Shown: piece by piece, positions 1-64,000 of the stretch
How the letters are laid out: every line of letters begins with the position of its first letter
Numbering within the stretch: the stretch's first letter is position 1
NCBI RefSeq assembly: GCF_947499845.1
Contig: NZ_CANMPM010000015.1
Coordinates: forward strand, 1 to 64,000
DNA length: 64,000 nucleotides
DNA from: an uncultured Pseudokineococcus sp.
Lineage (GTDB): Bacteria; Actinomycetota; Actinomycetes; Actinomycetales; Quadrisphaeraceae
Reading direction: 5' to 3'
Notes under the pieces: generated by a model
What the model was told of the DNA's origin: nothing
The model's database searches: none
The model's input: the letters and a program-made list of their open reading frames with translations, nothing else
Made by a program: the position numbers and the translations under genes

Positions 1-2
1 CC

Positions 3-59
3 ACCCAGCACCGAGCCCTGCAACGCCTCCTCAACCAGCCCCACCACACGGCGGCTTGA
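3..59 (+). CDS. 3' end of an unidentified gene (partial)
   Basis: Frame 3 is open from the window edge to a TGA at 57-59. It encodes 18 residues rich in Gln, His and Leu (the end reads NQPHHTAA). The stop lies 11 bp before the stop of the convergent RNase H gene, a sensible end for a real gene. Frame 2 is also open here, so the reading frame is not certain. Too little is present to name a function. Confidence 0.35.
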   Translation, partial: TQHRALQRLLNQPHHTAA

Positions 60-70
60 CACAGGGCAAC

Positions 71-931
71 TCATCGCTGGTCCTCCGGCAGCAGGACCGC
101 CTGGGCGCAGTGCAGCTCGCCGCCCACGACGGTGATGACCGGCGGGCCGTGCAGCACGTAGCCGTCGTCGAGGTGGTCGGAGACCTTCTGGCAGAAGGCG
201 GGGGTGTCCGGGCCGGTGAGCAGCTTGTAGGACTTGCGCCGCGCGGGCGTCGCGCCCGCGTCGCCCTCGGCGGCGGGGCTGGTGGTCGTCGTCGCGCTCA
301 GGACGTCCTCCTCGAGGTCGGCGGCCCGCAGCTCCTGCGGGTCCTCGTGCTCGGCGACGACGTCGTCCACCGCGCGGGCGGGCGGGGCGTCGTCGGCGGT
401 GCCGGACAGGTCGAGCAGGAGGTCGCCGTCGTCACCCGAGGGGTCCGGCCGGTCCGACGTCGGCTGCCCCGCCGCCACCCCGGTGGCGACGCGCTTGGGC
501 GCCCAGGTCCGGCCCGCCGCGGCGGCGTCCATCGCCTCGTTGGCGAGGCGGTCGGCGTGGCTGTTCTGCGCGCGCGGGATCCACTCGTAGCGCACCTGGT
601 CGCGCGGCCACACCTCCCGCGCCTCCTGCCACAGGCGCTGCATGTCGGCGTGCTTGACCTTCCAGCGCCCCGACATCTGCTCGACGACGAGCTTGGAGTC
701 CATCCGCACGAGCACGCTGGCGCCCGGGTCGATCTCCCGCGCCGCCCTCAGGCCGGCGAGGAGCCCGCCGTACTCGGCGACGTTGTTCGTGGCCCGCCCG
801 ATGGCCTCGGCGACCTCGGCGAGCACGGGTCCCGACGGGCCGCCGTCCTTGACCAGCGCGCCGTACCCGGCAGGCCCGGGGTTGCCGCGCGAGCCGCCGT
901 CGGCCTCGACGACGAGCCGGCGCCCGCTCAC
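71..931 (-). CDS. RNase HI-family protein fused to a C-terminal DUF1737-like domain
   Basis: The 286-residue product starts with a type I RNase H fold, which cleaves RNA in RNA-DNA hybrids. All four acidic catalytic positions are visible: D11 (EADGGSRGNPG), E53 (NNVAEYGG), D78 (RMDSKLVV) and D127 (NSHADRLAN). An acidic linker follows. The last 60 residues begin YKLLTGPD, continue with an FCQKV motif and resemble DUF1737. In mycobacteria the homologue (Rv2228c type) instead carries a phosphatase domain at this end. The GTG start at 931 overlaps the TGA of the upstream zinc-ribbon gene (GTGA), so the two are probably translationally coupled. Confidence 0.85.
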   Translation of the reverse strand: MSGRRLVVEADGGSRGNPGPAGYGALVKDGGPSGPVLAEVAEAIGRATNNVAEYGGLLAGLRAAREIDPGASVLVRMDSKLVVEQMSGRWKVKHADMQRLWQEAREVWPRDQVRYEWIPRAQNSHADRLANEAMDAAAAGRTWAPKRVATGVAAGQPTSDRPDPSGDDGDLLLDLSGTADDAPPARAVDDVVAEHEDPQELRAADLEEDVLSATTTTSPAAEGDAGATPARRKSYKLLTGPDTPAFCQKVSDHLDDGYVLHGPPVITVVGGELHCAQAVLLPEDQR

Positions 932-1674
932 AGCCCCGACTCCGGCGTGCGGACGAGGATGCGGTCGCACTCCTCGCAGCGCAGCACCGCGTCCTCCGGC
1001 GCCGAGCGCAGGCGACCGATGGCCACCGTGTTCTGCTCCATGCGGCAGCCCTCGCAGCGGCGGGCGCGCAGGGGCGCCGCGCCCATGCCGCCGTGCTCGC
1101 GCCGGGACTCCTCGTAGAGGGCGAGCAGCTCGTCGCTGACCCCGCCGGCCACGCGCTCACGGTCGGCGCGCACCGACTCGACGTCGCGGTCGATCTCCGT
1201 CACCGCCGTCCGCAGCGCCTCGCGAGCCTGCTCGGCCTCGGCGTCGACCTCCGCCAGGAGCTGCTCGAGCCCGACGAGCGACGTCTGCGCCACCTCCTGG
1301 CGCTCCATCACCTCGAGCTCGAGCTCCTCGAGGTCGGACTGCCGGCGGGCCAGCGACTCCAGCTCGGAGACCAGGGCGGCGGCGTCCTTCGCGCTGACGG
1401 CACCCGAGTCGAGGCGCTGCTGGTTGCGCGCGGCGCGCTGGCGCACGAGGTCGACGTCCTTCTCGGCGCGGGCGACCTCGCGCTCGACGTCGGACGCCGC
1501 CGTGCGGGCGCGGACGACGTCGTCGCGCAGCCCGGCGGCGCGCTGCTCGCGCTCGGCCAGGGCGGCGCGCTCGGGGAGCGTGCGGCGGCGGTGGGCCAGC
1601 TGCGACAGCCGGGTGTCGAGGGCCTGGACGTCGAGCAGCCGGAGCTGGTCGCGGGCGGGCGCGGTGGTGGTCAG
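928..1674 (-). CDS. Coiled-coil C4-type zinc-ribbon protein (DUF164 family), probable CTG start
   Basis: This 248-residue protein has a long charged coiled coil of roughly 150 residues and a C-terminal zinc ribbon with CEGC and CEEC pairs. The family is routinely found beside Nif3 and RNase H genes in actinobacteria; its role is not established. Start choice: family members begin just before the motif QLRLLD. The only initiator-like codon there is CTG at 1674, followed by ACC, with a GGGAGG ribosome site 9 nt upstream (1684-1689). The in-frame GTG at 1746 lies inside a TAGCGT -10 hexamer and so would not be in the mRNA made from that promoter. Confidence 0.82.
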   Translation of the reverse strand: MTTTAPARDQLRLLDVQALDTRLSQLAHRRRTLPERAALAEREQRAAGLRDDVVRARTAASDVEREVARAEKDVDLVRQRAARNQQRLDSGAVSAKDAAALVSELESLARRQSDLEELELEVMERQEVAQTSLVGLEQLLAEVDAEAEQAREALRTAVTEIDRDVESVRADRERVAGGVSDELLALYEESRREHGGMGAAPLRARRCEGCRMEQNTVAIGRLRSAPEDAVLRCEECDRILVRTPESGL

Positions 1675-1744
1675 CGGACCTGTCCTCCCGGTCGGCGGCG
1701 CCGCCGCGCCGGAGGGCGGGGCGCCGGGGTGGTGCGGTTCCGTC

Positions 1745-1750
1745 ACGCTA
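1745..1750 (-). promoter_or_regulatory. -10 element of the zinc-ribbon / RNase H operon
   Basis: The minus strand reads TAGCGT, matching the TANNNT hexamer common in this window. Transcription should begin near 1738, giving a leader of about 64 nt before the CTG start at 1674. The hexamer overlaps the alternative GTG start at 1746, which argues against that codon. Confidence 0.5.
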
Positions 1751-1781
1751 CCGCCGTCGGCCGCGGCCCCGTGCGCGGACC

Positions 1782-2228
1782 TCAGGCGTCGCGCAGCCGC
1801 AGGCGCAGCACGACCTGCTCGTCCGCCAGGCCACCGCCGCCGCCGCCCGGGAGCCGCGACCGCAGGCGCGCGGCGGCGTGGGCGACGGCGAGGGCGCGGT
1901 GGCCCACGGGGTGCTTGCGCCGCAGCAGCTGGTCCACGCGCGCCACCACCGCCGGCGCGTCGGTGACCTCGACGACGACAGGCGTCGTCGGCGCCCCGGG
2001 CCGGACCCGTCCGCGCGCGTCGCACGGCGTGAGCGTCGCGGCCGGGTCGCGGCGGGCGCGCCGCACCTTCGCCGTCGTCGCACCGGTCGTCACGAGCAGG
2101 ACGTCGCCGTCGCGCACGACCCACACGGGCGTCGCCCGCTCGGTGCCGTCGCGGCGGCGCGTGGCGAGGCTGACGTAGGCCTCACGGCCCAGCTGGTCGA
2201 GCAGCCGGTCGCGGGCGGCGGCGTCCAT
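1782..2228 (-). CDS. PPOX-class F420-dependent oxidoreductase (pyridoxamine 5'-phosphate oxidase fold)
   Basis: The 148-residue product has the split-barrel FMN/F420-binding fold: an N-terminal YVSLATRRRDG strand pair, then TPVWVVRDGD and LLVTTGATTAKVRR, typical of the actinobacterial Rv2061-like group of small F420-binding reductases. The substrate cannot be read from sequence. It sits between the Nif3 and zinc-ribbon genes, which are normally adjacent. Its ATG at 2228 lies 6 nt after a TAGCGT hexamer, so the mRNA is probably leaderless and transcribed separately from Nif3. Confidence 0.8.
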   Translation of the reverse strand: MDAAARDRLLDQLGREAYVSLATRRRDGTERATPVWVVRDGDVLLVTTGATTAKVRRARRDPAATLTPCDARGRVRPGAPTTPVVVEVTDAPAVVARVDQLLRRKHPVGHRALAVAHAAARLRSRLPGGGGGGLADEQVVLRLRLRDA

Positions 2229-2234
2229 CCGCGG

Positions 2235-2240
2235 ACGCTA
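2235..2240 (-). promoter_or_regulatory. -10 element, leaderless promoter of the PPOX gene
   Basis: TAGCGT on the minus strand, 6 nt from the ATG at 2228. The expected transcription start coincides with the start codon. Confidence 0.5.
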
Positions 2241-2333
2241 GCGGCTGGCGCCGACCGGGGACAGAGCCTCCCGACCTCGCCGGTCGACCCTCGGCGCGGC
2301 GGCGCCCCGCACGAGGGCCCCGGGACGCGGGCC

Positions 2334-3515
2334 TCAGCGGACGGGGCCGCCGGGGCTCGCGATGCGGGAGGTCCACGGGTCGGTGCGCCGCGTGCTGATC
2401 GTCACCTCGACCGCGCCGCCGACCTCCGCGAGGTCGGCGCGCAGGCGGTCCCCGGCCCCCTGCAGCCAGGGCCACTCGCTGGCCCAGTGGGAGACGTCGA
2501 GCAGGTGCGGTGCTCCGCCCCGGGCGCGCTCGCGCAGCTCCGAGGCGGGGTGGTGGCGCAGGTCCGCCGTGACGTAGGCGTCGGCTCCGCTCGCGCGGAC
2601 CGCGTCGAGCAGGCTGTCCCCGCTGCCGCCGCACACGGCCACCCGGTGCACGGGTGCGGACAGGTCGCCCGCGATGCGCACGCCGTGGTGGGTGAAGGGC
2701 AAGGCCTGGGCGACGACGCCCGCGAGCGCCTCGAGGGTGATCGGCCGCTCGAGGACGCCCACGCGGCCGAGGCCGCGCGGGGAGGACCAGGCCGCCAGCT
2801 CGAGGACGTCGACCGCCGGCTCCTCGTAGGGGTGCACCGCGCGCACGGCGGCGAGGACGCGGGAGCGCAGCGCACGGGGCGCGACCATCTCGACGCGCGC
2901 CTCCGGGCCGGTGTGGCGCTGCCCGGGGGTCCCCACCGCCGGGCGGGCCCGCTCACCCGGTGTGAAGGTCTGCACGCCCTCGCCCGTGAAGGCGCAGCGG
3001 GCGTACTCGCCGATCTCCCCGGCGCCGGCGGCCGCCATCGCGTCGACGAGGCGCTCGGCGTCCTCCCGCGGCGCGAAGACGACGTGCTTGTCGAGGGGGT
3101 CGGCGGGCGCGGCGGACAGCGGCTGCAGGTCGTCGAGCCCGATGCTGCGGGCGAGGGCGTCGGAGACGCCGGGCCGCGCCGAGTCGGCGTTGGTGTGCAG
3201 GACGTGCAGCGCGATGCCGGCGCGCACGAGCCGGTGCACCACAGCGCCCTTCGGCTCGTCGGCCCGCACCGAGCGGACCGGCCGCAGCAGCAGGGGGTGG
3301 TGGACCAGCAGCAGGTCCACCCCGAGCTCGACGGCCTCGTCGACCACCTCGGCGACCGGGTCGACCGCCAGGAGCACGCGGCGCACGCGCTGGGTCGGGT
3401 CCCCGCACACCAGGCCGACGGCGTCCCACTCCTCGGCCGTGGCCGCCGGGTACCGGCGCTCCAGGACGGCGAGCAGGTCCGCGAGCGCGACGCCGTCGCC
3501 GTCCGTTCCCATCAC
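2334..3515 (-). CDS. Nif3-like dinuclear metal-centre hexameric protein
   Basis: The 393-residue protein is a full-length member of the Nif3/YbgI (DUF34) family, which forms hexameric rings with a two-metal site. The metal ligands are recognisable: the His pair in LLLVHHPLLL near residue 80 and the C-terminal His and Glu in SHWASEWPW. Between the two halves lies an inserted region of the kind seen in longer bacterial members. The physiological substrate is not settled; metal insertion and GTP cyclohydrolase-like roles have been proposed. It is first in the conserved Nif3 / zinc ribbon / RNase H neighbourhood. The GTG at 3515 lies 6 nt after a -10 hexamer; an ATG follows immediately. Confidence 0.88.
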   Translation of the reverse strand: MMGTDGDGVALADLLAVLERRYPAATAEEWDAVGLVCGDPTQRVRRVLLAVDPVAEVVDEAVELGVDLLLVHHPLLLRPVRSVRADEPKGAVVHRLVRAGIALHVLHTNADSARPGVSDALARSIGLDDLQPLSAAPADPLDKHVVFAPREDAERLVDAMAAAGAGEIGEYARCAFTGEGVQTFTPGERARPAVGTPGQRHTGPEARVEMVAPRALRSRVLAAVRAVHPYEEPAVDVLELAAWSSPRGLGRVGVLERPITLEALAGVVAQALPFTHHGVRIAGDLSAPVHRVAVCGGSGDSLLDAVRASGADAYVTADLRHHPASELRERARGGAPHLLDVSHWASEWPWLQGAGDRLRADLAEVGGAVEVTISTRRTDPWTSRIASPGGPVR

Positions 3516-3521
3516 CCCGCC

Positions 3522-3527
3522 ACCGTA
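3522..3527 (-). promoter_or_regulatory. -10 element, leaderless promoter of Nif3
   Basis: The minus strand reads TACGGT, 6 nt before the GTG at 3515. This fixes GTG rather than the following ATG as the probable initiator of a leaderless message. Confidence 0.5.
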
Positions 3528-3622
3528 GCCGCCGACGACGCAGAGTCACCTCAACTCACTCTGCCGGGTGATGCCGTGACCGTCCTGTGACCGAGTGGCG
3601 GCGGGCGACGGGACGGGCGAGA

Positions 3623-3650
3623 GAGGCCGGGCCGACGCGCGCCCGGCCTC
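3623..3650 (-). terminator. Hairpin terminator downstream of the SDR gene
   Basis: GAGGCCGGGC pairs with GCCCGGCCTC across an 8-nt loop. It lies 16 bp beyond the SDR stop codon, with no T run, as is usual in high-G+C actinobacteria. Confidence 0.5.
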
Positions 3651-3665
3651 CCGCGACGGGCGTCC

Positions 3666-4460
3666 TCAGATCGTCTGCACCGAGCCGGAGTCCACGCGCA
3701 GCGTCGCGCCGTTGATGAAGCTGGCCCGCTCCGAGCAGAGGAAGACGATGGCCGAGGCCACCTCCTCGGGCTCCCCGCGGCGCCCCAGCTGCATCCCCGG
3801 CCGCTCCTCGGACAGGAAGCTCGAGATCGCCTCGTCGACGTCGGTGCCGAGCTGGTCGGCGCGCTTGCTCATCATCGCGTCGGTCATCGGGGTCGCGATG
3901 AAGGCCGGCGCGACGGAGTTCACGAGGATCCCCTCCGAGGCGTAGGTCTTCGACAGGCCCTTCATGAGCGCGAGCGAGCCCGCCTTCGCGGCGCAGTAGG
4001 GGATCTCGTCGGCGTACGGCTGGAAGGCGTCCTCGCTCGTCAGCAGGACGATGCGGCCCCAACCCTTGGGGCGCATGCCGTCGATGAAGGCCTTGACGGT
4101 GCGCACCTGCGACATGAGGTCGGTCTCGAGGGTCTTCGTCCAGCCCTCGTCGTCGATCTCGTGGAACATCCCCTGGGCGCCGGTGATCCCCGCGGCCGCC
4201 ACGATGATGTCGGGCGCACCGCCGAGCCCGGCCTCGACCTCGCTCTTGAGGCGCGCGACGTCCTCGAGCGACGTGAGGTCCGCCGCGACGGTCGTGACCT
4301 CCCCGGGCAGACGACCGGCCGACTCCGCGAGCGAGTCGGCGTCGAGGTCGCTCACCGCCACGCGCACGCCCTCCTCGAGGAGCATGCGGGCGGTGTGCCA
4401 GCCGATGCCGGAGTCGGCGCCGGTGACGAGGGCGGTCTTGCCGGACAGGGACAGGTCCAT
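3666..4460 (-). CDS. Short-chain dehydrogenase/reductase (SDR), classical type
   Basis: The 264-residue protein has the whole classical SDR layout. The NAD(P)-binding glycine motif TGADSGIG is at residues 13-20, the strand-5 motif VAAAGITG follows, the catalytic serine is in LLTSED, and Tyr155-Lys159 is in the YxxxK motif (PYCAAKAG). An acidic D-L-D at the end of strand 2 suggests NAD(H) rather than NADPH, which is an inference. The substrate is unknown. The ATG at 4460 has a strong AGGAGG ribosome site. A TAGCGT hexamer at 4600-4605 (minus) would give a leader of about 135 nt. Confidence 0.85.
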   Translation of the reverse strand: MDLSLSGKTALVTGADSGIGWHTARMLLEEGVRVAVSDLDADSLAESAGRLPGEVTTVAADLTSLEDVARLKSEVEAGLGGAPDIIVAAAGITGAQGMFHEIDDEGWTKTLETDLMSQVRTVKAFIDGMRPKGWGRIVLLTSEDAFQPYADEIPYCAAKAGSLALMKGLSKTYASEGILVNSVAPAFIATPMTDAMMSKRADQLGTDVDEAISSFLSEERPGMQLGRRGEPEEVASAIVFLCSERASFINGATLRVDSGSVQTI

Positions 4461-4791
4461 GGGTCCTCCTGGTGGGCGGGTGCCGCGCCGGGCTCGCGCG
4501 GTGAAGGGTGGGCGACGACGGGCCCGCGTGCGCGGCGCCGGTCGTGCCCGCTGGGCGGGGCGCGGGCGGCGGGTGCAGGGCCGGCCCGGCTGCGCCTCGA
4601 CGCTAGGCGCCCGCCGCCGGGGGCGCCCGCCAGGAGGAGCGCGGCCACGGCTCGCCGGGGGGCCCGGTGAGGAGGCGGCCGGAGGGCGGCGGTCCGACGA
4701 CGTAGTGCCGCCCACCTTCCGGTTTTCCCGACCCCACGTCTCCGGCTGGCTCGGCAGACCGGGGCCCCGCCGCGCTCCTACCGTCCTCGGC
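4461..4791. other. Divergent promoter region between the SDR and sensor-kinase genes
   Basis: This 331-bp gap has no credible gene. It contains a minus-strand TAGCGT hexamer (4600-4605) for the SDR gene and the plus-strand TACCGT hexamer of the kinase operon. No further repeat or palindrome was recognised. Confidence 0.5.
4779..4784 (+). promoter_or_regulatory. -10 element, leaderless promoter of the kinase operon
   Basis: TACCGT lies 7 nt before the ATG at 4792, so the operon mRNA should begin at or within a nucleotide or two of the start codon. Confidence 0.5.
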
Positions 4792-6147
4792 ATGACCACG
4801 ACCACCGCCCCGGGCCGCGACCCGGCCGCCCCGGACAGCTCCGCGCCGCCGCCGTCCGGCCCGCCCGGGGGCCCCGCCCGCCCCGGGACGGCCGGCCGCG
4901 CCCGCCCGTGGGCCGCGACCGCCGGGCGCACCGGTGCCGCGCTCGCGCACCTCGCCGTCATGGCCGTCGTCGGGCCCGTCGCCCTCGTCGTCCTCGTCAC
5001 CTGGGTCGGCGTGGGCGTGGGGCTGCTGCCCCTCCTCGGGCTGGGCGCGCTGCTCCTGCTGGCCCTCCCCTACGGCGTCCTCGCCCTCGCGCGCGTCGAG
5101 ACGGCCCGCGTCGACGGGTTGTACGGGCTGGGGCTGGTCCTGCCGCCGCTGCACCGGCGCCCGCGCCCCGGCCTCGGCGGCGTCCTCGCGGCCGGGGGGC
5201 GCCAGGCCGTCGACGCCACCGCCTGGCGCGCCGTCGCCAGCGCCGCCCTCGCCAGCGTCCTCGGCCTGGTGCTGCTGCCTCTCGCCGGCGCCGGGGCGAG
5301 CGCCGCCGCCCTCGCGTTCGCCCCGCTCTACGCGCGGGACGACGTCGTCGGGCTCCCGGGCGTCGACGTGCCGGTGGCCTGGGCCCCGCTCGTCGGCGCG
5401 GGCGGCCTCCTGCTGGCGCTCGCGGGCGCCGTCGGCCTGGCGCTCCTGCACGGCGTCGTCACCCGCGCGCTCCTGCGCTCCTCCCGCGAGGCGCAGCTCG
5501 TCGAGCAGGCCCGGGCGTCGGACACCCGGCGCGCCGGCGCCGTCCGCGCCGCGGAGGTCGAGCGGACCCGCATCGAGCGCGACCTCCACGACGGGGTGCA
5601 GCCGCGCCTCGTCTCCGTCGGGATGACCCTCGGCCTCGCCGAGCAGAAGCTCGCCGGGCCGGAGCCGGACGCCGACGCCGCCCGGGCCCTCGTGGCGGAG
5701 GCCCGGACGAGCACCAAGGCCGCCATCACCGAGCTGCGCCAGCTCGCCCGCGGCGTGCACGCCTCCGTGCTCGACGACCGGGGCCTCGACGCGGCCCTGT
5801 CCGCCGTCGTCGCGCGGTCGGTCGTGCCGGTCGACCTCGACGTCCGGGTGGACGGCCGCTGCGGCCGCACGGCGGAGGCCGCCGTCTACTTCGCCGTCAG
5901 CGAGGCCCTCACCAACGCCGCCAAGCACGCGCGCGCCTCCCGGTGCCGGGTCGTCGTCCGCCACCGCGACGGCGGCCTCCTGTGGGCCCGCGTGGAGGAC
6001 GACGGCGTCGGCGGCGCCGCCGTGCTGCCCGGCGGCGGGCTGGACGGCGTGGGGCACCGCGTCGCCGCCGCGGGTGGCACCTGCCGCCTCGACAGCCCCC
6101 GCGGCGGCCCGACCGCGCTGGAGGTGTCGGTGCCGTGCGCGTCCTGA
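4792..6147 (+). CDS. NarL-type sensor histidine kinase with membrane sensor domain
   Basis: The 451-residue protein has a Pro/Ala-rich cytoplasmic N-terminus and four or more hydrophobic segments between about residues 50 and 240 (a putative-sensor type membrane module). A HisKA_3 dimerisation helix has the phospho-accepting His266 in the motif ERDLHDGVQ. A C-terminal HATPase domain shows an N-box (EALTNAAKHA) and G-box (VEDDGVGG). It should autophosphorylate and pass the phosphate to the LuxR-type regulator encoded immediately downstream, whose GTG start overlaps its 3' end by 13 bp. The signal sensed is unknown. Confidence 0.9.
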   Translation: MTTTTAPGRDPAAPDSSAPPPSGPPGGPARPGTAGRARPWAATAGRTGAALAHLAVMAVVGPVALVVLVTWVGVGVGLLPLLGLGALLLLALPYGVLALARVETARVDGLYGLGLVLPPLHRRPRPGLGGVLAAGGRQAVDATAWRAVASAALASVLGLVLLPLAGAGASAAALAFAPLYARDDVVGLPGVDVPVAWAPLVGAGGLLLALAGAVGLALLHGVVTRALLRSSREAQLVEQARASDTRRAGAVRAAEVERTRIERDLHDGVQPRLVSVGMTLGLAEQKLAGPEPDADAARALVAEARTSTKAAITELRQLARGVHASVLDDRGLDAALSAVVARSVVPVDLDVRVDGRCGRTAEAAVYFAVSEALTNAAKHARASRCRVVVRHRDGGLLWARVEDDGVGGAAVLPGGGLDGVGHRVAAAGGTCRLDSPRGGPTALEVSVPCAS

Positions 6148-6869
6148 TCTGCGAGGACTCCGTCCTCCTGCGCGAGGGCCTCGTCCGCCTGCTGGAGGAC
6201 GCCGGGCACGAGGTCGTCGCGGCCCTGGCCGACGCCGAGGGCCTCGGGGCGGCGGTCGACGCGAGCGCGCCCGAGCTGTGCGTCCTCGACGTCCGGCTGC
6301 CCCCGACGTGGACCGACGAGGGCGTGCGCGCCGCCGTCGCGCTGCGGGCCGAGCGGCCCGGGCTGCCGGTGCTCGTGCTGTCCCAGTACGTCGAGGAGCG
6401 CTACGCCGGCGAGCTCTTCGGCGGCCAGGGCGGTGCGCTGGGCTACCTGCTCAAGGACCGCGTCGTCGACGTCGCCGACTTCCTCGACGCCCTCGACCGC
6501 ATCCGCGGCGGCGCGACCGTGCTCGACCCCGAGGTGGTGGCCCAGCTGCTCGCGCGGCGGGCCCGGGACGAGCGGCTCGCCGCGCTCACCGACCGCGAGC
6601 GCACCGTGCTCGCGCTCATCGCCGAGGGCCGCTCGAACCAGGCCATCGCCGCCCTGCTCGTCCTCTCCGAGGCCAGCGTGGAGAAGAACATCACCGCGAT
6701 CTTCACCAAGCTCGGCCTCGAGCGCGACGAGCACGGCAACCGGCGGGTGCTCGCGGCGCTCGTGCACCTCTCCCACCACGCCTCCACCGACCGGGCCCTC
6801 CCCGACCAGACCCTCACCCCTCAGGCCGGGCGGCGCCCGGCTCCCCCGCAGGCAGGAGCCCCGCGATGA
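6135..6869 (+). CDS. LuxR/NarL-family response regulator
   Basis: The 244-residue regulator has a receiver domain with acidic pocket E7-D8, phospho-acceptor D52 (VLDVRLP) and the conserved lysine in YLLKD. A LuxR-type helix-turn-helix starts at LTDRERTVLALIAEG, where ASVEKNITAIFTKL is the recognition region. A proline-rich tail follows. It is the cognate partner of the kinase it overlaps. The stop codon overlaps the ATG of the next gene (ATGA), so kinase, regulator and the adhesin-like protein form one tightly coupled operon. Confidence 0.9.
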   Translation: MRVLICEDSVLLREGLVRLLEDAGHEVVAALADAEGLGAAVDASAPELCVLDVRLPPTWTDEGVRAAVALRAERPGLPVLVLSQYVEERYAGELFGGQGGALGYLLKDRVVDVADFLDALDRIRGGATVLDPEVVAQLLARRARDERLAALTDRERTVLALIAEGRSNQAIAALLVLSEASVEKNITAIFTKLGLERDEHGNRRVLAALVHLSHHASTDRALPDQTLTPQAGRRPAPPQAGAPR

Positions 6870-7744
6870 GCACGCCCACCACCCCGCTCCCCCGCGACGA
6901 CCGGCGGGACCCCGCCGACGCGCCGCCTCCCGGACCGGGCGGCGCCCGCCCCGGGGCCCGCGCCGTCTCGACCGTCGCCGTCGTCCTCGGCGGGCTCCTC
7001 CTCGCCGGCACCGCCGTCGACGGGGCGGGCTCGGTCGTCTCCACCGCCCTGCGCGGCGACGACCTCCTCACCGCGACCTCCGGCGGCGTGGCCTCCCTCG
7101 AGGCCGACGTCGTCGGCGCCCGCCTCGAGGTCGTCACGGGCGACGTCGACCAGGCCCGCCTCGACGTGCGCGACAGCCGGGGCCGGTGGCGCCTCGAGCG
7201 CGACGGCGACGTGCTGCGCGTCGCGTCGCCGGGCGCCGAGGGCTGGCCCGGAGGATGGGCCGCGGGCTGGTCGCGTGACGACGGCGGCCGCGCGGTGCTC
7301 GTGCTCCCCGAGGACGTCGCCGACGGCGCCCTGGACGCCGACCTCGAGCTCTCGGGCGGGGAGCTGCGCGCCTCCGGCGCCTTCGGCGACGTCGACGCCG
7401 AGCTCACCGGCGGGGCCCTTGACCTCGCGGGCTCCGCCACCGCCCTCGCGCTCGACGTGACGGGCGGGACGGCGGACCTGGAGGTCGACGGGGCGCGGAC
7501 GGCGGTGCTCTCGCTGACGGCCGGCCAGGTCACCGCGGCGCTCACCGGGGACGCCCCGGAGGCCGTGGACGTCGACGTCAGCGCGGGGACCCTCGACCTG
7601 GCGCTGCCGCCCGAGGACTACGACGTGCGCTCGACGGTCACCGGCGGCGGCCTGGACAGCCTGCTGCGGGACTCGCCCACGGCGCCGCGCCGGGTCGACG
7701 TGGCGGTCACCGCCGGCGGCGTCGTGCTGCGCGAGGCCGGCTGA
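6866..7744 (+). CDS. Membrane-anchored DUF4097-like (putative adhesin) protein
   Basis: The 292-residue protein has a disordered N-terminus, one hydrophobic segment at about residues 34-52, and an outer part made of short repeating beta strands with Gly-Gly turns (LSGGELRASG, LTGGALDLAG, VTGGTADLEV). This is the right-handed beta-solenoid pattern of DUF4097 'putative adhesin' proteins. The function is unproven; such proteins often sit beside envelope-stress two-component systems. Position three in the operon suggests it is either an output or an accessory sensor of the kinase. Confidence 0.72.
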   Translation: MSTPTTPLPRDDRRDPADAPPPGPGGARPGARAVSTVAVVLGGLLLAGTAVDGAGSVVSTALRGDDLLTATSGGVASLEADVVGARLEVVTGDVDQARLDVRDSRGRWRLERDGDVLRVASPGAEGWPGGWAAGWSRDDGGRAVLVLPEDVADGALDADLELSGGELRASGAFGDVDAELTGGALDLAGSATALALDVTGGTADLEVDGARTAVLSLTAGQVTAALTGDAPEAVDVDVSAGTLDLALPPEDYDVRSTVTGGGLDSLLRDSPTAPRRVDVAVTAGGVVLREAG

Positions 7745-7774
7745 CGCCGGGCCAGCGCACGGAGGACGCGCGGG

Positions 7775-7847
7775 TGGGCCCGGCCGGGGTCGAACCGACG
7801 ACGTCCGCGGTGTAAGCGCGGCGCTCTACCAGCTGAGCTACGGGCCC
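7775..7847 (-). tRNA. tRNA-Val (anticodon UAC)
   Basis: A 73-nt cloverleaf with a perfect 7-bp acceptor stem (GGGCCCG/CGGGCCC), D-arm GCTCAGCTGGTAGAGC, anticodon TAC at 7812-7814 and a TTCGA-type T loop. The discriminator base is A. The 3' CCA is not encoded (CCC follows), so it must be added enzymatically. Confidence 0.95.
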
Positions 7848-7917
7848 GGGGCCGGCGCCCGCGGGGGCGGGCCGGCCGGGGCCATGGTGCCCCCGCCGGA
7901 CGGCTGCGGTGGACGGA

Positions 7918-7947
7918 CCTCCCGAGGACCGGCCTCCCGAGGACCGG
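7918..7947. repeat. 15-bp direct repeat, two copies
   Basis: CCTCCCGAGGACCGG occurs twice back to back between tRNA-Val and the peroxiredoxin gene. No coding role is visible. Confidence 0.6.
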
Positions 7948-8004
7948 ACGGCGCGGACCGGCTCACGCGGACCGCCCGGGGAGCGCCGTCCGGGAGAGCC
8001 GGCT

Positions 8005-8517
8005 CTACCAGGACGCGGGGAGCCGGCGCGCCGCGGCCAGCGCGGCGTCGAGGGAGCGCGCCCGCCCGGGCGGGGCCTCGTCGCGCCACGCCACCCGCCC
8101 GTCGGCGCCGACGAGGACGCTGGTGCGCCGCGGCGCCCCGGTCGCCCGGTCGAGCGCCCCGTGGGCCCGCGCGGCCGCGCCGTGGGGCCAGAAGTCCGAC
8201 AGGAGCGGGAAGCCGAGCCCCTCCGCCCGGGCCCAGGCGGCGAGCGCGGGGACGGCGTCGCACGTCACGGCGACGACGTCCAGGCCCGCCGCCGCGAGCT
8301 CGTCGGCGCGGTCGCGCAGCGCCCGGGCCTCGCCCGTGCAGACGGGCGAGGCCGCGAAGGGCAGGAAGACGACGAGCCGGCCCCGGGCGCCCGGCGGCAG
8401 GGAGCCGCCCAGGAGGACGTGCGAGCCGTCCGAGGCCGTGTGCCGGGTGGGGCGCGGCGCGCGGGACCCGACGCGGGCCCGCGGGCGCCGCAGCCGGGCC
8501 GCGAGCGGCGTCGTCAG
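8005..8517 (-). CDS. AhpE-type peroxiredoxin, probable CTG start
   Basis: A thiol peroxidase of 170 residues. The peroxidatic cysteine lies in the motif SPVCTGE, followed by a thioredoxin-fold remainder (DVVAVTCD, FPLLSDFWPHG). It should reduce hydroperoxides. AhpE-family proteins start about 7 residues before the VGxxAP motif, here RVGSRAP. No ATG, GTG or TTG exists in frame nearby upstream, only CTG at 8517. That CTG overlaps the TGA of the DUF3052 gene as CTGA, the same geometry as an ATGA coupling. Gene order peroxiredoxin / DUF3052 / aceE is also seen in Mycobacterium. Confidence 0.82.
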   Translation of the reverse strand: MTTPLAARLRRPRARVGSRAPRPTRHTASDGSHVLLGGSLPPGARGRLVVFLPFAASPVCTGEARALRDRADELAAAGLDVVAVTCDAVPALAAWARAEGLGFPLLSDFWPHGAAARAHGALDRATGAPRRTSVLVGADGRVAWRDEAPPGRARSLDAALAAARRLPASW

Positions 8518-8975
8518 CCCTTGCGCCCGCGCGCCACGAGCCGCGTGCCGGACCAGTCGCTCGTCACGGCGATGGTCGACGTCGCGTGCAGGCCCGCGGT
8601 GGGCGCGGCGTCGTCGATGTCGGCCGGCTCGACGTGGCCGGGACGGCCGCTCTTGGGGCTCAGCAGCCACACCACGCCGTTGTCGCCGAGCGAGGTCAGC
8701 GAGTCGACGAGGGCGTCCACGAGGTCGCCGTCGTCCTCGCGCCACCACAGAAGGACGACGTCGACCGCCTCGACGGCCTCCTCGTCCAGCATCTCGGCGC
8801 CGGTGACGTCCTCGACGTCGTCGCGCAGGTCGTGGTCGACGTCCGAGTCGTACCCGAGCTCCTGCACCACCTGCCCCGGCGTGATGGACAGCCGCTTGGC
8901 GGCTCCGCCACTCGCCGCGGGGTCCGCGGTCGCACCCACCGTCGTGTCCTCTTCTCCGTCGTCGTCCGTGGTCAC
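8514..8975 (-). CDS. DUF3052 family protein
   Basis: The 153-residue acidic protein matches the actinobacterial DUF3052 family (Rv2239c-like): an acidic disordered N-terminus, a central RLSITPGQVVQELGYD motif, LLWWREDDGDLVD, and a C-terminal half with LLSPKSGRPGHVEP. The molecular function is unknown. Its stop overlaps the start of the peroxiredoxin gene, suggesting joint expression. It starts with GTG at 8975. A TACGGT hexamer about 27 nt upstream (minus strand) suggests a leadered mRNA. Confidence 0.85.
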   Translation of the reverse strand: MTTDDDGEEDTTVGATADPAASGGAAKRLSITPGQVVQELGYDSDVDHDLRDDVEDVTGAEMLDEEAVEAVDVVLLWWREDDGDLVDALVDSLTSLGDNGVVWLLSPKSGRPGHVEPADIDDAAPTAGLHATSTIAVTSDWSGTRLVARGRKG

Positions 8976-9129
8976 GTGCCCGCTCTCGCGTCCGCCGACC
9001 GTAGTGCACGCCCCCCGCGGCGGTCCCGCGCGGCGCCGGTTCGCGCCCCGCCCGGGCGCGTCGCGGCGCGGCGCGTCGGTCGCGCTCCGCGGCGTTCGCC
9101 CGGCGGCGGGTAGCCGACCGGCCGCGGCC

Positions 9130-9135
9130 TAGGGT
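9130..9135 (+). promoter_or_regulatory. -10 element, leaderless promoter of fdhD
   Basis: TAGGGT ends 6 nt before the GTG at 9142, predicting a leaderless transcript. Confidence 0.5.
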
Positions 9136-9141
9136 CGGGGC

Positions 9142-10026
9142 GTGGCAGCAGGGCGGCGCGGACCGGGGCGGGCGGGCGGCGACGCCCCCGCGGGCGCGGG
9201 CGGCGTCGAGGTCCTGCGCGTGCGGGTCGACGGCGAGGGCCCCGCCGCGCAGGAGCGCCCCGACGTCGTCGCCGTCGAGGAGCCGCTCGAGGTCCGCGTC
9301 GCGGGGGCGCCGGTCGTCGTGACGATGCGCACGCCCGGTGACGACGACGACCTCGCCCTCGGCTTCCTGCTCACGGAGGGGCTGCTGCCCGGACCGGCGG
9401 CCGTCGCGCGCACCACCGCGTGCGTCGACCTCGACGCGGACGGTCGTCCCGTCGTCGGGTCGCTCGAGCTGGCCCTCGCCGACGGCGTCCCCGCGCCCGA
9501 CCTCGAGGGCCGTCGGACCTTCGGCATGACGTCGGCCTGCGGGGTCTGCGGCTCCGCGAGCGTGGACGCCGTGCGCGCCCGCACCGGGGCGAACCTCTTC
9601 CGCGACGACGTCGTCGTGGACGCCCGCGTGCTCGCCGCGCTGCCCGACCGGCTGCGGGAGGCCCAGCGCGTCTTCGACCGGACCGGCGGCCTGCACGCCG
9701 CCGGGCTCGCGACGGCCGACGGCGAGCTGCTCGTCGTGCGCGAGGACGTCGGGCGGCACAACGCCGTCGACAAGGTCCTCGGGCGAGCCGCCCGCGACAT
9801 CGGCTGGCCCCTGCGCGGCCACGTGCTCGTCGTCAGCGGCCGGGCGTCCTTCGAGCTCGCGCAGAAGGCCTGGATGGCCGGGGTGCCGGTGCTGGCCGCC
9901 GTCTCGGCGCCGTCGTCGCTCGCCGTGCAGCTGGCCCGCGAGGCGGGCATGACGCTCGCCGGGTTCGTGAGGCCCCCGACGCTCAACGTCTACACCGGCG
10001 CGCAGCGCGTCCGCACCGGCGCCTGA
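9142..10026 (+). CDS. fdhD: Formate dehydrogenase accessory sulfurtransferase FdhD
   Basis: The 294-residue protein carries the FdhD signature Cys pair C133-G-V-C136 (TSACGVCG), which takes sulfur from IscS-type desulfurase and delivers it to the molybdenum cofactor of formate dehydrogenase. Other family motifs are DDLALGFLLTEG, TGGLHAAG, REDVGRHNAVDK and SGRASFELAQKA. No formate dehydrogenase gene lies in the window, so the client enzyme is elsewhere. The gene stands alone, divergent from DUF3052, with a leaderless promoter. Confidence 0.93.
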   Translation: MAAGRRGPGRAGGDAPAGAGGVEVLRVRVDGEGPAAQERPDVVAVEEPLEVRVAGAPVVVTMRTPGDDDDLALGFLLTEGLLPGPAAVARTTACVDLDADGRPVVGSLELALADGVPAPDLEGRRTFGMTSACGVCGSASVDAVRARTGANLFRDDVVVDARVLAALPDRLREAQRVFDRTGGLHAAGLATADGELLVVREDVGRHNAVDKVLGRAARDIGWPLRGHVLVVSGRASFELAQKAWMAGVPVLAAVSAPSSLAVQLAREAGMTLAGFVRPPTLNVYTGAQRVRTGA

Positions 10027-10070
10027 GGACACCGCGCATCGGCGGCGCCTTCCCCCTCTCGCGAGCGGGA

Positions 10071-10209
10071 GAAGGCTACGAAGTCCGCCGCTGGTGCCCT
10101 TCACGACGGAAGAAGGCTACGAAGTCCGCCACTGGGCGCTTCCACGACGGAAGAAGGCTACGAAGTTCGCCATCGGGCGCCCCCAGGAGGGAAGAAGGCT
10201 GCGAAGTCC
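10071..10209. repeat. Intergenic 41-bp tandem repeat, family A (four copies)
   Basis: The core GAAGGCTACGAAGTCC starts at 10071, 10112, 10153 and, with changes, 10194: an exact 41-bp period. Most of the 41-bp unit is conserved, including a GACGGAA end. The core is visibly richer in A+T than its surroundings. It lies between the convergent fdhD and yjbQ genes. The same core, inverted and with the same period, recurs at 21855-21953. Confidence 0.85.
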
Positions 10210-10229
10210 TCAGGCGCGAGCCATGTGGC

Positions 10230-10652
10230 TCAGCCGCGGACGAAGGACAGCCGGACGGTCCGGTCGGCGTTGTCGCGGTTGGTGTCGACGAGGCACACGC
10301 TCTGCCAGGTGCCGAGCGCCGGCCGGCCGTCGAGCACGGGCAGGACGAGCGAGGGGCTCACGAGCGCCGGCAGCACGTGGTCGCGCCCGTGCCCGGGCGA
10401 GCCGTGCGCGTGGCGCCACCCCTGCCCCTGCGGGCCCTCCGGCGGCAGGACGTCGCGCAGGGCCCGCAGCAGGTCCTCGTCGGAGCCCGCGCCCGTCTCG
10501 AGCACCGCGACGCCGGCGGTCGCGTGCGGCACGAAGACCGACAGCAGGCCCTCCGCCGCTCCCCAGTCGTCGAGGGCCTCCTCGACCCGCGCGGTGAGGT
10601 CCACCACGCGCTCGTCGCCGCCCGTGCGCACCGCCAGCGTCGTCGTCTCCAC
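10230..10652 (-). CDS. YjbQ/UPF0047 family protein (secondary thiamine-phosphate synthase type)
   Basis: The 140-residue product has the compact YjbQ fold signatures: FVPHATAGVAVLE, a central GHGRDHVLPALVSPSLVLPV stretch and the C-terminal GTWQSVCLVDTN with a terminal R-T-V-R-L-S-F strand. Family members can complement thiamine-phosphate synthase weakly; their true role is uncertain. It starts at GTG 10652. It is a single gene, convergent with fdhD across the 41-bp repeats. Confidence 0.88.
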   Translation of the reverse strand: METTTLAVRTGGDERVVDLTARVEEALDDWGAAEGLLSVFVPHATAGVAVLETGAGSDEDLLRALRDVLPPEGPQGQGWRHAHGSPGHGRDHVLPALVSPSLVLPVLDGRPALGTWQSVCLVDTNRDNADRTVRLSFVRG

Positions 10653-10869
10653 CCGTCGATGAGAGCGCAGCCGGGCCCCGTCCGCACGCCCGCTCGACCG
10701 CCGTCCCCACCCCGCGACGTCCCGGTGCGCACCTGATGTGACGCGGCCGCCCGCGGCGCGCGAGGATGGAGCCGCCGCGGGCGACCCCAGCACCGCGGTG
10801 TGCGGCCGAGCGGGCCGCGGTCGACGTGCTGGTGCCGCGAGCGCCGGCGGACGAGACGGAGATGCTTCA

Positions 10870-13647
10870 GTGGCAGGACGCGACGACGCCGGTCCCACCC
10901 GGAGCGGCATGCCCTCCCAGGTGCCGGACATCGACCCGGAGGAGACCCAGGAGTGGCTGGACTCCCTCGACGGGGCGGTGGACGAGCGGGGTCGCACGCG
11001 GGCCCGCTACCTCATGCTGTCGATGCTGCAGCGCGCCCGCGAGCGCGGCGTCGGGGTGCCGACGCCCGTGACGAGCGAATACGTCAACACCATCGGCCCC
11101 GAGCAGGAGCCGTGGTTCCCGGGTGACGAGGAGGTCGAGCGCCGCTACCGCGCCTGGCTGCGGTGGAACGCCGCCATCCAGGTGCACCGCGCGCAGCGCC
11201 CCGAGATCTCCGTCGGCGGGCACATCTCCAGCTACGCCTCCTCGGCCACGCTGTACGAGGTCGGCTTCAACCACTTCTTCAAGGGCCACGACGGCGGGAC
11301 GCCCGACCAGGTCTACATCCAGGGCCACGCCTCCCCCGGCGTCTACGCCCGCGCCTTCCTCGAGGGCCGGCTGTCCGAGACCGACATGGACGGCTTCCGG
11401 CAGGAGCTGACGGCGAAGGGCCGCGGCCTGCCGAGCTACCCGCACCCGCGGCTCATGAAGGACTTCTGGGAGTTCCCCACGGTGTCCATGGGCCTCGGCC
11501 CGATGAACGCCATCTACCAGGCGCAGTCGAACAAGTACCTCACCGCGCGCGGCATCAAGGACGTCTCCTCGAGCCACGTCTGGGCCTTCCTGGGCGACGG
11601 CGAGATGGACGAGCCCGAGAGCCGCGGCCTGCTGCAGGTGGCCGCCAACGAGGGCCTCGACAATCTCACCTTCGTCGTCAACTGCAACCTCCAGCGCCTC
11701 GACGGGCCGGTGCGCGGCAACGGCAAGATCGTCCAGGAGCTCGAGTCCTTCTTCCGCGGCGCCGGCTGGAACGTCATCAAGGTGCTGTGGGGTCGCGAGT
11801 GGGACCCGCTGCTGGCGGCCGACCGCGACGGCGCCCTCGTCAACGTCATGAACCAGACGCTCGACGGGGACTACCAGACCTTCAAGGCCGAGTCGGGCGC
11901 CTACGTCCGCGAGCACTTCTTCGGCCAGGACCCGCGCACCCGCAAGCTCGTCGAGGGCTACAGCGACGACCAGCTGTGGGGCCTCAAGCGCGGCGGCCAC
12001 GACTACCGCAAGGTGTACGCGGCCTACAAGGCGGCCACCGAGCACACCGGCCAGCCGACCGTGATCCTCGCCAAGACGGTCAAGGGCTACGGCCTCGGCT
12101 CGCACTTCGAGGGCCGCAACGCGACCCACCAGATGAAGAAGCTGACGATGGAGGACCTCAAGCTCTTCCGCGACAGCCTGCGCATCCCCATCTCCGACAA
12201 GGCGCTGGAGGAGGACCTCTACCGCCCGCCGTACTACCACCCGGGCGAGGACGCCGAGGAGATCCAGTACCTGCGCGAGCGGCGCCAGAAGCTCGGCGGG
12301 CCGCTCCCGGCGCGGCGGACGACGCCGCACACGAAGCTCGAGCTGCCCGGCGACGACGCCTACAAGGTGGTCAAGCGGGGCTCGGGCAAGCAGACGATCG
12401 CCACGACCATGGCCTTCGTCCGCCTGCTCAAGGACCTCATGCGGGACAAGGAGCTCGGCCGGCGCGTCGTGCCCATCATCCCGGACGAGGCCCGCACCTT
12501 CGGCATGGACTCGTTCTTCCCGACGGCGAAGATCTACAACCCCAACGGGCAGAAGTACCAGTCGGTGGACCGCGAGCTGATGCTCGCGTACAAGGAGTCC
12601 GAGTCCGGGCAGATCGTCCACGCGGGCATCAACGAGGCCGGTTCCGTCGGCGCCTTCACGGCTGCCGGCACCGCCTACGCCACGCACGGCGAGGCCCTCG
12701 TCCCGGTCTACGTCTTCTACTCGATGTTCGGCTTCCAGCGCACGGGCGACAGCCTGTGGGCCGCGGGCGACCAGATGGCGCGCGGCTTCCTCCTCGGCGC
12801 GACGGCGGGTCGGACGACGCTCACCGGCGAGGGGCTGCAGCACGCGGACGGCCACTCGCCGCTGCTGGCGTCCACCAACCCGGCCGTCGTCTCCTACGAC
12901 CCCGCCTACGGCTACGAGATCGGCCACATCGTCCGGGTCGGCCTCGAGCGCATGTACGGCGAGGGCCCGAAGGGCACGGACGCCGCGGGGCACGACGTCG
13001 ACCCGAACGTCATGTACTACATCACCGTCTACAACGAGCCGATGGTGCAGCCGGCCGAGCCCGAGGGCGTCGACGCCGAGGGGATCGTCCGCGGCATGCA
13101 CCTCCTGTCTCCCGGGCACGAGGGCGACCGGCCGCGCGTGCAGCTGCTCGCGTCGGGCGTCGGGGTGCCGTGGGCGCTCGAGGCGCAGGAGCTGCTGGGC
13201 TCCGACTTCGGGGTCGACGCCGACGTGTGGTCGGTGACCTCGTGGGGCGAGCTGCGCCGCGACGGGCTCGCCTGCGACGCCTGGGCGTTCGAGCGGCCCG
13301 GGACGGACGAGGAGGCCCCCACCCCCTTCGTCACGCAGAAGCTCGCCGGGCGGCGCGGGCCGGTGGTCGCGGTGAGCGACTACATGCGCTCGGTGCAGGA
13401 GCAGATCCGCCCCTGGGTCCCCGCCGACTACACCGTCCTGGGCGCCGACGGCTTCGGCCTGTCGGACACCCGGGCGGCGACGCGTCGCCACTTCCGCATC
13501 GACGGGCCGTCGATGGCCTACCAGGCGCTCGTGCGCCTGGCCGCGCAGGGCGAGGTGCCGAAGGACGCGCCGGCGAAGGCGTACCGGGCGTGGAAGCTCG
13601 ACGACGCCAGCGCCGGCACCTCCGGCACCGCGGGCGGCGACGCCTGA
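10870..13647 (+). CDS. aceE: Pyruvate dehydrogenase E1 component, homodimeric type (AceE)
   Basis: This 925-residue thiamine-diphosphate enzyme decarboxylates pyruvate and acetylates the lipoyl group of E2. The ThDP motif begins with GDGEMDE at about residue 242 and ends in NLTFVVNCN. The N-terminal [27 protein letters not shown] block and the later [17 protein letters not shown] region are typical of AceE. The length fits the homodimeric class. The GTG at 10870 has a GGAG site 8 nt upstream; an earlier in-frame start at 10738 would add a low-complexity leader that I reject. A strong terminator follows, so it is monocistronic. Confidence 0.95.
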
Positions 13648-13660
13648 CCCGCTGACCGCC

Positions 13661-13703
13661 GACGACGGGCCCGCCACCCTCCTCGGGTGGCGGGCCCGTC
13701 GTC
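13661..13703 (+). terminator. Strong terminator downstream of aceE
   Basis: A perfect 19-bp stem (13661-13679 with 13685-13703) closes a 5-nt TCCTC loop 13 bp after the aceE stop. Confidence 0.8.
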
Positions 13704-13714
13704 GTGCACAGGTG

Positions 13715-13819
13715 GGGCGAACCGGCGACGACTCGCCCCCGTGCGGGCCCGTCCAGGGCGAAGGGGCGACGACTCGCCCTCACGCGGCCTTTCCAGGGCG
13801 AACCGGCGACGACTCGCCC
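13715..13819. repeat. Intergenic 40/41-bp tandem repeat, family B (three copies)
   Basis: A 24-bp core with inverted ends, GGGCGA-N12-TCGCCC, starts at 13715, 13756 and 13796 (periods 41 and 40). All copies end in GGCGACGACTCGCCC. Each could fold into a small hairpin. The array lies exactly between two terminators separating the convergent aceE and TPR-like genes. A single further copy is at 22668-22691. Confidence 0.85.
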
Positions 13820-13854
13820 TCGCACCCGTGCGGCGTCGCTCCGTCGCCGGACGC

Positions 13855-13892
13855 ACGAGAGGCCGCCACCCCGTGGGGTGGCGGCCTCTCGT
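13855..13892 (-). terminator. Terminator of the TPR-like gene
   Basis: An 18-bp perfect stem (13855-13872 with 13875-13892) with a 2-nt nominal loop, 20 bp beyond the stop of the minus-strand gene at 13913. Confidence 0.75.
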
Positions 13893-13912
13893 CCGTGCCG
13901 GACGCTGCGGCG

Positions 13913-14587
13913 TCAGTGGGGACGCTGGTCCTCCGCGCCGGCGATGACGCGCTCGAGCTCGGCCCGGACGACCTCGACGCGGGCGGAGTCGGGGTGCGCC
14001 GAGAGGGCCTCGAGGTGGCGGCGGGCCTCGCCGACGCGCCCGGCCTCGACCGCCGCGTGGACGAGCTGGCTGCCGGCGTCGATGCGGTGCTCGCGGGGGC
14101 GCCAGTGACCGACGCCGAGGCCCAGGGCGTCGCCCGGCAGGCCCTCCTCGCGCAGGATCGCCAGCGCGCTGGCGAGGGCGCCGCCGGACGGGTCGCGCTC
14201 GGCCGCCGTCGACAGCCGGCGCATCGCGCCCTCGCGGTCGTCGTGGATCGAGAGGCGGCCCAGCTCGAGCAGCGGGTACCAGGCGCGGCTGCTGCCGGCC
14301 ATCTCCTCGGCGAGCGCCCAGACGGCGTCGTCCTCGGCGCGGCGCGGGTCGTCCTCGGTGTGCCCCTCGGCCGCGCGCCGCCGGACGATGCCCGCGAGCT
14401 CGGTGAAGGCGCTCTCGTCGTTCGGGTCGTCGTGCAGGCGCGCGCGCAGCGCGTCCTCGCGACGGTCGTCCGAGTGCCCGTGGCCACCGGACCGCTTGGC
14501 CGTGGGGTCGGCGCGCTTGCTCGCCGGCGTGAGGCGCGACGGGGTGCTGCCCGCGACACGGCGGCGGAGCTTGTCGAGCAGGCTCAT
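13913..14587 (-). CDS. TPR-like helical repeat protein of unknown function
   Basis: The 224-residue protein has a basic N-terminus (SLLDKLRRRVAG, no signal peptide), then helical pairs resembling tetratricopeptide repeats: DPNDESAFTELAGIVRRRA, DDAVWALAEEMAGSSRAWYPLLELGRLSI and AVEAGRVGEARRHLEALSAHP. This suggests a protein-protein interaction scaffold in the cytoplasm. I do not recognise a named family. It begins at an ATG at 14587, is divergent from the fasR-like gene, and is convergent with aceE. Confidence 0.75.
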   Translation of the reverse strand: MSLLDKLRRRVAGSTPSRLTPASKRADPTAKRSGGHGHSDDRREDALRARLHDDPNDESAFTELAGIVRRRAAEGHTEDDPRRAEDDAVWALAEEMAGSSRAWYPLLELGRLSIHDDREGAMRRLSTAAERDPSGGALASALAILREEGLPGDALGLGVGHWRPREHRIDAGSQLVHAAVEAGRVGEARRHLEALSAHPDSARVEVVRAELERVIAGAEDQRPH

Positions 14588-14717
14588 GCGGTCCTTCCGT
14601 CGGTGTGGCGGACCGCGCGTCGAGCTGTGCGCCGGACCTCCGGACGGCTTCGACCCTAGCCCTCAGCCGCTCCCGCGGCACGCCGCCGCGCCCTCCCGAG
14701 ACCTCCGCGGGGCCTCG

Positions 14718-14723
14718 TACGAT
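14718..14723 (+). promoter_or_regulatory. -10 element, leaderless promoter of the fasR-like gene
   Basis: TACGAT lies 8 nt before the GTG at 14732. Confidence 0.45.
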
Positions 14724-14731
14724 CGGCGGCC

Positions 14732-16072
14732 GTGACCGAGGGAGCGCCCGAGCGCCGCCGCGCGCGGCGCGCCGAGCCCTCGGCCGACGACGTCGCCCGC
14801 CTGCGCGCGGCCACCGGCCTCCTGTCGACGGCGGCCCTGCGGCACCTCGACGAGGTGCTGCCCTGGTACGGCTCGATGTCCGCCGAGGACCGCTCCTGGG
14901 TCGGGCTCGTGGCGCAGGCGGGGATCGGCGCCTTCACCGCCTGGTACTCCGACCCCGAGGCGCCGCTCGCCGTCACCGCGGACGTCTTCGGCAGCGCCCC
15001 CCGCGAGCTCACCCGCGCCGTCACGCTGGCGCAGACCCTCGAGCTCGTGCGGGCCGCCGTCGACGTCGTCGAGGACCACGTGGACGAGGTGGCCGCCCCC
15101 GGGCGCGAGCAGCACCTGCGCGAGGCGGTGCTGCGCTACTCGCGCGAGGTGGCCTTCGCGGCCGCGCGGCTCTACGCCGGCGCCGCCGAGGCCCGGGGCG
15201 CCTGGGACGCCCGCCTCGAGGCGCTCGTCGTCGACGCCGTCGTGCGCGGCGACGTCGACGACGGCGTCCGGTCCCGGCTGTCGGCGCTCGGGTGGGGGCG
15301 CCCCGCCGTCGTCACGGTCGTCGTCGGCTCGGCGCCGGCCGGGTCGCCGGAGGACGTCATCGCCCGGCTCCGGCGGGCGGCGCGCGCGTCCGCGGACGAC
15401 GCCCTCGTCGGCCTCCAGGGCGAGCGCCTCGTCGTCCTGCTCGGCCTGTCCTCCCGCCCGCGGCGGGGTCCGGACCGGGGCGCGCCGGAGGACGGCTCCG
15501 CGGCGGCCCGGAGCACCGCCGCCGGGCGCGTGGACCTGCGAGCCGCGACCACCGCCCTCGCCCGCCTCTTCGGGCCCGGCCCCGTCGTCGTCGGCCCCGC
15601 GGTGCCGGACCTGGCCGCGGCGGGCGCCTCGACCCGCGCCGCCCTGTCGGGCCTGGCCTCGGCGCGCGCCTGGCCGTCCGCGCCCCGCCCCGTGCTCGCC
15701 GACGAGCTGTGGCCCGAGCGCGTGCTCTCCGGCGACGTGCGCGCCCGGCGCGCGCTCCTCGACGCCGTGTACCGGCCGCTGGTCGCCGCCGGCGGCGCCC
15801 TGGCGCAGACCGTCACCACCTACCTCGAGCAGGGCCGCTCCCTGGAGGCCACGGCCCGGCTGCTCTTCGTCCACCCCAACACCGTCCGGTACCGGCTGCG
15901 CAAGGCCGCGGACGCGACGGGATGGGACGCCACCTCCCCGCGCGACGCGCTCGTGCTGCAGGTGGCGCTCGTCGTCGGCGCCCTCGCCGACGGCCCGGCG
16001 GCCCCGCGGCCGACCGGCGCCGGGGTCGAGACCGCCGAGGGCCCGACGCCGCCGGGCGACGCCGCGAGCTGA
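14732..16072 (+). CDS. fasR: PucR/CdaR-type transcriptional regulator, probable FasR of the fatty-acid operon
   Basis: The 446-residue protein has an N-terminal region shared with actinobacterial FasR (LPWYGSMSAEDRSWVGLVAQAG) and ends in a PucR-type helix-turn-helix: TVTTYLEQGRSLEATARLLFVHPNTVRYRLRKA. In Streptomyces a regulator of this family, encoded in the same position before fabD, activates fatty-acid synthesis genes; the role here is inferred from family and position. A candidate operator lies at 16197-16213, between this gene and fabD. Confidence 0.85.
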   Translation: MTEGAPERRRARRAEPSADDVARLRAATGLLSTAALRHLDEVLPWYGSMSAEDRSWVGLVAQAGIGAFTAWYSDPEAPLAVTADVFGSAPRELTRAVTLAQTLELVRAAVDVVEDHVDEVAAPGREQHLREAVLRYSREVAFAAARLYAGAAEARGAWDARLEALVVDAVVRGDVDDGVRSRLSALGWGRPAVVTVVVGSAPAGSPEDVIARLRRAARASADDALVGLQGERLVVLLGLSSRPRRGPDRGAPEDGSAAARSTAAGRVDLRAATTALARLFGPGPVVVGPAVPDLAAAGASTRAALSGLASARAWPSAPRPVLADELWPERVLSGDVRARRALLDAVYRPLVAAGGALAQTVTTYLEQGRSLEATARLLFVHPNTVRYRLRKAADATGWDATSPRDALVLQVALVVGALADGPAAPRPTGAGVETAEGPTPPGDAAS

Positions 16073-16196
16073 CCCCGGACGCCGACGACGGACGGCGTCG
16101 CAGGCGCCCCACGCGTCACTCCGCCCCAGCTCGCCACGGCGCGGAGCCGCCCGTCGACGCACCGTCACACCCCGTCCACCCGCTGGCCACCGCCCG

Positions 16197-16213
16197 TTGT
16201 AGGAATGCTCCAA
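16197..16213 (+). promoter_or_regulatory. Inverted repeat in the fabD promoter, candidate FasR operator
   Basis: TTGTAGGAATGCTCCAA has inverted half-sites TTGTAG and CTCCAA (one mismatch) around a 5-bp centre. It lies 67 nt before fabD in an otherwise plain intergenic region. Assignment to FasR is inference. Confidence 0.4.
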
Positions 16214-16280
16214 AGTCGCCGCCCGGGCGCTGTCGGCGTCCGCACCGCCCGGCCGCCCGCGCGCGCACCAGAGTCGACGC

Positions 16281-17468
16281 GTGCTCGTCATCGCGTGCCC
16301 CGGCCAGGGGTCCCAGACGCCCGGCTTCCTCACCCCGTGGCTGGAGGTCCCCGGCTTCGCCGACCGGCTGCACTGGCTCTCCGTCGTGGCCGGGCTCGAC
16401 CTCGAGGCCCACGGCACCACGTCCGACGCGGAGACCATCCGTGACACGGCCGTCGCCCAGCCGCTCATCGTCGCCAGCGGGCTCGTCTCGCTGCTGGCCC
16501 TCTTCCCCCAGCCGGCCGACGCCTTCACCGTCATCGGCGCCGGGGCCGGCCACAGCGTCGGGGAGATCACCGCGGCCGCCGCGTCCGGCGTCCTGTCGGC
16601 CGAGCAGGCCATGGTGCTCGTGCGCGAGCGCGGCCGGGCCATGGCCGACGCGAGCGCGCAGGCGCCCACGGGCATGAGCGCGGTCGTCGGCGGCGACCCC
16701 GAGGAGGTCGCCGCGGTGCTCGAGCGCCACGGGCTCGTCGCCGCCAACGCCAACGGCGCCGGCCAGGTCGTGGCCGCCGGCACGCGCGAGCAGCTCGAGG
16801 CCCTGCGCGGGGACGCGCCGGCCCGGGCCCGCGTCATCCCCCTCCAGGTCGCCGGCGCCTTCCACACCGAGCACATGGCGCCCGCCGTGCCGGTGCTCGA
16901 GCGCCTCGCCCGCGCGATCACCACGCACGACCCGCGCGTGCTGCTGGCCTCCAACGCCGACGGCACCGTCGTCCACGACGGGCGCGAGGTGCTCTCCCGC
17001 CTCGTCGCGCAGGTCGCGCGGCCCGTGCGCTGGGACCGGTGCATGGAGACCTTCGCCGACCTCGGCGTCACCGGCGTCCTCGAGGTCCCGCCCGCGGGCA
17101 CGCTGGCGAACCTCGCCAAGCGCGCGCTGCCCGGCGTCGAGACCTTCGCGCTGAAGACGCCCGACCAGCTCGACGCCGCCCGGGAGTTCGTCGCCCGCCA
17201 CGGCGAGCGCAGCACCGTGACGACGACCCCCACGTGGCGGCTCGTCGTCGCCCCGGCCAAGGGCGTCGTCCGGGTGCAGGGCCCCCGCGAGGAGGGCGCC
17301 CGGGTCGAGGCCGGCGCCGTCGTCGCCCGCGTGGAGGGCCTGCGCGACGGCGTCGACGCCAGCGCGCCGCACGGCGGCAGCGTCGTCGAGTGGCTCGTCG
17401 AGGACGGCGACCCGGTCTCCCCCGGCCAGCCGCTCGTGCGCCTGCACCCCGCCGGCGGCGCCGCGTGA
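16281..17468 (+). CDS. fabD: Malonyl-CoA:ACP transacylase FabD with C-terminal biotinyl/lipoyl-like domain
   Basis: FabD moves malonyl from CoA to acyl carrier protein at the start of fatty-acid synthesis. The catalytic Ser92 lies in GAGHSVGE and His195 in GAFHTEHM; the N-terminal CPGQGSQTPG motif is canonical. The enzyme proper ends near residue 310, the usual family length. Residues from about 314 to 395 add a hammerhead-like domain (VVAPAKGVV, ...EDGDPVSPGQPLVRL) resembling biotin-carrier domains. Where the modified lysine (MKM) should be, the sequence reads GLRDG, so it probably cannot be biotinylated. The stop overlaps the fabH start. Confidence 0.93.
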   Translation: MLVIACPGQGSQTPGFLTPWLEVPGFADRLHWLSVVAGLDLEAHGTTSDAETIRDTAVAQPLIVASGLVSLLALFPQPADAFTVIGAGAGHSVGEITAAAASGVLSAEQAMVLVRERGRAMADASAQAPTGMSAVVGGDPEEVAAVLERHGLVAANANGAGQVVAAGTREQLEALRGDAPARARVIPLQVAGAFHTEHMAPAVPVLERLARAITTHDPRVLLASNADGTVVHDGREVLSRLVAQVARPVRWDRCMETFADLGVTGVLEVPPAGTLANLAKRALPGVETFALKTPDQLDAAREFVARHGERSTVTTTPTWRLVVAPAKGVVRVQGPREEGARVEAGAVVARVEGLRDGVDASAPHGGSVVEWLVEDGDPVSPGQPLVRLHPAGGAA

Positions 17469-18490
17469 GCGCCCCGACGACGGCGCCGGTGCTGCGCACG
17501 CGCCGCGGGCCCGAGCACGCCCGGATCATGGGCGTCGGCGCCTGGCGGCCCGAGCGCGTCGTCACCAACGAGGAGGTGTGCCAGCACATCGACTCGACCG
17601 ACGAGTGGATCCGCCAGCGCACCGGCATCGAGGCGCGCGGCTGGGCCGACGCGGGCACCTCCGTCGTCGACATGGCCGTGCACGCCGGCGCCGAGGCCCT
17701 GGCCGCGGCCGGCGTCGAGCCCTCGCGGGTCGGCGCCGTCATCGTCGCCACGGTGTCGCACCCCTACCAGACCCCCGCCGCCGCCACGCAGGTCGCGGAC
17801 CGGCTCGGCGCGACACCCGCTGCGGCGTGGGACGTCTCGGCCGGGTGCGCCGCCTTCTGCCACGCCGTCGCGCAGGCCGCCGACCTCGTGCGCGGGGGGA
17901 CGTCGGAGCACGTGCTCGTCGTCGGCGTCGACAAGCTGTCCGACTTCACCGACCTCAGCGACCGCTCGACGGCGTTCCTCTTCGCCGACGGCGCGGGCGC
18001 CGTCGTCGTCGGCCCGTCGGGCACGCCCGGCATCGGCCCGACGGTGTGGGGCTCCGACGGCTCGCAGTGGGACGTCATCCGCAACCGCACCTCGTGGCTC
18101 GAGCACCGCGACGCCGTCGCGGAGGCCGTGGCGTGGCCGGCCCTGCAGCAGGAGGGCCAGAAGGTCTTCCGCTGGGCGGTCTTCGCCATGGCGCCCCTGG
18201 CGCAGCAGGCCATCGACGCGGCCGGGATCACGGCCGGCGACCTCGCCGCCTTCATCCCCCACCAGGCCAACATGCGGATCATCGACAAGCTGGCCAGCCA
18301 GGTCGGGCTGCCGGAGCACGTGGCGATCGCCCGTGACATCCGCACGACCGGCAACACCTCGGCGGCCTCGGTGCCCCTCGCCATGCACCGGATGCTCGCC
18401 GAGGGCCAGGCGCCCTCCGGCGGCCTCGCGCTGCTCATCGGCTTCGGCGCCGGGCTGTCCTACGCCGCCCAGGTCGTCGTCCTGCCCTAG
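17465..18490 (+). CDS. fabH: Beta-ketoacyl-ACP synthase III FabH
   Basis: The 341-residue enzyme condenses a primer acyl-CoA with malonyl-ACP. The catalytic triad is visible: Cys128 (VSAGCAAF), His266 (IPHQANMRI) and Asn297 (TGNTSAAS). An N-terminal extension of about 16 residues explains the numbering shift against E. coli Cys112. The GTG start at 17465 overlaps the fabD TGA, consistent with a fabD-fabH-acpP-fabF-accD operon. Actinobacterial FabH often accepts branched primers; that specificity is inference. Confidence 0.95.
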   Translation: MSAPTTAPVLRTRRGPEHARIMGVGAWRPERVVTNEEVCQHIDSTDEWIRQRTGIEARGWADAGTSVVDMAVHAGAEALAAAGVEPSRVGAVIVATVSHPYQTPAAATQVADRLGATPAAAWDVSAGCAAFCHAVAQAADLVRGGTSEHVLVVGVDKLSDFTDLSDRSTAFLFADGAGAVVVGPSGTPGIGPTVWGSDGSQWDVIRNRTSWLEHRDAVAEAVAWPALQQEGQKVFRWAVFAMAPLAQQAIDAAGITAGDLAAFIPHQANMRIIDKLASQVGLPEHVAIARDIRTTGNTSAASVPLAMHRMLAEGQAPSGGLALLIGFGAGLSYAAQVVVLP

Positions 18491-18536
18491 CGGCCACCGT
18501 CCCCCCGCCCCGGCGGGTCGCACCACCGCACCACCC

Positions 18537-18580
18537 GCAGACCAGCACCACGCAGACCAGCACCACCTGCCGACCAGCAC
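18537..18580. repeat. 15-bp tandem repeat before acpP
   Basis: GCAGACCAGCACCAC occurs twice in tandem (18537-18566), followed by a degraded third copy, in the 139-bp gap between fabH and acpP. Confidence 0.6.
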
Positions 18581-18629
18581 GACCCCGACGGCGCGCACCC
18601 GGCGCGCCAGAGACGAGGAGCACGCACCC

Positions 18630-18878
18630 ATGGCCCAGAGCGAGAACGAGATCCTCGACGGCATCGCCGAGCTCGTCAACGAGGAGACCGGCCTGCCCAA
18701 GGAGTCGGTCGAGATGGACAAGTCCTTCACGGACGACCTCGACATCGACTCGCTGTCGATGACCTCGATCGTCGTGCACGCCGAGGAGAAGTTCGGCGTG
18801 ACGATCCCGGACGAGGACAGCAAGAACCTGCGCACGGTGCGCGACGTCGTCGCCTACATCCAGCAGGCCCAGGGCTGA
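18630..18878 (+). CDS. acpP: Acyl carrier protein
   Basis: An 82-residue acidic helical carrier. Ser41 in the DIDSLSM motif receives the 4'-phosphopantetheine arm. The rest is standard ACP: EKFGVTIPDED and DVVAYIQ. The ATG at 18630 is preceded by an ACGAGGAG ribosome site. Position between fabH and fabF marks it as the fatty-acid synthesis carrier. Confidence 0.96.
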   Translation: MAQSENEILDGIAELVNEETGLPKESVEMDKSFTDDLDIDSLSMTSIVVHAEEKFGVTIPDEDSKNLRTVRDVVAYIQQAQG

Positions 18879-19038
18879 GACGCCCGCCGCGCCGCACCGC
18901 CCCGGCACCGCCCGGGGCGGTGCGGTGAGCACCGGCGCCACCGCGCGCCCCGAGCACGCCGGCGCACCGCCGCCCGGCCCGCTCGCCCCCCGCACCTCCC
19001 CACCCACGACCCGGGTCACCGGACCAGGAGGACGTCCC

Positions 19039-20331
19039 ATGTCCGAGCAGACGCCCCGCAGCGCAGCCGCGGGCACGAGCGGCGCCGTCGTCGTGACGGG
19101 GATGGGCGCCACCACCCCGCTCGGCGGTGACGTGCCGAGCACCTGGGAGGCGGCCCTGGCCGGCCGCTCCGGCGCCCGACCGCTGACGATGCCCTTCGTC
19201 GAGGAGCTCGGCCTGCCGGTGACCTTCGGCGGCACGCTGGCCGTCCCGGCGACCGACGTCCTCCCGCGGCACGAGTCCAAGCGCCTGGACCCCTCGGCGC
19301 AGTACGCCCTCATCGCCGGCCGCGAGGCCTGGGCGCAGGCGGGCGCCCCCGAGGTGGAGGGCGAGCGCCTCGGCGTCGTCGTCGCCACGGGCATCGGCGG
19401 CGTGACGACGCTCATCGGCGCCTACGACGTCCTGCGCGAGCGCGGCCCCCGGCGCGTGCTGCCCCTCACCGTGCCGATGCTCATGCCCAACGGCGCCGCC
19501 GGCGCCCTCGCCATCGAGTTCGGCGCGCAGGCGGGCGCCCACAGCCCCGCCTCGGCGTGCGCCTCCGGCGCGGAGGCCATCGCCTACGCCGCGGAGATGA
19601 TCCGCACGGGCCGCGCCGACGTCGTCATCGCGGGCGGCACCGAGGCCGCGATCCTCGCGCTGCCCATCGCCGCGTTCGCGTCCATGCACGCGCTGTCCCT
19701 GCGCAACGACACCCCCGAGACCGCCTCGCGCCCCTACGACGTCACGCGCGACGGCTTCGTCCTCGCCGAGGGCGCCGGGGTCGTCGTCCTCGAGTCCGAG
19801 GCGCACGCCGCCGCCCGCGGCGCCCGCGTGCTCGGCACCGTCGCCGGCGCCGGCATCACCTCCGACGCCCACCACATCGCCGCCCCGGACCCCGAGGGCC
19901 TCGGCGCCACGCGCGCCATGCGCCTCGCCCTCCAGCAGGCGGGGGCGCAGCCGAGCGACGTCGTCCACGTCAACGCGCACGCGACGTCGACCCCGGTCGG
20001 CGACGTCGCCGAGGCCGTCGCCCTGCGCGCGGCCCTGGGCGGCGCCACCGACGCCGTGGCGGTGTCGGCCACGAAGTCGATGACCGGCCACCTCCTCGGC
20101 GGCGCCGGGTCCCTCGAGGCGATCTTCTGCCTCAAGGCGCTCGAGGACGGCCTCGCCCCGCCGACGATCAACGTCACCGAGCTCGACCCGCAGATCGACC
20201 TCGACGTCGTCCTCGACGAGCCGCGGAAGATCCCGAACGGCCCCGACGTCGTCGCCCTCGACAACGCCTTCGGCTTCGGCGGCCACAACGCCGCCCTCGC
20301 GCTCACCGGCCCCCGCGGCGGTGCGGCGTGA
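19039..20331 (+). CDS. fabF: Beta-ketoacyl-ACP synthase II FabF
   Basis: The 430-residue elongating condensing enzyme has catalytic Cys174 (SACASGAEA), His314 (NAHATSTPVGD) and His351 (KSMTGHLLGGAG). It extends acyl-ACP with malonyl-ACP. The ATG at 19039 has an AGGAGG site 8 nt upstream. Its stop codon overlaps the GTG of the carboxylase gene. Upstream, 160 bp of Pro/Gly-codon-like sequence follows acpP with no clear gene or terminator. Confidence 0.95.
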   Translation: MSEQTPRSAAAGTSGAVVVTGMGATTPLGGDVPSTWEAALAGRSGARPLTMPFVEELGLPVTFGGTLAVPATDVLPRHESKRLDPSAQYALIAGREAWAQAGAPEVEGERLGVVVATGIGGVTTLIGAYDVLRERGPRRVLPLTVPMLMPNGAAGALAIEFGAQAGAHSPASACASGAEAIAYAAEMIRTGRADVVIAGGTEAAILALPIAAFASMHALSLRNDTPETASRPYDVTRDGFVLAEGAGVVVLESEAHAAARGARVLGTVAGAGITSDAHHIAAPDPEGLGATRAMRLALQQAGAQPSDVVHVNAHATSTPVGDVAEAVALRAALGGATDAVAVSATKSMTGHLLGGAGSLEAIFCLKALEDGLAPPTINVTELDPQIDLDVVLDEPRKIPNGPDVVALDNAFGFGGHNAALALTGPRGGAA

Positions 20332-21767
20332 GCGCCGTCGCGGCGCCCGAGGCGTCGGCCGCCGCCGAGGTCGACCCGAAGGACCCGCTGCACCGGCTGC
20401 GTCTCCTCTTCGACGAGGGCAGCGTCGAGGCCATCACGCCCGCCGACGACTCGGGCATGCTCGCCGCCACGGGCACGGTCGACGGCGCCCCCGCCGTCGC
20501 CTTCGCCTGCGACGCCCGGGTGCAGGGCGGGGCCATGGGCTCCGCCGGCAGCCGCGTCATCCTCACCGCCTACGAGCGAGCGCTGGCCGACGGGGTGCCG
20601 GTCGTCGGCGTCTGGCACTCCGGCGGCGCGCGGCTGCGGGAGGGCGTCGTGTCGCTCGACGCCTTCGGCGCCGTGTTCGCCGTCATGACCCGCGCCTCCG
20701 GCGTCGTGCCGCAGATCTCCGTCGTCGTGGGCCCGGCCGCCGGCGGCGCCGCCTACGGCCCCGCGCTGACCGACGTCGTCGTGCTGGCGCCCGAGGGCCG
20801 CGTCTTCGTCACCGGCCCCGACGTCGTGCGGTCCGTCACCGGCGAGGACGTCGACGCCGCCCGCCTCGGCGGGCCGGAGCCCCACGGGCGCCGCTCGGGC
20901 GTCGTGCACGTCGTCGCCGAGTCCCAGCACGGCGCCTACGCGCAGGCGCGCAAGCTGGTGCACCTGCTCGGCGCCCAGGGGTCGATGGACGTCGCCTCCG
21001 TCGGCGAGCGCGACCTGTCGGCGCACCTGCCGGACAACGTCAAGCGCGCGTACGACGTCCACCCGCTCGTCGACGACCTCCTCGACTCCCCCGCCGGGCA
21101 CGGCGAGGACGACGGCTCCCTCGAGCTGCACCCCCGCTGGGCGCCCAACGTCGTGACGACGCTGGGGCGCATGGGCGGGCGGACGGTCGGCGTCGTCGCC
21201 AACAACCCGCTGCGCCTGGGCGGCTGCCTCGACTCCTCCTCGGCGGAGAAGGCGGCCCGCTTCGTGCGGCTGTGCGACTCCCTCGGCGTGCCCCTCGTCG
21301 TCGTCGTCGACGTGCCGGGGTACCTGCCCGGCGTCGGCCAGGAGTGGGACGGCGTCGTGCGCCGCGGCGCCAAGCTGCTGCACGCCTTCGCCGAGTCCGT
21401 CGTGCCGCGCGTGACCCTCGTGACGCGCAAGACCTACGGCGGGGCCTACATCGCCATGAACTCCAAGTCGCTCGGCGCGACGCGGGTCTTCGCGTGGCCG
21501 ACGTCGGAGGTCGCCGTCATGGGCGCCGTCGCCGCCGTGCGGATCCTGCACCGCCGCCGGCTCGCCGAGGTGCCCGCCGACGCGAAGGCGGAGGTGGAGG
21601 CCGAGCTGGCCGCCGAGCACGAGCAGCTCTCGGGCGGTCTCGCGCGCGCGGTCGAGATCGGCGTCGTCGACGAGGTCGTCGAGCCGGTGGCCACCCGCAC
21701 GGCCCTCGCGGGCGCCATCGCCGCCGCGCCGCAGCGGCGCGGGGGGCACGGCAACATCCCGCTCTGA
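20328..21767 (+). CDS. Acyl-CoA (acetyl/propionyl-CoA) carboxylase, carboxyltransferase beta chain
   Basis: The 479-residue protein has two crotonase-like halves of the biotin-dependent carboxyltransferase: VWHSGGARLREGV and VVGPAAGGAAYGPALTD in the first, and VVVDVPGYLPGVGQEWDGVVRRGAKLL and RKTYGGAYIAMNSKSLGA in the second. It transfers carboxyl from carboxybiotin to acyl-CoA, making malonyl- or methylmalonyl-CoA. Being last in the fab operon suggests malonyl-CoA supply for fatty-acid synthesis (AccD-like). No biotin-carrier alpha subunit is encoded here. The GTG at 20328 overlaps the fabF stop. Confidence 0.93.
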   Translation: MSAVAAPEASAAAEVDPKDPLHRLRLLFDEGSVEAITPADDSGMLAATGTVDGAPAVAFACDARVQGGAMGSAGSRVILTAYERALADGVPVVGVWHSGGARLREGVVSLDAFGAVFAVMTRASGVVPQISVVVGPAAGGAAYGPALTDVVVLAPEGRVFVTGPDVVRSVTGEDVDAARLGGPEPHGRRSGVVHVVAESQHGAYAQARKLVHLLGAQGSMDVASVGERDLSAHLPDNVKRAYDVHPLVDDLLDSPAGHGEDDGSLELHPRWAPNVVTTLGRMGGRTVGVVANNPLRLGGCLDSSSAEKAARFVRLCDSLGVPLVVVVDVPGYLPGVGQEWDGVVRRGAKLLHAFAESVVPRVTLVTRKTYGGAYIAMNSKSLGATRVFAWPTSEVAVMGAVAAVRILHRRRLAEVPADAKAEVEAELAAEHEQLSGGLARAVEIGVVDEVVEPVATRTALAGAIAAAPQRRGGHGNIPL

Positions 21768-21790
21768 CCCGCCCGTACCACCCGTACCGC

Positions 21791-21828
21791 ACGACGAAGG
21801 GGCGCCCCGAGGGGCGCCCCTTCGTCGT
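21791..21828 (+). terminator. Terminator of the fatty-acid operon
   Basis: An 18-bp perfect stem (21791-21808 with 21811-21828), 23 bp after the carboxylase stop. Confidence 0.8.
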
Positions 21829-21854
21829 CGGCCGCCGAGGACGCCCCCGGGATC

Positions 21855-21953
21855 GGACTTCGTAGCCTTCTTCCGCCGACGAGGCGCCCTGGAGGGGACT
21901 TCGTAGCCTTGTTCCGTCCAGGAGGAGCCCGGAACGGGACTTCGTGGCCTTCC
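21855..21953. repeat. Intergenic 41-bp tandem repeat, family A inverted (three copies)
   Basis: GGACTTCGTAGCCTTC starts at 21855, 21896 and, with one change, 21937: a 41-bp period. It is the reverse complement of the core at 10071-10209. The array lies between the convergent carboxylase gene and DUF3145, just after the terminator. Confidence 0.85.
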
Positions 21954-22020
21954 TCCGCCGAGGAGAGCCCGGCACGCGACGCCGTCGACCTCTCCGCCGT
22001 GCGGCGCCGAGCCGCGGGGG

Positions 22021-22524
22021 TCAGCCGACGCGGTGCAGCCAGCGGACGGGCGCGCCGTCGCCGGCGTAGCGGAAGGGCTCGAGCTCGTCGTCCCACGCCG
22101 TCCCGAGGGCCAGGTCGAGCTCGGCGCGCACGTCGGCCGCGGAGTCGACGGCCGCCTCGAGGGCCGCGCGGACGCGGTCCTCGGGGACGAGGACGTTGCC
22201 GTGGACGTCGGTGACGGCGTGGAAGATGCCCAGCTCGGGCGTGTGGCTCCAGCGGCCGCCGTCGACGCCGGGGCTCGGCTCCTCGGTGACCTCGTAGCGC
22301 AGGTGCGCCCAGCCGCGCAGCGCCGACGCCAGGCGGGCGCCCGTGCCCTGCTCCGCCTGCCACGACAGCTCGGTGCGGTAGGCGCCCGGGGCGACCGGCT
22401 GCTCGATCCAGTCCAGGGTCGCGGACACGCCGAGGACCCCGCTCGCCGCCCACTCGACGTGGGGCAGCAGCGCGCGGGGCGAGGAGTGCACGAAGAGGAC
22501 TCCGCGCGTCAGTGCTCCGGGCAT
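22021..22524 (-). CDS. DUF3145 family protein
   Basis: The 167-residue protein matches DUF3145, an actinobacterial family commonly encoded next to the fab operon. Recognisable parts are RGVLFVHSSPRALLPHVEWA, ELSWQAEQGTGARLASAL, LRYEVTEEPS and a C-terminal GDGAPVRWLHRVG. The function is unknown; conservation beside fabF suggests a link to fatty-acid synthesis, but nothing in the sequence shows a reaction. It is convergent with the carboxylase gene and starts with ATG at 22524 after an AGGAGGGTC site. Confidence 0.88.
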   Translation of the reverse strand: MPGALTRGVLFVHSSPRALLPHVEWAASGVLGVSATLDWIEQPVAPGAYRTELSWQAEQGTGARLASALRGWAHLRYEVTEEPSPGVDGGRWSHTPELGIFHAVTDVHGNVLVPEDRVRAALEAAVDSAADVRAELDLALGTAWDDELEPFRYAGDGAPVRWLHRVG

Positions 22525-22667
22525 GTCAGACCCTCCTGTGTCGGTGGAGCGAGGTGCGTCTTCCCCAACGTCCTCGACCGACCGGCCAGGTGGCTCACGT
22601 GCTCGTGCCGTGACGGCGCAGCGCCGTCGCGCGCATGCTGCCAGACCGCCGCCCGCGCCGCCACCGA

Positions 22668-22691
22668 GGGCGGAGCGGTGACGACTCGCCC
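22668..22691. repeat. Single copy of family B intergenic repeat
   Basis: A 24-bp sequence with the same inverted-end core as 13715-13819 (GGGCG...ACGACTCGCCC), lying in the divergent gap between DUF3145 and the next gene. Confidence 0.65.
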
Positions 22692-22738
22692 CGGTGCGCC
22701 CGGGCGACGACGGCGGCCGACGGGCGCACGATGGGCGG

Positions 22739-23371
22739 GTGAGCCCCCGCGAGCAGCCGCGCCGCCCGACGTTCCTCGGGCCGCGGGCGATGGACAGCCT
22801 GGAGGCGCCCGGCGACGCCGCCGGGCGGGAGGCGGCCGCCCACGCGACGGCGCGCCTCCTCGTCGAGGGGGCGCAGAGCTCCGGCGACGCCGAGGTCGCC
22901 GCGCGCCTCGTCGGCCTGGCGGACGAGCACGGCCTCGAGCTGCTCGCGCAGCTGTGGGCGGACGCCGCGCCCGAGTCGCTGCCCGGGGCGCTGTGGCGGC
23001 TCTACGTCCTGCGGCAGTGGGTCCACGCGGCGCCCTCGGAGGCCTCGCGGCAGTTCGACGAGGGCCGGCGCCGCGCGCCCGTCCTCGAGGCGGTCGCGGG
23101 GGTGGCCGACCCGCCCGGGCCGGACGAGGTGCGCACCCAGGTGGACGCCGTCCTGGCCGGCGTCGCGACGGGCGACTTCGCCGGCACCCTCGAGCGCGCG
23201 GCCGCGTTCGCCCGCGTCGTCGCGGTGGGCCGCGCTGACCTCGCGGACGACGAGGCGCGCGGCGACGAGACCGCCGAGGACGCGCTGACCACGTCGGCGG
23301 GCCGGCTCGTGCGCACGGCCGAGCACCTCGAGGCGTGCGCCGGGCGCTGGCGCTCCGGCTCGCTGCTGTGA
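22739..23371 (+). CDS. Conserved-looking helical protein of unknown function
   Basis: This 210-residue protein is rich in Ala, Glu and Arg and largely helical, with no signal peptide or membrane segment. A tryptophan-containing stretch (LLAQLWADAAPESLPGALWRLY) and an amphipathic C-terminal helix (RLVRTAEHLEACAGRW) stand out. I do not recognise the family. The GTG at 22739 lies 6 nt after a weak -10 (CACGAT, 22727-22732), so it may be leaderless. Codon use is like its neighbours. Confidence 0.68.
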   Translation: MSPREQPRRPTFLGPRAMDSLEAPGDAAGREAAAHATARLLVEGAQSSGDAEVAARLVGLADEHGLELLAQLWADAAPESLPGALWRLYVLRQWVHAAPSEASRQFDEGRRRAPVLEAVAGVADPPGPDEVRTQVDAVLAGVATGDFAGTLERAAAFARVVAVGRADLADDEARGDETAEDALTTSAGRLVRTAEHLEACAGRWRSGSLL

Positions 23372-23507
23372 CGGCGCGCCGCTGACCGCGGCGGCTCGTC
23401 CTGCTGCGCCGTCCGCCGTCGTCCCGCCGTCGGGCACCGACGGGCCGCTGCCGCTGGGCCGTCCGGGGGACGGTGCACCGAGCGCGACGCACGCCGCCGC
23501 GCGTGGT

Positions 23508-23513
23508 TACAGT
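23508..23513 (+). promoter_or_regulatory. -10 element of a candidate RNA gene
   Basis: TACAGT preceded by TGGT (extended -10). The predicted start, about 23520, is the first base of the closing helix of the downstream structured element. Confidence 0.4.
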
Positions 23514-23519
23514 GGTCGC

Positions 23520-23600
23520 GCGCCGGGCCGCGGTAGCCCCGGGCTCCACATGAAGCCGCTTCGAGCGGCCACGCGCCGAGAGGCGCTCCCGGCCCGGCGC
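23520..23600 (+). ncRNA. Candidate structured RNA: closing helix with three internal hairpins
   Basis: Bases 23520-23529 (GCGCCGGGCC) pair perfectly with 23591-23600 (GGCCCGGCGC). Inside are a short hairpin AGCC-CCG-GGCT (23535-23545), GCCGCT-TCG-AGCGGC (23555-23569) and GCGCC-GAGA-GGCGC (23573-23586) with a GNRA-type loop. It lies between convergent genes and begins where the upstream -10 predicts transcription. It lacks a tRNA T-loop and the SRP GGAAGGAAGCAGCC signature. No known family was recognised; a complex terminator is the alternative. Confidence 0.4.
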
Positions 23601-23601
23601 A

Positions 23602-24075
23602 CTACTCCTCCCCCTGCACCTCGACCGCCCGCACCGTCGCGGTGCGCGCGTCGAGGAGGTCGCGCAGCCAGCCCGGCCCCCAGCACTGCGACGCGAGCCG
23701 GGCCCGCAGCCCCCGGTCGGCGGTGACGACGACGACCTCCGCCTCCTGCGGCGCCACGGCCCGCGCCAGCTCCCCCTCCAGCGCGACGACGGCGTCGTCG
23801 CCGCTGCCGTCGGCGAGCAGCACCTGCAGGCCTCCAGCGGGCGACCTCGCGGCGGCCGGCAGCGCCGCGGACCGGGCGCGCCCCTCGAGGACGACGGCAA
23901 CGGCGACCACGCGGACCGCACCGTCCGGCGAGGGCACCACCGCAGCGGGGAAGCCCGCCAGCTGGGCCAGGAGGCGCTCGGCCGCACCGGCGCGGTCGCG
24001 CCACCACCCGTCGGGACGGGCGCCGACGACGTTGGCGGCGTCGACGACGAGGGCCACCCGCGGCGCGTCCGTCAC
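23602..24075 (-). CDS. NYN-domain protein (putative RNase)
   Basis: The 157-residue protein has the NYN (PIN-like) nuclease arrangement. Acidic residues in the first strand (ALVVDAANVVG), a middle ADGSGDDAVVAL and a late VVTADRGLRARL provide the Asp cluster that binds metal in this fold. Such proteins are thought to cleave RNA. The GTG at 24075 is chosen because VALVVDAAN normally begins within ten residues of the start. It is encoded alone, and its stop codon abuts the candidate RNA at 23520-23600. Confidence 0.8.
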   Translation of the reverse strand: MTDAPRVALVVDAANVVGARPDGWWRDRAGAAERLLAQLAGFPAAVVPSPDGAVRVVAVAVVLEGRARSAALPAAARSPAGGLQVLLADGSGDDAVVALEGELARAVAPQEAEVVVVTADRGLRARLASQCWGPGWLRDLLDARTATVRAVEVQGEE

Positions 24076-24164
24076 GCCGCCAGCATGGCGCACGCGCCCT
24101 CCCGGAGCGGTCCACGACGGCGGCACCGCTCGCCCCGCCGGAGGACGGCGACCATGCTGGCGCG

Positions 24165-24383
24165 ATGAGCGAGAACGAGACCGCCGACGGGCGAGGCACC
24201 GACGAGGCGCTCCCCGAGCAGCCTGAGCGCGGGCGCGGTCCGGCCATCCCCACCGTGTCGGTCAACGCGGCCGAGCAGGACCCGGACCCGAGCGAGACGA
24301 GCAGCGACTCGACCGCCCGCCACGACCGCGCCGACTACGACAACGACCGTGAGGACCTGCCCGGCGGGCGCTCCCAGGGCTGA
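24165..24383 (+). CDS. Small acidic, disordered protein
   Basis: The 72 residues are dominated by Glu, Asp, Arg, Pro and Ser with almost no hydrophobic core, so the chain is likely disordered. It starts at ATG 24165, divergent from the NYN gene, 6 nt after a weak -10 (CATGCT). No family is recognised. It could be a real small gene or a chance frame; the absence of another candidate in this gap and a clean start favour real. Confidence 0.45.
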   Translation: MSENETADGRGTDEALPEQPERGRGPAIPTVSVNAAEQDPDPSETSSDSTARHDRADYDNDREDLPGGRSQG

Positions 24384-24443
24384 CGGGCGGGGCTGATGGC
24401 GGGGGGCTGACGTCACGTTTCGGGCCGACGTCGCACGGCCGGG

Positions 24444-24517
24444 TAGGGCAGGTGGGGCTCGAACCCACGACCGGCGGATTATGAGTCCGCTGCTCTGACC
24501 GGCTGAGCTACTGCCCC
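24444..24517 (-). tRNA. tRNA-Met (anticodon CAU), elongator type
   Basis: A 74-nt cloverleaf with anticodon CAT at 24481-24483 in the elongator-like context GGACTCATAATCC. The acceptor stem has a G-U pair at 1-72, unlike an initiator tRNA only in degree, so the elongator call rests on the anticodon arm; tRNA-Ile2 (lysidine) is a less likely alternative. CCA is not encoded. Confidence 0.88.
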
Positions 24518-24624
24518 GGGTGCGCCGACCCTACCCAGCGCCCGCCGCGCCCGCGGCGTCGCCCGGACGGCGCGGAGGTGGCAGCACGACGGGCTAGAGG
24601 CCGTCCTCGTGCAGCCACCCCCGG

Positions 24625-24688
24625 CGCCAGCGGGTCGGGGCGTCAGCGGGTCGGGCCGTCAGCGGGTCGGGCCGTCAGCGGGTCGGGG
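24625..24688. repeat. 16-bp tandem repeat containing the thiolase stop codon
   Basis: Four units of CGTCAGCGGGTCGGG(C/G) run from 24625 to 24688. The unit at 24673-24688 contains the thiolase TGA (24675-24677) and its last codons; the other three copies lie downstream of the gene. A recent tandem duplication of the gene's 3' end is the simplest reading. Confidence 0.8.
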
Positions 24689-25904
24689 CGTGGAGCAGCA
24701 GCGCCTCGCCCTGCCCTCCCCCGCCGCACAGCGCGGCGACGCCCGTCCCCCCGCCCCGCGCCCGCAGGTCGAGCGCGAGGGTCAGGGCCAGGCGGGCGCC
24801 CGAGGCGCCGATCGGGTGCCCCAGGGCGATCGCCCCGCCGCGGGGGTTGACCCGGTCGAGGTCGACGCCGAGCTCGCGCACGGAGGCGAGGACGACGGCG
24901 GCGAAAGCCTCGTTGATCTCGAGGACGTCGAGGTCGCGCGGCGCGAGACCGGCTCGGGCGCAGGCACGCTCGACCGCGCGCGCGGGCTGGCTCTGCAGGG
25001 TCGAGTCGGGCCCCGCCACGAGGCCGTGGGCGCCGACCTCGGCGAGCCAGGGCAGCCCGGCGGCCTCCGCCCGCTCCCGGCGCATGACGACGAGCGCGGC
25101 CGCGCCGTCGGACACCGGCGACGCCGAGCCGGCGGTGATGGTGCCGTCGGGCCGGAAGGCCGGTGGCAGCGCGGCGAGGGCCTCCGGCGTCGTGCCCGGT
25201 CGCACGCCCTCGTCGGCCACCACCTCGACCGGCTCGCCGCGGCGCTGGGGCACGAGGACCGGGGTGATCTCCTCGGCGGCGCGGCCGTCGGCCGTCGCGG
25301 CCGCGGCGAGGCGGTGGCTGCGGGCGGCGAGGGCGTCCTGCTCCTCGCGCGTCGAGGCGCCCCGAGCAGTGCCGGAGGCGTCCGCCGCGCGGGCCGCCTC
25401 CTCCACCTCGGTGAGGGCGCCCATCGAGACGTCGGTGAAGGCGTCCCAGAGGCCGTCGTGCGAGGTCGCGTCCTGCACGACGGCGTCGCCGAAGCGGTAG
25501 CCGCCGCGCGCGCCGGGAAGCAGGTGCGGCGCGCCGCTCATCGACTCCATGCCCCCGGCGACGACGACGTCCGCCTCCCCCGCCCGGACGAGCTGGTCGG
25601 CCAGGGCGACGGCGCGCAGCCCCGACAGGCAGACGGCGTTGACCGTGAGGGCCGGCACGGACATCGGCACGCCCGCGGCCGCGGCCGCCTGCCGCGCCGG
25701 GTTCTGCCCCTGGCCGGCCTGGAGGACCTGGCCCATGAGCACCTGGTCGACCTCGCTCGCCGCGACACCGGCCCGCTCGAGGGCCGCACGGATCGCGGCC
25801 GCGCCGAGGTCGACGGCGCGCAGCGAGGACAGCGAGCCCTGGAGGCGGCCCATCGGCGTCCGGGCGCCGGCGACGACCACGGAGACGCGCCCAGGAGCGC
25901 TCAC
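24675..25904 (-). CDS. Acetyl-CoA C-acetyltransferase (thiolase)
   Basis: The 409-residue thiolase has the acyl-accepting cysteine in [10 protein letters not shown], the conserved NEAFAAVV, the histidine motif GHPIGASG and the second catalytic cysteine in CGGGGQG. It condenses or cleaves acetoacetyl-CoA-type substrates; direction and chain length cannot be decided from sequence. It starts with GTG at 25904. It is isolated between tRNA-Met and tRNA-Asn and not in a fatty-acid degradation operon. Confidence 0.92.
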
Positions 25905-26022
25905 GAGGGGGCGCTCACGGGAGGGAGGTCGAGACGACGGGCGACCGAGATCATGAGCGCTGGGGCTCCCCTGCGTCCTGGACGGCGCCCGCCCGCGACG
26001 CTGCGGAGGGCCGACCGCGAGG

Positions 26023-26094
26023 CTCCCGCGGCTGGATTCGAACCAGCAACCGTTCGATTAACAGTCGAATGCTCTGCCGTTGAGCTACGCGGGA
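26023..26094 (-). tRNA. tRNA-Asn (anticodon GUU)
   Basis: A 72-nt cloverleaf with acceptor TCCCGCG/CGCGGGA, anticodon GTT at 26060-26062 and T-arm GGTTCGAATCC. The discriminator is G. CCA is not encoded. Confidence 0.95.
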
Positions 26095-26223
26095 CCGTGC
26101 ACGACCACCATCGGCGACCGAGCGCGACGAGATTAGCAGGACGCGCCGGGGGCTCACGCCGTCGCCCCGCCCGCACCGCGCACCGGACTCCCCGCGGGCC
26201 GTGGACCGGTGGAGGCGGCGGCG

Positions 26224-28227
26224 TCAGGCGCTCTCGGCGCGCAGCCGCTGGAGGTCCGCCGTGAGCGCCGCCGCCCGGGCCCACAGCTCGCCCGCCCGCT
26301 CCGCCTCGCCCGCCGCCTCGGCGCGCTGCGCCCGGCCCGTGACCTCCGCCGACGCCCGCAGCAGGCCCCGCAGCTCGAGCTCGCGCAGCGCCGCCGTCGC
26401 CAGGCGGGCGACGCCCTCCCCGGGCCGCACCATCATCGGGGCGACGGCGAGCTCCTCGACGTAGGGCTGCAGCGACTCCCCGGCGCTCTCGCGCACGCGC
26501 GTGGTCCAGCCGCTGCCGTCCCCCGCGGCGGCGACCCCGCCCAGCGCGCGCAGCACCTCGTGCACGGCGCGGTGGGCCGGGACGGCGAAGGCGTCGTCGG
26601 CGAGGGCGTCGAAGCGGGCGCCGTCCACCTCGGCCGGCGCCTGGAGCACGGCCTGCAGCAGCTCGCGCTCGAGCCGGACGACGGGGTCGCGCGGGTCGGG
26701 CGTCGGCGGGCGGACCTCCGACGGCGCCCCCTCGCGGTGCGCGTCCGCGTCGTGGGGCGCACCGCCGTCGCGGCGGCCGCGCCCGTCCCGCGGGGCGCCG
26801 TCCCCGCCCTGCTCGCGCCGTCCGCCGGCTCCCCCGTCGCGGGAGGGGCCGGGACGGCCGCCCCGCTCGCCGGCCCGGCCCCCCGGGGAGCCCGAGCGGC
26901 CGGCGGCGGCCACGGAGCGCCGGACGTCGTCGACGTCCATGCCGAGCCAGCCGGAGAGCTGGCGCGCGTACTCCGGGCGCAGCGCCGGGTCCTTGATGCC
27001 CGCCACGAGGGGCGCGGCCGCGCGGAGGGCCTGCACGCGGCCCTCCACGGAGTCGAGGTCGAACCGCTCGAGGGTCGAGCGCAGGGCGAACTCGAAGAGC
27101 GGCACGCGGGTGGCGACGAGCTCGGCGACGGCCTCGGGCCCGCGCTCGAGCCGCAGGTCGCACGGGTCGAGGCCGGACGCCTCCACGGCGACGAACGTCG
27201 ACGCCGTGAAGCGCTGGTCCTGCTCGAAGGCCCGCAGCGCCGCCTTCCGCCCGGCCTCGTCGCCGTCGAAGGTGAAGACGACCTCGCCGCGGAAGGCGTC
27301 GTCGTCCACGAGCAGCCGGCGCACGGCCCTGATGTGCTCGGGCCCGAAGGCGGTGCCGCACGTGGCCACCGCCGTCGGCACGCCCGAGAGGTGGCACGCC
27401 ATGACGTCGGTGTAGCCCTCGACGAAGACGACCTGGCGGCGCCGGGCGATCTCCCGCTTGGCGAGGTCGAGGCCGTAGAGCACGGTCGACTTGTCGTAGA
27501 GCGGCGTCTGCGGGGTGTTGAGGTACTTGGGCCCCTGGTCGGACTCGAGGAGCCGGCGGGCGCCGAAGCCGATGGTCGCCCCCGCGACGTCGCGGATCGG
27601 CCAGACGAGGCGCCCGCGGAACCGGTCGTAGACCCGGTCGCCGGACTGGGCGCGGCTCACGAGGCCGGCGGTGGCGAGCTCGTCGTCGCGGTAGCCGCGC
27701 CCGCGCAGGTGCTTGGTGAGCGCGTCCCAGCCCTCGGGGGCGAAGCCGGCGCCGAAGTGCTCGGCCGCGGCGCGGTCGAAGCCCCGCTCGGCGAGGAAGC
27801 GCCGCGCCACCCGCGCGCCCGGGGAGGCGAGCTGCTCGGCGAAGAACTCGGCCGCGACGCGGTGGGCGTCGAGCATCCGCTGCCGGGCGCCGACGTCCTG
27901 GCGCCGCGGGCCGCCGGAGCCCTCCTCGTAGCGCAGCTGGACGCCCGCGCGCTGGGCCAGGCGCTCGACGGCCTCGGGGAAGGTGAGGTGGTCGACCTCC
28001 TGGAGGAAGCGGAAGACGTCGCCGCCGGCCCCGCACCCGAAGCACTTGTAGAACCCGACGGCCGGTCGCACGTGGAAGGACGGCGAGCGCTCGTCGTGGA
28101 AGGGGCACAGGCCCTTGAGCGAGCCCGCGCCGGCGGGCTTGAGCGTGACGTACTCCCCGACGACCTCGTCGAGGCGGACCTGCTCGCGGACGGCGTCGAC
28201 GTCCTCGCTGCGGATCAGGCCTGGCAC
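26224..28227 (-). CDS. dnaG: DNA primase DnaG
   Basis: The 667-residue primase makes RNA primers at replication forks. The N-terminal zinc finger has Cys41-His44-Cys62-Cys65. The TOPRIM catalytic core has VFVEGYTDVMA and FTFDGDEAG. A variable Gly/Arg/Asp-rich linker (about 440-500) leads to a C-terminal helicase-binding domain with DPVVRLERELLQAVLQAP. The GTG at 28227 lies 6 nt after a TAGACT -10, so the mRNA is probably leaderless. Confidence 0.96.
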   Translation of the reverse strand: MPGLIRSEDVDAVREQVRLDEVVGEYVTLKPAGAGSLKGLCPFHDERSPSFHVRPAVGFYKCFGCGAGGDVFRFLQEVDHLTFPEAVERLAQRAGVQLRYEEGSGGPRRQDVGARQRMLDAHRVAAEFFAEQLASPGARVARRFLAERGFDRAAAEHFGAGFAPEGWDALTKHLRGRGYRDDELATAGLVSRAQSGDRVYDRFRGRLVWPIRDVAGATIGFGARRLLESDQGPKYLNTPQTPLYDKSTVLYGLDLAKREIARRRQVVFVEGYTDVMACHLSGVPTAVATCGTAFGPEHIRAVRRLLVDDDAFRGEVVFTFDGDEAGRKAALRAFEQDQRFTASTFVAVEASGLDPCDLRLERGPEAVAELVATRVPLFEFALRSTLERFDLDSVEGRVQALRAAAPLVAGIKDPALRPEYARQLSGWLGMDVDDVRRSVAAAGRSGSPGGRAGERGGRPGPSRDGGAGGRREQGGDGAPRDGRGRRDGGAPHDADAHREGAPSEVRPPTPDPRDPVVRLERELLQAVLQAPAEVDGARFDALADDAFAVPAHRAVHEVLRALGGVAAAGDGSGWTTRVRESAGESLQPYVEELAVAPMMVRPGEGVARLATAALRELELRGLLRASAEVTGRAQRAEAAGEAERAGELWARAAALTADLQRLRAESA

Positions 28228-28233
28228 GTTCGG

Positions 28234-28239
28234 AGTCTA
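28234..28239 (-). promoter_or_regulatory. -10 element, leaderless promoter of dnaG
   Basis: TAGACT on the minus strand, 6 nt from the GTG at 28227. Confidence 0.5.
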
Positions 28240-28272
28240 GGTCGGGCGCGGCCGGGCGGAGCGGTCGTCCCC

Positions 28273-28325
28273 AGCCCCGGTCGTCCCAGCCCCGGTCGTC
28301 CCCCAGCCCCCGGGGCCTCAGCCCC
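28273..28325. repeat. 15-bp repeats between dnaG and the small secreted gene
   Basis: AGCCCCGGTCGTCCC occurs twice in tandem (28273-28302), followed by shorter relatives that run into the stop codon region of the small secreted protein gene. Confidence 0.6.
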
Positions 28326-28334
28326 GGTCGGTCC

Positions 28335-28625
28335 TCAGCCCTGGTGCTGGCCCGTGTTGTCGATGGCGAGGAAGCCGATGTCCGGGTCGGGGTCGGGCCC
28401 CGTCCAGTCCTTGAGGCAGATGACGCCGTCGCCGTTCTTGTCGATGCGGGCGAAGAAGCCCGGGTTCTGGGGGTTGGTGATCTGGGTGCTCTCGAACCAC
28501 GGGCCGAAGCACCGTCCCCCGGGCGGCGGGGCGGCGAGGGCGGCCGGGCCCGTCGCGGTGAGCGCGACGAGGGCGGTGGCGCTCGCGGCGGCGAGCAGGG
28601 GCGTGCGGTGCGACAGGAGCTTCAC
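28335..28625 (-). CDS. Small secreted protein with EF-hand-like loop
   Basis: The 96-residue preprotein has a clear signal peptide: basic start MKLLSHRT, a hydrophobic core and an A-L-A-A cleavage region near residue 31. The mature part of about 65 residues has two cysteines and a loop DKNGDGVICLKDW, which matches the calcium-binding EF-hand loop pattern (D-x-N-x-D-G) in its first half. Two Asp-Pro repeats follow. Function is unknown. The GTG at 28625 has a strong AGGAGG site 6 nt upstream. It interrupts the usual dnaG-dgt adjacency. Confidence 0.78.
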   Translation of the reverse strand: MKLLSHRTPLLAAASATALVALTATGPAALAAPPPGGRCFGPWFESTQITNPQNPGFFARIDKNGDGVICLKDWTGPDPDPDIGFLAIDNTGQHQG

Positions 28626-28814
28626 GGGTGCCTCCTCGGGCGACGGTGCTCGCGGTGCGACGGCGTGGTGGCCGGCGTCCTCGCGCGTCGAGGCCAGGCG
28701 GGAGCGGACCCGGCGTGGGGGAGGTCGGTCCGGGGACCGACGTCCGCGCCGGTCCTCGTGGCGCCGGATGCTAGACCTCGCCGGGACGCGCCGGAAGGCC
28801 CGGCTCGCGCCGTC

Positions 28815-30122
28815 TCAGCGCCCCTGGCGCACGAGCCGGCCGTGCCAGGCGTGGGCGCCGGCGTCGGTGAGCGCGGCGACCTGGTCGACGACGACCCGCA
28901 GCCGCGCGTCGTCGCCGCTCGCGGCCGCGAGGTCGGCGGCGTAGGCGGGCTCGAGGGCCTCGGGGCCCCGGGCGCAGAGGGCCTCGACGAGCTCGGCGAC
29001 GACCTCGCGCTGGCGCACGTACTCGGGCTGGCGGTCGCCCGCCTCCATGACGAAGAGCGCCGCCAGGCCCTTGAGCGCGGCGATCTCCCCCTGCGTCGCC
29101 GTCGGGACGACGACGTCCGCGCCGTACCGCACGAGCGGCTGCTCGCCGTGCGCCTCCTGGGTGGCGCGCCGGGCGGCGTCGACGAAGCGGCCGACGAGCT
29201 GGCTCGTCATGTCCTTCAGCGCGGCCAGCGAGGCGCGCCCGAGGTCGGTGCGGCCGACCCACTCCGGGGAGGCGGCGAGCCGCTGCAGGCCGTCGGCGAC
29301 GGCGGCCGCCTCGAGGCCGTGCCAGCGCGCGGCGAGCTCGGCCACCCGGGCGCGCTGCCCGCGGTCGGCCACGACGCCGAGGTCGAGCCTCCCCGCGACC
29401 ACGGCGTCCTCGACGTCGTGGACGCTGTAGGCGATGTCGTCGGCCAGGTCCATGACCTGCGCCTCGAGGCACCGCCGGCGCCCGGGGGCGTCGCGGCGCA
29501 GCCAGGCGAAGACCTCGTCGTCGCCGTCGGGGCCCGCGTAGACGCCGTACTTGCCGCTGCCGGCCGCGTCGGGCCCGCCGGGGGCCTCCCCGGCGTGCCA
29601 CGGGTACTTCGTGACGGCGTCCAGGCTCGCCCGGGTGAGGTTGAGCCCGCCGCTGCGCCCGGTGGCCGGGTCGACGACCTTGGGCTCGAGCCGCGTGAGC
29701 AGGCGCAGGGTCTGCGCGTTGCCCTCGAAGCCGCCGATCGCGGCGGCGGCGGTGGCGAGCGCCCGCTCGCCGTTGTGCCCGAACGGCGGGTGGCCGAGGT
29801 CGTGCGCCAGACAGGCCGTGTCGACGACGTCGGGGTCGCAGCCGAGCGACGCGGCGAGCTCGCGGCCCACCTGCGCCACCTCGAGGCTGTGCGTCAGGCG
29901 GGTGCGGGCGAAGTCGTCCGTGCCCGGCCCGACGACCTGCGTCTTGCCGCCGAGACGCCGCAGCGCCGAGGAGTGCAGCACCCGGGCCCGGTCGCGGGCG
30001 AAGTCGCCCCGGGCCGCGCTCTTGGGCGCCTCGGCCAGCCGGCGCTCCCGGTCGTGCGGCCCGTACCCGGGCACCCGGGCGTCGTCGCGCCGCACCACCC
30101 CGGCGGCGGGGCGCTCGCTCAC
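28815..30122 (-). CDS. dgt: Deoxyguanosinetriphosphate triphosphohydrolase-like HD protein (Dgt)
   Basis: The 435-residue HD-domain enzyme hydrolyses dNTPs to nucleoside and triphosphate. The metal-binding histidine and His-Asp pair are in RLTHSLEVAQ and CLAHDLGHPPFGHNGE, with the later Asp in DLADDIAYS. The GTG at 30122 overlaps the dus stop (GTGA), so dus and dgt are coupled, the common actinobacterial order dus-dgt-dnaG. Substrate preference among dNTPs cannot be read from sequence. Confidence 0.93.
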   Translation of the reverse strand: MSERPAAGVVRRDDARVPGYGPHDRERRLAEAPKSAARGDFARDRARVLHSSALRRLGGKTQVVGPGTDDFARTRLTHSLEVAQVGRELAASLGCDPDVVDTACLAHDLGHPPFGHNGERALATAAAAIGGFEGNAQTLRLLTRLEPKVVDPATGRSGGLNLTRASLDAVTKYPWHAGEAPGGPDAAGSGKYGVYAGPDGDDEVFAWLRRDAPGRRRCLEAQVMDLADDIAYSVHDVEDAVVAGRLDLGVVADRGQRARVAELAARWHGLEAAAVADGLQRLAASPEWVGRTDLGRASLAALKDMTSQLVGRFVDAARRATQEAHGEQPLVRYGADVVVPTATQGEIAALKGLAALFVMEAGDRQPEYVRQREVVAELVEALCARGPEALEPAYAADLAAASGDDARLRVVVDQVAALTDAGAHAWHGRLVRQGR

Positions 30123-31354
30123 CCGCCCGAGACGGACGCCTCGGCGTCCGCCACCATCCGCGCGGCGGAGCCGGTGAGCTCCCGCGAGTCGAGCCAGCCC
30201 TCGGGGAGGGCGACCCGCTTCGTCGCCGCGGTGCGCCCGCGCGGCCCCTCCGCGTCGTCGCCCGGCCACGGCGCGTCGGCGTCGAGCTCGGCGAGGACCT
30301 CGGCGAGCGCGTCGAGCGTCGGCACCAGGGCGAGGCGCTGCCGCAGCGAGGAGCCCACGGGGAAGCCCTTGAGGTACCAGGCGACGTGCTTGCGGATGTC
30401 GCGGCAGGCGCGGTCCTCGTCCGGCGCCTCCGCGGTGCCGAACTCCTCCGCGAGAAGGACGGCGTGCCGGTGCAGCATCGCCGCGACCTCGCCGAGGGAG
30501 GGGCGCACCCGCTCGGGACGGCCGGCGAAGGCGGCGGCGAGGTCGGCGAAGAGCCAGGGGCGCCCCAGGCAGCCGCGCCCGACGACGACGCCGTCGCAGC
30601 CCGTCTCGGCGACCATGCGCACCGCGTCCTCACCGGACCACACGTCGCCGTTGCCGAGCACCGGCACGCTCGTCACGGCCTCCTTGAGGCGGGCGATGCG
30701 GCTCCAGTCCGCGGTGCCGGAGTAGTACTGCTCGGCCGTCCGGGCGTGCAGCGCGACGGCGGCCGCCCCCTCGCCCTCGGCCGCACGACCGGCGTCGAGG
30801 TAGGTGTGGTGCTCGGCGTCGACGCCGACGCGCATCTTCACCGTGACGGGGACGCCGGCGGGCTCGGCCGCCCGCACCGCCTCGCGCACGACCGAGGCGA
30901 ACAGGGAGCTCTTCCACGGCAGCGCGGCGCCGCCGCCCCGGCGCGTCACCTTGGCCACGGGGCAGCCGAAGTTGAGGTCGACGTGGTCGGCCAGGTCCTC
31001 CTCGACGAGCACGCGGACGGCGGCGCCCACGGTGCGCGGCTCGACGCCGTACAGCTGGGTGCTCCGCAGGGCCACGCCGGGCCCGTGGCGCACGAGCCGC
31101 AGCGACTCGGGCGTGCGCTCCACGAGCGCCCGCGAGGTGACCATCTCCGAGACGAAGACGCCCTCGCCGCCCGCGGCCTCCATCTGCTCGCGGCACAGGG
31201 TCCGGTAGGCCTCGCCGGTGATGCCGGCCATCGGGGCGAGCACGACGGGCGTGCGCACCTCGTGGGGGCCGATGCGCAGCGGACCGGCCCCGGCGGTGGC
31301 CGGGCCCGCGGTCGGAGCGGTGGCGGTGGCGGTCACGCCCCCATCGTCCCCCAT
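30119..31354 (-). CDS. dus: tRNA-dihydrouridine synthase (DusB-type)
   Basis: This FMN-dependent flavoprotein reduces uridines in tRNA. The barrel starts with PVVLAPMAGITGEAYR; the catalytic cysteine is in NFGCPVAKVTRRGGGAA, and the later motifs HARTAEQYYSG, LGNGDVWS and GVVVGRGCLGRPW are all present. The length is about 411 residues from the ATG at 31354, or 405 from the GTG at 31336; both lack a convincing ribosome site. It is translationally coupled to dgt and divergent from the secreted carboxypeptidase. Confidence 0.93.
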   Translation of the reverse strand: MGDDGGVTATATAPTAGPATAGAGPLRIGPHEVRTPVVLAPMAGITGEAYRTLCREQMEAAGGEGVFVSEMVTSRALVERTPESLRLVRHGPGVALRSTQLYGVEPRTVGAAVRVLVEEDLADHVDLNFGCPVAKVTRRGGGAALPWKSSLFASVVREAVRAAEPAGVPVTVKMRVGVDAEHHTYLDAGRAAEGEGAAAVALHARTAEQYYSGTADWSRIARLKEAVTSVPVLGNGDVWSGEDAVRMVAETGCDGVVVGRGCLGRPWLFADLAAAFAGRPERVRPSLGEVAAMLHRHAVLLAEEFGTAEAPDEDRACRDIRKHVAWYLKGFPVGSSLRQRLALVPTLDALAEVLAELDADAPWPGDDAEGPRGRTAATKRVALPEGWLDSRELTGSAARMVADAEASVSGG

Positions 31355-31371
31355 CCCCGCGGCGGGGCCCC

Positions 31372-31435
31372 GGCCGTCCACCGAGGCCGTCCACCGAGGC
31401 CGTCCACCGAGGCCGTCCACCGAGGCCGTCCACCG
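31372..31435. repeat. 13-bp tandem repeat in a divergent promoter region
   Basis: GGCCGTCCACCGA is repeated almost five times without interruption, from just upstream of the dus start towards the carboxypeptidase gene. Confidence 0.85.
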
Positions 31436-31565
31436 CTCGGCGCCCGCAGGGGCCTCCACGCGGACGTCGTGCGGGATCCGGCCGCTCCTCCCCGCGGGGA
31501 CCGGACCTGTGCCACGGTTCGGCGCACACCGGACACCCCCGGTGCTCCCCGAGCCTGGAGCCCCC

Positions 31566-34256
31566 GTGCACCCCTCCCCCCTGCGGCGCGCAGCCGCGCG
31601 CGCGACCGTCGGCGGCGCCGTCGTCGCCCTCGCCGTCACCTCCGCCCCCGCCGCGACGGCCGCACCCCCCGGCGCGGCGCCGTCGTCGGCCCCCGGTCAG
31701 AGCGCCCGCGCGCAGGACGCGCCCGCCTCGGCCGCGGCGCTGGGGGCGGGTGCTCTCGGCCCCGCCGCCCGGTCGCGCGCCGCCGCGCCGTCCGCGGAGG
31801 CGGGACCCACGAGCTACCCCCAGCAGCCGCAGCTGCGGGTCTACCCCGACGACGCCGGCGACGCCTCGATCGCCCGCGGGGCCCTGCCCTACGACGAGAT
31901 CGCGCCTCGGCTCCAGGCGCTCATGGCCCGCAGCGACTACGTGTCCACCGAGGTCGTCGGCACGTCGACCCAGGGCCGCGAGCTGCTCCTCGTCACGCTC
32001 ACGGCGCCCGAGACGCCGGCGGAGACCGCGCAGCAGGCGGCGTGGCGCGACGCCATCAAGGACGACCCCGAGGCCGCCGCCGACGACGCCGCCCTGGCCG
32101 CCGGGTACAAGACGCCGGTCTGGTTCAACAACAACATCCACGGCAACGAGTGGGAGGGCACCGACGCCAGCCTCCAGTGGATGGAGGCGCTCGTGGACCG
32201 CGCCGAGGCCGGGGACGCCGACGCCGTCGCGACCCTGGCGGGCAGCCGCCTGTACTTCACGGTCACCAACAACCCCGACGGGCGGGTGGCCGGCCAGCGG
32301 CGCACCGCGCTGGACCTCGACCCGAACCGCGACTTCATCACCAACGAGACGCCCGAGACGGTCGCCGTCCGCGAGCTCGCCGGCCGCCTCCAGCCGCTCT
32401 TCTTCAGCGACATCCACGGCTACACGAGCGTGCTCCAGGTGGAGCCCTGCGGGCCGCCGCACGGCGAGAACTACGACTACGACCTCTTCATCCCCCACGC
32501 CTACGCCTCGGCGCTGCGCATCGAGGCCGACGTCGCCGCCGCCGACATCGAGGGCAACACCTACCTCGACGACGAGGGCGAGGTGACGGAGGAGAACACG
32601 GGCAAGATCCGCATCCCCTACCGCGACATCCGCTCCGGCTGGGACGACTGGCCGCCCATCTTCACGGCCCAGTACGTCGCCTTCCAGGGCGCCGTCACCT
32701 CCACCGTCGAGCTGCCGCTCGGGCGCGTGAGCACCTCGACGCCGGAGGGCCTCGCCGAGAGCGCTCGCCGGGCGGGCGTCAACACGGCCGTGGCCGAGCA
32801 GGTCATCACCTCGACGACCTCGTACGTGCTCGAGAACGCCGACGAGCTGCTCGCCAACCAGGTCGAGGTCTTCCGCCGCGGCTCCGCGGGCGAGCCGCTG
32901 CGCGAGATCGGCGCCGACCCCGACCCGGCGAGCATCCCCGGCCCCGACCAGTGGGCCCAGGTCTGGGACGAGACCGACGTGTACCGCGCCGAGTTCCCCG
33001 AGGCCTACGTCATCCCCGCCGGGGACCAGCGGTCCGCGGCGAGCGCCGCGCGCCTCGTCGACCACCTCGTCGACCACGGCGTCGAGGTCGGCCAGGCGGT
33101 GCGGGCCTTCCGCGCCGACGGCACCACCTATCCCCGGGGCTCCTACGTCGTCGACATGGCACAGCCCCTGCGCGGCATGGCGAACGTGCTGCTCGCCGAG
33201 GGCAGCGACATCTCCGACCGCGTCCCGAGCATGTACGACGTGTCGGCGTGGAGCCTCACCGACCTGTGGGGCGCCGACGTCCGCCGCGTGGAGGACCTGC
33301 CCTCGACCGGGCGCGGCTCCAGCGTGCTCGCCCGGCCGGTCGAGGAGGCCGCGCCGACGGGCGATGTCCCCCGCGGCACCGACCTGCGCCTGGCCCTCAC
33401 CGGCTCGGCCGAGGTGCGCGCGCTGAACAGCCTGCTGGCGGACGGCGTCCCGGTGGGGCTCCTGCCCGACGGGTCCGCCGTCCTCGACCGCCGCGAGCGG
33501 GCCGCCGCCGTGGCCGTCGCCGCCGAGGAGGGCGTCGTCTTCGAGCGCACGCGCGACGTGACGCCCGGCTCGGACGCGGTGCCGCTGCAGCGCCCGCTCC
33601 GGGTGGCCTACACGACGTCGTCGGCCGTCGACGACGCGGGCGAGGACTACCTCTCGCTCGAGGAGCTCGGCTACGCCGACCCGCTGCGGGTGACCGCGCA
33701 GGGCCTCGCCGACGGCACGACCGACCTGTCCGGCGTCGACGCCCTGTGGGTCGGCTCGGCGCTCTCGCGCGGCGCGCTGCCCGAGGAGGCGCTCGCCGCG
33801 CTGCGCGCCTTCGTCGACGACGGCGGCGACCTCGTCGGCACCGGCGTCGCCGCGGCGTCGCTCGCCCAGACGCTGGGCTACCTCGAGGCCACGGCGGTCC
33901 AGGGCAACCGCTCGGGCAACGGCGTCGTCGCCGTCAGCACGCCGGCCGGCTCGCTGCTCGACGGCTACGCCGAGGACCGCGCCTTCGTCTACGCCCCGGT
34001 GCACTTCACCGGCCTGGGCGTCGGCACCGTCGTGGAGCAGACCTACGGCGACGGCCCGCTCGTGGCCGGCCACTGGCGGGCGCTGGGCGACGGCACCGGC
34101 GGCCCCTCGTCGGCCGCGGGGCAGCCGTCGGTCGTCTCCGGCGAGAGCGCGGGCAGTGGTCGTGCGGTGGTGTTCGGGACCTACCCGACCTTCCGCGTCC
34201 ACCCCCTCGGCATGCTCGACGACGTGGCCCGCGCCCTGGGGTCCGCGACGAGCTGA
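31566..34256 (+). CDS. Secreted M14-family zinc carboxypeptidase
   Basis: The 896-residue preprotein has a signal peptide (basic start, hydrophobic residues about 15-32) and a Pro/Ala-rich spacer. The M14 peptidase domain has zinc ligands His192-x-x-Glu195 (NIHGNEWEG) and His284 (SDIHGYTS), plus the substrate-binding region LDLDPNRDF. The C-terminal half (from about residue 480) carries additional domains, including a ThuA/glutaminase-like segment near DALWVGSALSRG. It probably degrades extracellular peptides. It starts at GTG 31566. It is monocistronic and followed by a bidirectional terminator. Confidence 0.88.
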   Translation: MHPSPLRRAAARATVGGAVVALAVTSAPAATAAPPGAAPSSAPGQSARAQDAPASAAALGAGALGPAARSRAAAPSAEAGPTSYPQQPQLRVYPDDAGDASIARGALPYDEIAPRLQALMARSDYVSTEVVGTSTQGRELLLVTLTAPETPAETAQQAAWRDAIKDDPEAAADDAALAAGYKTPVWFNNNIHGNEWEGTDASLQWMEALVDRAEAGDADAVATLAGSRLYFTVTNNPDGRVAGQRRTALDLDPNRDFITNETPETVAVRELAGRLQPLFFSDIHGYTSVLQVEPCGPPHGENYDYDLFIPHAYASALRIEADVAAADIEGNTYLDDEGEVTEENTGKIRIPYRDIRSGWDDWPPIFTAQYVAFQGAVTSTVELPLGRVSTSTPEGLAESARRAGVNTAVAEQVITSTTSYVLENADELLANQVEVFRRGSAGEPLREIGADPDPASIPGPDQWAQVWDETDVYRAEFPEAYVIPAGDQRSAASAARLVDHLVDHGVEVGQAVRAFRADGTTYPRGSYVVDMAQPLRGMANVLLAEGSDISDRVPSMYDVSAWSLTDLWGADVRRVEDLPSTGRGSSVLARPVEEAAPTGDVPRGTDLRLALTGSAEVRALNSLLADGVPVGLLPDGSAVLDRRERAAAVAVAAEEGVVFERTRDVTPGSDAVPLQRPLRVAYTTSSAVDDAGEDYLSLEELGYADPLRVTAQGLADGTTDLSGVDALWVGSALSRGALPEEALAALRAFVDDGGDLVGTGVAAASLAQTLGYLEATAVQGNRSGNGVVAVSTPAGSLLDGYAEDRAFVYAPVHFTGLGVGTVVEQTYGDGPLVAGHWRALGDGTGGPSSAAGQPSVVSGESAGSGRAVVFGTYPTFRVHPLGMLDDVARALGSATS

Positions 34257-34270
34257 CGCGCTCCCCGCAG

Positions 34271-34316
34271 CACGACGAGGCCCCCTCCCGCCGCGGCGGG
34301 AGGGGGCCTCGTCGTG
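34271..34316. terminator. Bidirectional terminator between the carboxypeptidase gene and glyS
   Basis: A 22-bp perfect inverted repeat (34271-34292 with 34295-34316), serving both convergent genes. Confidence 0.8.
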
Positions 34317-34350
34317 CCGGCCCGGCCGAGCCCTGAGGGGGCTGAGGGGC

Positions 34351-35733
34351 TCAGGCCCCCACGAGGCGGGCGGCCAGGTAGCCCTCGACCTGGTCGAGGC
34401 CGACGCGCGTCTGCGTCATGGCGTCCCGGTCGCGGACGGTGACGGCCTGGTCCTCGAGGGTGTCGAAGTCCACCGTGAGGCAGAACGGCGTGCCGATCTC
34501 GTCCTGGCGGCGGTAGCGGCGCCCGATGGCGCCGGCGTCGTCGAAGTCGACGTTCCAGTGCCGGCGCAGGGCCGCCGCGAGGTCGCGCGCCTTGGGCGAC
34601 AGGGCCTCGCCGCGCGAGAGGGGGAGGACGGCGGCCTTGACGGGCGCGAGCCGCGGGTCGAGGCGCAGCACGACGCGCTTGTCGACGCCGCCCTTGGCGT
34701 TGGGCGCCTCGTCCTCGGAGTAGGCGTCCACGAGGAAGGCCATGAGCGAGCGCGTGAGGCCCGCCGCCGGCTCGATGACGTACGGCGTCCAGCGCTCGCC
34801 CTTGGCCTGGTCGAAGAACGACAGGTCGGCGCCCGAGTGCTCCGAGTGCGTGCGCAGGTCGAAGTCCGTGCGGTTGGCGACGCCCTCGAGCTCGCCCCAC
34901 TCGGACCCGGTGAAGCCGAAGCGGTACTCGATGTCGACCGTACGGGTCGAGTAGTGCGAGAGCTTCTCCGCCGGGTGCTCGTAGTGGCGCAGGTTGGCGC
35001 GGTCGATGCCCAGGTCGACGTACCAGTCGGTGCGCGCGTCGATCCAGTACTGGTGCCACTCGGCGTCGGTGCCCGGCTCGACGAAGAACTCCATCTCCAT
35101 CTGCTCGAACTCGCGCGTGCGGAAGATGAAGTTGCCCGGCGTGATCTCGTTGCGGAACGACTTGCCGATCTGCCCGATGCCGAAGGGCGGCTTGCGGCGG
35201 GCCGAGCCCATGACGTTGGCGAAGTTGACGAAGATCCCCTGCGCCGTCTCGGGGCGCAGGTAGTGCAGCCCCGACTCGTCCTCGACGGGCCCGAGGTGCG
35301 TCTTCAGCATCATGTTGAAGTCGCGCGGCTCGGTCCACGCGCCGCGGGTGCCGCAGTTGGGGCACGTGATGTCGCCGAGGCCCTCGGGCGCGCGGCCCTT
35401 CTTCTCCTCGTACGCCTCCTCGAGGTGGTCGGCCCGGAAGCGGCGGTGGCACGACTGGCACTCGGTGAGCGGGTCGGTGAACACGCCGACGTGGCCGGAG
35501 GCGACCCACGTCTCGCGCGGCAGGATGACCGAGCTGTCGAGCCCGACGACGTCGTCGCGGCCCGTGACGACGGCCTTCCACCACTGCCGCTTGATGTTCT
35601 CCTTCAGCTCGACGCCGAGGGGCCCGTAGTCCCACGCCGAGCGGGTCCCGCCGTAGATCTCCCCGCTGGGGAAGACGAACCCCCTGCGCTTGCAGAGGCT
35701 CACGACGGTGTCGATCCGGGAGGGTGCGGCCAC
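34351..35733 (-). CDS. glyS: Glycyl-tRNA synthetase, homodimeric type
   Basis: The 460-residue class II synthetase charges tRNA-Gly. Motif 2 ([25 protein letters not shown]) and motif 3 ([14 protein letters not shown]) are present. A zinc-binding pair of Cys motifs (CQSCHRRF and CPNCGTRG) sits in the insertion, as in the eukaryote/actinobacteria-type enzyme. The GTG at 35733 has a GGAG site 9 nt upstream. A minus-strand TACCCT hexamer near 35857-35862 gives a leader of roughly 125 nt, in which I see no T-box signature. Confidence 0.95.
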
Positions 35734-35916
35734 GCTGGTCAGCTCCGTGGGGTGTCGAGGATGTGCCGGGCGGACCCGACGGCGTGCCGGGCCCCGCGCC
35801 GCCGGGACGGGCTGCGACCGGGGGCGGTCGCGGCAGCGGTCGCCGGGACTCGGGCGAGGGTATCGGGGACGCGGGCCCGTCCCGCCCCGGCGCCGCGACG
35901 TCGCCGTCCCGGCGCT

Positions 35917-35953
35917 TTGACGTCGCCGTTGCTCGGGGTGAGAATCGTCATCG
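35917..35953 (+). promoter_or_regulatory. Promoter with overlapping Zur-like box for the zinc uptake operon
   Basis: The -35 TTGACG (35917-35922), a 17-bp spacer and the -10 GAGAAT (35940-35945) form a near-consensus promoter whose start point should be about G35953, the G of an in-frame GTG immediately before the ATG. TGAGAATCGTCATCG (35939-35953) matches 9 of 12 fixed positions of the actinobacterial Zur pattern TGAnAATnATTnTCA as I recall it, and covers both the -10 and the start point, which is ideal for repression by zinc-loaded Zur. Confidence 0.55.
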
Positions 35954-35955
35954 TG

Positions 35956-36990
35956 ATGACCTGCACCCGTCGCCCCGCGCTCCTGGCCCTGCCCGCCGCC
36001 GCCGTCCTCGCCCTCGGCGCGTGCGGCTCCTCCGACGCCCCCGGCGGCGGTGCGGCCACGGACGGCGACGTCGAGGGGGCCGCCCTGCAGGTGGCCGCGA
36101 GCTTCTACCCGCTCCAGTGGGTCACGCTGGCCGTCGCCGGGGACCGCGCGGACGTCACGTCCCTCACGCAGCCCGGCACGGAGCCGCACGACCTCGAGCT
36201 CTCGCCGCGGGAGGTGGCCGCGGCGGTCGACGCCGACGTCCTCGTCACCCTGCAAGGCTTCCAGGGCGCCGTGGACGCCGCGGCCGACGAGCGCGGCGGC
36301 CAGGGCGTCGTCGACGTCGCGCCCGCCGCCGACCTCGAGCCCTCCCCCGGCACGCCCCCCGGCGAGGACGCCGCGGAGGACGACCACGAGGAGGGGCACG
36401 AGCACGAGGAGGCCCACGACCAGGAGGGCGAGGGGCACGAGGGCGAGGAGGGCCACGACCACGGCCTCGAGGAGGACCCGCACTTCTGGCTCGACCCGGT
36501 GCGCATGTCGTCGGTCGCCGAGGCGGTCGCGGACGGCCTGGCGGACGCCGACCCCGACGGCGCCGACGTCTACGCCGCGAACCTGGCGGACGTGCAGGCC
36601 GAGCTCGCCGACCTCGACGCGGAGTTCTCCGAGGGCCTCGCCACCTGCGACAGCCGCGACCTCGTGACCGCCCACCAGGCCTTCGGCTACCTCTCCGAGC
36701 GCTACGACCTCGTCCAGCGCGGCGTCAGCGGCATCGGCGGCGAGGAGGAGCCCGGGGCGGCCCGGCTCGCCGAGGTCGCGCAGTTCGCCGAGGCGAACGA
36801 CGTCCGCACGATCTACACCGAGACGCTGCTGCCGGCGGACGTCGCCGAGACCGTCGCCGCCGAGACCGGGGCCACGACCGCCGTCCTCGACACGCTCGAG
36901 GGCCTGACGGACGAGTCCCCGGGTGACGACTACCCCTCGGTCATGCGGGCCGACCTCGAGACCCTGCGCCAGGGCCAGGGCTGCTCGTGA
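35956..36990 (+). CDS. znuA: Zinc ABC transporter, substrate-binding lipoprotein (ZnuA-like)
   Basis: The 344-residue lipoprotein has a signal peptide ending in a lipobox (LALGAC, Cys23), so it should be anchored outside the membrane. The cluster A-I metal-binding fold shows [26 protein letters not shown] and TAHQAFGYL, supplying His ligands. A central His/Glu/Asp-rich loop (about residues 138-172) is characteristic of zinc rather than manganese binding members. The stop overlaps the znuC start. The mRNA may begin at the GTG just upstream (35953), adding one residue. Confidence 0.92.
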
Positions 36991-37907
36991 CGACCCGCCC
37001 CGACCGCGCGGGCGCCGTGGGCGCGGCGCCCCCGCTGCTGCGCCTGCAGCGCGCCGGCTTCGGCTACGGCGAGCGCGTCGTCGTCCGCGACGTCGACCTC
37101 GAGGTGCATCGCGGCGAGCGGGTCGCCGTGCTCGGCAGCAACGGCTCGGGCAAGACCACCCTGCTGCGGGGGCTCCTCGGCCTCGCGGCGCGCACCGGCG
37201 GCACGGTCGAGGTCGACGGCGAGCCCGCGCCCTCGCGCCGCAGCCGGCGGCGCACCGGCTACGTCCCGCAGGCCATGACCGTCGGCGGCGGCGTCCCGAC
37301 GACGGTCCGCGAGGTCGTCAGCACCGGCCGCCTGCCGCTGCGTCGCCCCTGGGTGCCCGCGCGTCGCGAGGACCGCGCGGCCGTCGACGCCGCGCTCGAG
37401 GCCGTGGACATGGCCGAGCACGCCCACGAGGACGTCACCGAGCTCTCCGGCGGGCAGCAGCGGCGCGTCCTCATCGCCCGGGCCCTCGCCGCCGAGCCCG
37501 ACCTCCTGGTGCTCGACGAGCCGCTCGCGGGCGTCGACGCCGCCAGCGCCCTGGGCCTCGCACGGACGCTCGCCGCCCTGGCGGCCCGCGACACGACGCT
37601 GCTCGTCGTCACCCACGAGGTCGGCCCCCTCGCCGACGTCGTCGACCGCGCCGTCGTCCTCCAGCACGGGCGCGTCGTCCACGACGGGCCGCTCGTGCCG
37701 GAGCTGCTCGGCGCCTCCGACGAGGCGCTCGAGCGCCTGCAGGAGGAGTCCCGGCTGCGCCACCAGCACGTGCACCACCACGAGCACGAGACCGCCCCAC
37801 CCCCGGGCTGGGTCTCCGACCACCGCGAGCACCGCCCGCAGCCGACCGCCGACCACCCGGAGTGCCACCACCCGGGCACCCACCACCCGGAGACCCACCG
37901 TGCCTGA
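36987..37907 (+). CDS. znuC: Zinc ABC transporter ATPase (ZnuC-like) with His-rich tail
   Basis: The 306-residue ATPase has Walker A (GSNGSGKTT, residues 50-58), signature ELSGGQQRR, Walker B LLVLDEP and the switch histidine in VVTHEVG. The usual domain ends near residue 245. The remaining 60 residues form an unusual tail with about 18 histidines, ending in three in-frame HPxxH repeats encoded by a 15-bp tandem repeat (37854-37898). The tail probably binds zinc. The gene overlaps znuA by 4 bp and znuB by 8 bp. Confidence 0.92.
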
Positions 37908-38766
37908 GGTCCTCACCTACGGCTTCATGGTCCGCGCGCTCGTCGCCGCCCTCCTCGTCGGCCTCGCCGCGCCGTCCGTCGGCGTCTTCCTCGTCCAGCG
38001 CCGCCTCTCGCTCATCGGCGACGGCATGGGCCACGTCGCGCTCACGGGCGTGGCCCTCGGCCTGCTCACGGGCACGGCCCCCGTCCCCGTCGCCCTCGTC
38101 GTCACGGTCGTGGCGGCTGCCGCCGTCGAGCTCCTGCGCCGCTACGGGCGCACGGGCGGCGACGTCGTGCTCGCCGTCCTCTTCTACGGCGGCATCGCCG
38201 GCGGCGTCGTGCTCGTCGCCCGGGCCGGCGGGTCGGCCGCCACCCTCAACACCTACCTCTTCGGGGCCATCACGACGACGACCGCCGAGGACCTCCGCGT
38301 CTTCGCCGTGCTGGCCGCCGTCGTGCTCGTCGCCACCTTCGGGCTCGGCCGGCGCCTGGCCGCCGTCAGCAGCGACGAGGAGCACGCCCGCGCCTCCGGC
38401 CTGCCGGTCATGGGCCTCAACCTGCTGCTCGCCGTCCTCACCGCCGTCACCGTCGTGCTCTCGATGCGCGTGGTCGGCCTGCTCCTCATCAGCGCGCTGA
38501 TGATCGTGCCGGTCGCCGTGGCGCAGCAGGTGTGCCGGAGCTTCCGCAGCACCACGCTCCTGGCCATGGGCGTCGGCACCGTCACCGCGGTCGTCGGCGT
38601 CCTCACGTCCTACTACGGCGACACGCCGTCGGGCGGCACGATCGTGCTGTACCTCATCGCCCTCTTCGTCCTCACCGCCGCGGGCTCCGCCCTCGTCCGC
38701 GCCGCCCGCCACCGGGGCCACCGGCGGCGCCACCGCCTCGCGACCCCCGTCGGCGAGCAGGCATGA
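37900..38766 (+). CDS. znuB: Zinc ABC transporter permease (ZnuB-like)
   Basis: The 288-residue protein has eight or so hydrophobic segments and the ABC-3 family signatures: RRLSLIGDGMGHVALTGVALG near the start and GLLLISALMIVPVAVAQQ towards the end. It forms the membrane channel for zinc import with ZnuC and receives substrate from ZnuA. A short basic His/Arg C-terminus faces the cytoplasm. Its stop overlaps an upstream candidate start of the zur gene. Confidence 0.93.
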   Translation: MPEVLTYGFMVRALVAALLVGLAAPSVGVFLVQRRLSLIGDGMGHVALTGVALGLLTGTAPVPVALVVTVVAAAAVELLRRYGRTGGDVVLAVLFYGGIAGGVVLVARAGGSAATLNTYLFGAITTTTAEDLRVFAVLAAVVLVATFGLGRRLAAVSSDEEHARASGLPVMGLNLLLAVLTAVTVVLSMRVVGLLLISALMIVPVAVAQQVCRSFRSTTLLAMGVGTVTAVVGVLTSYYGDTPSGGTIVLYLIALFVLTAAGSALVRAARHRGHRRRHRLATPVGEQA

Positions 38767-38819
38767 TCGTCCCTGCGCGGGGAGGCGGTCCGGTGCCCGC
38801 CCGCAGGACCGGGAGGAGC

Positions 38820-39257
38820 GTGGTGGCCGTGCCGCAGCAGCAGCGGGTGCGCCGCTCGAGCCGTCAGCGCGACGCCGTCCAGGCCTCGCTCGCCGGCACC
38901 GACGCCTTCGTCAGCGCCCAGGACCTCTACGCGTCGATGCGCGAGCAGGGCAACCCCATCGGCCTCGCCACCGTCTACCGAGCCCTGCAGGGCATGGTCG
39001 AGGACGCCGAGGTCGACGTCCTGCGCACCGACGACGGCGAGGCCGTCTACCGGCGCTGCAGCCCCAGCCACCACCACCACCTCGTGTGCCGCCGCTGCGG
39101 GCGCACCGTCGAGGTCGAGGGCCCCGACGTCGAGGCCTGGGCCTCCTCCGTCGCCGCCGCCCACGGCTTCTCCGACCCCGACCACGTCGTCGAGGTCTTC
39201 GGCACGTGCGCCGAGTGCCACGCCGCGCAGGACGCCGAGGCGGCGCGCCGCTCCTGA
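38820..39257 (+). CDS. zur: Fur-family regulator, probable zinc uptake regulator Zur
   Basis: The protein of about 145 residues has the Fur-type winged helix (AQDLYASMREQGNPIGLATVYRAL) and a dimer domain with metal-binding SHHHHLVC and two CxxC motifs (CRRC, CAEC), a structural zinc site. Position at the end of the zinc import operon makes Zur the natural assignment. The start is uncertain: GTG 38820 or 38823 follows a strong GGGAGGAG site and gives the usual family N-terminus. An ATG at 38763 overlapping the znuB stop would add 19 residues. Confidence 0.9.
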   Translation: MVAVPQQQRVRRSSRQRDAVQASLAGTDAFVSAQDLYASMREQGNPIGLATVYRALQGMVEDAEVDVLRTDDGEAVYRRCSPSHHHHLVCRRCGRTVEVEGPDVEAWASSVAAAHGFSDPDHVVEVFGTCAECHAAQDAEAARRS

Positions 39258-39258
39258 C

Positions 39259-39290
39259 CCCGCTCGCGCGGGCCACGCGCACCGAGCGGG
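39259..39290 (+). terminator. Hairpin after zur
   Basis: CCCGCTCG pairs with CGAGCGGG across a 16-nt loop immediately after the zur stop. The 286-bp gap to uppS holds no convincing gene. Confidence 0.45.
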
Positions 39291-39543
39291 TCCGGGGTGG
39301 CGCCGGGGGCACCCCCCGCGGGAGGAGCCGGCCGCGCTCCGGCACTGGCTCGGGCGCTCTGCGGCTGGCTCGAGCGGCGGTCCGGGCGCCCGGCCTGATG
39401 TGCTCTCCGCGCGCCCGGCACCTCCCGCTCCCGTCCGCCCTCGCCTCTTCCGGCGTCGTCGCGCGGCTCCGCGTGCTGCACCGCCGCGGCCGCCCCACCG
39501 TGCGGGACCGGCCCGGCGGCGTGGTGCCGTCAGGACCGGCGGC

Positions 39544-40359
39544 TCAGGCGCTCCCGGCGGCCTTGTCGACGGCCCCGCCGTAGCGGCGCTCGCGGCCGGA
39601 GTAGAGCAGGACGGCGTCCCAGAGGGTGCGGCGGTCCACGTCGGGCCAGAGCACGTCGAGGAAGACCATCTCGGCGTAGGCCGACTGCCACAGCAGGAAG
39701 TTCGACGTCCGCTGCTCCCCCGAGGTCCGCAGGAACAGGTCGACGTCGGGCAGGTCGGGCTCGTCGAGGTGGCGGGCGAGGACGCGCTCGTCGACCCGCT
39801 CGGGGTCGAGGCGGCCGGCCGCGACCTCGCGGGCGACGGCGCGGGCGGCGTCGGCGATCTCGGCGCGCCCGCCGTAGTTGACGCACATCGTCAGCTGCAG
39901 GCGGTCGCAGCCCGCGGTCACGCGCTCGGCCTCCTCGAGCTCGCTGACGACGGTCCGCCACAGGCGCGGACGGCGCCCGGCCCAGCGCACGCGGACCCCC
40001 CAGGACGCCATCTGGTCGCGGCGACGGCGCAGGACGTCGCGGTTGAAGCCCATGAGGAAGCGCACCTCCTCGGGCGAGCGCTTCCAGTTCTCGGTGGAGA
40101 AGGCGTAGACGGACACGTACTCGACGCCGATCTGCAGCGCCCCGGCGACGAGGTCGAGCAGCGCCGCCTCGCCGGCCTCGTGGCCGGCCGTGCGGGGCAG
40201 CCCGCGCTGGTTGGCCCAGCGGCCGTTGCCGTCCATGACGACCGCGACGTGGCGCGGGACGGCCTCGCGCGGCAGGTCGGGCGGCTGCGCGCCGCTCGGG
40301 TGCGGCGGCGGGTCGACGGGGGCGGCGAGCACGGGGGCCTCGGACCGACGGCGCCTCAC
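39544..40359 (-). CDS. uppS: Isoprenyl transferase (undecaprenyl/decaprenyl diphosphate synthase)
   Basis: The 271-residue cis-prenyltransferase extends farnesyl diphosphate to the polyprenyl carrier for cell-wall synthesis. The catalytic Asp is in [14 protein letters not shown]; further family motifs are [46 protein letters not shown] and the terminal RERRYGG. The GTG at 40359 overlaps the recO stop (GTGA), so recO and uppS are coupled. This order with zur upstream is also that of Streptomyces. Final chain length is not predictable. Confidence 0.94.
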
Positions 40360-41309
40360 GGGGCGCTCCCGGCGGCCGCGGCCTGCGCCGACCGCACGAC
40401 CTCGGCGGCCCGGGCGGGCGGCGGCTGCGGCGGCAGGCGGTCGAGCAGGGGCGCGACGGCCGCGAGCTCCTCGGGCTCCGTCACCTCGGGAGCACCGTGG
40501 TGGGCAGCGCCGTCGTGGTGGCCGCCGTCGGGCTGACGGCCGTCGGGGGCGGGCGGCGCCTCGGGGGTGCGGTCCACGAGGGGCAGCGAGCGGATCCCGC
40601 GCTCGAGGTGCCACTGCAGGTAGGCCGCCGCCAGGCCGCTGGCCTCGCGGCGGTCCCGCTCGGTGCTCGCGAGGGCGCCGTCCCAGTCCCCGGCGAGCAG
40701 CGACCCGAGCAGCTGCAGCGACTCCGGGGCCGGCGCGGCGGCGCCCGGCGGGCGGCAGGAGCGGCACACCGCTCCCCCGGCGGCGACGGCGAAGCCGCGG
40801 TGCGGGCCGGGCTCGCCGCACCGGGCGCAGGCGTCGAAGCTGGCGCCCCACCCGGCCACGGCCATGGACCGCACGATGAAGGCGTCGAGCACGAGCCCCG
40901 GCGGGCGGCGGACCGGCGCGTGCGGCGGGCCCACGAGCGCCCGCAGGCCGCCGACGAGCAGGAGGAACTGCTGCGTGGCGGGCTCGCGCTCCTCCGGCGT
41001 CAGCCGCTCCGCCGTCTCGAGCATGGCCGCGGCGGCGGTGTACCGGGGGTAGTCGTCGGCGACGGCGCGCGCGTAGGGCGCGAGCGTGAGCACCTGGGTG
41101 ACGACGTCGAGGCTGCGCCCGCGGTGCAGCTGGACGTCGGCGAGCATGCACGGCTCCAGCCGGGCGCCGAAGCGGCTGGTCGTGCGGCGCACGCCCTTGG
41201 CCACCGCCCGCACCCGCCCCGAGGTGCGCGTGAGCAGGGTGATGACGCGGTCGGCCTCGCCGATCTTCTGCGTGCGCAGGACGACGGCCTCGTCGCGGTA
41301 CAGCTTCAC
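40356..41309 (-). CDS. recO: DNA repair protein RecO
   Basis: The 317-residue protein loads RecA at single-stranded gaps together with RecR. The N-terminal OB-fold begins [28 protein letters not shown] helical core and a zinc finger with CARCGEP and CRSC follow. The C-terminus is extended by about 50 residues of His/Asp/Pro-rich sequence beyond the usual length, apparently disordered. It starts with GTG at 41309. It is coupled to uppS. Confidence 0.93.
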
Positions 41310-41456
41310 CGGCGGGTCACCACACCCCCATGGTGCCCCCGGACGGCCCGTGCGCCCGCAGCGCCCCGCCGTCCGGCCCCGCCGCGCGAAGCGCGGGTCC
41401 GGCGTCGACCGGCGTCCCCCGCCCGCCGCCCGCCCTCCGTCCGGCTGCCGCGGCCC

Positions 41457-43109
41457 TCAGGGCCCCGTGCGCGCCGCGTCGTCCGTCGACGCCGTCGGCG
41501 CGGGCAGCCGGACGCCGCGGGGCCCGGGCACCTCGCCGCGGTCGGGCGGCGGTGCGCCGCCCGGGGCGGCCACGACGATGCGGTCGCGGCCGCCGCGCTT
41601 GGCCGCGTAGAGGGCGGAGTCGGCCGACGACAGGGCGGTGGCCACGGCCGCGCCCGCCTCCACGCCGACCGAGACCGTGACGCGCAGCCCCGGGGCCACC
41701 TGCTCCCAGTCGTGGGCCCGCACGGCCTCGAGGACGCGGTGGGCGATCGCCTCGGCCACCGACGGCTCGTCGACGACGAGGACGACGAACTCGTCGCCGC
41801 CGTAGCGGACGACGAGCTCGGAGGAGCGGCACGCCGTCACGAGCATCTCCGCGACGCGCACGAGCACCCGGTCGCCGGCGTCGTGCGAGAAGCGGTCGTT
41901 GACGTCCTTGAAGTGGTCGACGTCGACGAAGACGGCGCCGAGGAGCTCTGGGGCCGTCTCGAGCACCTGGAGCAGCGCCCGGCGGTTGCCCAGCCCGGTG
42001 AGCGGGTCGGTGAGGGCGGCGCGGTGGACGCCGTCGCGCTCGTCCTCGAGCTGGCGGACGCGGCGGCGCGAGACGAGCTCGGCGGCGCGGCCGGCGCTGT
42101 CGCGGCGCAGCCGGCGCAGCAGCCCCCGCACGTGCTCGCGGTAGCGGCTCACCGCCGGGTGGTCGCCGTGCTCGACCACGTCGAGGTCCGCGAGCGCCTC
42201 GACGGCCGCCCACCGCCACACGTCCCGCCGGCTGCGCCGCCCCAGCTCCACGGCGCGCTCGAGCAGCGGTCGGGCGCCGGCCGTGTCGCCCCGCTGGAGC
42301 AGGGCGCGGCCGCGGACGACGAGGGCGACGAGCCGGTCGGTGCCCGCGGGGCTGAGGACCTCGAGCACACCCGGGTCGCCGACGAGCGACCACGCGGCGT
42401 CGTCGTCGCCGAAGGACTGCAGCGCCAGCGCGAGGTAGACGTCGGCACGGACGACGGCGTGGGCGTCCCCCGCCGCCTCGGCGACGCGGCGCAGGCCGAG
42501 GGCACGCTCGGCGACGGCGAGGTGGTGGCGGCCGGCCTCGGCGTCCTCGCCGAGCAGGGAGGCCACCTCGGCCCACGCGGCGCGCAGCACGCAGGCCTCC
42601 TCGAGGACGGCGTCGCGGTAGGGCTCGCGGGGGTCCAGGAGGTCGAGGACGACCTCCTCGGCCGGGCCGTGGAGGCTCAGGGCCTGCAGGGTGACGGCGA
42701 GGGCCATGCGGGCCGACAGCCGGTTGTAGCCGCCCGGCCCGGCGTCGACGAGGTCGAGGCCCTCAGCGACGTGGTCGAGCGCGGTCGAGGTGCTGCCGAG
42801 CACGGCGCTGGCCTCGGCGAGCAGGGCGAGGGCCTTGGCGCGCCACAGCGGGTCGTCCGCCGCGAGGACGAGCAGCTCCTGGGACTGGGCGACCACCTCG
42901 GCGTACCGGCCGAGCTCGCGCAGGCTGACGCCGCGCGAGTAGCAGAGGAAGCGCTCGGTGGCGAGGTCGCCCGCCGCCCGCACGAGCGGCAGGGCCTCGT
43001 CGCACGCCCTCACCGCCGCGGCCGGGTCGCCGTCGACGTAGAGCTGGTGGGCGCGGTCGCTGATGAGGTCGAAGGGGCCGAAGACGTCCGCCACGACCAG
43101 CTCGCCCAC
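41457..43109 (-). CDS. TPR-type repeat protein with C-terminal GGDEF domain (putative diguanylate cyclase)
   Basis: The 550-residue cytoplasmic protein has about 340 residues of helical tetratricopeptide-like repeats, a coiled-coil linker (RRRVRQLEDERDGVHRAALTDPLTGLGNRR) and a GGDEF domain with an intact active site (RYGGDEFVVLV). The metal-binding Asp lies in VFVDVDHFKDVND. It should make cyclic di-GMP. At the product-inhibition site, RxxD is replaced by RSSE, so feedback inhibition may be weakened. There is no EAL, PAS or membrane segment. The GTG at 43109 has a GGAGGAGG site. Confidence 0.88.
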   Translation of the reverse strand: MGELVVADVFGPFDLISDRAHQLYVDGDPAAAVRACDEALPLVRAAGDLATERFLCYSRGVSLRELGRYAEVVAQSQELLVLAADDPLWRAKALALLAEASAVLGSTSTALDHVAEGLDLVDAGPGGYNRLSARMALAVTLQALSLHGPAEEVVLDLLDPREPYRDAVLEEACVLRAAWAEVASLLGEDAEAGRHHLAVAERALGLRRVAEAAGDAHAVVRADVYLALALQSFGDDDAAWSLVGDPGVLEVLSPAGTDRLVALVVRGRALLQRGDTAGARPLLERAVELGRRSRRDVWRWAAVEALADLDVVEHGDHPAVSRYREHVRGLLRRLRRDSAGRAAELVSRRRVRQLEDERDGVHRAALTDPLTGLGNRRALLQVLETAPELLGAVFVDVDHFKDVNDRFSHDAGDRVLVRVAEMLVTACRSSELVVRYGGDEFVVLVVDEPSVAEAIAHRVLEAVRAHDWEQVAPGLRVTVSVGVEAGAAVATALSSADSALYAAKRGGRDRIVVAAPGGAPPPDRGEVPGPRGVRLPAPTASTDDAARTGP

Positions 43110-43314
43110 GCCACCTCCTCCGCCCGCCGCGGGGGCGCGAGGCCCCCGGCGCGGCCCCACGACCGCTCGCGTCCTGCATCGACGCCGCGTCAACACTAGG
43201 TGAGCGGTCCGACGACACGGCCGTTGCGCCGTCACCCGTCGTGGTCAGTGCTCCGACGACGAGGGGCGGCGGCGACGGCGGGCGGCAGCGGGCTCGGAGG
43301 GAGGACCGGGGGCG

Positions 43315-43381
43315 CGGAGCCGTGCGCGCGGGGCGTGCCCGCACGGCTCCGCCTCCCCGGTCGACGCCCTCGCCGGGCGTC
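43315..43381 (-). terminator. Two hairpins downstream of leuA
   Basis: GACGCCC/GGGCGTC (43363-43381) and, further on, a 12-bp stem CGGAGCCGTGCG with its complement (43315-43351) follow the leuA stop. The 286-bp gap 43110-43395 contains no gene I can support. Confidence 0.5.
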
Positions 43382-43395
43382 GTGGGCCCGCGGGC

Positions 43396-45174
<1,779 letters not shown>

Positions 45175-45227
45175 TCACCGGCGGCGGCTGCGGCGTGCGC
45201 AGGACTCCGCGACGAGGGGGCCGATGA

Positions 45228-45272
45228 CTAGAGGCCCTCGCCGCGGCAGCCGAGGAGGAGGCTCGCGCGCAC
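45228..45272 (-). CDS. leuL: leuA leader peptide (LeuL-like), 14 residues
   Basis: GTG at 45272 opens a 14-codon frame ending in TAG at 45228-45230. It contains three consecutive CTC leucine codons (S-L-L-L-G) and a fourth CTC immediately before the stop. It lies alone upstream of leuA, where several actinobacteria have a leucine leader peptide. A TACCGT hexamer lies 6 nt before the GTG, so the leader mRNA should start at the initiation codon itself. Ribosome stalling at the Leu codons when leucyl-tRNA is scarce would alter folding downstream. Confidence 0.7.
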   Translation of the reverse strand: MRASLLLGCRGEGL

Positions 45273-45278
45273 GGGGGA

Positions 45279-45284
45279 ACGGTA
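45279..45284 (-). promoter_or_regulatory. -10 element of the leuL-leuA transcript
   Basis: TACCGT on the minus strand, 6 nt before the leader-peptide GTG. No good -35 is seen. Confidence 0.5.
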
Positions 45285-45315
45285 GCGCGCCCCGGCACCC
45301 GCGGGCGCGCGCCGG

Positions 45316-47091
45316 TCAGACGAGCAGCTGCGTCGCCGCCAGCTCCCGGTACAGCGGGGTGGTCGCGAGGAGCTCGTCGTGGGTGCCGGCGCCGACGACG
45401 CGGCCGCCGTCGAGGACGACGATCTGGTCGGAGCCGACGACGGTCGAGAGCCGGTGGGCGACGACGAGCAGCGTCGTCCGCTCGGCGACGGCGTCGAGCG
45501 CGTCCTGCAGGGCCCGCTCGTTGCGGGCGTCGAGGCTCGCCGTCGGCTCGTCGAGCAGGAGCAGCTCGGGCCGGGCGAGCAGCGATCGGCAGATGGCCAG
45601 CCGCTGGCGCTCCCCGCCGGACAGGAGGACCCCGCCCTCCCCGACCTGGGCGTCCAGGCCCGCGGCGTCGCGGCGCGCGACGCCGGACAGGCCGACGGCG
45701 GCGAGCACGGCGGCGAGCTCGTCCTCGGTCGCGCCGGGCGCGGCGAGCAGGAGGTTCTCGCGCAGCGTCCCGGCGAGCACCGGCGCCTCCTGCTCGACGT
45801 AGCCGAGCCGGGCGCGCAGGGCGGCCCGCGGCAGCTCGCGGACGTCGACGCCGTCGACGAGCACGGCCCCGCCCGTGACGTCGGAGAAGCGCTCCACGAG
45901 GGACAGCAGCGTGGACTTGCCCGCGCCCGACGGGCCGACGAGCGCCGTCCGCGTGCCGCGGGGGACGACGAGGTCGACGCCCTGGAGGACGGGCGCCCCG
46001 CCGGGGTAGGCGAAGGAGGCGCCGCGCAGCTCGAGCAGGGGCGCGCCCGGCCGCCCGGGCGGCGCCGTCGCCGGCCCCGGGTCCTCCTCCGGCAGCCCCA
46101 GCACCTCCTCGATGCGGGTGAGCGCCCCGAGCCCCAGCTGGAGCTGGGCGAAGGCGGAGACGAGCTGTCCCAGCGGCATGACGAGCAGGAAGAGGAAGAG
46201 GATGAAGGAGACGAGCTCGGCGACGGTGAGGGCCCCGCTCGCCACGCGGTAGCCGCCCACGCCGAGGACGGCGATGAAGGAGCCCTGCACCGCGACCCCC
46301 ACCACCGGCGACACGACCGCGCCCGTGCGCGCGGCGCGCACCCCGGCGTCGTAGGCGGCGCGGGCGCTGGCGCCGACGGCGTCGACCTCGCGGTCGGTCG
46401 CGCCGCTGGCGCGGATGGTCCGCACGGCGGACAGGGCGCGCTCGACGGCCGAGCTCATCTCCCCGACGCGCTGCTGCGAGGCCAGCGCGAGCGCCCGCAG
46501 GCGCCGGGCGACCGAGATCGCCGCCGTCATGCCGACGGCCACGGCCGTCAGCGTGACGGCGAGCAGGACGACGTCCACGACCGCCATCGCCACGACGGCG
46601 CCGACCACGACGACGACCGAGCTGACGACCTCGACGAGCCCCGACGTGACGACCGCGCGCAGCAGCGTCGTGTCTGAGCCGACGCGGGAGACGAGGTCGC
46701 CCGTGCGCCGCTGGTCGAGCTCCGCGAGAGGCAGGCGCAGCACCCGTCCGACGAGGCTGCGCCGCGTCGACAGGACGACGCCCTCGGCGGTCCGCTGGAG
46801 CAGGTACTGCTGCACGGCACCGAGCAGGGACGCCACGAGCAGGACGGCCACGAGCGCCGCCGCGAAGACGGCGACCGGGCGCCCCGCCTCGACCGCCGCG
46901 ATGAGGCCGCCCACGAGCAGCGGCTGCGCCAGCGAGGCCCCGGCGCCGACGAGGGACACCAGCGCGACGACGAGGAGCACCCGGCGGTGGTCGCGCAGGT
47001 ACGGCAGGAGCGTCCTCAGACCCACCCGCGGCTCGGGCGGTGCGCCGTCCCCACCCGTCCCCCGCGGGGCCCGCCCCGCACGCTGCGCCAT
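45316..47091 (-). CDS. ABC exporter, fused membrane and ATPase domains
   Basis: The 591-residue half-transporter has six membrane segments in residues 35-320 (ABC transporter transmembrane type 1), then an ATPase with Walker A GPSGAGKST, a Q-loop YVEQEAPVL, signature LLSGGERQR and Walker B LLLLDEPT with H-loop VVAHRLST. It should act as a homodimer exporting a lipid, drug or peptide; the substrate is not evident. The ATG at 47091 lies 6 nt after a TACCGT -10, predicting a leaderless mRNA. No partner gene is adjacent. Confidence 0.9.
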   Translation of the reverse strand: MAQRAGRAPRGTGGDGAPPEPRVGLRTLLPYLRDHRRVLLVVALVSLVGAGASLAQPLLVGGLIAAVEAGRPVAVFAAALVAVLLVASLLGAVQQYLLQRTAEGVVLSTRRSLVGRVLRLPLAELDQRRTGDLVSRVGSDTTLLRAVVTSGLVEVVSSVVVVVGAVVAMAVVDVVLLAVTLTAVAVGMTAAISVARRLRALALASQQRVGEMSSAVERALSAVRTIRASGATDREVDAVGASARAAYDAGVRAARTGAVVSPVVGVAVQGSFIAVLGVGGYRVASGALTVAELVSFILFLFLLVMPLGQLVSAFAQLQLGLGALTRIEEVLGLPEEDPGPATAPPGRPGAPLLELRGASFAYPGGAPVLQGVDLVVPRGTRTALVGPSGAGKSTLLSLVERFSDVTGGAVLVDGVDVRELPRAALRARLGYVEQEAPVLAGTLRENLLLAAPGATEDELAAVLAAVGLSGVARRDAAGLDAQVGEGGVLLSGGERQRLAICRSLLARPELLLLDEPTASLDARNERALQDALDAVAERTTLLVVAHRLSTVVGSDQIVVLDGGRVVGAGTHDELLATTPLYRELAATQLLV

Positions 47092-47097
47092 GCGAGC

Positions 47098-47103
47098 ACG
47101 GTA
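47098..47103 (-). promoter_or_regulatory. -10 element, leaderless promoter of the ABC exporter
   Basis: TACCGT on the minus strand, 6 nt before the ATG at 47091. Confidence 0.5.
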
Positions 47104-47145
47104 GGCGGGGTGCCGAGGCGCCCCGGCACCCGCCGGCACTGGGGC

Positions 47146-48180
47146 CTAGAAGCCCAGGCGCTGCAGCTTGCGCGGGTCGCGCTGCCAGTCCTTGGCGACC
47201 TTGACCCGCAGGTCGAGGAAGACCGGGACGCCGAGCAGCGCCTCGATGCCGGCGCGCGCCTGCGTGCCGACCTCGCGCAGCCGGGAGCCGCCCTTGCCGA
47301 TGACGATGCCCTTCTGGGAGTCGCGCTCGACGAAGAGCTGCACGTGGACGTCGAGCATCCCGTCGGCGCGCTCGCCGCCGTCCGCCGCGGGCCGCGGGCC
47401 CATCTCCTCGACGACGACGGCGAGGCTGTGCGGCAGCTCGTCGCGCACGCCCTCGAGGGCGGCCTCGCGCACGAGCTCGGCGACCATGACGGCCTCCGGC
47501 TCGTCGGTGAGCTCGCCGTCGGGGTACATCGGCGGGCCCTCGGGCAGGTGGCCGAGGAGGACCTCCTCGACGACGTCGACCTGCTGGCCCCCGGTGGCGG
47601 AGACGGGCACGACGTCGGCGCCCGGCAGGAGCTCGGCGACCTCCACGAGGTGCTGGGCGAGCCGGTCGCGGGTCACGAGGTCGGTCTTGGTGACGACGGC
47701 GACGACGGGGGTGCCGCGCCGGCCGTCGCTCAGCGGCTGCAGCTGCGCGGCGATCCAGCGGTCCCCCGGCCCCACGGGCTGGTCGGCGGGCAGGCAGAAG
47801 CCGACGACGTCGACCTCGGCGAGCGTCGCCAGGACGAGGTCGTTGAGCCGCTGGCCGAGCAGCGTGCGGGGCCGGTGCAGCCCGGGGGTGTCCACGAGCA
47901 CCAGCTGCGCCTGCGGGCGGTGGAGGATGCCGCGGACGGTGTGCCGCGTCGTCTGCGGGCGGCTCGAGGTGATGGCGACCTTCGTGCCGACGAGCGCGTT
48001 GGTCAGCGTCGACTTGCCGGCGTTCGGGCGCCCCACGAAGCAGGCGAAGCCGCTGCGGTAGCCCTCGGGGACGGCCGGCAGCGAGGTGCCGGTGACGACG
48101 GCCGAGGCGGGGACGCCGGGCGGGGGGACGTCGTCGTCGTCGAGGTCGTCGGCGCGGTCGTCGGGCGGGCGCGGGCTCAC
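47146..48180 (-). CDS. era: GTPase Era
   Basis: The 344-residue GTPase assists 16S rRNA maturation and 30S assembly. G1 is [10 protein letters not shown]2 PQTTRH, G3 DTPGLH, G4 TKTD. The C-terminal KH domain binds RNA ([17 protein letters not shown]). About 45 Asp/Pro-rich residues precede the G domain, a modest N-terminal extension. The GTG at 48180 overlaps the ybeY stop, so phoH-ybeY-era is one coupled run. Confidence 0.94.
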
Positions 48181-48632
48181 CGGCGCTGCCCGAGGAACTC
48201 GAGGAGCAGCTGGCGCTGGAGGGCGAACATGGCGCGCTCCTCCTCCGGCTCGGCGTGGTCGTAGCCCAGCAGGTGCAGGACGCCGTGCGTCGTCAGCAGC
48301 AGGAGCTCGTCGGCCGTGGAGTGCCCGGCCGCCCGGGCCTGGCGGGCCGCGACGTCGGGGCACAGGACGACGTCGCCGAGCAGCCCCGGCGGGCTCGGCT
48401 CGGCGTCGGTGCCCGGTCGGAGCTCGTCCATGGGGAAGGACAGGACGTCGGTCGGCCCCTCCTCGCCCATGTGCTGCACGTGCAGGGCCGCCATGGCCTC
48501 CTCGTCGACGACGAGGACCGACAGCTCCGCGCGCGGGTGGACGTGGAGGGCGTCGAGGACGTGGCGGGCGAGGTCGGCGAGCTCGCGCTCGTCGACGGCG
48601 TGCGCCGTCTCGTTGGCGACCTCGACGCTCAT
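48177..48632 (-). CDS. ybeY: rRNA maturation endoribonuclease YbeY
   Basis: A 151-residue metalloendoribonuclease for 16S rRNA 3'-end processing and ribosome quality control. The zinc motif H-x3-H-x5-H is intact ([11 protein letters not shown]), and the upstream family motif [10 protein letters not shown] is present. The ATG at 48632 overlaps the phoH stop. In many actinobacteria a CBS-domain transporter gene separates ybeY from era; here the two overlap directly. Confidence 0.94.
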
Positions 48633-49753
48633 GCGCCGGCGTCCTCGGAGGCCGGCGCCTCGTGCGCGCCGCTGCGGGCGGGCGCCGACCGGCGCGGGCC
48701 CCTCACGTCGCGGCGCTGGCCGTCGGGCGCGGTGGCGCCCCGGCGCGCGTCCCACCGGCCGTAGGCCTCGACGATGTCGCTGACGAGCTTGTGCCGGACG
48801 ACGTCGCCCGCCTCGAGGCGGGCGAACGCGACCCCGTCGACGCCGTCGAGGATGTCCTGGACGACGCGCAGGCCCGACTCGGTGCCGCTCGGGAGGTCGA
48901 CCTGCGTGACGTCGCCGGTGACGACCATCTTCGAGCCGAAGCCCAGGCGCGTGAGGAACATCTTCATCTGCTCGGCCGAGGTGTTCTGCGCCTCGTCGAG
49001 GATGATGAAGGCGTCGTTGAGGGTGCGTCCGCGCATGTAGGCGAGCGGCGCCACCTCGATCGTCCCCGCGGCCAGCAGCCGCGGCACCTGCTCCGGGTCG
49101 AGCATGTCGCCCAGGGCGTCGTACAGCGGCCGCAGGTAGGGGTCGATCTTCTCGGTGAGCGTGCCCGGCAGGAAGCCGAGCCGCTCCCCCGCCTCGACGG
49201 CCGGGCGCGTGAGGACGATGCGCGTGACCTGCTTGGCCTGCAGCGCCTGCACGGCCTTGGCCATGGCGAGGTAGGTCTTGCCCGTTCCGGCGGGGCCGAT
49301 CCCGAAGACGACCGTCTGCTCCTCGATGGCGTCGACGTACCGCTTCTGCCCCAGGGTCTTGGGGCGGATGGTGCGCCCGCGCGAGGACAGGACGTCGAGC
49401 GTGAGGACGTCGGCGGGCCGCTCGCTCGTCGCCCGGCGCAGCATCGCGACCGACCGCTCGACGGCGTCGGGGGTGAGCACCTGGCCGGCGGCGACGACGG
49501 CGGAGAGCTCGTCGACGAGCCGCTCGAGCAGCGCCACCTCGGGCGCCGGCCCGGAGGCGGTGATCTCGTCGCCGCGCACGTGCACGTCGAGCTCGGGGAA
49601 CGAGCGCTCGACGACGCGCAGCAGCTGGTCCCCGCTGCCGAGCAGCGACAGCATCGGCACCTCGGGAGGCACGACGACGGTGTGGCGGGTCCGCCCGGTC
49701 GCGGGGCGCGCGCCGCCGGGGCGGCGGGGGGAGGTCTCGTGGGGCTGCGTCAT
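48629..49753 (-). CDS. phoH: PhoH-family ATPase
   Basis: The 374-residue protein has a small N-terminal domain of about 115 residues, then a P-loop ATPase: Walker A GPAGTGKT, Walker [10 protein letters not shown], and the conserved RTLNDAFII and [13 protein letters not shown]. The role is linked to RNA metabolism; the precise activity is unsettled. It lies immediately upstream of ybeY and overlaps it. A minus-strand hexamer TACCCT about 60 nt upstream of the ATG could be its promoter. Confidence 0.93.
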
Positions 49754-49877
49754 GGGCGGGCCGGGGCCCAGGGCTCCTCGCGCTCGCGCACCACCGGGCC
49801 GGGCGCGCTCGTCGGGTGAAGGGTAGCCCGCGGCCGCCGGGCCGACCGGGGTGGCGCCGCCCCGCGGGGCGAGCCGG

Positions 49878-50291
49878 TCAGAGCGACCCGGCGAGCTCCC
49901 CGCCCGGGGCTGCGAGGACGTGGCCGTGCGCGTGGTGGACGGTCTGCCCCGCAGACGCCCCCGTGTTGAAGACGAGGCGGTGCTCGCCCGCCGCGGCGCC
50001 CCCGTCGGCGGCCACCCGGGCGCCCGTGGCGACGAGGTCCGCGAGGACGCCGGGAGCCTCCGCCGCCAGCGCGACGACGTCCGGGTGGTGGTCGCGCGGC
50101 ACGACGAGGACGTGCAGCGGGGCCTGCGGGGCGAGGTCGCGGAAGGCGACGACGGCGTCGGTGCTCGCGACCAGCTCGGCCGGCACCTCCCCGGCGACGA
50201 TGCCGCAGAAGACGCAGCCGTCCTGCCGCCGGGGGTCTGCGCCACCGGCGGGAGCGTCGCGCCGGGGCGTGGCCTGATCGCTGTCCGTCAT
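49878..50291 (-). CDS. HIT-family nucleotide hydrolase (HinT-like)
   Basis: The 137-residue protein contains the histidine triad motif (VHHAHGHVL), which hydrolyses nucleotide phosphoramidates or related AMP conjugates. A zinc-type CVFC pair near residue 26 and the motif RDLAPQAPLHVLVVPRDHH complete the family pattern. Its stop lies 124 bp before phoH. The ATG at 50291 is 8 nt from a TAGAGT -10, so it has its own leaderless promoter. Confidence 0.92.
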   Translation of the reverse strand: MTDSDQATPRRDAPAGGADPRRQDGCVFCGIVAGEVPAELVASTDAVVAFRDLAPQAPLHVLVVPRDHHPDVVALAAEAPGVLADLVATGARVAADGGAAAGEHRLVFNTGASAGQTVHHAHGHVLAAPGGELAGSL

Positions 50292-50299
50292 GCACCGGG

Positions 50300-50305
50300 A
50301 CTCTA
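50300..50305 (-). promoter_or_regulatory. -10 element, leaderless promoter of the HIT gene
   Basis: TAGAGT on the minus strand, 8 nt before the ATG at 50291. Confidence 0.45.
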
Positions 50306-50413
50306 GGCGGCCGCCGTACGGCGCCCCGACCCCACGGCCGGAGGCCCGCCCGGCGCGCGGTCCGACAGCGCGCGCCGAGCGGCCCCGCGCTCGCACCGGC
50401 GTCGAGCGCCGGG

Positions 50414-51532
50414 TCAGCGCCCCGAGATGAGGTCCCGCAGCCGTCCGAACACCCCGCCGCCGGCGCTCGTCAGACGGCCCTCGGCCGCCTCCTCGCCCCG
50501 CATCTCGGCGAGCTGGCGCAGCAGCTCCTCCTGGCGCTCGTCGAGCCGGGTCGGCGTCTGCACGTCCACGTGGACGAGCAGGTCGCCGCGGCCACCGCCG
50601 CGCAGGTGCCCGACGCCGAGGCCCCGCAGCGTGTGCACCTCGCCGGACTGGGTGCCGGCGCGCACGTCGACGGACTGCGCGCCGTCGAGGGTGTCGACGG
50701 ACAGGGTCGTGCCCAGCGCCGCCGCGGTCATGGGCACCTGGACCGTGCAGTGCAGGTCGTCGCCCCGGCGGGTGAAGGTCTCGTGGTCGCGCTCGACGAC
50801 CTCGACGAAGAGGTCGCCGGGCGGGCCCCCGCCGAAGCCGACCTCGCTCTGGCCCGCCAGCTGGATGCGGGTGCCCGTGCTGACGCCCGGGGGGATGCGG
50901 ACCGTGAGGGTCCGGCGCTCCTGCACGCGCCCCTCCCCCGCGCACTCGGGGCACGGGTTGGGGATGGTCGTGCCGAAGCCGCCGCAGTTCGGGCACGGCG
51001 CGGTCGTCATGACCTGGCCGAGGAAGCTGCGGACCTGGCGCTGCACCTGGCCGCGGCCGCCGCAGACCTCGCAGGTGCGCGGCGAGGTGCCGGGCTGGCA
51101 GCACGAGCCCTGGCACGTGGAGCAGACGACGGCCGTGTCCACCTGCAGCTCGCGGTCGGCGCCGAAGACGGCGTCGCGCAGGTCGACCTCGACGCGCACC
51201 AGCGCGTCCTGGCCCCGGCGGGCGCGCGAGGCCGGGCCCCGCCCGCCGCCCCCGGCCGCGCCGCCGAAGAAGGTCTCGAAGATGTCGCTGAAGCCGAAGC
51301 CGCCGCCCGCTCCCCCGCCGCCGAAGCCGCCGAGGCTCTCGCCGCGGTCGTAGGCGCGGCGCTTCTCGGGGTTGGACAGCACGTCGTAGGCCGCGGACAC
51401 GTCCTTGAAGCGGTCGGCCTCGCCGGGGTTGACGTCCGGGTGGAGCTTGCGCGCCAGCTTCCGGTACGCCTTCTTGATGTCCTCGGTCGAGGCGTCGCGC
51501 GGGACGCCCAGGGCCTCGTAGTGGTCGCTCAC
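50414..51532 (-). CDS. dnaJ: Chaperone DnaJ
   Basis: The 372-residue co-chaperone stimulates DnaK. The J domain has HPD (KLHPDVNPG). A Gly/Phe-rich linker with a [12 protein letters not shown] patch follows, then four CxxCxGxG-type zinc repeats ([32 protein letters not shown]) and the substrate-binding C-terminus. The first zinc repeat departs slightly (CQGSC in place of CxGxG). It starts with GTG at 51532. It follows hrcA by 108 bp, as in other actinobacteria, so it is the HrcA-linked DnaJ2. Confidence 0.94.
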
Positions 51533-51640
51533 CAGGGGTGCTCGCTCCTGTCGGGGTCAGGTCCGTGGGTCGGGACGGCGGCCGCCGGGTCGGGCCGGGG
51601 ACGCGCGGGCGGCGGGCCCACCGGGCGCCCGCCCGCCGGG

Positions 51641-52672
51641 TCAGCTGCCGATGATGCGGGACACGTAGCGGGCCACCGCGCGGACGGCGGCCATGGTCGT
51701 CGGGTAGTCCATGCGCGTGGGGCCGAGGACGCCGAGGTGGGCGACCACCTGGCCGCCCGAGCCGTAGCCGCTCGTCACCACCGACGCGTCGAGGAGGCGG
51801 TCGTGCTCGAGCTCGCGCCCGATGCGCACGGACACGCCGCCCGCCGCCGCCGCCGCGTCGTCGGCCATCTCCCCGAGCAGCCGCAGGAGGACGACCTGCT
51901 CCTCGATGGCCTCGAGGACCGGCGAGATCGACTGGGGGAAGTCGGTGCCCGCGCGCGCGAGGTTCGCCGTGCCCGCGAGGACGACGCGCTCCTCCCGCTC
52001 GGCGGACAGCGAGTCCTCGAGCGCCCGCAGGACGGCGCGCACGACGTCGCGGTCCTCCGGGCGGAAGCGCTCGGGCAGGGCCGGGAGGCGGGCGACGACG
52101 TCGGAGAGCCGGGCGCCCGCGGACGCCTCGCCGAGGCGCGTGCGCATCTCGGCGACGAGGGTCTCGGGCACCTCGTGCCCGACCTCGACCGTGCGCTGCT
52201 CGACCCGCCCGGAGTCGGTGATGAGGACGAGCAGCAGGCGCGGGCCGCCGAGCGGCACGAGCTCCACGTGGCGGACGGTGGCCCGGCTGAGGGACGGGTA
52301 CTGGACGACGGCGACCTGGCGCGTGAGCTGGGCGAGCGCCCGCACGGTCCGCGTGAGGACGTCGTCGAGGTCCGTCGCGTCGTCGAGGAGGGTCGAGATG
52401 GCCCGCCGCTCGGCCGGGGACAGCGGCTTCACCGTGGAGAGCCGGTCGACGAAGGCGCGGTAGCCCTTGTCCGTGGGGACGCGGCCGGCGCTCGTGTGCG
52501 GCTGGGCGATGTAGCCCTCCTCCTCGAGGACGGCCATGTCGTTGCGGATGGTGGCGGGCGAGACCCCGAGGCTGTGGCGCTCGACGAGGACCTTGGAGCC
52601 GACCGGCTCCCGGGTCGCGACGTAGTCCTCGACGATGGCCCGCAGGACCGCCAGCCGCCGCTCGTCGCTCAC
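51641..52672 (-). CDS. hrcA: Heat-inducible transcription repressor HrcA
   Basis: The 343-residue repressor binds CIRCE operators upstream of chaperone genes. It has an N-terminal winged helix ([45 protein letters not shown]) followed by the GAF-like domain. The C-terminus reads [25 protein letters not shown]. The GTG at 52672 has a GGAGGTG ribosome site. A CIRCE element about 70 bp upstream implies autorepression, and probably co-expression with dnaJ. Confidence 0.95.
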
Positions 52673-52741
52673 CGGTGCACCTCCGCCCTCGTCCGCCCGC
52701 CGCGGCTGCGCGCCGCCGGGCCGGCGCGGCTCGCCCCGCGC

Positions 52742-52768
52742 CTGGCACTCCTCGGTCGTGAGTGCCAA
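52742..52768 (-). promoter_or_regulatory. CIRCE operator upstream of hrcA
   Basis: CTGGCACTC-N9-GAGTGCCAA (plus-strand reading) is a 27-bp inverted repeat matching the CIRCE consensus TTAGCACTC-N9-GAGTGCTAA at all core positions. Confidence 0.9.
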
Positions 52769-52860
52769 GCCTACGCCCGCGCGGCGGGCGGCCCGGCACG
52801 GCGCCCGGGAGGCGCCGCGCCGGGCCGGACGACGAGGACGGCGGAGGCCGCGCAGCCGGC

Positions 52861-53883
52861 TCAGCCGCGGACGGCGCCGAGCACGCGGTCGGCGAGCCCC
52901 GGGCCCTGCGCGTCCTCGCTCGGCGTGAGCGCGCGCAGCGGCTCGGCCAGCTCGCGCCGGAAGAAGTCCATGAAGCCGTCGGGGTCCGGCCCCGCGTTCA
53001 TGGTGACGACGTGGTCGAAGCCGGCGTCGACGAACTGCTGGGCCACCTCGAGGTGGCGGGCGACGTCGGGCCCGCACGCGAACTGCTGCTGGATCTGCTC
53101 GAGGGTCACGCTCTGCGTCGCGGCGTCGAAGTTGACGGGGTTCGGCAGCTCGGACATGACCTTCCAGCCCGTCAGCGCCCACCGCGTCTTCTCCCAGACC
53201 GCCTGGGCGGCGCTCTCCGCGTCGGGCGCCCAGGCCAGCGGCACCTCGGCGTAGGCGGGCCCCTCGCCCCCGAGGCGCTTCCACGTGGCGACCATGTCGC
53301 CCTTCGGCTCCGTGGCGAACAGGCCGTCGCCCAGCTCGGCGGCGATGCGCGCGGACACCGGGCCGCTGGCCGCGACGGCGATGGCGGGCAGCTCGTCGGG
53401 CAGGTCGAAGACGCGGGCGTCCTCCAGCTGCAGGTGCTTGCCCTCGTAGGAGCGGTACCCGCCCTGCCAGAGCAACCGGATGATCTCCAGGGCCTCGCGG
53501 AAGCGCGCGTGGCGGCCGCGCACGCTGGGGAAGTGCTGGCCCCCGACGACGTGCTCGTTGAGGCGCTCGCCGGCGCCGACGCCGAGCGTGAAGCGCCCGT
53601 CCGAGATGATCTGCATGGTGGCCGCGGCCTGGGCGATGACGGCCGGGTGGTAGCGGACGCTCGGGCACGTCACGCCCGTCGCCAGGCGCAGCGTCGACGT
53701 CCTCGCCGCGATGTTGGCCAGCAGCGCCCACGTGAAGCCGCTGTGCCCCTGGGTGTCGAGCCAGGGGTGGAAGTGGTCGCTCATCTCGACGAAGTCGAAG
53801 CCGGCCTTCTCGGCCTCGACGGCCTGCCGGACGATCTCCTTCGGGTCGAAGGCCTCGGTCGCGAGCTTGTAGCCGATCTGCAT
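52861..53883 (-). CDS. LLM-class F420-dependent oxidoreductase
   Basis: The 340-residue TIM-barrel protein belongs to the luciferase-like group that binds F420 (near glucose-6-phosphate dehydrogenase-type homologues): [61 protein letters not shown]. The substrate is not known; the PSVRYHP signature groups it with Fgd-like enzymes, but that alone does not prove sugar-phosphate oxidation. The ATG at 53883 has an upstream AGGA. It is divergent from DUF3097. Confidence 0.88.
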
Positions 53884-54044
53884 GGCGGTCCTCCGCGGTG
53901 GTCCTCTGGGCTGGTCCGGTGGGCTCCCGCGGTGCGGATCCCCCACGGTCGCGGGGCGGCGGGGCTGGTCGCGCCTCCACGCTAGGAGCGCCGCCGGGGT
54001 GGCGCACGCGGGCGCGGCGTCGCCCCGGCCGCACCCGCGCGGGC

Positions 54045-54050
54045 TAGCGT
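54045..54050 (+). promoter_or_regulatory. -10 element, leaderless promoter of the DUF3097 gene
   Basis: TAGCGT, 8 nt before the ATG at 54059. Confidence 0.45.
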
Positions 54051-54058
54051 CGGTGCGC

Positions 54059-54988
54059 ATGAGCAGCACGACCTCCGGCGCGCGCCCCGGCGACCGGTAC
54101 GGCTCCGACGTCCTGTCCGGCGACTGGAGGGTCCCCCGCCGCGGGCGCAGCGCCGAGCTCGCGGCCGAGCGCGGCCTCGTCGTCGAGGACGCCGAGACGG
54201 GGTGGACGGGCGCCGTGGTCCGCGTGGAGAAGGCCGGCGGCACGCACGTCGTCCACCTCGAGGACCGACGCGGGCGCACGCGCGGGTTCCCCATGGGCCC
54301 GGGCTTCCTCGTCGAGGGGCGCCCCGTCCTCCTCGTGCCGCCGCGCCGCGCACCGGGCTCGTCGGCAGCGGGCGGGCCGGGCTCGTCGTCGGCGTCCACG
54401 GGGCTGCGCCCGGGCCGCACGGCCAGCGGCTCCAGAGCCGTCACCGGCCAGCGCGCCCGGGTCGCCCGCGGCAGCCGCATCTGGGTCGAGGGCCGCCACG
54501 ACGCCGAGCTCGTCGAGAAGGTGTGGGGCGACGACCTGCGCGTGGAGGGGGTCGTCGTCGAGCCGCTCGACGGCGTCGACGACCTCGCGGGCGCGCTCGC
54601 GGCCTTCGCCCCCGAGCCCGGCCGCCGCGTCGGCGTCCTCGTCGACCACCTGGTCGCGGGCAGCAAGGAGACGCGCGTCGTGGACGCGGCGCTCGCCGAC
54701 CCGCGCTGGCGGGGCCTCGTGCACGTCGTCGGGCACCCCTACGTGGACGTCTGGGCCGCCGTCCGGCCGGCGTCGCTGGGGCTGCGCGCGTGGCCCGAGG
54801 TCCCGCGCGGCACCTCGTGGAAGCACGGCGTGCTCGCCGCGCTCGGGTGGCCGCACGCCGACCAGCGCGACGTCGCCCACGGCTGGAAGCGGATCCTCGG
54901 CGCGGTGACGACGATCGCCGACCTCGAGCCGTCCCTGTCGGGCCGCGTCGAGGAGCTCATCGACTTCGTCACCGCCCCCGGCGCCTGA
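54059..54988 (+). CDS. DUF3097 family protein
   Basis: The 309-residue protein matches actinobacterial DUF3097. An N-terminal beta-rich part includes RYGSDVL and TGAVVRVEKAGGTHVVHLEDRRGR. A central RIWVEGRHDAELVEKVWGDDLR segment (resembling a TOPRIM-type E-G-x-x-D strand-loop) and VLVDHLVAGSKE follow, then a C-terminal SWKHGVLAALGWPHADQRDVAHGWKRIL. A nucleic-acid-related role is suggested by the TOPRIM-like motif only; no reaction is established. Single gene. Confidence 0.87.
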   Translation: MSSTTSGARPGDRYGSDVLSGDWRVPRRGRSAELAAERGLVVEDAETGWTGAVVRVEKAGGTHVVHLEDRRGRTRGFPMGPGFLVEGRPVLLVPPRRAPGSSAAGGPGSSSASTGLRPGRTASGSRAVTGQRARVARGSRIWVEGRHDAELVEKVWGDDLRVEGVVVEPLDGVDDLAGALAAFAPEPGRRVGVLVDHLVAGSKETRVVDAALADPRWRGLVHVVGHPYVDVWAAVRPASLGLRAWPEVPRGTSWKHGVLAALGWPHADQRDVAHGWKRILGAVTTIADLEPSLSGRVEELIDFVTAPGA

Positions 54989-55021
54989 GGCCCCCGGCGC
55001 GCTGAGCCCCCCACGGCTGGG

Positions 55022-55046
55022 GCACCGGCGCCTGAGCCGCCGGTGC
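55022..55046 (+). terminator. Hairpin after the DUF3097 gene
   Basis: GCACCGGC pairs with GCCGGTGC across a 9-nt loop, 33 bp after the stop codon. Confidence 0.5.
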
Positions 55047-55189
55047 TCCGGGCGCCTCCGCCCCGCGGGTGGTCGGCCGACGCCGCCTCCCGGGGGAGGT
55101 CGACCGCGCGCCGGTGGGCCGCGGCGGTCGCCCGACCCCTAGCGTGGGGACCCGGGCGCGACCCGCGCGGCCCGAGTGAGGAGCCTCCG

Positions 55190-55810
55190 GTGTCCGACCA
55201 GCAGCCCCGCGGCGACGAGCCCCGCGCCGAGCAGCCCCCGACCGGGTGGTCGCCCCCGCCGCAGCCGCCGTCGTCCCCGGCGGGGTCCGAGGGACCGGGC
55301 ACCGGGAGCGGTGACGCCTCCACCGGCCCCCGCGGCGGCGGCGCACCGCAGGGCGACCCCTTCGCCGGGGGCCCCTACGGCGGCGGCGACCAGCGGACCG
55401 CCGGCACCTACGGCTCCGGCTACGGCCAGCAGGCCCCGCGTCCGGCGGGGACGGACGACCTGCGTCCCGCCGACCAGCGGATGTGGGCGACGCTCACGCA
55501 CGTCGCCGGCATCGTCGTGCCGGTGCTCGGACCGCTCGTCGCCTACCTCGTCCTCAAGGACCGGGGCTTGTTCGTGCAGGACCAGACGAAGGAGGCGCTC
55601 AACGCGCACATCTCCCTCGCGCTGTACTTCGTGGGGCTCTACATCGCCTTCGGCATCCTCAGCCTCATCACTCTGGGGCTGTTCTCGCCTCTTCTGGCGC
55701 TCCCGCCGCTGCTGTGGTTCCCGCTCGTGCTCTTCGGCATCCTCGCCGCCGTCGCGTCCAACCGGGGCGAGCGCTACCGCTACCCGCTCGTGGTCCGCTT
55801 CGTGCGCTGA
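55190..55810 (+). CDS. DUF4870 domain membrane protein
   Basis: The 206-residue protein has a disordered Pro/Gly/Gln-rich cytoplasmic half (residues 1-90) and a DUF4870 module with three membrane segments: WATLTHVAGIVVPVLGPLVAYLV, a second after DQTKEALNAHISLALYFV, and a third near LLWFPLVLFGIL. The function is unknown. The GTG at 55190 follows a GAGTGAGGAG site; a TAGCGT hexamer at about 55139-55144 gives a leader of about 45 nt. It is convergent with hemW. Confidence 0.85.
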   Translation: MSDQQPRGDEPRAEQPPTGWSPPPQPPSSPAGSEGPGTGSGDASTGPRGGGAPQGDPFAGGPYGGGDQRTAGTYGSGYGQQAPRPAGTDDLRPADQRMWATLTHVAGIVVPVLGPLVAYLVLKDRGLFVQDQTKEALNAHISLALYFVGLYIAFGILSLITLGLFSPLLALPPLLWFPLVLFGILAAVASNRGERYRYPLVVRFVR

Positions 55811-55816
55811 CCCCCC

Positions 55817-55856
55817 GCCGCGGACGGCCGGGGCACCGGCCACGGTCGTCCGCGGC
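55817..55856. terminator. Bidirectional terminator between DUF4870 and hemW
   Basis: GCCGCGGACG pairs with CGTCCGCGGC (55817-55826 with 55847-55856), enclosing further self-complementary GC-rich sequence. Confidence 0.6.
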
Positions 55857-55860
55857 GCCG

Positions 55861-57105
55861 TCACCAGCCCAGCAGGCGGCGGACGACGCCGTCGGCGAGC
55901 AGACGCCCGCGGGCGGTGAGCACGACGCGCTCCGGCGGGGTCCCGCCCGAGCCGGGCTCGACGAGGCCGTCGGCGACGACGCCGGCCACCTCCGCTCGGC
56001 CCTCCGGCGGGAGCGCCGTGACGGGCAGCCCCTCGGCCAGGCGGACGCCGAGCAGGACCCGCTCGACGAGGCGCGCGTCGTCGTCGAGCACCTCCCGGCC
56101 GTGGGCGGGCGAGGCACCGCGCTGGAGGCGGGCGCTGTAGGCGCCGGGGTGCTTGACGTTCCACCAGCGCACGCCCCCGACGTGGCTGTGGGCGCCGGGC
56201 CCGACGCCCCACCAGTCGTCGGCCCGCCAGTAGGACAGGTTGTGGCGGCAGCGGGCCTCGGGCCGCGCGGCCCAGTTGCTCACCTCGTACCAGGCCATGC
56301 CGGCCGCGCCGAGCAGCGCGTCGGCGTCCTCGTACTTGGCGGCGAGGTCGTCGGGGTCGGGCGACGTGATCTCCCCCCGGCGCACCTGCCCGGCCATCTT
56401 GGTGCCGGCCTCGACGACGAGCGCGTAGGCGGACACGTGGTCCGGGCGGCAGGCGAGCGCGGCCTCGACGCTGCGCCGCCAGTCGTCGCGGGACTCCCCG
56501 GGCGCGCCGTAGATGAGGTCCAGGCTCACCTGCAGGCCGGCCTCGCGCGCCCACCGGACGACGTCGGGCACCCGCGCCGGGTCGTGGGTGCGGTCGAGCG
56601 TCGCGAGCACGTGGGGCACGGCCGACTGCATGCCGAACGACACGCGGGTCACCCCGCCCGCGGCGAGCTCCGCGAGCGACGCGGGCGTCACGGAGTCGGG
56701 GTTGGCCTCGGTCGTCACCTCGGCCCCCGGCGCGAGGCCGTGGACGTCGCGGACGGCCTCGAGCATCCGCAGCAGGTCCCCGGGAGGGAGCAGCGTCGGC
56801 GTCCCCCCGCCGACGAAGACCGTCGAGACGGGGCGCGCGGGCAGCCCGGCCGCCGCGAGGACGCGGCCGGACATCTCGACCTCGCGGACGGCCGTGGCGG
56901 CGTAGCCCGCGCGGGACGAGCCGCTGCCGGCGCCGCCGAGCTCCTCGGCCGTGTACGTCGTGAAGTCGCAGTAGCCGCAGCGGACCCGGCAGAAGGGCAC
57001 GTGCAGGTAGAGGGCCAGTGCGCGCTCCTCGGCGCCCACGGCCGCGGAGGGCGGCAGGGCGCCGTCCTCGGGCGCGGGGTCTCCGACGGGCAGGGCGGGG
57101 CTCAC
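55861..57105 (-). CDS. hemW: Radical SAM protein HemW
   Basis: The 414-residue radical SAM protein has CxxxCxxC cluster ligands (FCRVRCGYCDF) near residue 41, plus FVGGGTPTLL, RVSFGMQSA and LDLIYGAPGES. The HemW subgroup binds haem and is thought to insert it into respiratory enzymes; it is often misannotated as oxygen-independent coproporphyrinogen oxidase. GTG 57105 sits just after GGGGGA. In other actinobacteria hemW lies next to lepA and hrcA; here HNH, MOSC and GNAT genes separate it from lepA. Confidence 0.9.
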   Translation of the reverse strand: MSPALPVGDPAPEDGALPPSAAVGAEERALALYLHVPFCRVRCGYCDFTTYTAEELGGAGSGSSRAGYAATAVREVEMSGRVLAAAGLPARPVSTVFVGGGTPTLLPPGDLLRMLEAVRDVHGLAPGAEVTTEANPDSVTPASLAELAAGGVTRVSFGMQSAVPHVLATLDRTHDPARVPDVVRWAREAGLQVSLDLIYGAPGESRDDWRRSVEAALACRPDHVSAYALVVEAGTKMAGQVRRGEITSPDPDDLAAKYEDADALLGAAGMAWYEVSNWAARPEARCRHNLSYWRADDWWGVGPGAHSHVGGVRWWNVKHPGAYSARLQRGASPAHGREVLDDDARLVERVLLGVRLAEGLPVTALPPEGRAEVAGVVADGLVEPGSGGTPPERVVLTARGRLLADGVVRRLLGW

Positions 57106-57259
57106 TCCCCCATGCTCCCCCGCCCCCCGGGCGGTCGCCGACCACGGCCCCGGGCGACCACCCGGCCCACCTCCGGCCGGAGCTGCCGGGCGGCCACCCG
57201 ACCGGCGGCTTTCCGAGCGCGGCCCACGGCGCGCAGGTCCAGGGGCGCAGGATGGGTCG

Positions 57260-57901
57260 GTGGACCCGACGACGCGACGACGCCGCGACGACCCCCCGGC
57301 GCAGCGGGTGCGCCTGCGGGCCCTGGCCCCCGACGACGTCGCCCTGCGCGCCGCGCTGGTGCAGCTGGAGCCGGCGCCGCACCAGCTCGGCGCCTCGGCC
57401 TCCGCCCGGCAGACGCTGCCGGCCGCCGACGCCGACCCGCGGCGGGCACCCTTCGCCGTCCTGCTGGACGCGGAACCCATCGGCTTCGGCGTCCTGGACC
57501 GCGGCGACCTGCTCGCCCAGGTCGTCGACGAGCCGGAGCGCGCCGTCCTGCTGCGCGGCTTCTACCTCACGGCGTCCGCGCAGGGGCGCGGGCACGGCCG
57601 CGCCGCCGCCACGCAGGTGCCCGCGCTGGCCGCGGACCTGTGGGGACCGGTGGCGGCGGGCGGGCCCGCGCTCGTCGTCCTCACCGTGGGGACGAGCAAC
57701 GCCGCGGCCCAGCGCGCCTACGCCGCGGCCGGCTTCCGCGGCACGGGCGTGCAGCAGCGGGTCGAGGGGCAGGAGCCGCAGCACGTGCTCGTGGCGGCCG
57801 TCCCGCAGCCGCCCCGAGCCACCACGAGGCTCAGCGCCTCCGGGCGCCCTTGCGCCGCGAGCGCCCTTCGTCAGGGACGCGAGAGCGCTCGGTCGACGTA
57901 G
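57260..57901 (+). CDS. GNAT-family N-acetyltransferase
   Basis: The 213-residue protein has a GNAT acetyl-CoA site (ASAQGRGHGRAAATQV near residue 110) and the later SNAAAQRAYAAAGFRGTGV, typical of the family; the acceptor is unknown. The GTG at 57260 is 6 nt after CAGGAT, a weak -10, so it may be leaderless. The last 31 bp overlap the 3' end of the convergent MOSC gene; the extra C-terminal tail of about 30 residues could reflect loss of an earlier stop. Confidence 0.78.
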   Translation: MDPTTRRRRDDPPAQRVRLRALAPDDVALRAALVQLEPAPHQLGASASARQTLPAADADPRRAPFAVLLDAEPIGFGVLDRGDLLAQVVDEPERAVLLRGFYLTASAQGRGHGRAAATQVPALAADLWGPVAAGGPALVVLTVGTSNAAAQRAYAAAGFRGTGVQQRVEGQEPQHVLVAAVPQPPRATTRLSASGRPCAASALRQGRESARST

Positions 57902-58545
57902 TCGAGCAGAGCGGGGGCGAGCCGCAGCGAGCCGTCGTCGTGGGCCGCGCGAAGCACCCGGGCGTCCTCCGGCGAGCGGTCGGTGAAGAAGGCGGACGTC
58001 GTGACGCCGTGGCCGGGGCGCGAGAGGACCTCGACGGCGTCACCGGCCCGCACCTCACCGGGCACCAGCACCCGCAGGTACGCACCGGGTCTGCCGCGCT
58101 CGGTGAAGCGGCGGACCCACCGCTCCTCCCCGAGGTGACGGGCGAAGGTCTGGCACGGCGTGCGCGCCATGGTGACCTCCACCTCGAGCCGCTCGCCGAC
58201 GCGCCAGCGCTCCCCCACCTCGGCGCCGTCGACGTCGACGCCGGCCGTGCGGAGGTTCTCCCCGAAGAGCCCCGGCGGCAGGTCGCGCTGCAGGACGTCG
58301 GTCCAGTGGTCGGCCTCCTCCTGCGCGTACGCGTAGACGGCCTTGTCCGGCCCTCCGTGGTCCTTCCGGTCCGCCTGGACGTCACCGCGCACCCCGAGGT
58401 GGCCCACGTCGACCGCCCCGGCGAGAGACCGCTTGTCGATGGCGGTGACGTCCCCGGTCGACCCGTCGGGCTGCAGCTGGTGCACGCGGCAGACGGCGAG
58501 GAGACGGCCTGCGGCGGACCCGGTCGGAGACGTGGCGGGAGGCAT
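57871..58545 (-). CDS. MOSC-domain protein (YiiM-like)
   Basis: The 224-residue MOSC protein is of the group that handles sulfur bound to the molybdenum cofactor or N-hydroxylated substrates. Visible are GGPDKAVYAYAQEEADHW, GLFGENLRTAG, the conserved cysteine in MARTPCQTFARH and LRVLVPGEVRAGD. Whether it acts with the FdhD-dependent molybdoenzyme system is speculation. The ATG at 58545 is close to a TCTACT hexamer. The 3' end overlaps the GNAT gene. Confidence 0.85.
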   Translation of the reverse strand: MPPATSPTGSAAGRLLAVCRVHQLQPDGSTGDVTAIDKRSLAGAVDVGHLGVRGDVQADRKDHGGPDKAVYAYAQEEADHWTDVLQRDLPPGLFGENLRTAGVDVDGAEVGERWRVGERLEVEVTMARTPCQTFARHLGEERWVRRFTERGRPGAYLRVLVPGEVRAGDAVEVLSRPGHGVTTSAFFTDRSPEDARVLRAAHDDGSLRLAPALLDYVDRALSRP

Positions 58546-58592
58546 GGCGGCAGTAGACCAGCGCCAGGGCGCGACGGGGCCGCCTCCGGCCG

Positions 58593-60308
58593 TCACGGGT
58601 CGTCCTCGACGACCGAGCCGGGAGGCGGACCGTCGGCGCGGTCGTCGGCTCCCTCCGTCGACGGCGGGCTCGGCGCCGGACTCGACGACGCACCGTCGGC
58701 GCGGCCGGGCTCCTCGGCGGGACAGCCACCGTCGGGGTGGTGGAGCTCGTCGGTCAGCTCGTGGGCGAGGTCTTCCAGGCGTGCCCGCCACGGTGGTGGC
58801 GCGGTGGCTGGGGGTGGGTCGCCGGCGCGGGTGATGACGGGGCGGCCGTCGACGAGGTGGGCGACGAGGGCGCCGGTGTGGACGCGGCGGTGGTCGTGCC
58901 CGCAGACCAGGGCGAGGTTGGACAGGTCGGTGGGGCCGCCGTCGGCCCAGTGCACGACGTGGTGGGCGTGGGTCCTGCTCACGGGGGCGCCGCAGCCGGG
59001 GGCGATGCACCCGCGGTCGCGGATCGCCAGGGCCCGCCGCTGCGCCGGGGTGACCGTGTACGCGGCCCGCCCGACGTCCAACGGCTCGGACCGGGACCCG
59101 AGGACGACAGGGACGACCTCGGCGTCGCAGGCCAACCGGCGCACCGCACCGGCCGACAACGGGGCGTCGTCGACCAGCAGGCCCGCCCCGGCCACCTCGC
59201 CGGTGAGGGAGGCGAGGTCCATCGTCACCACGACCCGCGCCCGCGCCCCACCCGCGGAGGGAACCCCGGTGGGGCTGCCCGGCGGGGCCGACAGGGCCTT
59301 GTCGGCCAGGGCGACGAGGGCGTCGGCGCGGCGTTGCGGGGCCGAGCGCAGGTCCGGGCCGTGCTCCCCCGACGGCTCCGGGGCGGCGAGAGCCTCGAGC
59401 GCAGTCATCAGGATCGCGCCCGCCTCCGGAGCCAGGCGCCCGCGCACGTGCCAGGTGCCGTGCAGGTCCGGCGAGCAGAAGAGCTCCCGGCGCCGGTGCG
59501 CCCGCTCCTCCCGGCGGCCGAGGAGGTCCGCGCCCTCCAGCGCGGCCTCACCGCCGGCCAGGGCGTCCTCGCCGGCCTCGGACAGCTCGGCGCGGGCCAG
59601 CAACCCCGCCGCGTGATGCCGCAGCACCGTCAACGGCACCTCGGGGGCGTGCTCGAGGAGCACCCGCTCCACCGCCGCCCGCCCCACCGGCCCGTAGTGC
59701 TCGGGCAGGTCCAGCACCGTCCCCGCGACCACGTCCGCCGCGTCCACGCTCACCCGCCCCGCGGCCAGCGCCGCGCCCGTCGCGGACCCCTCCCCCAGCC
59801 CCGCCCCACGCCCACCGGTCCGCGCGACCCGCTGCACGGGCAGGCCCGCCCCCGTCACGAACGCCACCGTCGCCTGACGCCGCGCCGCCGTCGCCGGGTG
59901 CACCCCCAACACCCCCGCGAGCTCACCGCGCCCGTCCCCCGCCCGCGACCGGGCGAGGACGGCCCGCTCACCCGGCGTCAGACCGCCCGGCACCAGCGCC
60001 TCACCCCGGGCCGCGACCTCCCCCAGCACCACCACCTGCGCGGCCTGCGCGACGCGCACCAGCGACTCCAGCTCGGACAGCACCGCCCGCAGGTCCGACG
60101 TGGCCACCGACCACACCCCCAGCCCCGCCACCGCAGAACGCCCTGCGTCGAGGGCCGACCGCAGCGCCGCGAGCGCGGGCACCGCGCCAGCACCGGAGAC
60201 CGGTTCGTGCGCGGCGCCCGGCACGGCGTCGGGCACCCCCGCCCCCGGCACCACCTCGTCCTCCACACCCACGACCGTAGGCGCGACCACCGACAACGGC
60301 TCAAACAC
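58593..60308 (-). CDS. DUF222 / HNH endonuclease-domain protein (13E12-repeat type)
   Basis: The 571-residue protein has a DUF222 helical region (about residues 40-390) and an HNH nuclease motif near the C-terminus: CIAPGCGAPVSRTHAHHVVHWADGG, then NLALVCGHDHRRVH, with zinc-type cysteines. These genes are multicopy and repeat-associated in actinobacteria (13E12 family in Mycobacterium); their role is not established. No flanking inverted repeats were found. The GTG at 60308 lies in the palindrome AACACGTGTT (60304-60313), a possible regulatory site. Confidence 0.85.
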   Translation of the reverse strand: MFEPLSVVAPTVVGVEDEVVPGAGVPDAVPGAAHEPVSGAGAVPALAALRSALDAGRSAVAGLGVWSVATSDLRAVLSELESLVRVAQAAQVVVLGEVAARGEALVPGGLTPGERAVLARSRAGDGRGELAGVLGVHPATAARRQATVAFVTGAGLPVQRVARTGGRGAGLGEGSATGAALAAGRVSVDAADVVAGTVLDLPEHYGPVGRAAVERVLLEHAPEVPLTVLRHHAAGLLARAELSEAGEDALAGGEAALEGADLLGRREERAHRRRELFCSPDLHGTWHVRGRLAPEAGAILMTALEALAAPEPSGEHGPDLRSAPQRRADALVALADKALSAPPGSPTGVPSAGGARARVVVTMDLASLTGEVAGAGLLVDDAPLSAGAVRRLACDAEVVPVVLGSRSEPLDVGRAAYTVTPAQRRALAIRDRGCIAPGCGAPVSRTHAHHVVHWADGGPTDLSNLALVCGHDHRRVHTGALVAHLVDGRPVITRAGDPPPATAPPPWRARLEDLAHELTDELHHPDGGCPAEEPGRADGASSSPAPSPPSTEGADDRADGPPPGSVVEDDP

Positions 60309-60563
60309 GTGTTCGATGTCACCAACGCCGGGTCTCGTCCGGAACGGCAGCCCTCAAGCCGCCGCCGCGGACGACCGATGCGGGATCGTGACCACGACCA
60401 GCTCAGCCCCGGCACCGTCGCCGTGCGAGCGGCCCGACGTGCCCGCGCCCGCCCTCGCTCCCGCCCATGACGAGAGCACCCTCTTGCAGGACGCCGCCGC
60501 CGCCCGCTCGTGGGGCGCCGTCGACCGCCGTCGCGACCCACGGCGGCGCCACCGCTGAGCCGG

Positions 60564-62438
60564 CTACTTCTTGGCGCCGTCCTTGCTCTCGGCGGCGTCC
60601 GCGGTGAGGGCGGCGATGAAGGCCTCCTGCGGCACCTCGACGCGTCCCACCATCTTCATCCGCTTCTTGCCCTCCTTCTGCTTCTCCAGCAGCTTGCGCT
60701 TGCGGGTGATGTCACCGCCGTAGCACTTGGAGAGGACGTCCTTGCGGATGGCGCGGACCGTCTCGCGGGCGATGACGCGCGCCCCGATCGCGGCCTGCAC
60801 GGGCACCTCGAACTGCTGGCGCGGGATGAGCTTCTGCAGCCGCCCGGCCATCATCGTGCCGTAGGGGTACGCCTTGTCCTTGTGGACGATGGCGCTGAAC
60901 GCGTCGACCTTCTCGCCCTGCAGCAGGACGTCGACCTTGACGAGGTCCGCCGCCTGGTCGCCGGCGGGCTCGTAGTCCAGCGACGCGTAGCCCTTCGTCC
61001 TCGACTTCAGCTGGTCGAAGAAGTCGAAGACGATCTCGGCCAGCGGCAGCTGGTAGCGCAGCTCGACCCGCTCGGGCGAGAGGTAGTCCATGCCGAGCAT
61101 CTCTCCGCGGCGGCTCTGGCACAGCTCCATGACGGCGCCGATGTAGTCGCTCGGCGCGAGCACCGTCGCCTTGACCACCGGCTCGCGGACCTCCCCCACC
61201 TTGCCCTCGGGGAACTCGCTGGGGTTGGTGACGGAGACGACCTCGCCGTCGTCCATCCGCACCTCGTAGACGACGCTCGGCGCGGTCGAGATGAGGTCGA
61301 GGTCGAACTCCCGCTCCAGGCGCTCGCGGACGATCTCGAGGTGGAGCAGGCCGAGGAAGCCGCAGCGGAAGCCGAAGCCGAGGGCGACGGAGGTCTCCGG
61401 CTCGTAGACGAGGGCGGCGTCGTTGAGCTTGAGCTTGTCGAGGGCGTCGCGCAGCACCGGGTAGTCGGAGCCGTCGAGCGGGAAGAGCCCGGAGAAGACC
61501 ATGGGGCGCGGGTCGCGGTAGCCGCCGAGGTCGTCCTTCGCCGGCTTCACCGCGTCGGTGACCGTGTCGCCCACGCGCGACTGGCGCACGTCCTTGACGC
61601 CGGTGATGAGGTACCCGACCTCGCCCACCCCGAGCCCCTTCGACGGCGTCGGCTCGGGCGAGCTGACGCCGATCTCGAGCAGCTCGTGCGTCGCCCGGGT
61701 CGACATCATGGCGATCCGCTGGCGCGGGTCCAGGCGCCCGTCGACGACGCGGACGTAGGTGACGACGCCGCGGTAGGTGTCGTAGACCGAGTCGAAGATC
61801 ATGGCGCGCGCGGGGGCGTCCGGGTCGCCGACCGGCGCCGGCACCCGCTGCACGATGCGGTCGAGCAGCTCGGGCACGCCCTCGCCCGTCTTGCCGCTGA
61901 CGCGGAGCACGTCCGCGGGGTCGCAGCCGACGAGCCCGGCGATCTCCTCCGCGTACCGCTCCGGCTGGGCGGCGGGCAGGTCGATCTTGTTGAGCACCGG
62001 GATGATCTCGAGGTCGCCCTCCATCGCCAGGTAGAGGTTGGCGAGCGTCTGCGCCTCGATGCCCTGGGAGGCGTCGACGAGGAGGACGGCTCCCTCGCAG
62101 GCGGCGAGGGAGCGGGAGACCTCGTAGGTGAAGTCGACGTGGCCCGGGGTGTCGATCATGTTGAGCGCGTGGGCGCGCCCGTCGACGGTCCACGGCATGC
62201 GGACGGCCTGGCTCTTGATGGTGATGCCGCGCTCGCGCTCGATGTCCATGCGGTCGAGGTACTGCGCCCGCATGGCCCGCTCGTCCACGACGCCGGTGAT
62301 CTGCAGCATCCGGTCGGCCAGGGTCGACTTGCCGTGGTCGATGTGGGCGATGATCGAGAAGTTCCGCAGCAGGGCGGGGGCGGTCGAGGCGGGCTCGATG
62401 CTGCCGTGCGCGGCGTCGCTGCGGGCCGGGGCGCTCAC
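60564..62438 (-). CDS. lepA: Elongation factor 4 (LepA)
   Basis: The 624-residue ribosomal GTPase is thought to help back-translocation or 30S biogenesis. G1 is [10 protein letters not shown]3 DTPGH, G4 NKID. The EF-G-like domains follow, and the LepA-specific C-terminus is complete ([26 protein letters not shown]). The GTG at 62438 gives a short extension before [16 protein letters not shown]; a GGAGG site lies 12 nt upstream. It is divergent from rpsT, the usual order. Confidence 0.95.
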
Positions 62439-62757
62439 GGGCTCGGGCCACCTCCGTCGGGATCCGGGCCGCGGGCGCATGGCCGGCGGCGGGCGAGAGC
62501 CCATCGTCGCACGCCGCGGCGCCCCGCCCGGGGCCCGAGCGAGCGGTGGGACCCGCGGCCGTCGACGAGCCCGGGCGGTGACGGCGGTGACCGCGGCCAC
62601 GGCGCTGGTAGCCTTGCACGTCGCGCCCGACGCGCGTCCCCTCGTGGGGCGCCCGAGCGCACCGGCACCGCCACCGCCGGGCGTCCAGCCCGGGTCGTGG
62701 CCGCCTCGCAGACCTTCGAGCACGAGCCAGACACGACCGACCTGGAGCTAATCAGAC
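62439..62757. other. Divergent region between lepA and rpsT
   Basis: This 319-bp gap has no supported gene. The plus strand has GTGACC, 16 bp, TAGCCT near 62590-62615, a plausible rpsT promoter giving a leader of about 140 nt, long enough for autogenous control by S20, which is unproven here. Confidence 0.4.
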
Positions 62758-63018
62758 GTGGCGAACATCAAGAGCCAGAAGAAGCGCATCCTCACCAACG
62801 AGAAGGCGCGCCTGCGCAACAAGGCCGTCAAGTCCGAGCTGAAGTCGGCGGTCCGCTCCGTCCGCGAGGCCGCCGACAGCGGCGACCGCGACAAGGCCCA
62901 GTCGGCGCTCGCCCGTGCGTCCAAGCGCCTCGACAAGGCCGTGAGCAAGGGCGTCATCCACAAGAACCAGGCGGCCAACCGCAAGTCGGCCCTCGCCAAG
63001 CGCGTCGCCTCCGTCTGA
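62758..63018 (+). CDS. rpsT: 30S ribosomal protein S20
   Basis: The 86-residue basic helical protein has the S20 start [22 protein letters not shown] and the terminal [16 protein letters not shown]. It binds 16S rRNA early in assembly. It starts at GTG 62758 with a GGAG site about 12 nt upstream. It is followed by a strong terminator, so it is monocistronic. Confidence 0.97.
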
Positions 63019-63056
63019 GGCGGCGCCGCGGGCCCGGCGCCCGCAGCGCACGACGT

Positions 63057-63091
63057 CGAAGGGCGCACCCCCACGGGGGGTGCGCCCTTCG
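63057..63091 (+). terminator. Terminator of rpsT
   Basis: A 16-bp perfect stem (63057-63072 with 63076-63091) with an ACG loop. Confidence 0.8.
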
Positions 63092-63134
63092 GTCGTCTCG
63101 GGCCGTCCTCGTCGGCGGACCCCCGGGACGCGGG

Positions 63135-63407
63135 TCAGCCGCCCACGACGACGGTCCACTCCCGGACCGAGACGACCTGCACGACGCCGTCGCGGAGGAA
63201 CGGGTCGTCCGCCAGCATCCCGCGCACGGCCGCCTCGTCGTCGGCCCGGTAGACGAGGCAGGCCCCGGTGCCGTCGGCCCACGGACCCGACAGGACGAGG
63301 GCCCCGCGGGCGTGGAGCGCCGCCAGGTGCTCCCGGTGGGCGGGGCGCGAGGCCGCCACCACGTCGGGGGCGGCGGTGTAGACGATCTCGGCGACGAAGT
63401 GGGTCAC
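63135..63407 (-). CDS. YciI-family protein
   Basis: The 90-residue ferredoxin-like protein matches the YciI family: FVAEIVYTAAPD at the start, a central His in RPAHREHLAALHARGALVLSGPW, and the terminal ADDPFLRDGVVQVVSVREWTVVVGG. Members act as small hydrolases or stress-related proteins; no substrate is known here. The GTG at 63407 has a GGAGGAG site. It lies 56 bp downstream of holA on the same strand, so it may be co-transcribed. Confidence 0.85.
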   Translation of the reverse strand: MTHFVAEIVYTAAPDVVAASRPAHREHLAALHARGALVLSGPWADGTGACLVYRADDEAAVRGMLADDPFLRDGVVQVVSVREWTVVVGG

Positions 63408-63463
63408 GGGGGCTCCTCCGGTGCGGGGCGGGTGGTCGGACGCGGGGGTCGAGGACGGCCGGC

Positions 63464-64000
63464 TCAGCGCTCGTGCGCGTCGCAGAGGGCGAGGACGGCG
63501 CGCTCGAGCGCGTAGACGGGGTCGCGACCGCCGCCCTTGACGGCGGCGTCGGTCTCGGCCAGCAGGACGATGCCGGCGCCGAGGGCGCCCGGCGTCCAGC
63601 CGCGCAGCTCGCGCCGGGTGCGGTCGACCATCCACGGCGCCATGCCCAGCGCCTTCGCCACCTCGTCACCCCGGCCCCGCGAGCCGCCGACGAGCACCAT
63701 CTGCCGCAGCCGCGCGGCGAGGACGGCGACGATCGGCACGGGGTCGAGGCCGGTGGCCACCGCCTGGCGCAGCAGGGCGAGCGCCTCGGCGCGGTGCCCG
63801 GCGACGACGGCGTCGGCCACCCGGAACCCCGTGGCCTCGACGCGGCCGCCGTAGTAGCGCGTGACGTCCTCCACCTCGACCGTGCCCGAGGTGTCGGCGA
63901 CGAGCTGGGCGCACGAGGCGGACAGCTCGCGCAGGTCGGACCCCACCGCGTCGACGAGCGCGCGCGCGGCGGGGGCCGCGATGCGCCGCCGCGCCGCCTC
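63464..64000 (-). CDS. holA: DNA polymerase III delta subunit HolA, 3' part (5' end beyond window)
   Basis: The last 179 codons are present; the frame stays open through the window edge at 64000. The visible part covers the end of the AAA+ lid and the collar domain: AAPAARALVDAVGSDLRELSASCAQLVA, VEDVTRYYGG, FRVADAVVAGHRAEAL and LRQMVLVGG, ending LERAVLALCDAHER. Delta opens the sliding clamp ring in the clamp loader. Gene order lepA / rpsT / holA is the common bacterial one. Confidence 0.93.
   Translation of the reverse strand, partial: EAARRRIAAPAARALVDAVGSDLRELSASCAQLVADTSGTVEVEDVTRYYGGRVEATGFRVADAVVAGHRAEALALLRQAVATGLDPVPIVAVLAARLRQMVLVGGSRGRGDEVAKALGMAPWMVDRTRRELRGWTPGALGAGIVLLAETDAAVKGGGRDPVYALERAVLALCDAHER

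What the first reader, a model, noticed from the sequence alone, without database searches (positions are those of the whole stretch)
10071..10209. 41-bp intergenic tandem repeat family A, present again inverted 11.7 kb away
Four units with an exact 41-bp period and core GAAGGCTACGAAGTCC; three more, inverted, at 21855-21953. Both arrays sit between convergent genes. The core is less G+C-rich than its surroundings and strongly conserved, which argues against chance. It resembles mycobacterial MIRU/VNTR logic but the sequence is not one I recognise.
Basis: seen in the sequence. Interest (0 to 1): 0.6.

Follow-up and report, generated by a model that had tools for sequence, protein, structure and literature searches.

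The report
41-bp dyad arrays with changing words
The repeat is one of dozens of small intergenic arrays in the actinobacterium Pseudokineococcus, in which a 22-26 bp partly palindromic DNA element recurs every 41 bp at gene ends; related species keep arrays at the same addresses and the same spacing but often spell the element differently, which points to a spacing-dependent DNA-binding role rather than a passive minisatellite.

Summary
In detail: four units at 10071-10209 (41/41/41 bp), three inverted at 21855-21952 (41/41), both between convergent genes. They are not a lone pair: the 16-bp core (up to 2 mismatches) occurs 62 times in the 3.72-Mb genome (reversed-pattern control 0) and 65 times in P. 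marinus, but only at background outside the genus. Several differently spelled array families (A, B, C, E, F, probably D, G) share one architecture: a 22-26 bp dyad with inverted-repeat arms, often a central G(G/C)CNAC, and a 41(-42)-bp centre-to-centre period, kept even when a unit is inverted. At orthologous intergenic sites the array is usually kept but its word replaced (A/F, A/E, A/C, C/E). Spacer sequence turns over fast, spacer length hardly at all; copy number changes by whole units (4 here, 3 in P. marinus). No REP transposase (Y1) or TIGR-Tas Nop gene was found, and spacer hairpins do not covary. Best reading: phased binding arrays for an unidentified dimeric DNA-binding protein at gene 3' ends (about 0.35; the binder is inferred). 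Main rivals: a new REP-like mobile palindrome; an RNA 3'-end element. New variant of a known kind (intergenic palindromic repeats), undescribed as far as I could search.

The parts
10066..10209 (+). Family A array 1: four 22-bp dyad cores (16-mers at 10071-10086, 10112-10127, 10153-10168, 10194-10209) at exact 41-bp spacing with variable spacers
21851..21957 (-). Family A array 2: three cores (16-mers at 21855-21870, 21896-21911, 21937-21952) in inverse orientation at 41-bp spacing
13715..13819 (+). Family B array: three cores GGGCGAACCGGCGACGACTCGCCC-like (13715-13738, 13756-13779, 13796-13819), spacings 41 and 40; same architecture, different word, also between convergent genes
9220..10026 (+). 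fdhD (FdhD/NarQ), left neighbour of array 1, ends 44 bp before the first core
10230..10652 (-). UPF0047 (YjbQ-type) gene, right neighbour of array 1, converging
20328..21767 (+). carboxyl transferase (acetyl/propionyl-CoA carboxylase type), left neighbour of array 2
21791..21828 (.). terminator-like hairpin (long perfect stem) between the carboxyl transferase gene and array 2, separate from the array
22021..22491 (-). DUF3145 gene, right neighbour of array 2, converging

Best explanation
The arrays are phased binding platforms at gene 3' ends. Each 22-26 bp core is a dyad (inverted-repeat arms around an asymmetric centre, often GSCNAC) that I infer is bound as double-stranded DNA by a dimeric, sequence-specific, lineage-restricted protein; consecutive dimers sit 41 bp (about four helical turns) apart, so neighbours can touch and build a filament of 2-10 units. 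I infer that such a complex marks or insulates the 3' end of genes (against colliding transcription, or as a supercoil/nucleoid organising site, as proposed for BIMEs). The binder and its recognised arms drift together, so each species has its own 'words' while addresses and spacing are kept. SHOWN: dispersal, dyad arms, common centre of the main words, 41-bp centre spacing in both orientations, 3'-end location, conserved spacer length, whole-unit copy-number change, word replacement at conserved sites. INFERRED: existence and nature of the protein, binding to DNA rather than RNA, cooperative contact, the boundary role.
For: 62 copies in the own genome and 65 in P. marinus, control 0, background outside the genus. 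Spacing: 86 of 96 adjacent same-direction units exactly 41 bp; between dyad centres, inverted A pairs are also 41 bp (2 of 2 own, 5 of 5 P. marinus), and words B, C, E, F, G give mostly 41-42. Spacers diverge (48% identity between arrays, 33% expected from composition) yet only 5 of 44 adjacent spacer pairs differ in length where the local noncoding indel:substitution ratio predicts roughly 100 indels (rough). Own vs P. marinus divergence: core 8.9%, other intergenic DNA 12.5%, spacer 17.1%. Different words share the dyad-anchored centre: A GGCTAC, B GGCGAC, C GGCCAC, E GCCGAC; a GSCNAC centre lies at the best dyad of 22 of 60 array consensuses against 0.5 in shuffles; arm runs longer than in shuffles (4.4 vs 3.7, sd 0.11). 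Arms change together between words and, at one pair, inside word C (93% vs 68% expected, z 7). Same intergenic site, different word in another species at seven sites. A arrays: 12 of 23 convergent, 1 divergent, against 20% and 19% of gene pairs. Mixed-orientation arrays are common in word C, which suits a dyad read as DNA.
Against: No binding protein identified and no binding, expression or phenotype data. Rare odd spacings include half-turn offsets (36, 46 bp) as well as whole-turn ones (31, 51), so helical phasing is not proved by the exceptions. In co-directional gene pairs word A mostly points the same way relative to the gene, roughly 9 independent loci against 2, which a pure dyad model does not need and an RNA model would. 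Arms are imperfect in many units, and within word A they do not covary. Amplification of different words could equally be mobility.
Confidence: 0.35

Rival explanations
1. REP/BIME-like selfish or domesticated mobile palindromes: each word is a short non-autonomous element copied around the genome by a word-specific enzyme other than a Y1 transposase; the 3'-end location is only where insertions are tolerated, and different words land in the same hot spots.
For: Multi-copy, palindromic, intergenic, several words per genome, lineage-restricted words, 3'-end and convergent preference as reported for REPs (PMC3733652); a word-C array present in P. marinus and missing at the own orthologous site.
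Against: No Y1_Tnp (RAYT) gene found in the own genome; no GTAG/CGTC end tag; [quoted passage not shown] 17 P. marinus A arrays sit at the same site as an own A array, one more where the own genome has a single unit, so little recent movement; same address with another word at 7 sites is not expected of free insertion.
Confidence: 0.28
2. An RNA element of 3' untranslated regions (terminator, Rho entry or block, mRNA-end protector or processing site), acting as a series of stem-loops or unpaired conserved segments every 41 nt.
For: 3'-end location; in co-directional contexts word A reads ...GGACTTCGTAGCC... in the transcript at about 9 of 11 independent loci, and the same reading is kept with word F at an orthologous site; 13 of 18 convergent regions with arrays lack another strong hairpin.
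Against: Spacer hairpins are no better than chimeras of different spacers (z +0.5); strong separate terminator hairpins flank several arrays, and regions without arrays lack strong hairpins nearly as often (60% vs 72%); word C arrays are frequently of mixed orientation; an exact 41-nt spacing is not needed by an unfolded RNA signal; no Rfam match.
Confidence: 0.2
3. Passive minisatellite/VNTR: slipped-strand tandem duplication of meaningless intergenic DNA, homogenised within arrays.
For: Whole-unit copy-number change between species; spacers more alike within arrays (71%) than between (48%).
Against: Same core at ~25 separate places, core conserved above flanking noncoding DNA, spacer length kept though sequence is not, common centre across words, in-phase inversions.
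Confidence: 0.08
4. A guide-RNA array (CRISPR or TIGR type).
For: Regular repeats with variable spacers.
Against: Spacers share a consensus and are shared between species at orthologous sites; ~25 small arrays per word; no Nop-domain (TIGR-Tas) gene; only a ~19-bp spacer. cas genes were not searched for.
Confidence: 0.02

Closest known systems
REP / BIME / REPIN elements (GTAG- and CGTC-tagged palindromes)
   Same: 20-40 bp palindromic intergenic repeats, several families per genome, often grouped, mostly downstream of genes and between convergent or co-directional genes (PMC3733652)
   Different: No GTAG/CGTC end tag, asymmetric centre with GSCNAC, head-to-tail order dominant, strict 41-bp centre spacing, no Y1 transposase found; Actinobacteria not among the phyla listed for REPs in that paper
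Mycobacterial MIRU/VNTR loci
   Same: intergenic tandem repeats dispersed over the genome with copy-number differences
   Different: MIRU units are longer and of different sequence (own knowledge, not compared here); here a dyad core, variable spacers of fixed length and word replacement between species
DNA uptake sequence dialects of Neisseriaceae (PMC3630211)
   Same: genome-wide short words that change spelling between related species, with a cognate receptor (ComP); often near gene ends (own knowledge)
   Different: DUS are 10-12 bp, far more numerous and not in 41-bp arrays (own knowledge); DNA uptake was not tested here
Iteron / operator arrays bound by cooperative dimers (own knowledge)
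   Same: sites of about 22 bp repeated in phase in small clusters
   Different: many dispersed chromosomal gene 3' ends rather than one origin, centromere or promoter; no binder known

Membership tests
REP/BIME (RAYT-associated palindromes) | GTAG or CGTC tetranucleotide at one end of the palindrome | tested here: not met
   Consensus cores of words A, B, C, E, F lack the tag at the foot of the dyad; a GTAG lies only inside the centre of word A read on the other strand (definition)
REP/BIME (RAYT-associated palindromes) | RAYT (Y1 HUH) transposase in the genome | tested here: not met
   PF01797: no match in the own draft genome (97.6% complete); five control genomes match. REP genomes without a RAYT exist (own knowledge), so not decisive
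REP/BIME (RAYT-associated palindromes) | palindromic, intergenic, downstream of genes, rarely between divergent genes | tested here: met
   Arms CGGA/TCCG etc.; contexts
REP/BIME (RAYT-associated palindromes) | pairs mostly head-head or tail-tail; [quoted passage not shown]
   Own and P. marinus word A: 84 direct against 7 inverted neighbours (rule)
MIRU/VNTR | dispersed intergenic tandem repeats with copy-number differences | tested here: met
   4 vs 3 and 1 vs 3 units between two species; strains of one species were not available
MIRU/VNTR | sequence homology to mycobacterial MIRU | not tested
   No direct comparison with MIRU sequences; the paired word-A pattern is absent from the 115 or so sampled genomes outside the genus
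CRISPR or TIGR array | unrelated unique spacers plus effector genes | tested here: not met
   Spacers share a consensus; PF01798 absent; cas genes not searched
Intrinsic terminator / RNA hairpin array | hairpins maintained by compensatory change | tested here: inconclusive
   Spacer chimera test z +0.5 (not maintained); core arms do not covary within word A, one pair does in word C, and arms stay complementary between words, which fits a DNA dyad as well as a hairpin
Protein-bound phased dyad array | specific protein binding dependent on the 41-bp phase | not testable with these tools
   Needs binding experiments

The most novel reading that the evidence does not exclude
A genus-wide system of 41-bp-phased dyad arrays at gene 3' ends, read by a fast-evolving DNA-binding protein family: the address and the geometry are conserved while the recognised word is rewritten across the genome, a chromatin-like boundary code in an actinobacterium.
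Probability: 0.25. Interest if true: 0.8.

Novelty: new variant of a known kind. Interest (0 to 1): 0.58.

Why it matters
Bacterial intergenic repeats are usually explained as mobile palindromes or minisatellites. Here position and spacing outlive the sequence of the element itself: in several orthologous intergenic regions one species has word A and another has word C, E or F on the same 41-bp clock. If a trans-acting binder exists, this is a natural experiment on how a genome-wide binding code is rewritten, and a candidate 3'-end boundary or supercoiling device between convergent genes. If the elements are mobile instead, they are a REP-like system without the known transposase, in a phylum not listed for REPs in the survey read here.

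Tried and rejected
RNA hairpins in the spacer: single folds look good, but chimeras of different spacers fold as well, so rejected as a maintained structure. RAYT and TIGR-Tas: no gene. Viral contigs: no word-A pair. Rfam: only tRNAs in the window. Literature: the core string gives no paper; 41-bp plus tandem repeat plus intergenic plus actinobacter gives none; other searches unspecific. Replacement of terminators by arrays: strong hairpin in 28% vs 40% of convergent regions with and without arrays, n = 18 and 63, no clear difference. Strict helical phasing from the odd spacings: not supported, both in-phase and out-of-phase exceptions. A special gene at the C7 cluster of arrays (L038): the three neighbours scanned are two ordinary metabolic enzymes and one protein with a weak nuclease-like hit below cut-off. 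The first run of the ortholog alignment failed on a parameter and was repeated. Own 'E' arrays found at 7 mismatches partly overlap word B, so B and E may be one lineage.

Full report
OBSERVATION. The sequence shows four cores GAAGGCTACGAAGTCC (0-1 mismatch) at 10071, 10112, 10153, 10194 and three on the other strand at 21855, 21896, 21937. Seven matches at up to three mismatches compare with 0.31 expected and a maximum of 3 in 100 shuffles. Tandem Repeats Finder gives period 41 to both arrays.

SCALE. The window is contig 15, positions 1-64000, of a 3.72-Mb draft genome. The core occurs there 62 times at up to two mismatches, with none for the reversed pattern, in about 25 arrays. A neighbouring genome of the genus, identified as Pseudokineococcus marinus JCM 14547 through the titles and lengths of the matching contigs, has 65. 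Two further species of the genus (G002, G003) have 11 and 9 matches, few of them in arrays, and the other sampled genomes are at background. No word-A pair is in viral contigs.

ANATOMY. Aligning the units gives CGGAnRARGGCTACGAASTCCG: a 22-bp core whose ends CGGA and TCCG are complementary, then a spacer of about 19 bp. 86 of 96 neighbouring same-direction units are exactly 41 bp apart. Five P. marinus and two own pairs are inverted; their 16-mers are 45 bp apart, which is again 41 bp between dyad centres. One inverted pair in G002 is 35 apart, that is 31 between centres.

SPACER LENGTH IS CONSTRAINED, SPACER SEQUENCE IS NOT. Between own and P. marinus orthologous arrays, substitutions are 8.9% in cores, 12.5% in other noncoding DNA, 17.1% in spacers and 4.2% in coding DNA. 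Most small gaps inside arrays in those alignments come in offsetting pairs, and length changes are mainly of whole units, for example 4 units in this window and 3 in P. marinus with a gap of exactly 41 bp. At another site the own genome has one unit and P. marinus three, an 82-bp difference. Spacers of different arrays are 48% alike (33% from composition), of the same array 71%; only 5 of 44 adjacent spacers differ in length, where the indel-to-substitution ratio of neighbouring noncoding DNA would give roughly 100 indels (order of magnitude only, because distances saturate and arrays may homogenise).

OTHER WORDS, SAME CLOCK. Intergenic tandem repeats in unselected stretches of three Pseudokineococcus genomes are rich in periods of 40-42 bp and multiples (5 of 21, 6 of 10 and 8 of 11 repeats of period 20 or more), with other sequences; about 570 kb from other genera of the family gave two such periods, 42 and 125 bp. 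The words are B GGGCGAACCGGCGACGACTCGCCC (in this window at 13715-13819), C GGGCGACATGGCCACACGTCGCCC (107 copies in the own genome, 51, 34 and 2 in the other three), E and F, jointly CGGCACTTCGNCGNCNNNGTGCCG (46 copies in G002, 44 in G003, 10 own, 7 P. marinus, 2-3 in other genera), and probably D and G (GGTGAAG-type arms). Anchored by their dyads, A, B, C and E have the same centre at the same position: GGCTAC, GGCGAC, GGCCAC, GCCGAC. A GSCNAC centre sits at the best dyad of 22 of 60 array consensuses against 0.46 in shuffled units; arm runs average 4.4 against 3.7 (sd 0.11). Among array consensuses outside words A-C it is found in only 1 of 15, so the common centre is solid for A, B, C and part of E and looser for the rest. 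Arms differ between words but stay complementary (C-G to G-C, G-C to C-G, A-T to G-C).

SAME ADDRESS, DIFFERENT WORD. Of 11 array sites in G002 or G003 whose flanks could be placed in the own sequences held, 10 have an array in the same intergenic region of the own genome: three with the same word (the fdhD site of this window, a word-C site, and a word-A variant ending GAAGACC) and seven with another word: A for F twice, A for E twice, A for C, C for E, B/E for F. In the A-for-C case the end of the left gene and the end of the right gene are recognisably the same in both species, with three A units in one and two C units in the other. Caveat: most own sequences held were fetched around arrays. 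If one in four landings in such loci hit the array-bearing region by chance (my assumption), ten of eleven would still be very unlikely; restricted to the five sites from unselected G002/G003 stretches the count is four of five.

LOCATION. Word A arrays in the own genome: 12 convergent, 10 co-directional, 1 divergent; background gene pairs 20% convergent and 19% divergent. Word C: 6 convergent, 11 co-directional, 1 divergent. In co-directional contexts word A points against the gene in about 9 of 11 independent loci, a lead toward a transcription-linked function that is not strong by itself. Arrays do not simply replace hairpin terminators.

MECHANISM. The strict centre-to-centre spacing in both orientations, the tolerance of inverted units, the arms that keep symmetry when the word changes, and the failure of a spacer-hairpin test favour recognition as double-stranded DNA by a dimer, repeated about every four helical turns. 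That a protein does this, that neighbours touch, and that the result is a 3'-end boundary or supercoiling site is inference; I put it at 0.35. A REP-like mobile system (0.28) is the closest rival: REPs share location, palindromy and multiplicity (PMC3733652), but the tag, the usual head-head or tail-tail order and the transposase are missing. An RNA 3'-end element (0.2) is supported by the orientation lead and weakened by mixed orientations and the lack of structure covariation in spacers. A passive minisatellite (0.08) does not explain dispersal, constrained length or common centre.

COMPARISON AND NOVELTY. I found no paper that describes the core or a 41-bp intergenic array in Actinobacteria, within a library that lacks most subscription journals. 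Dialect change across a genome has a precedent in the DNA uptake sequences of Neisseriaceae (PMC3630211), which are much shorter and not arrayed (own knowledge). I rate it a new variant of a known kind, intergenic palindromic repeats, with an unusual combination of conserved address, conserved geometry and changing word.

Noticed in passing
L031 4137-4353 (own contig C1 about 73136-73352): Two to three tandem 85-bp copies carrying what looks like the 3' part of a tRNA (GGTTCGAGTCCCGC...TGGCTCC) beside a word-A array: partial tRNA duplication.
   Followed up: no
L038 (own contig C7 28000-44000): Cluster of at least five word-A arrays within about 11 kb; the syntenic G002 stretch has word-F arrays at two of the same sites.
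   Followed up: partly
window 31372-31435: Perfect 13-bp tandem repeat GGCCGTCCACCGA, about five copies, in the divergent region between genes ending at 31336 (-) and starting at 31566 (+).
   Followed up: no
window 24623-24691: 16-bp tandem repeat GGCGTCAGCGGGTCGG, 4.3 copies at 94% match, about 100 bp from a tRNA gene at 24444-24517.
   Followed up: no
L176 4320-4430 vs L037 5580-5613: A three-unit word-C array present in P. marinus and absent at the orthologous own site, a presence/absence difference useful for deciding between insertion and loss.
   Followed up: partly
L244 12779-15185 (G006): Two intergenic blocks of a 183-bp tandem repeat (3.8 and 6.5 copies) in another genus of the family.
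   Followed up: no
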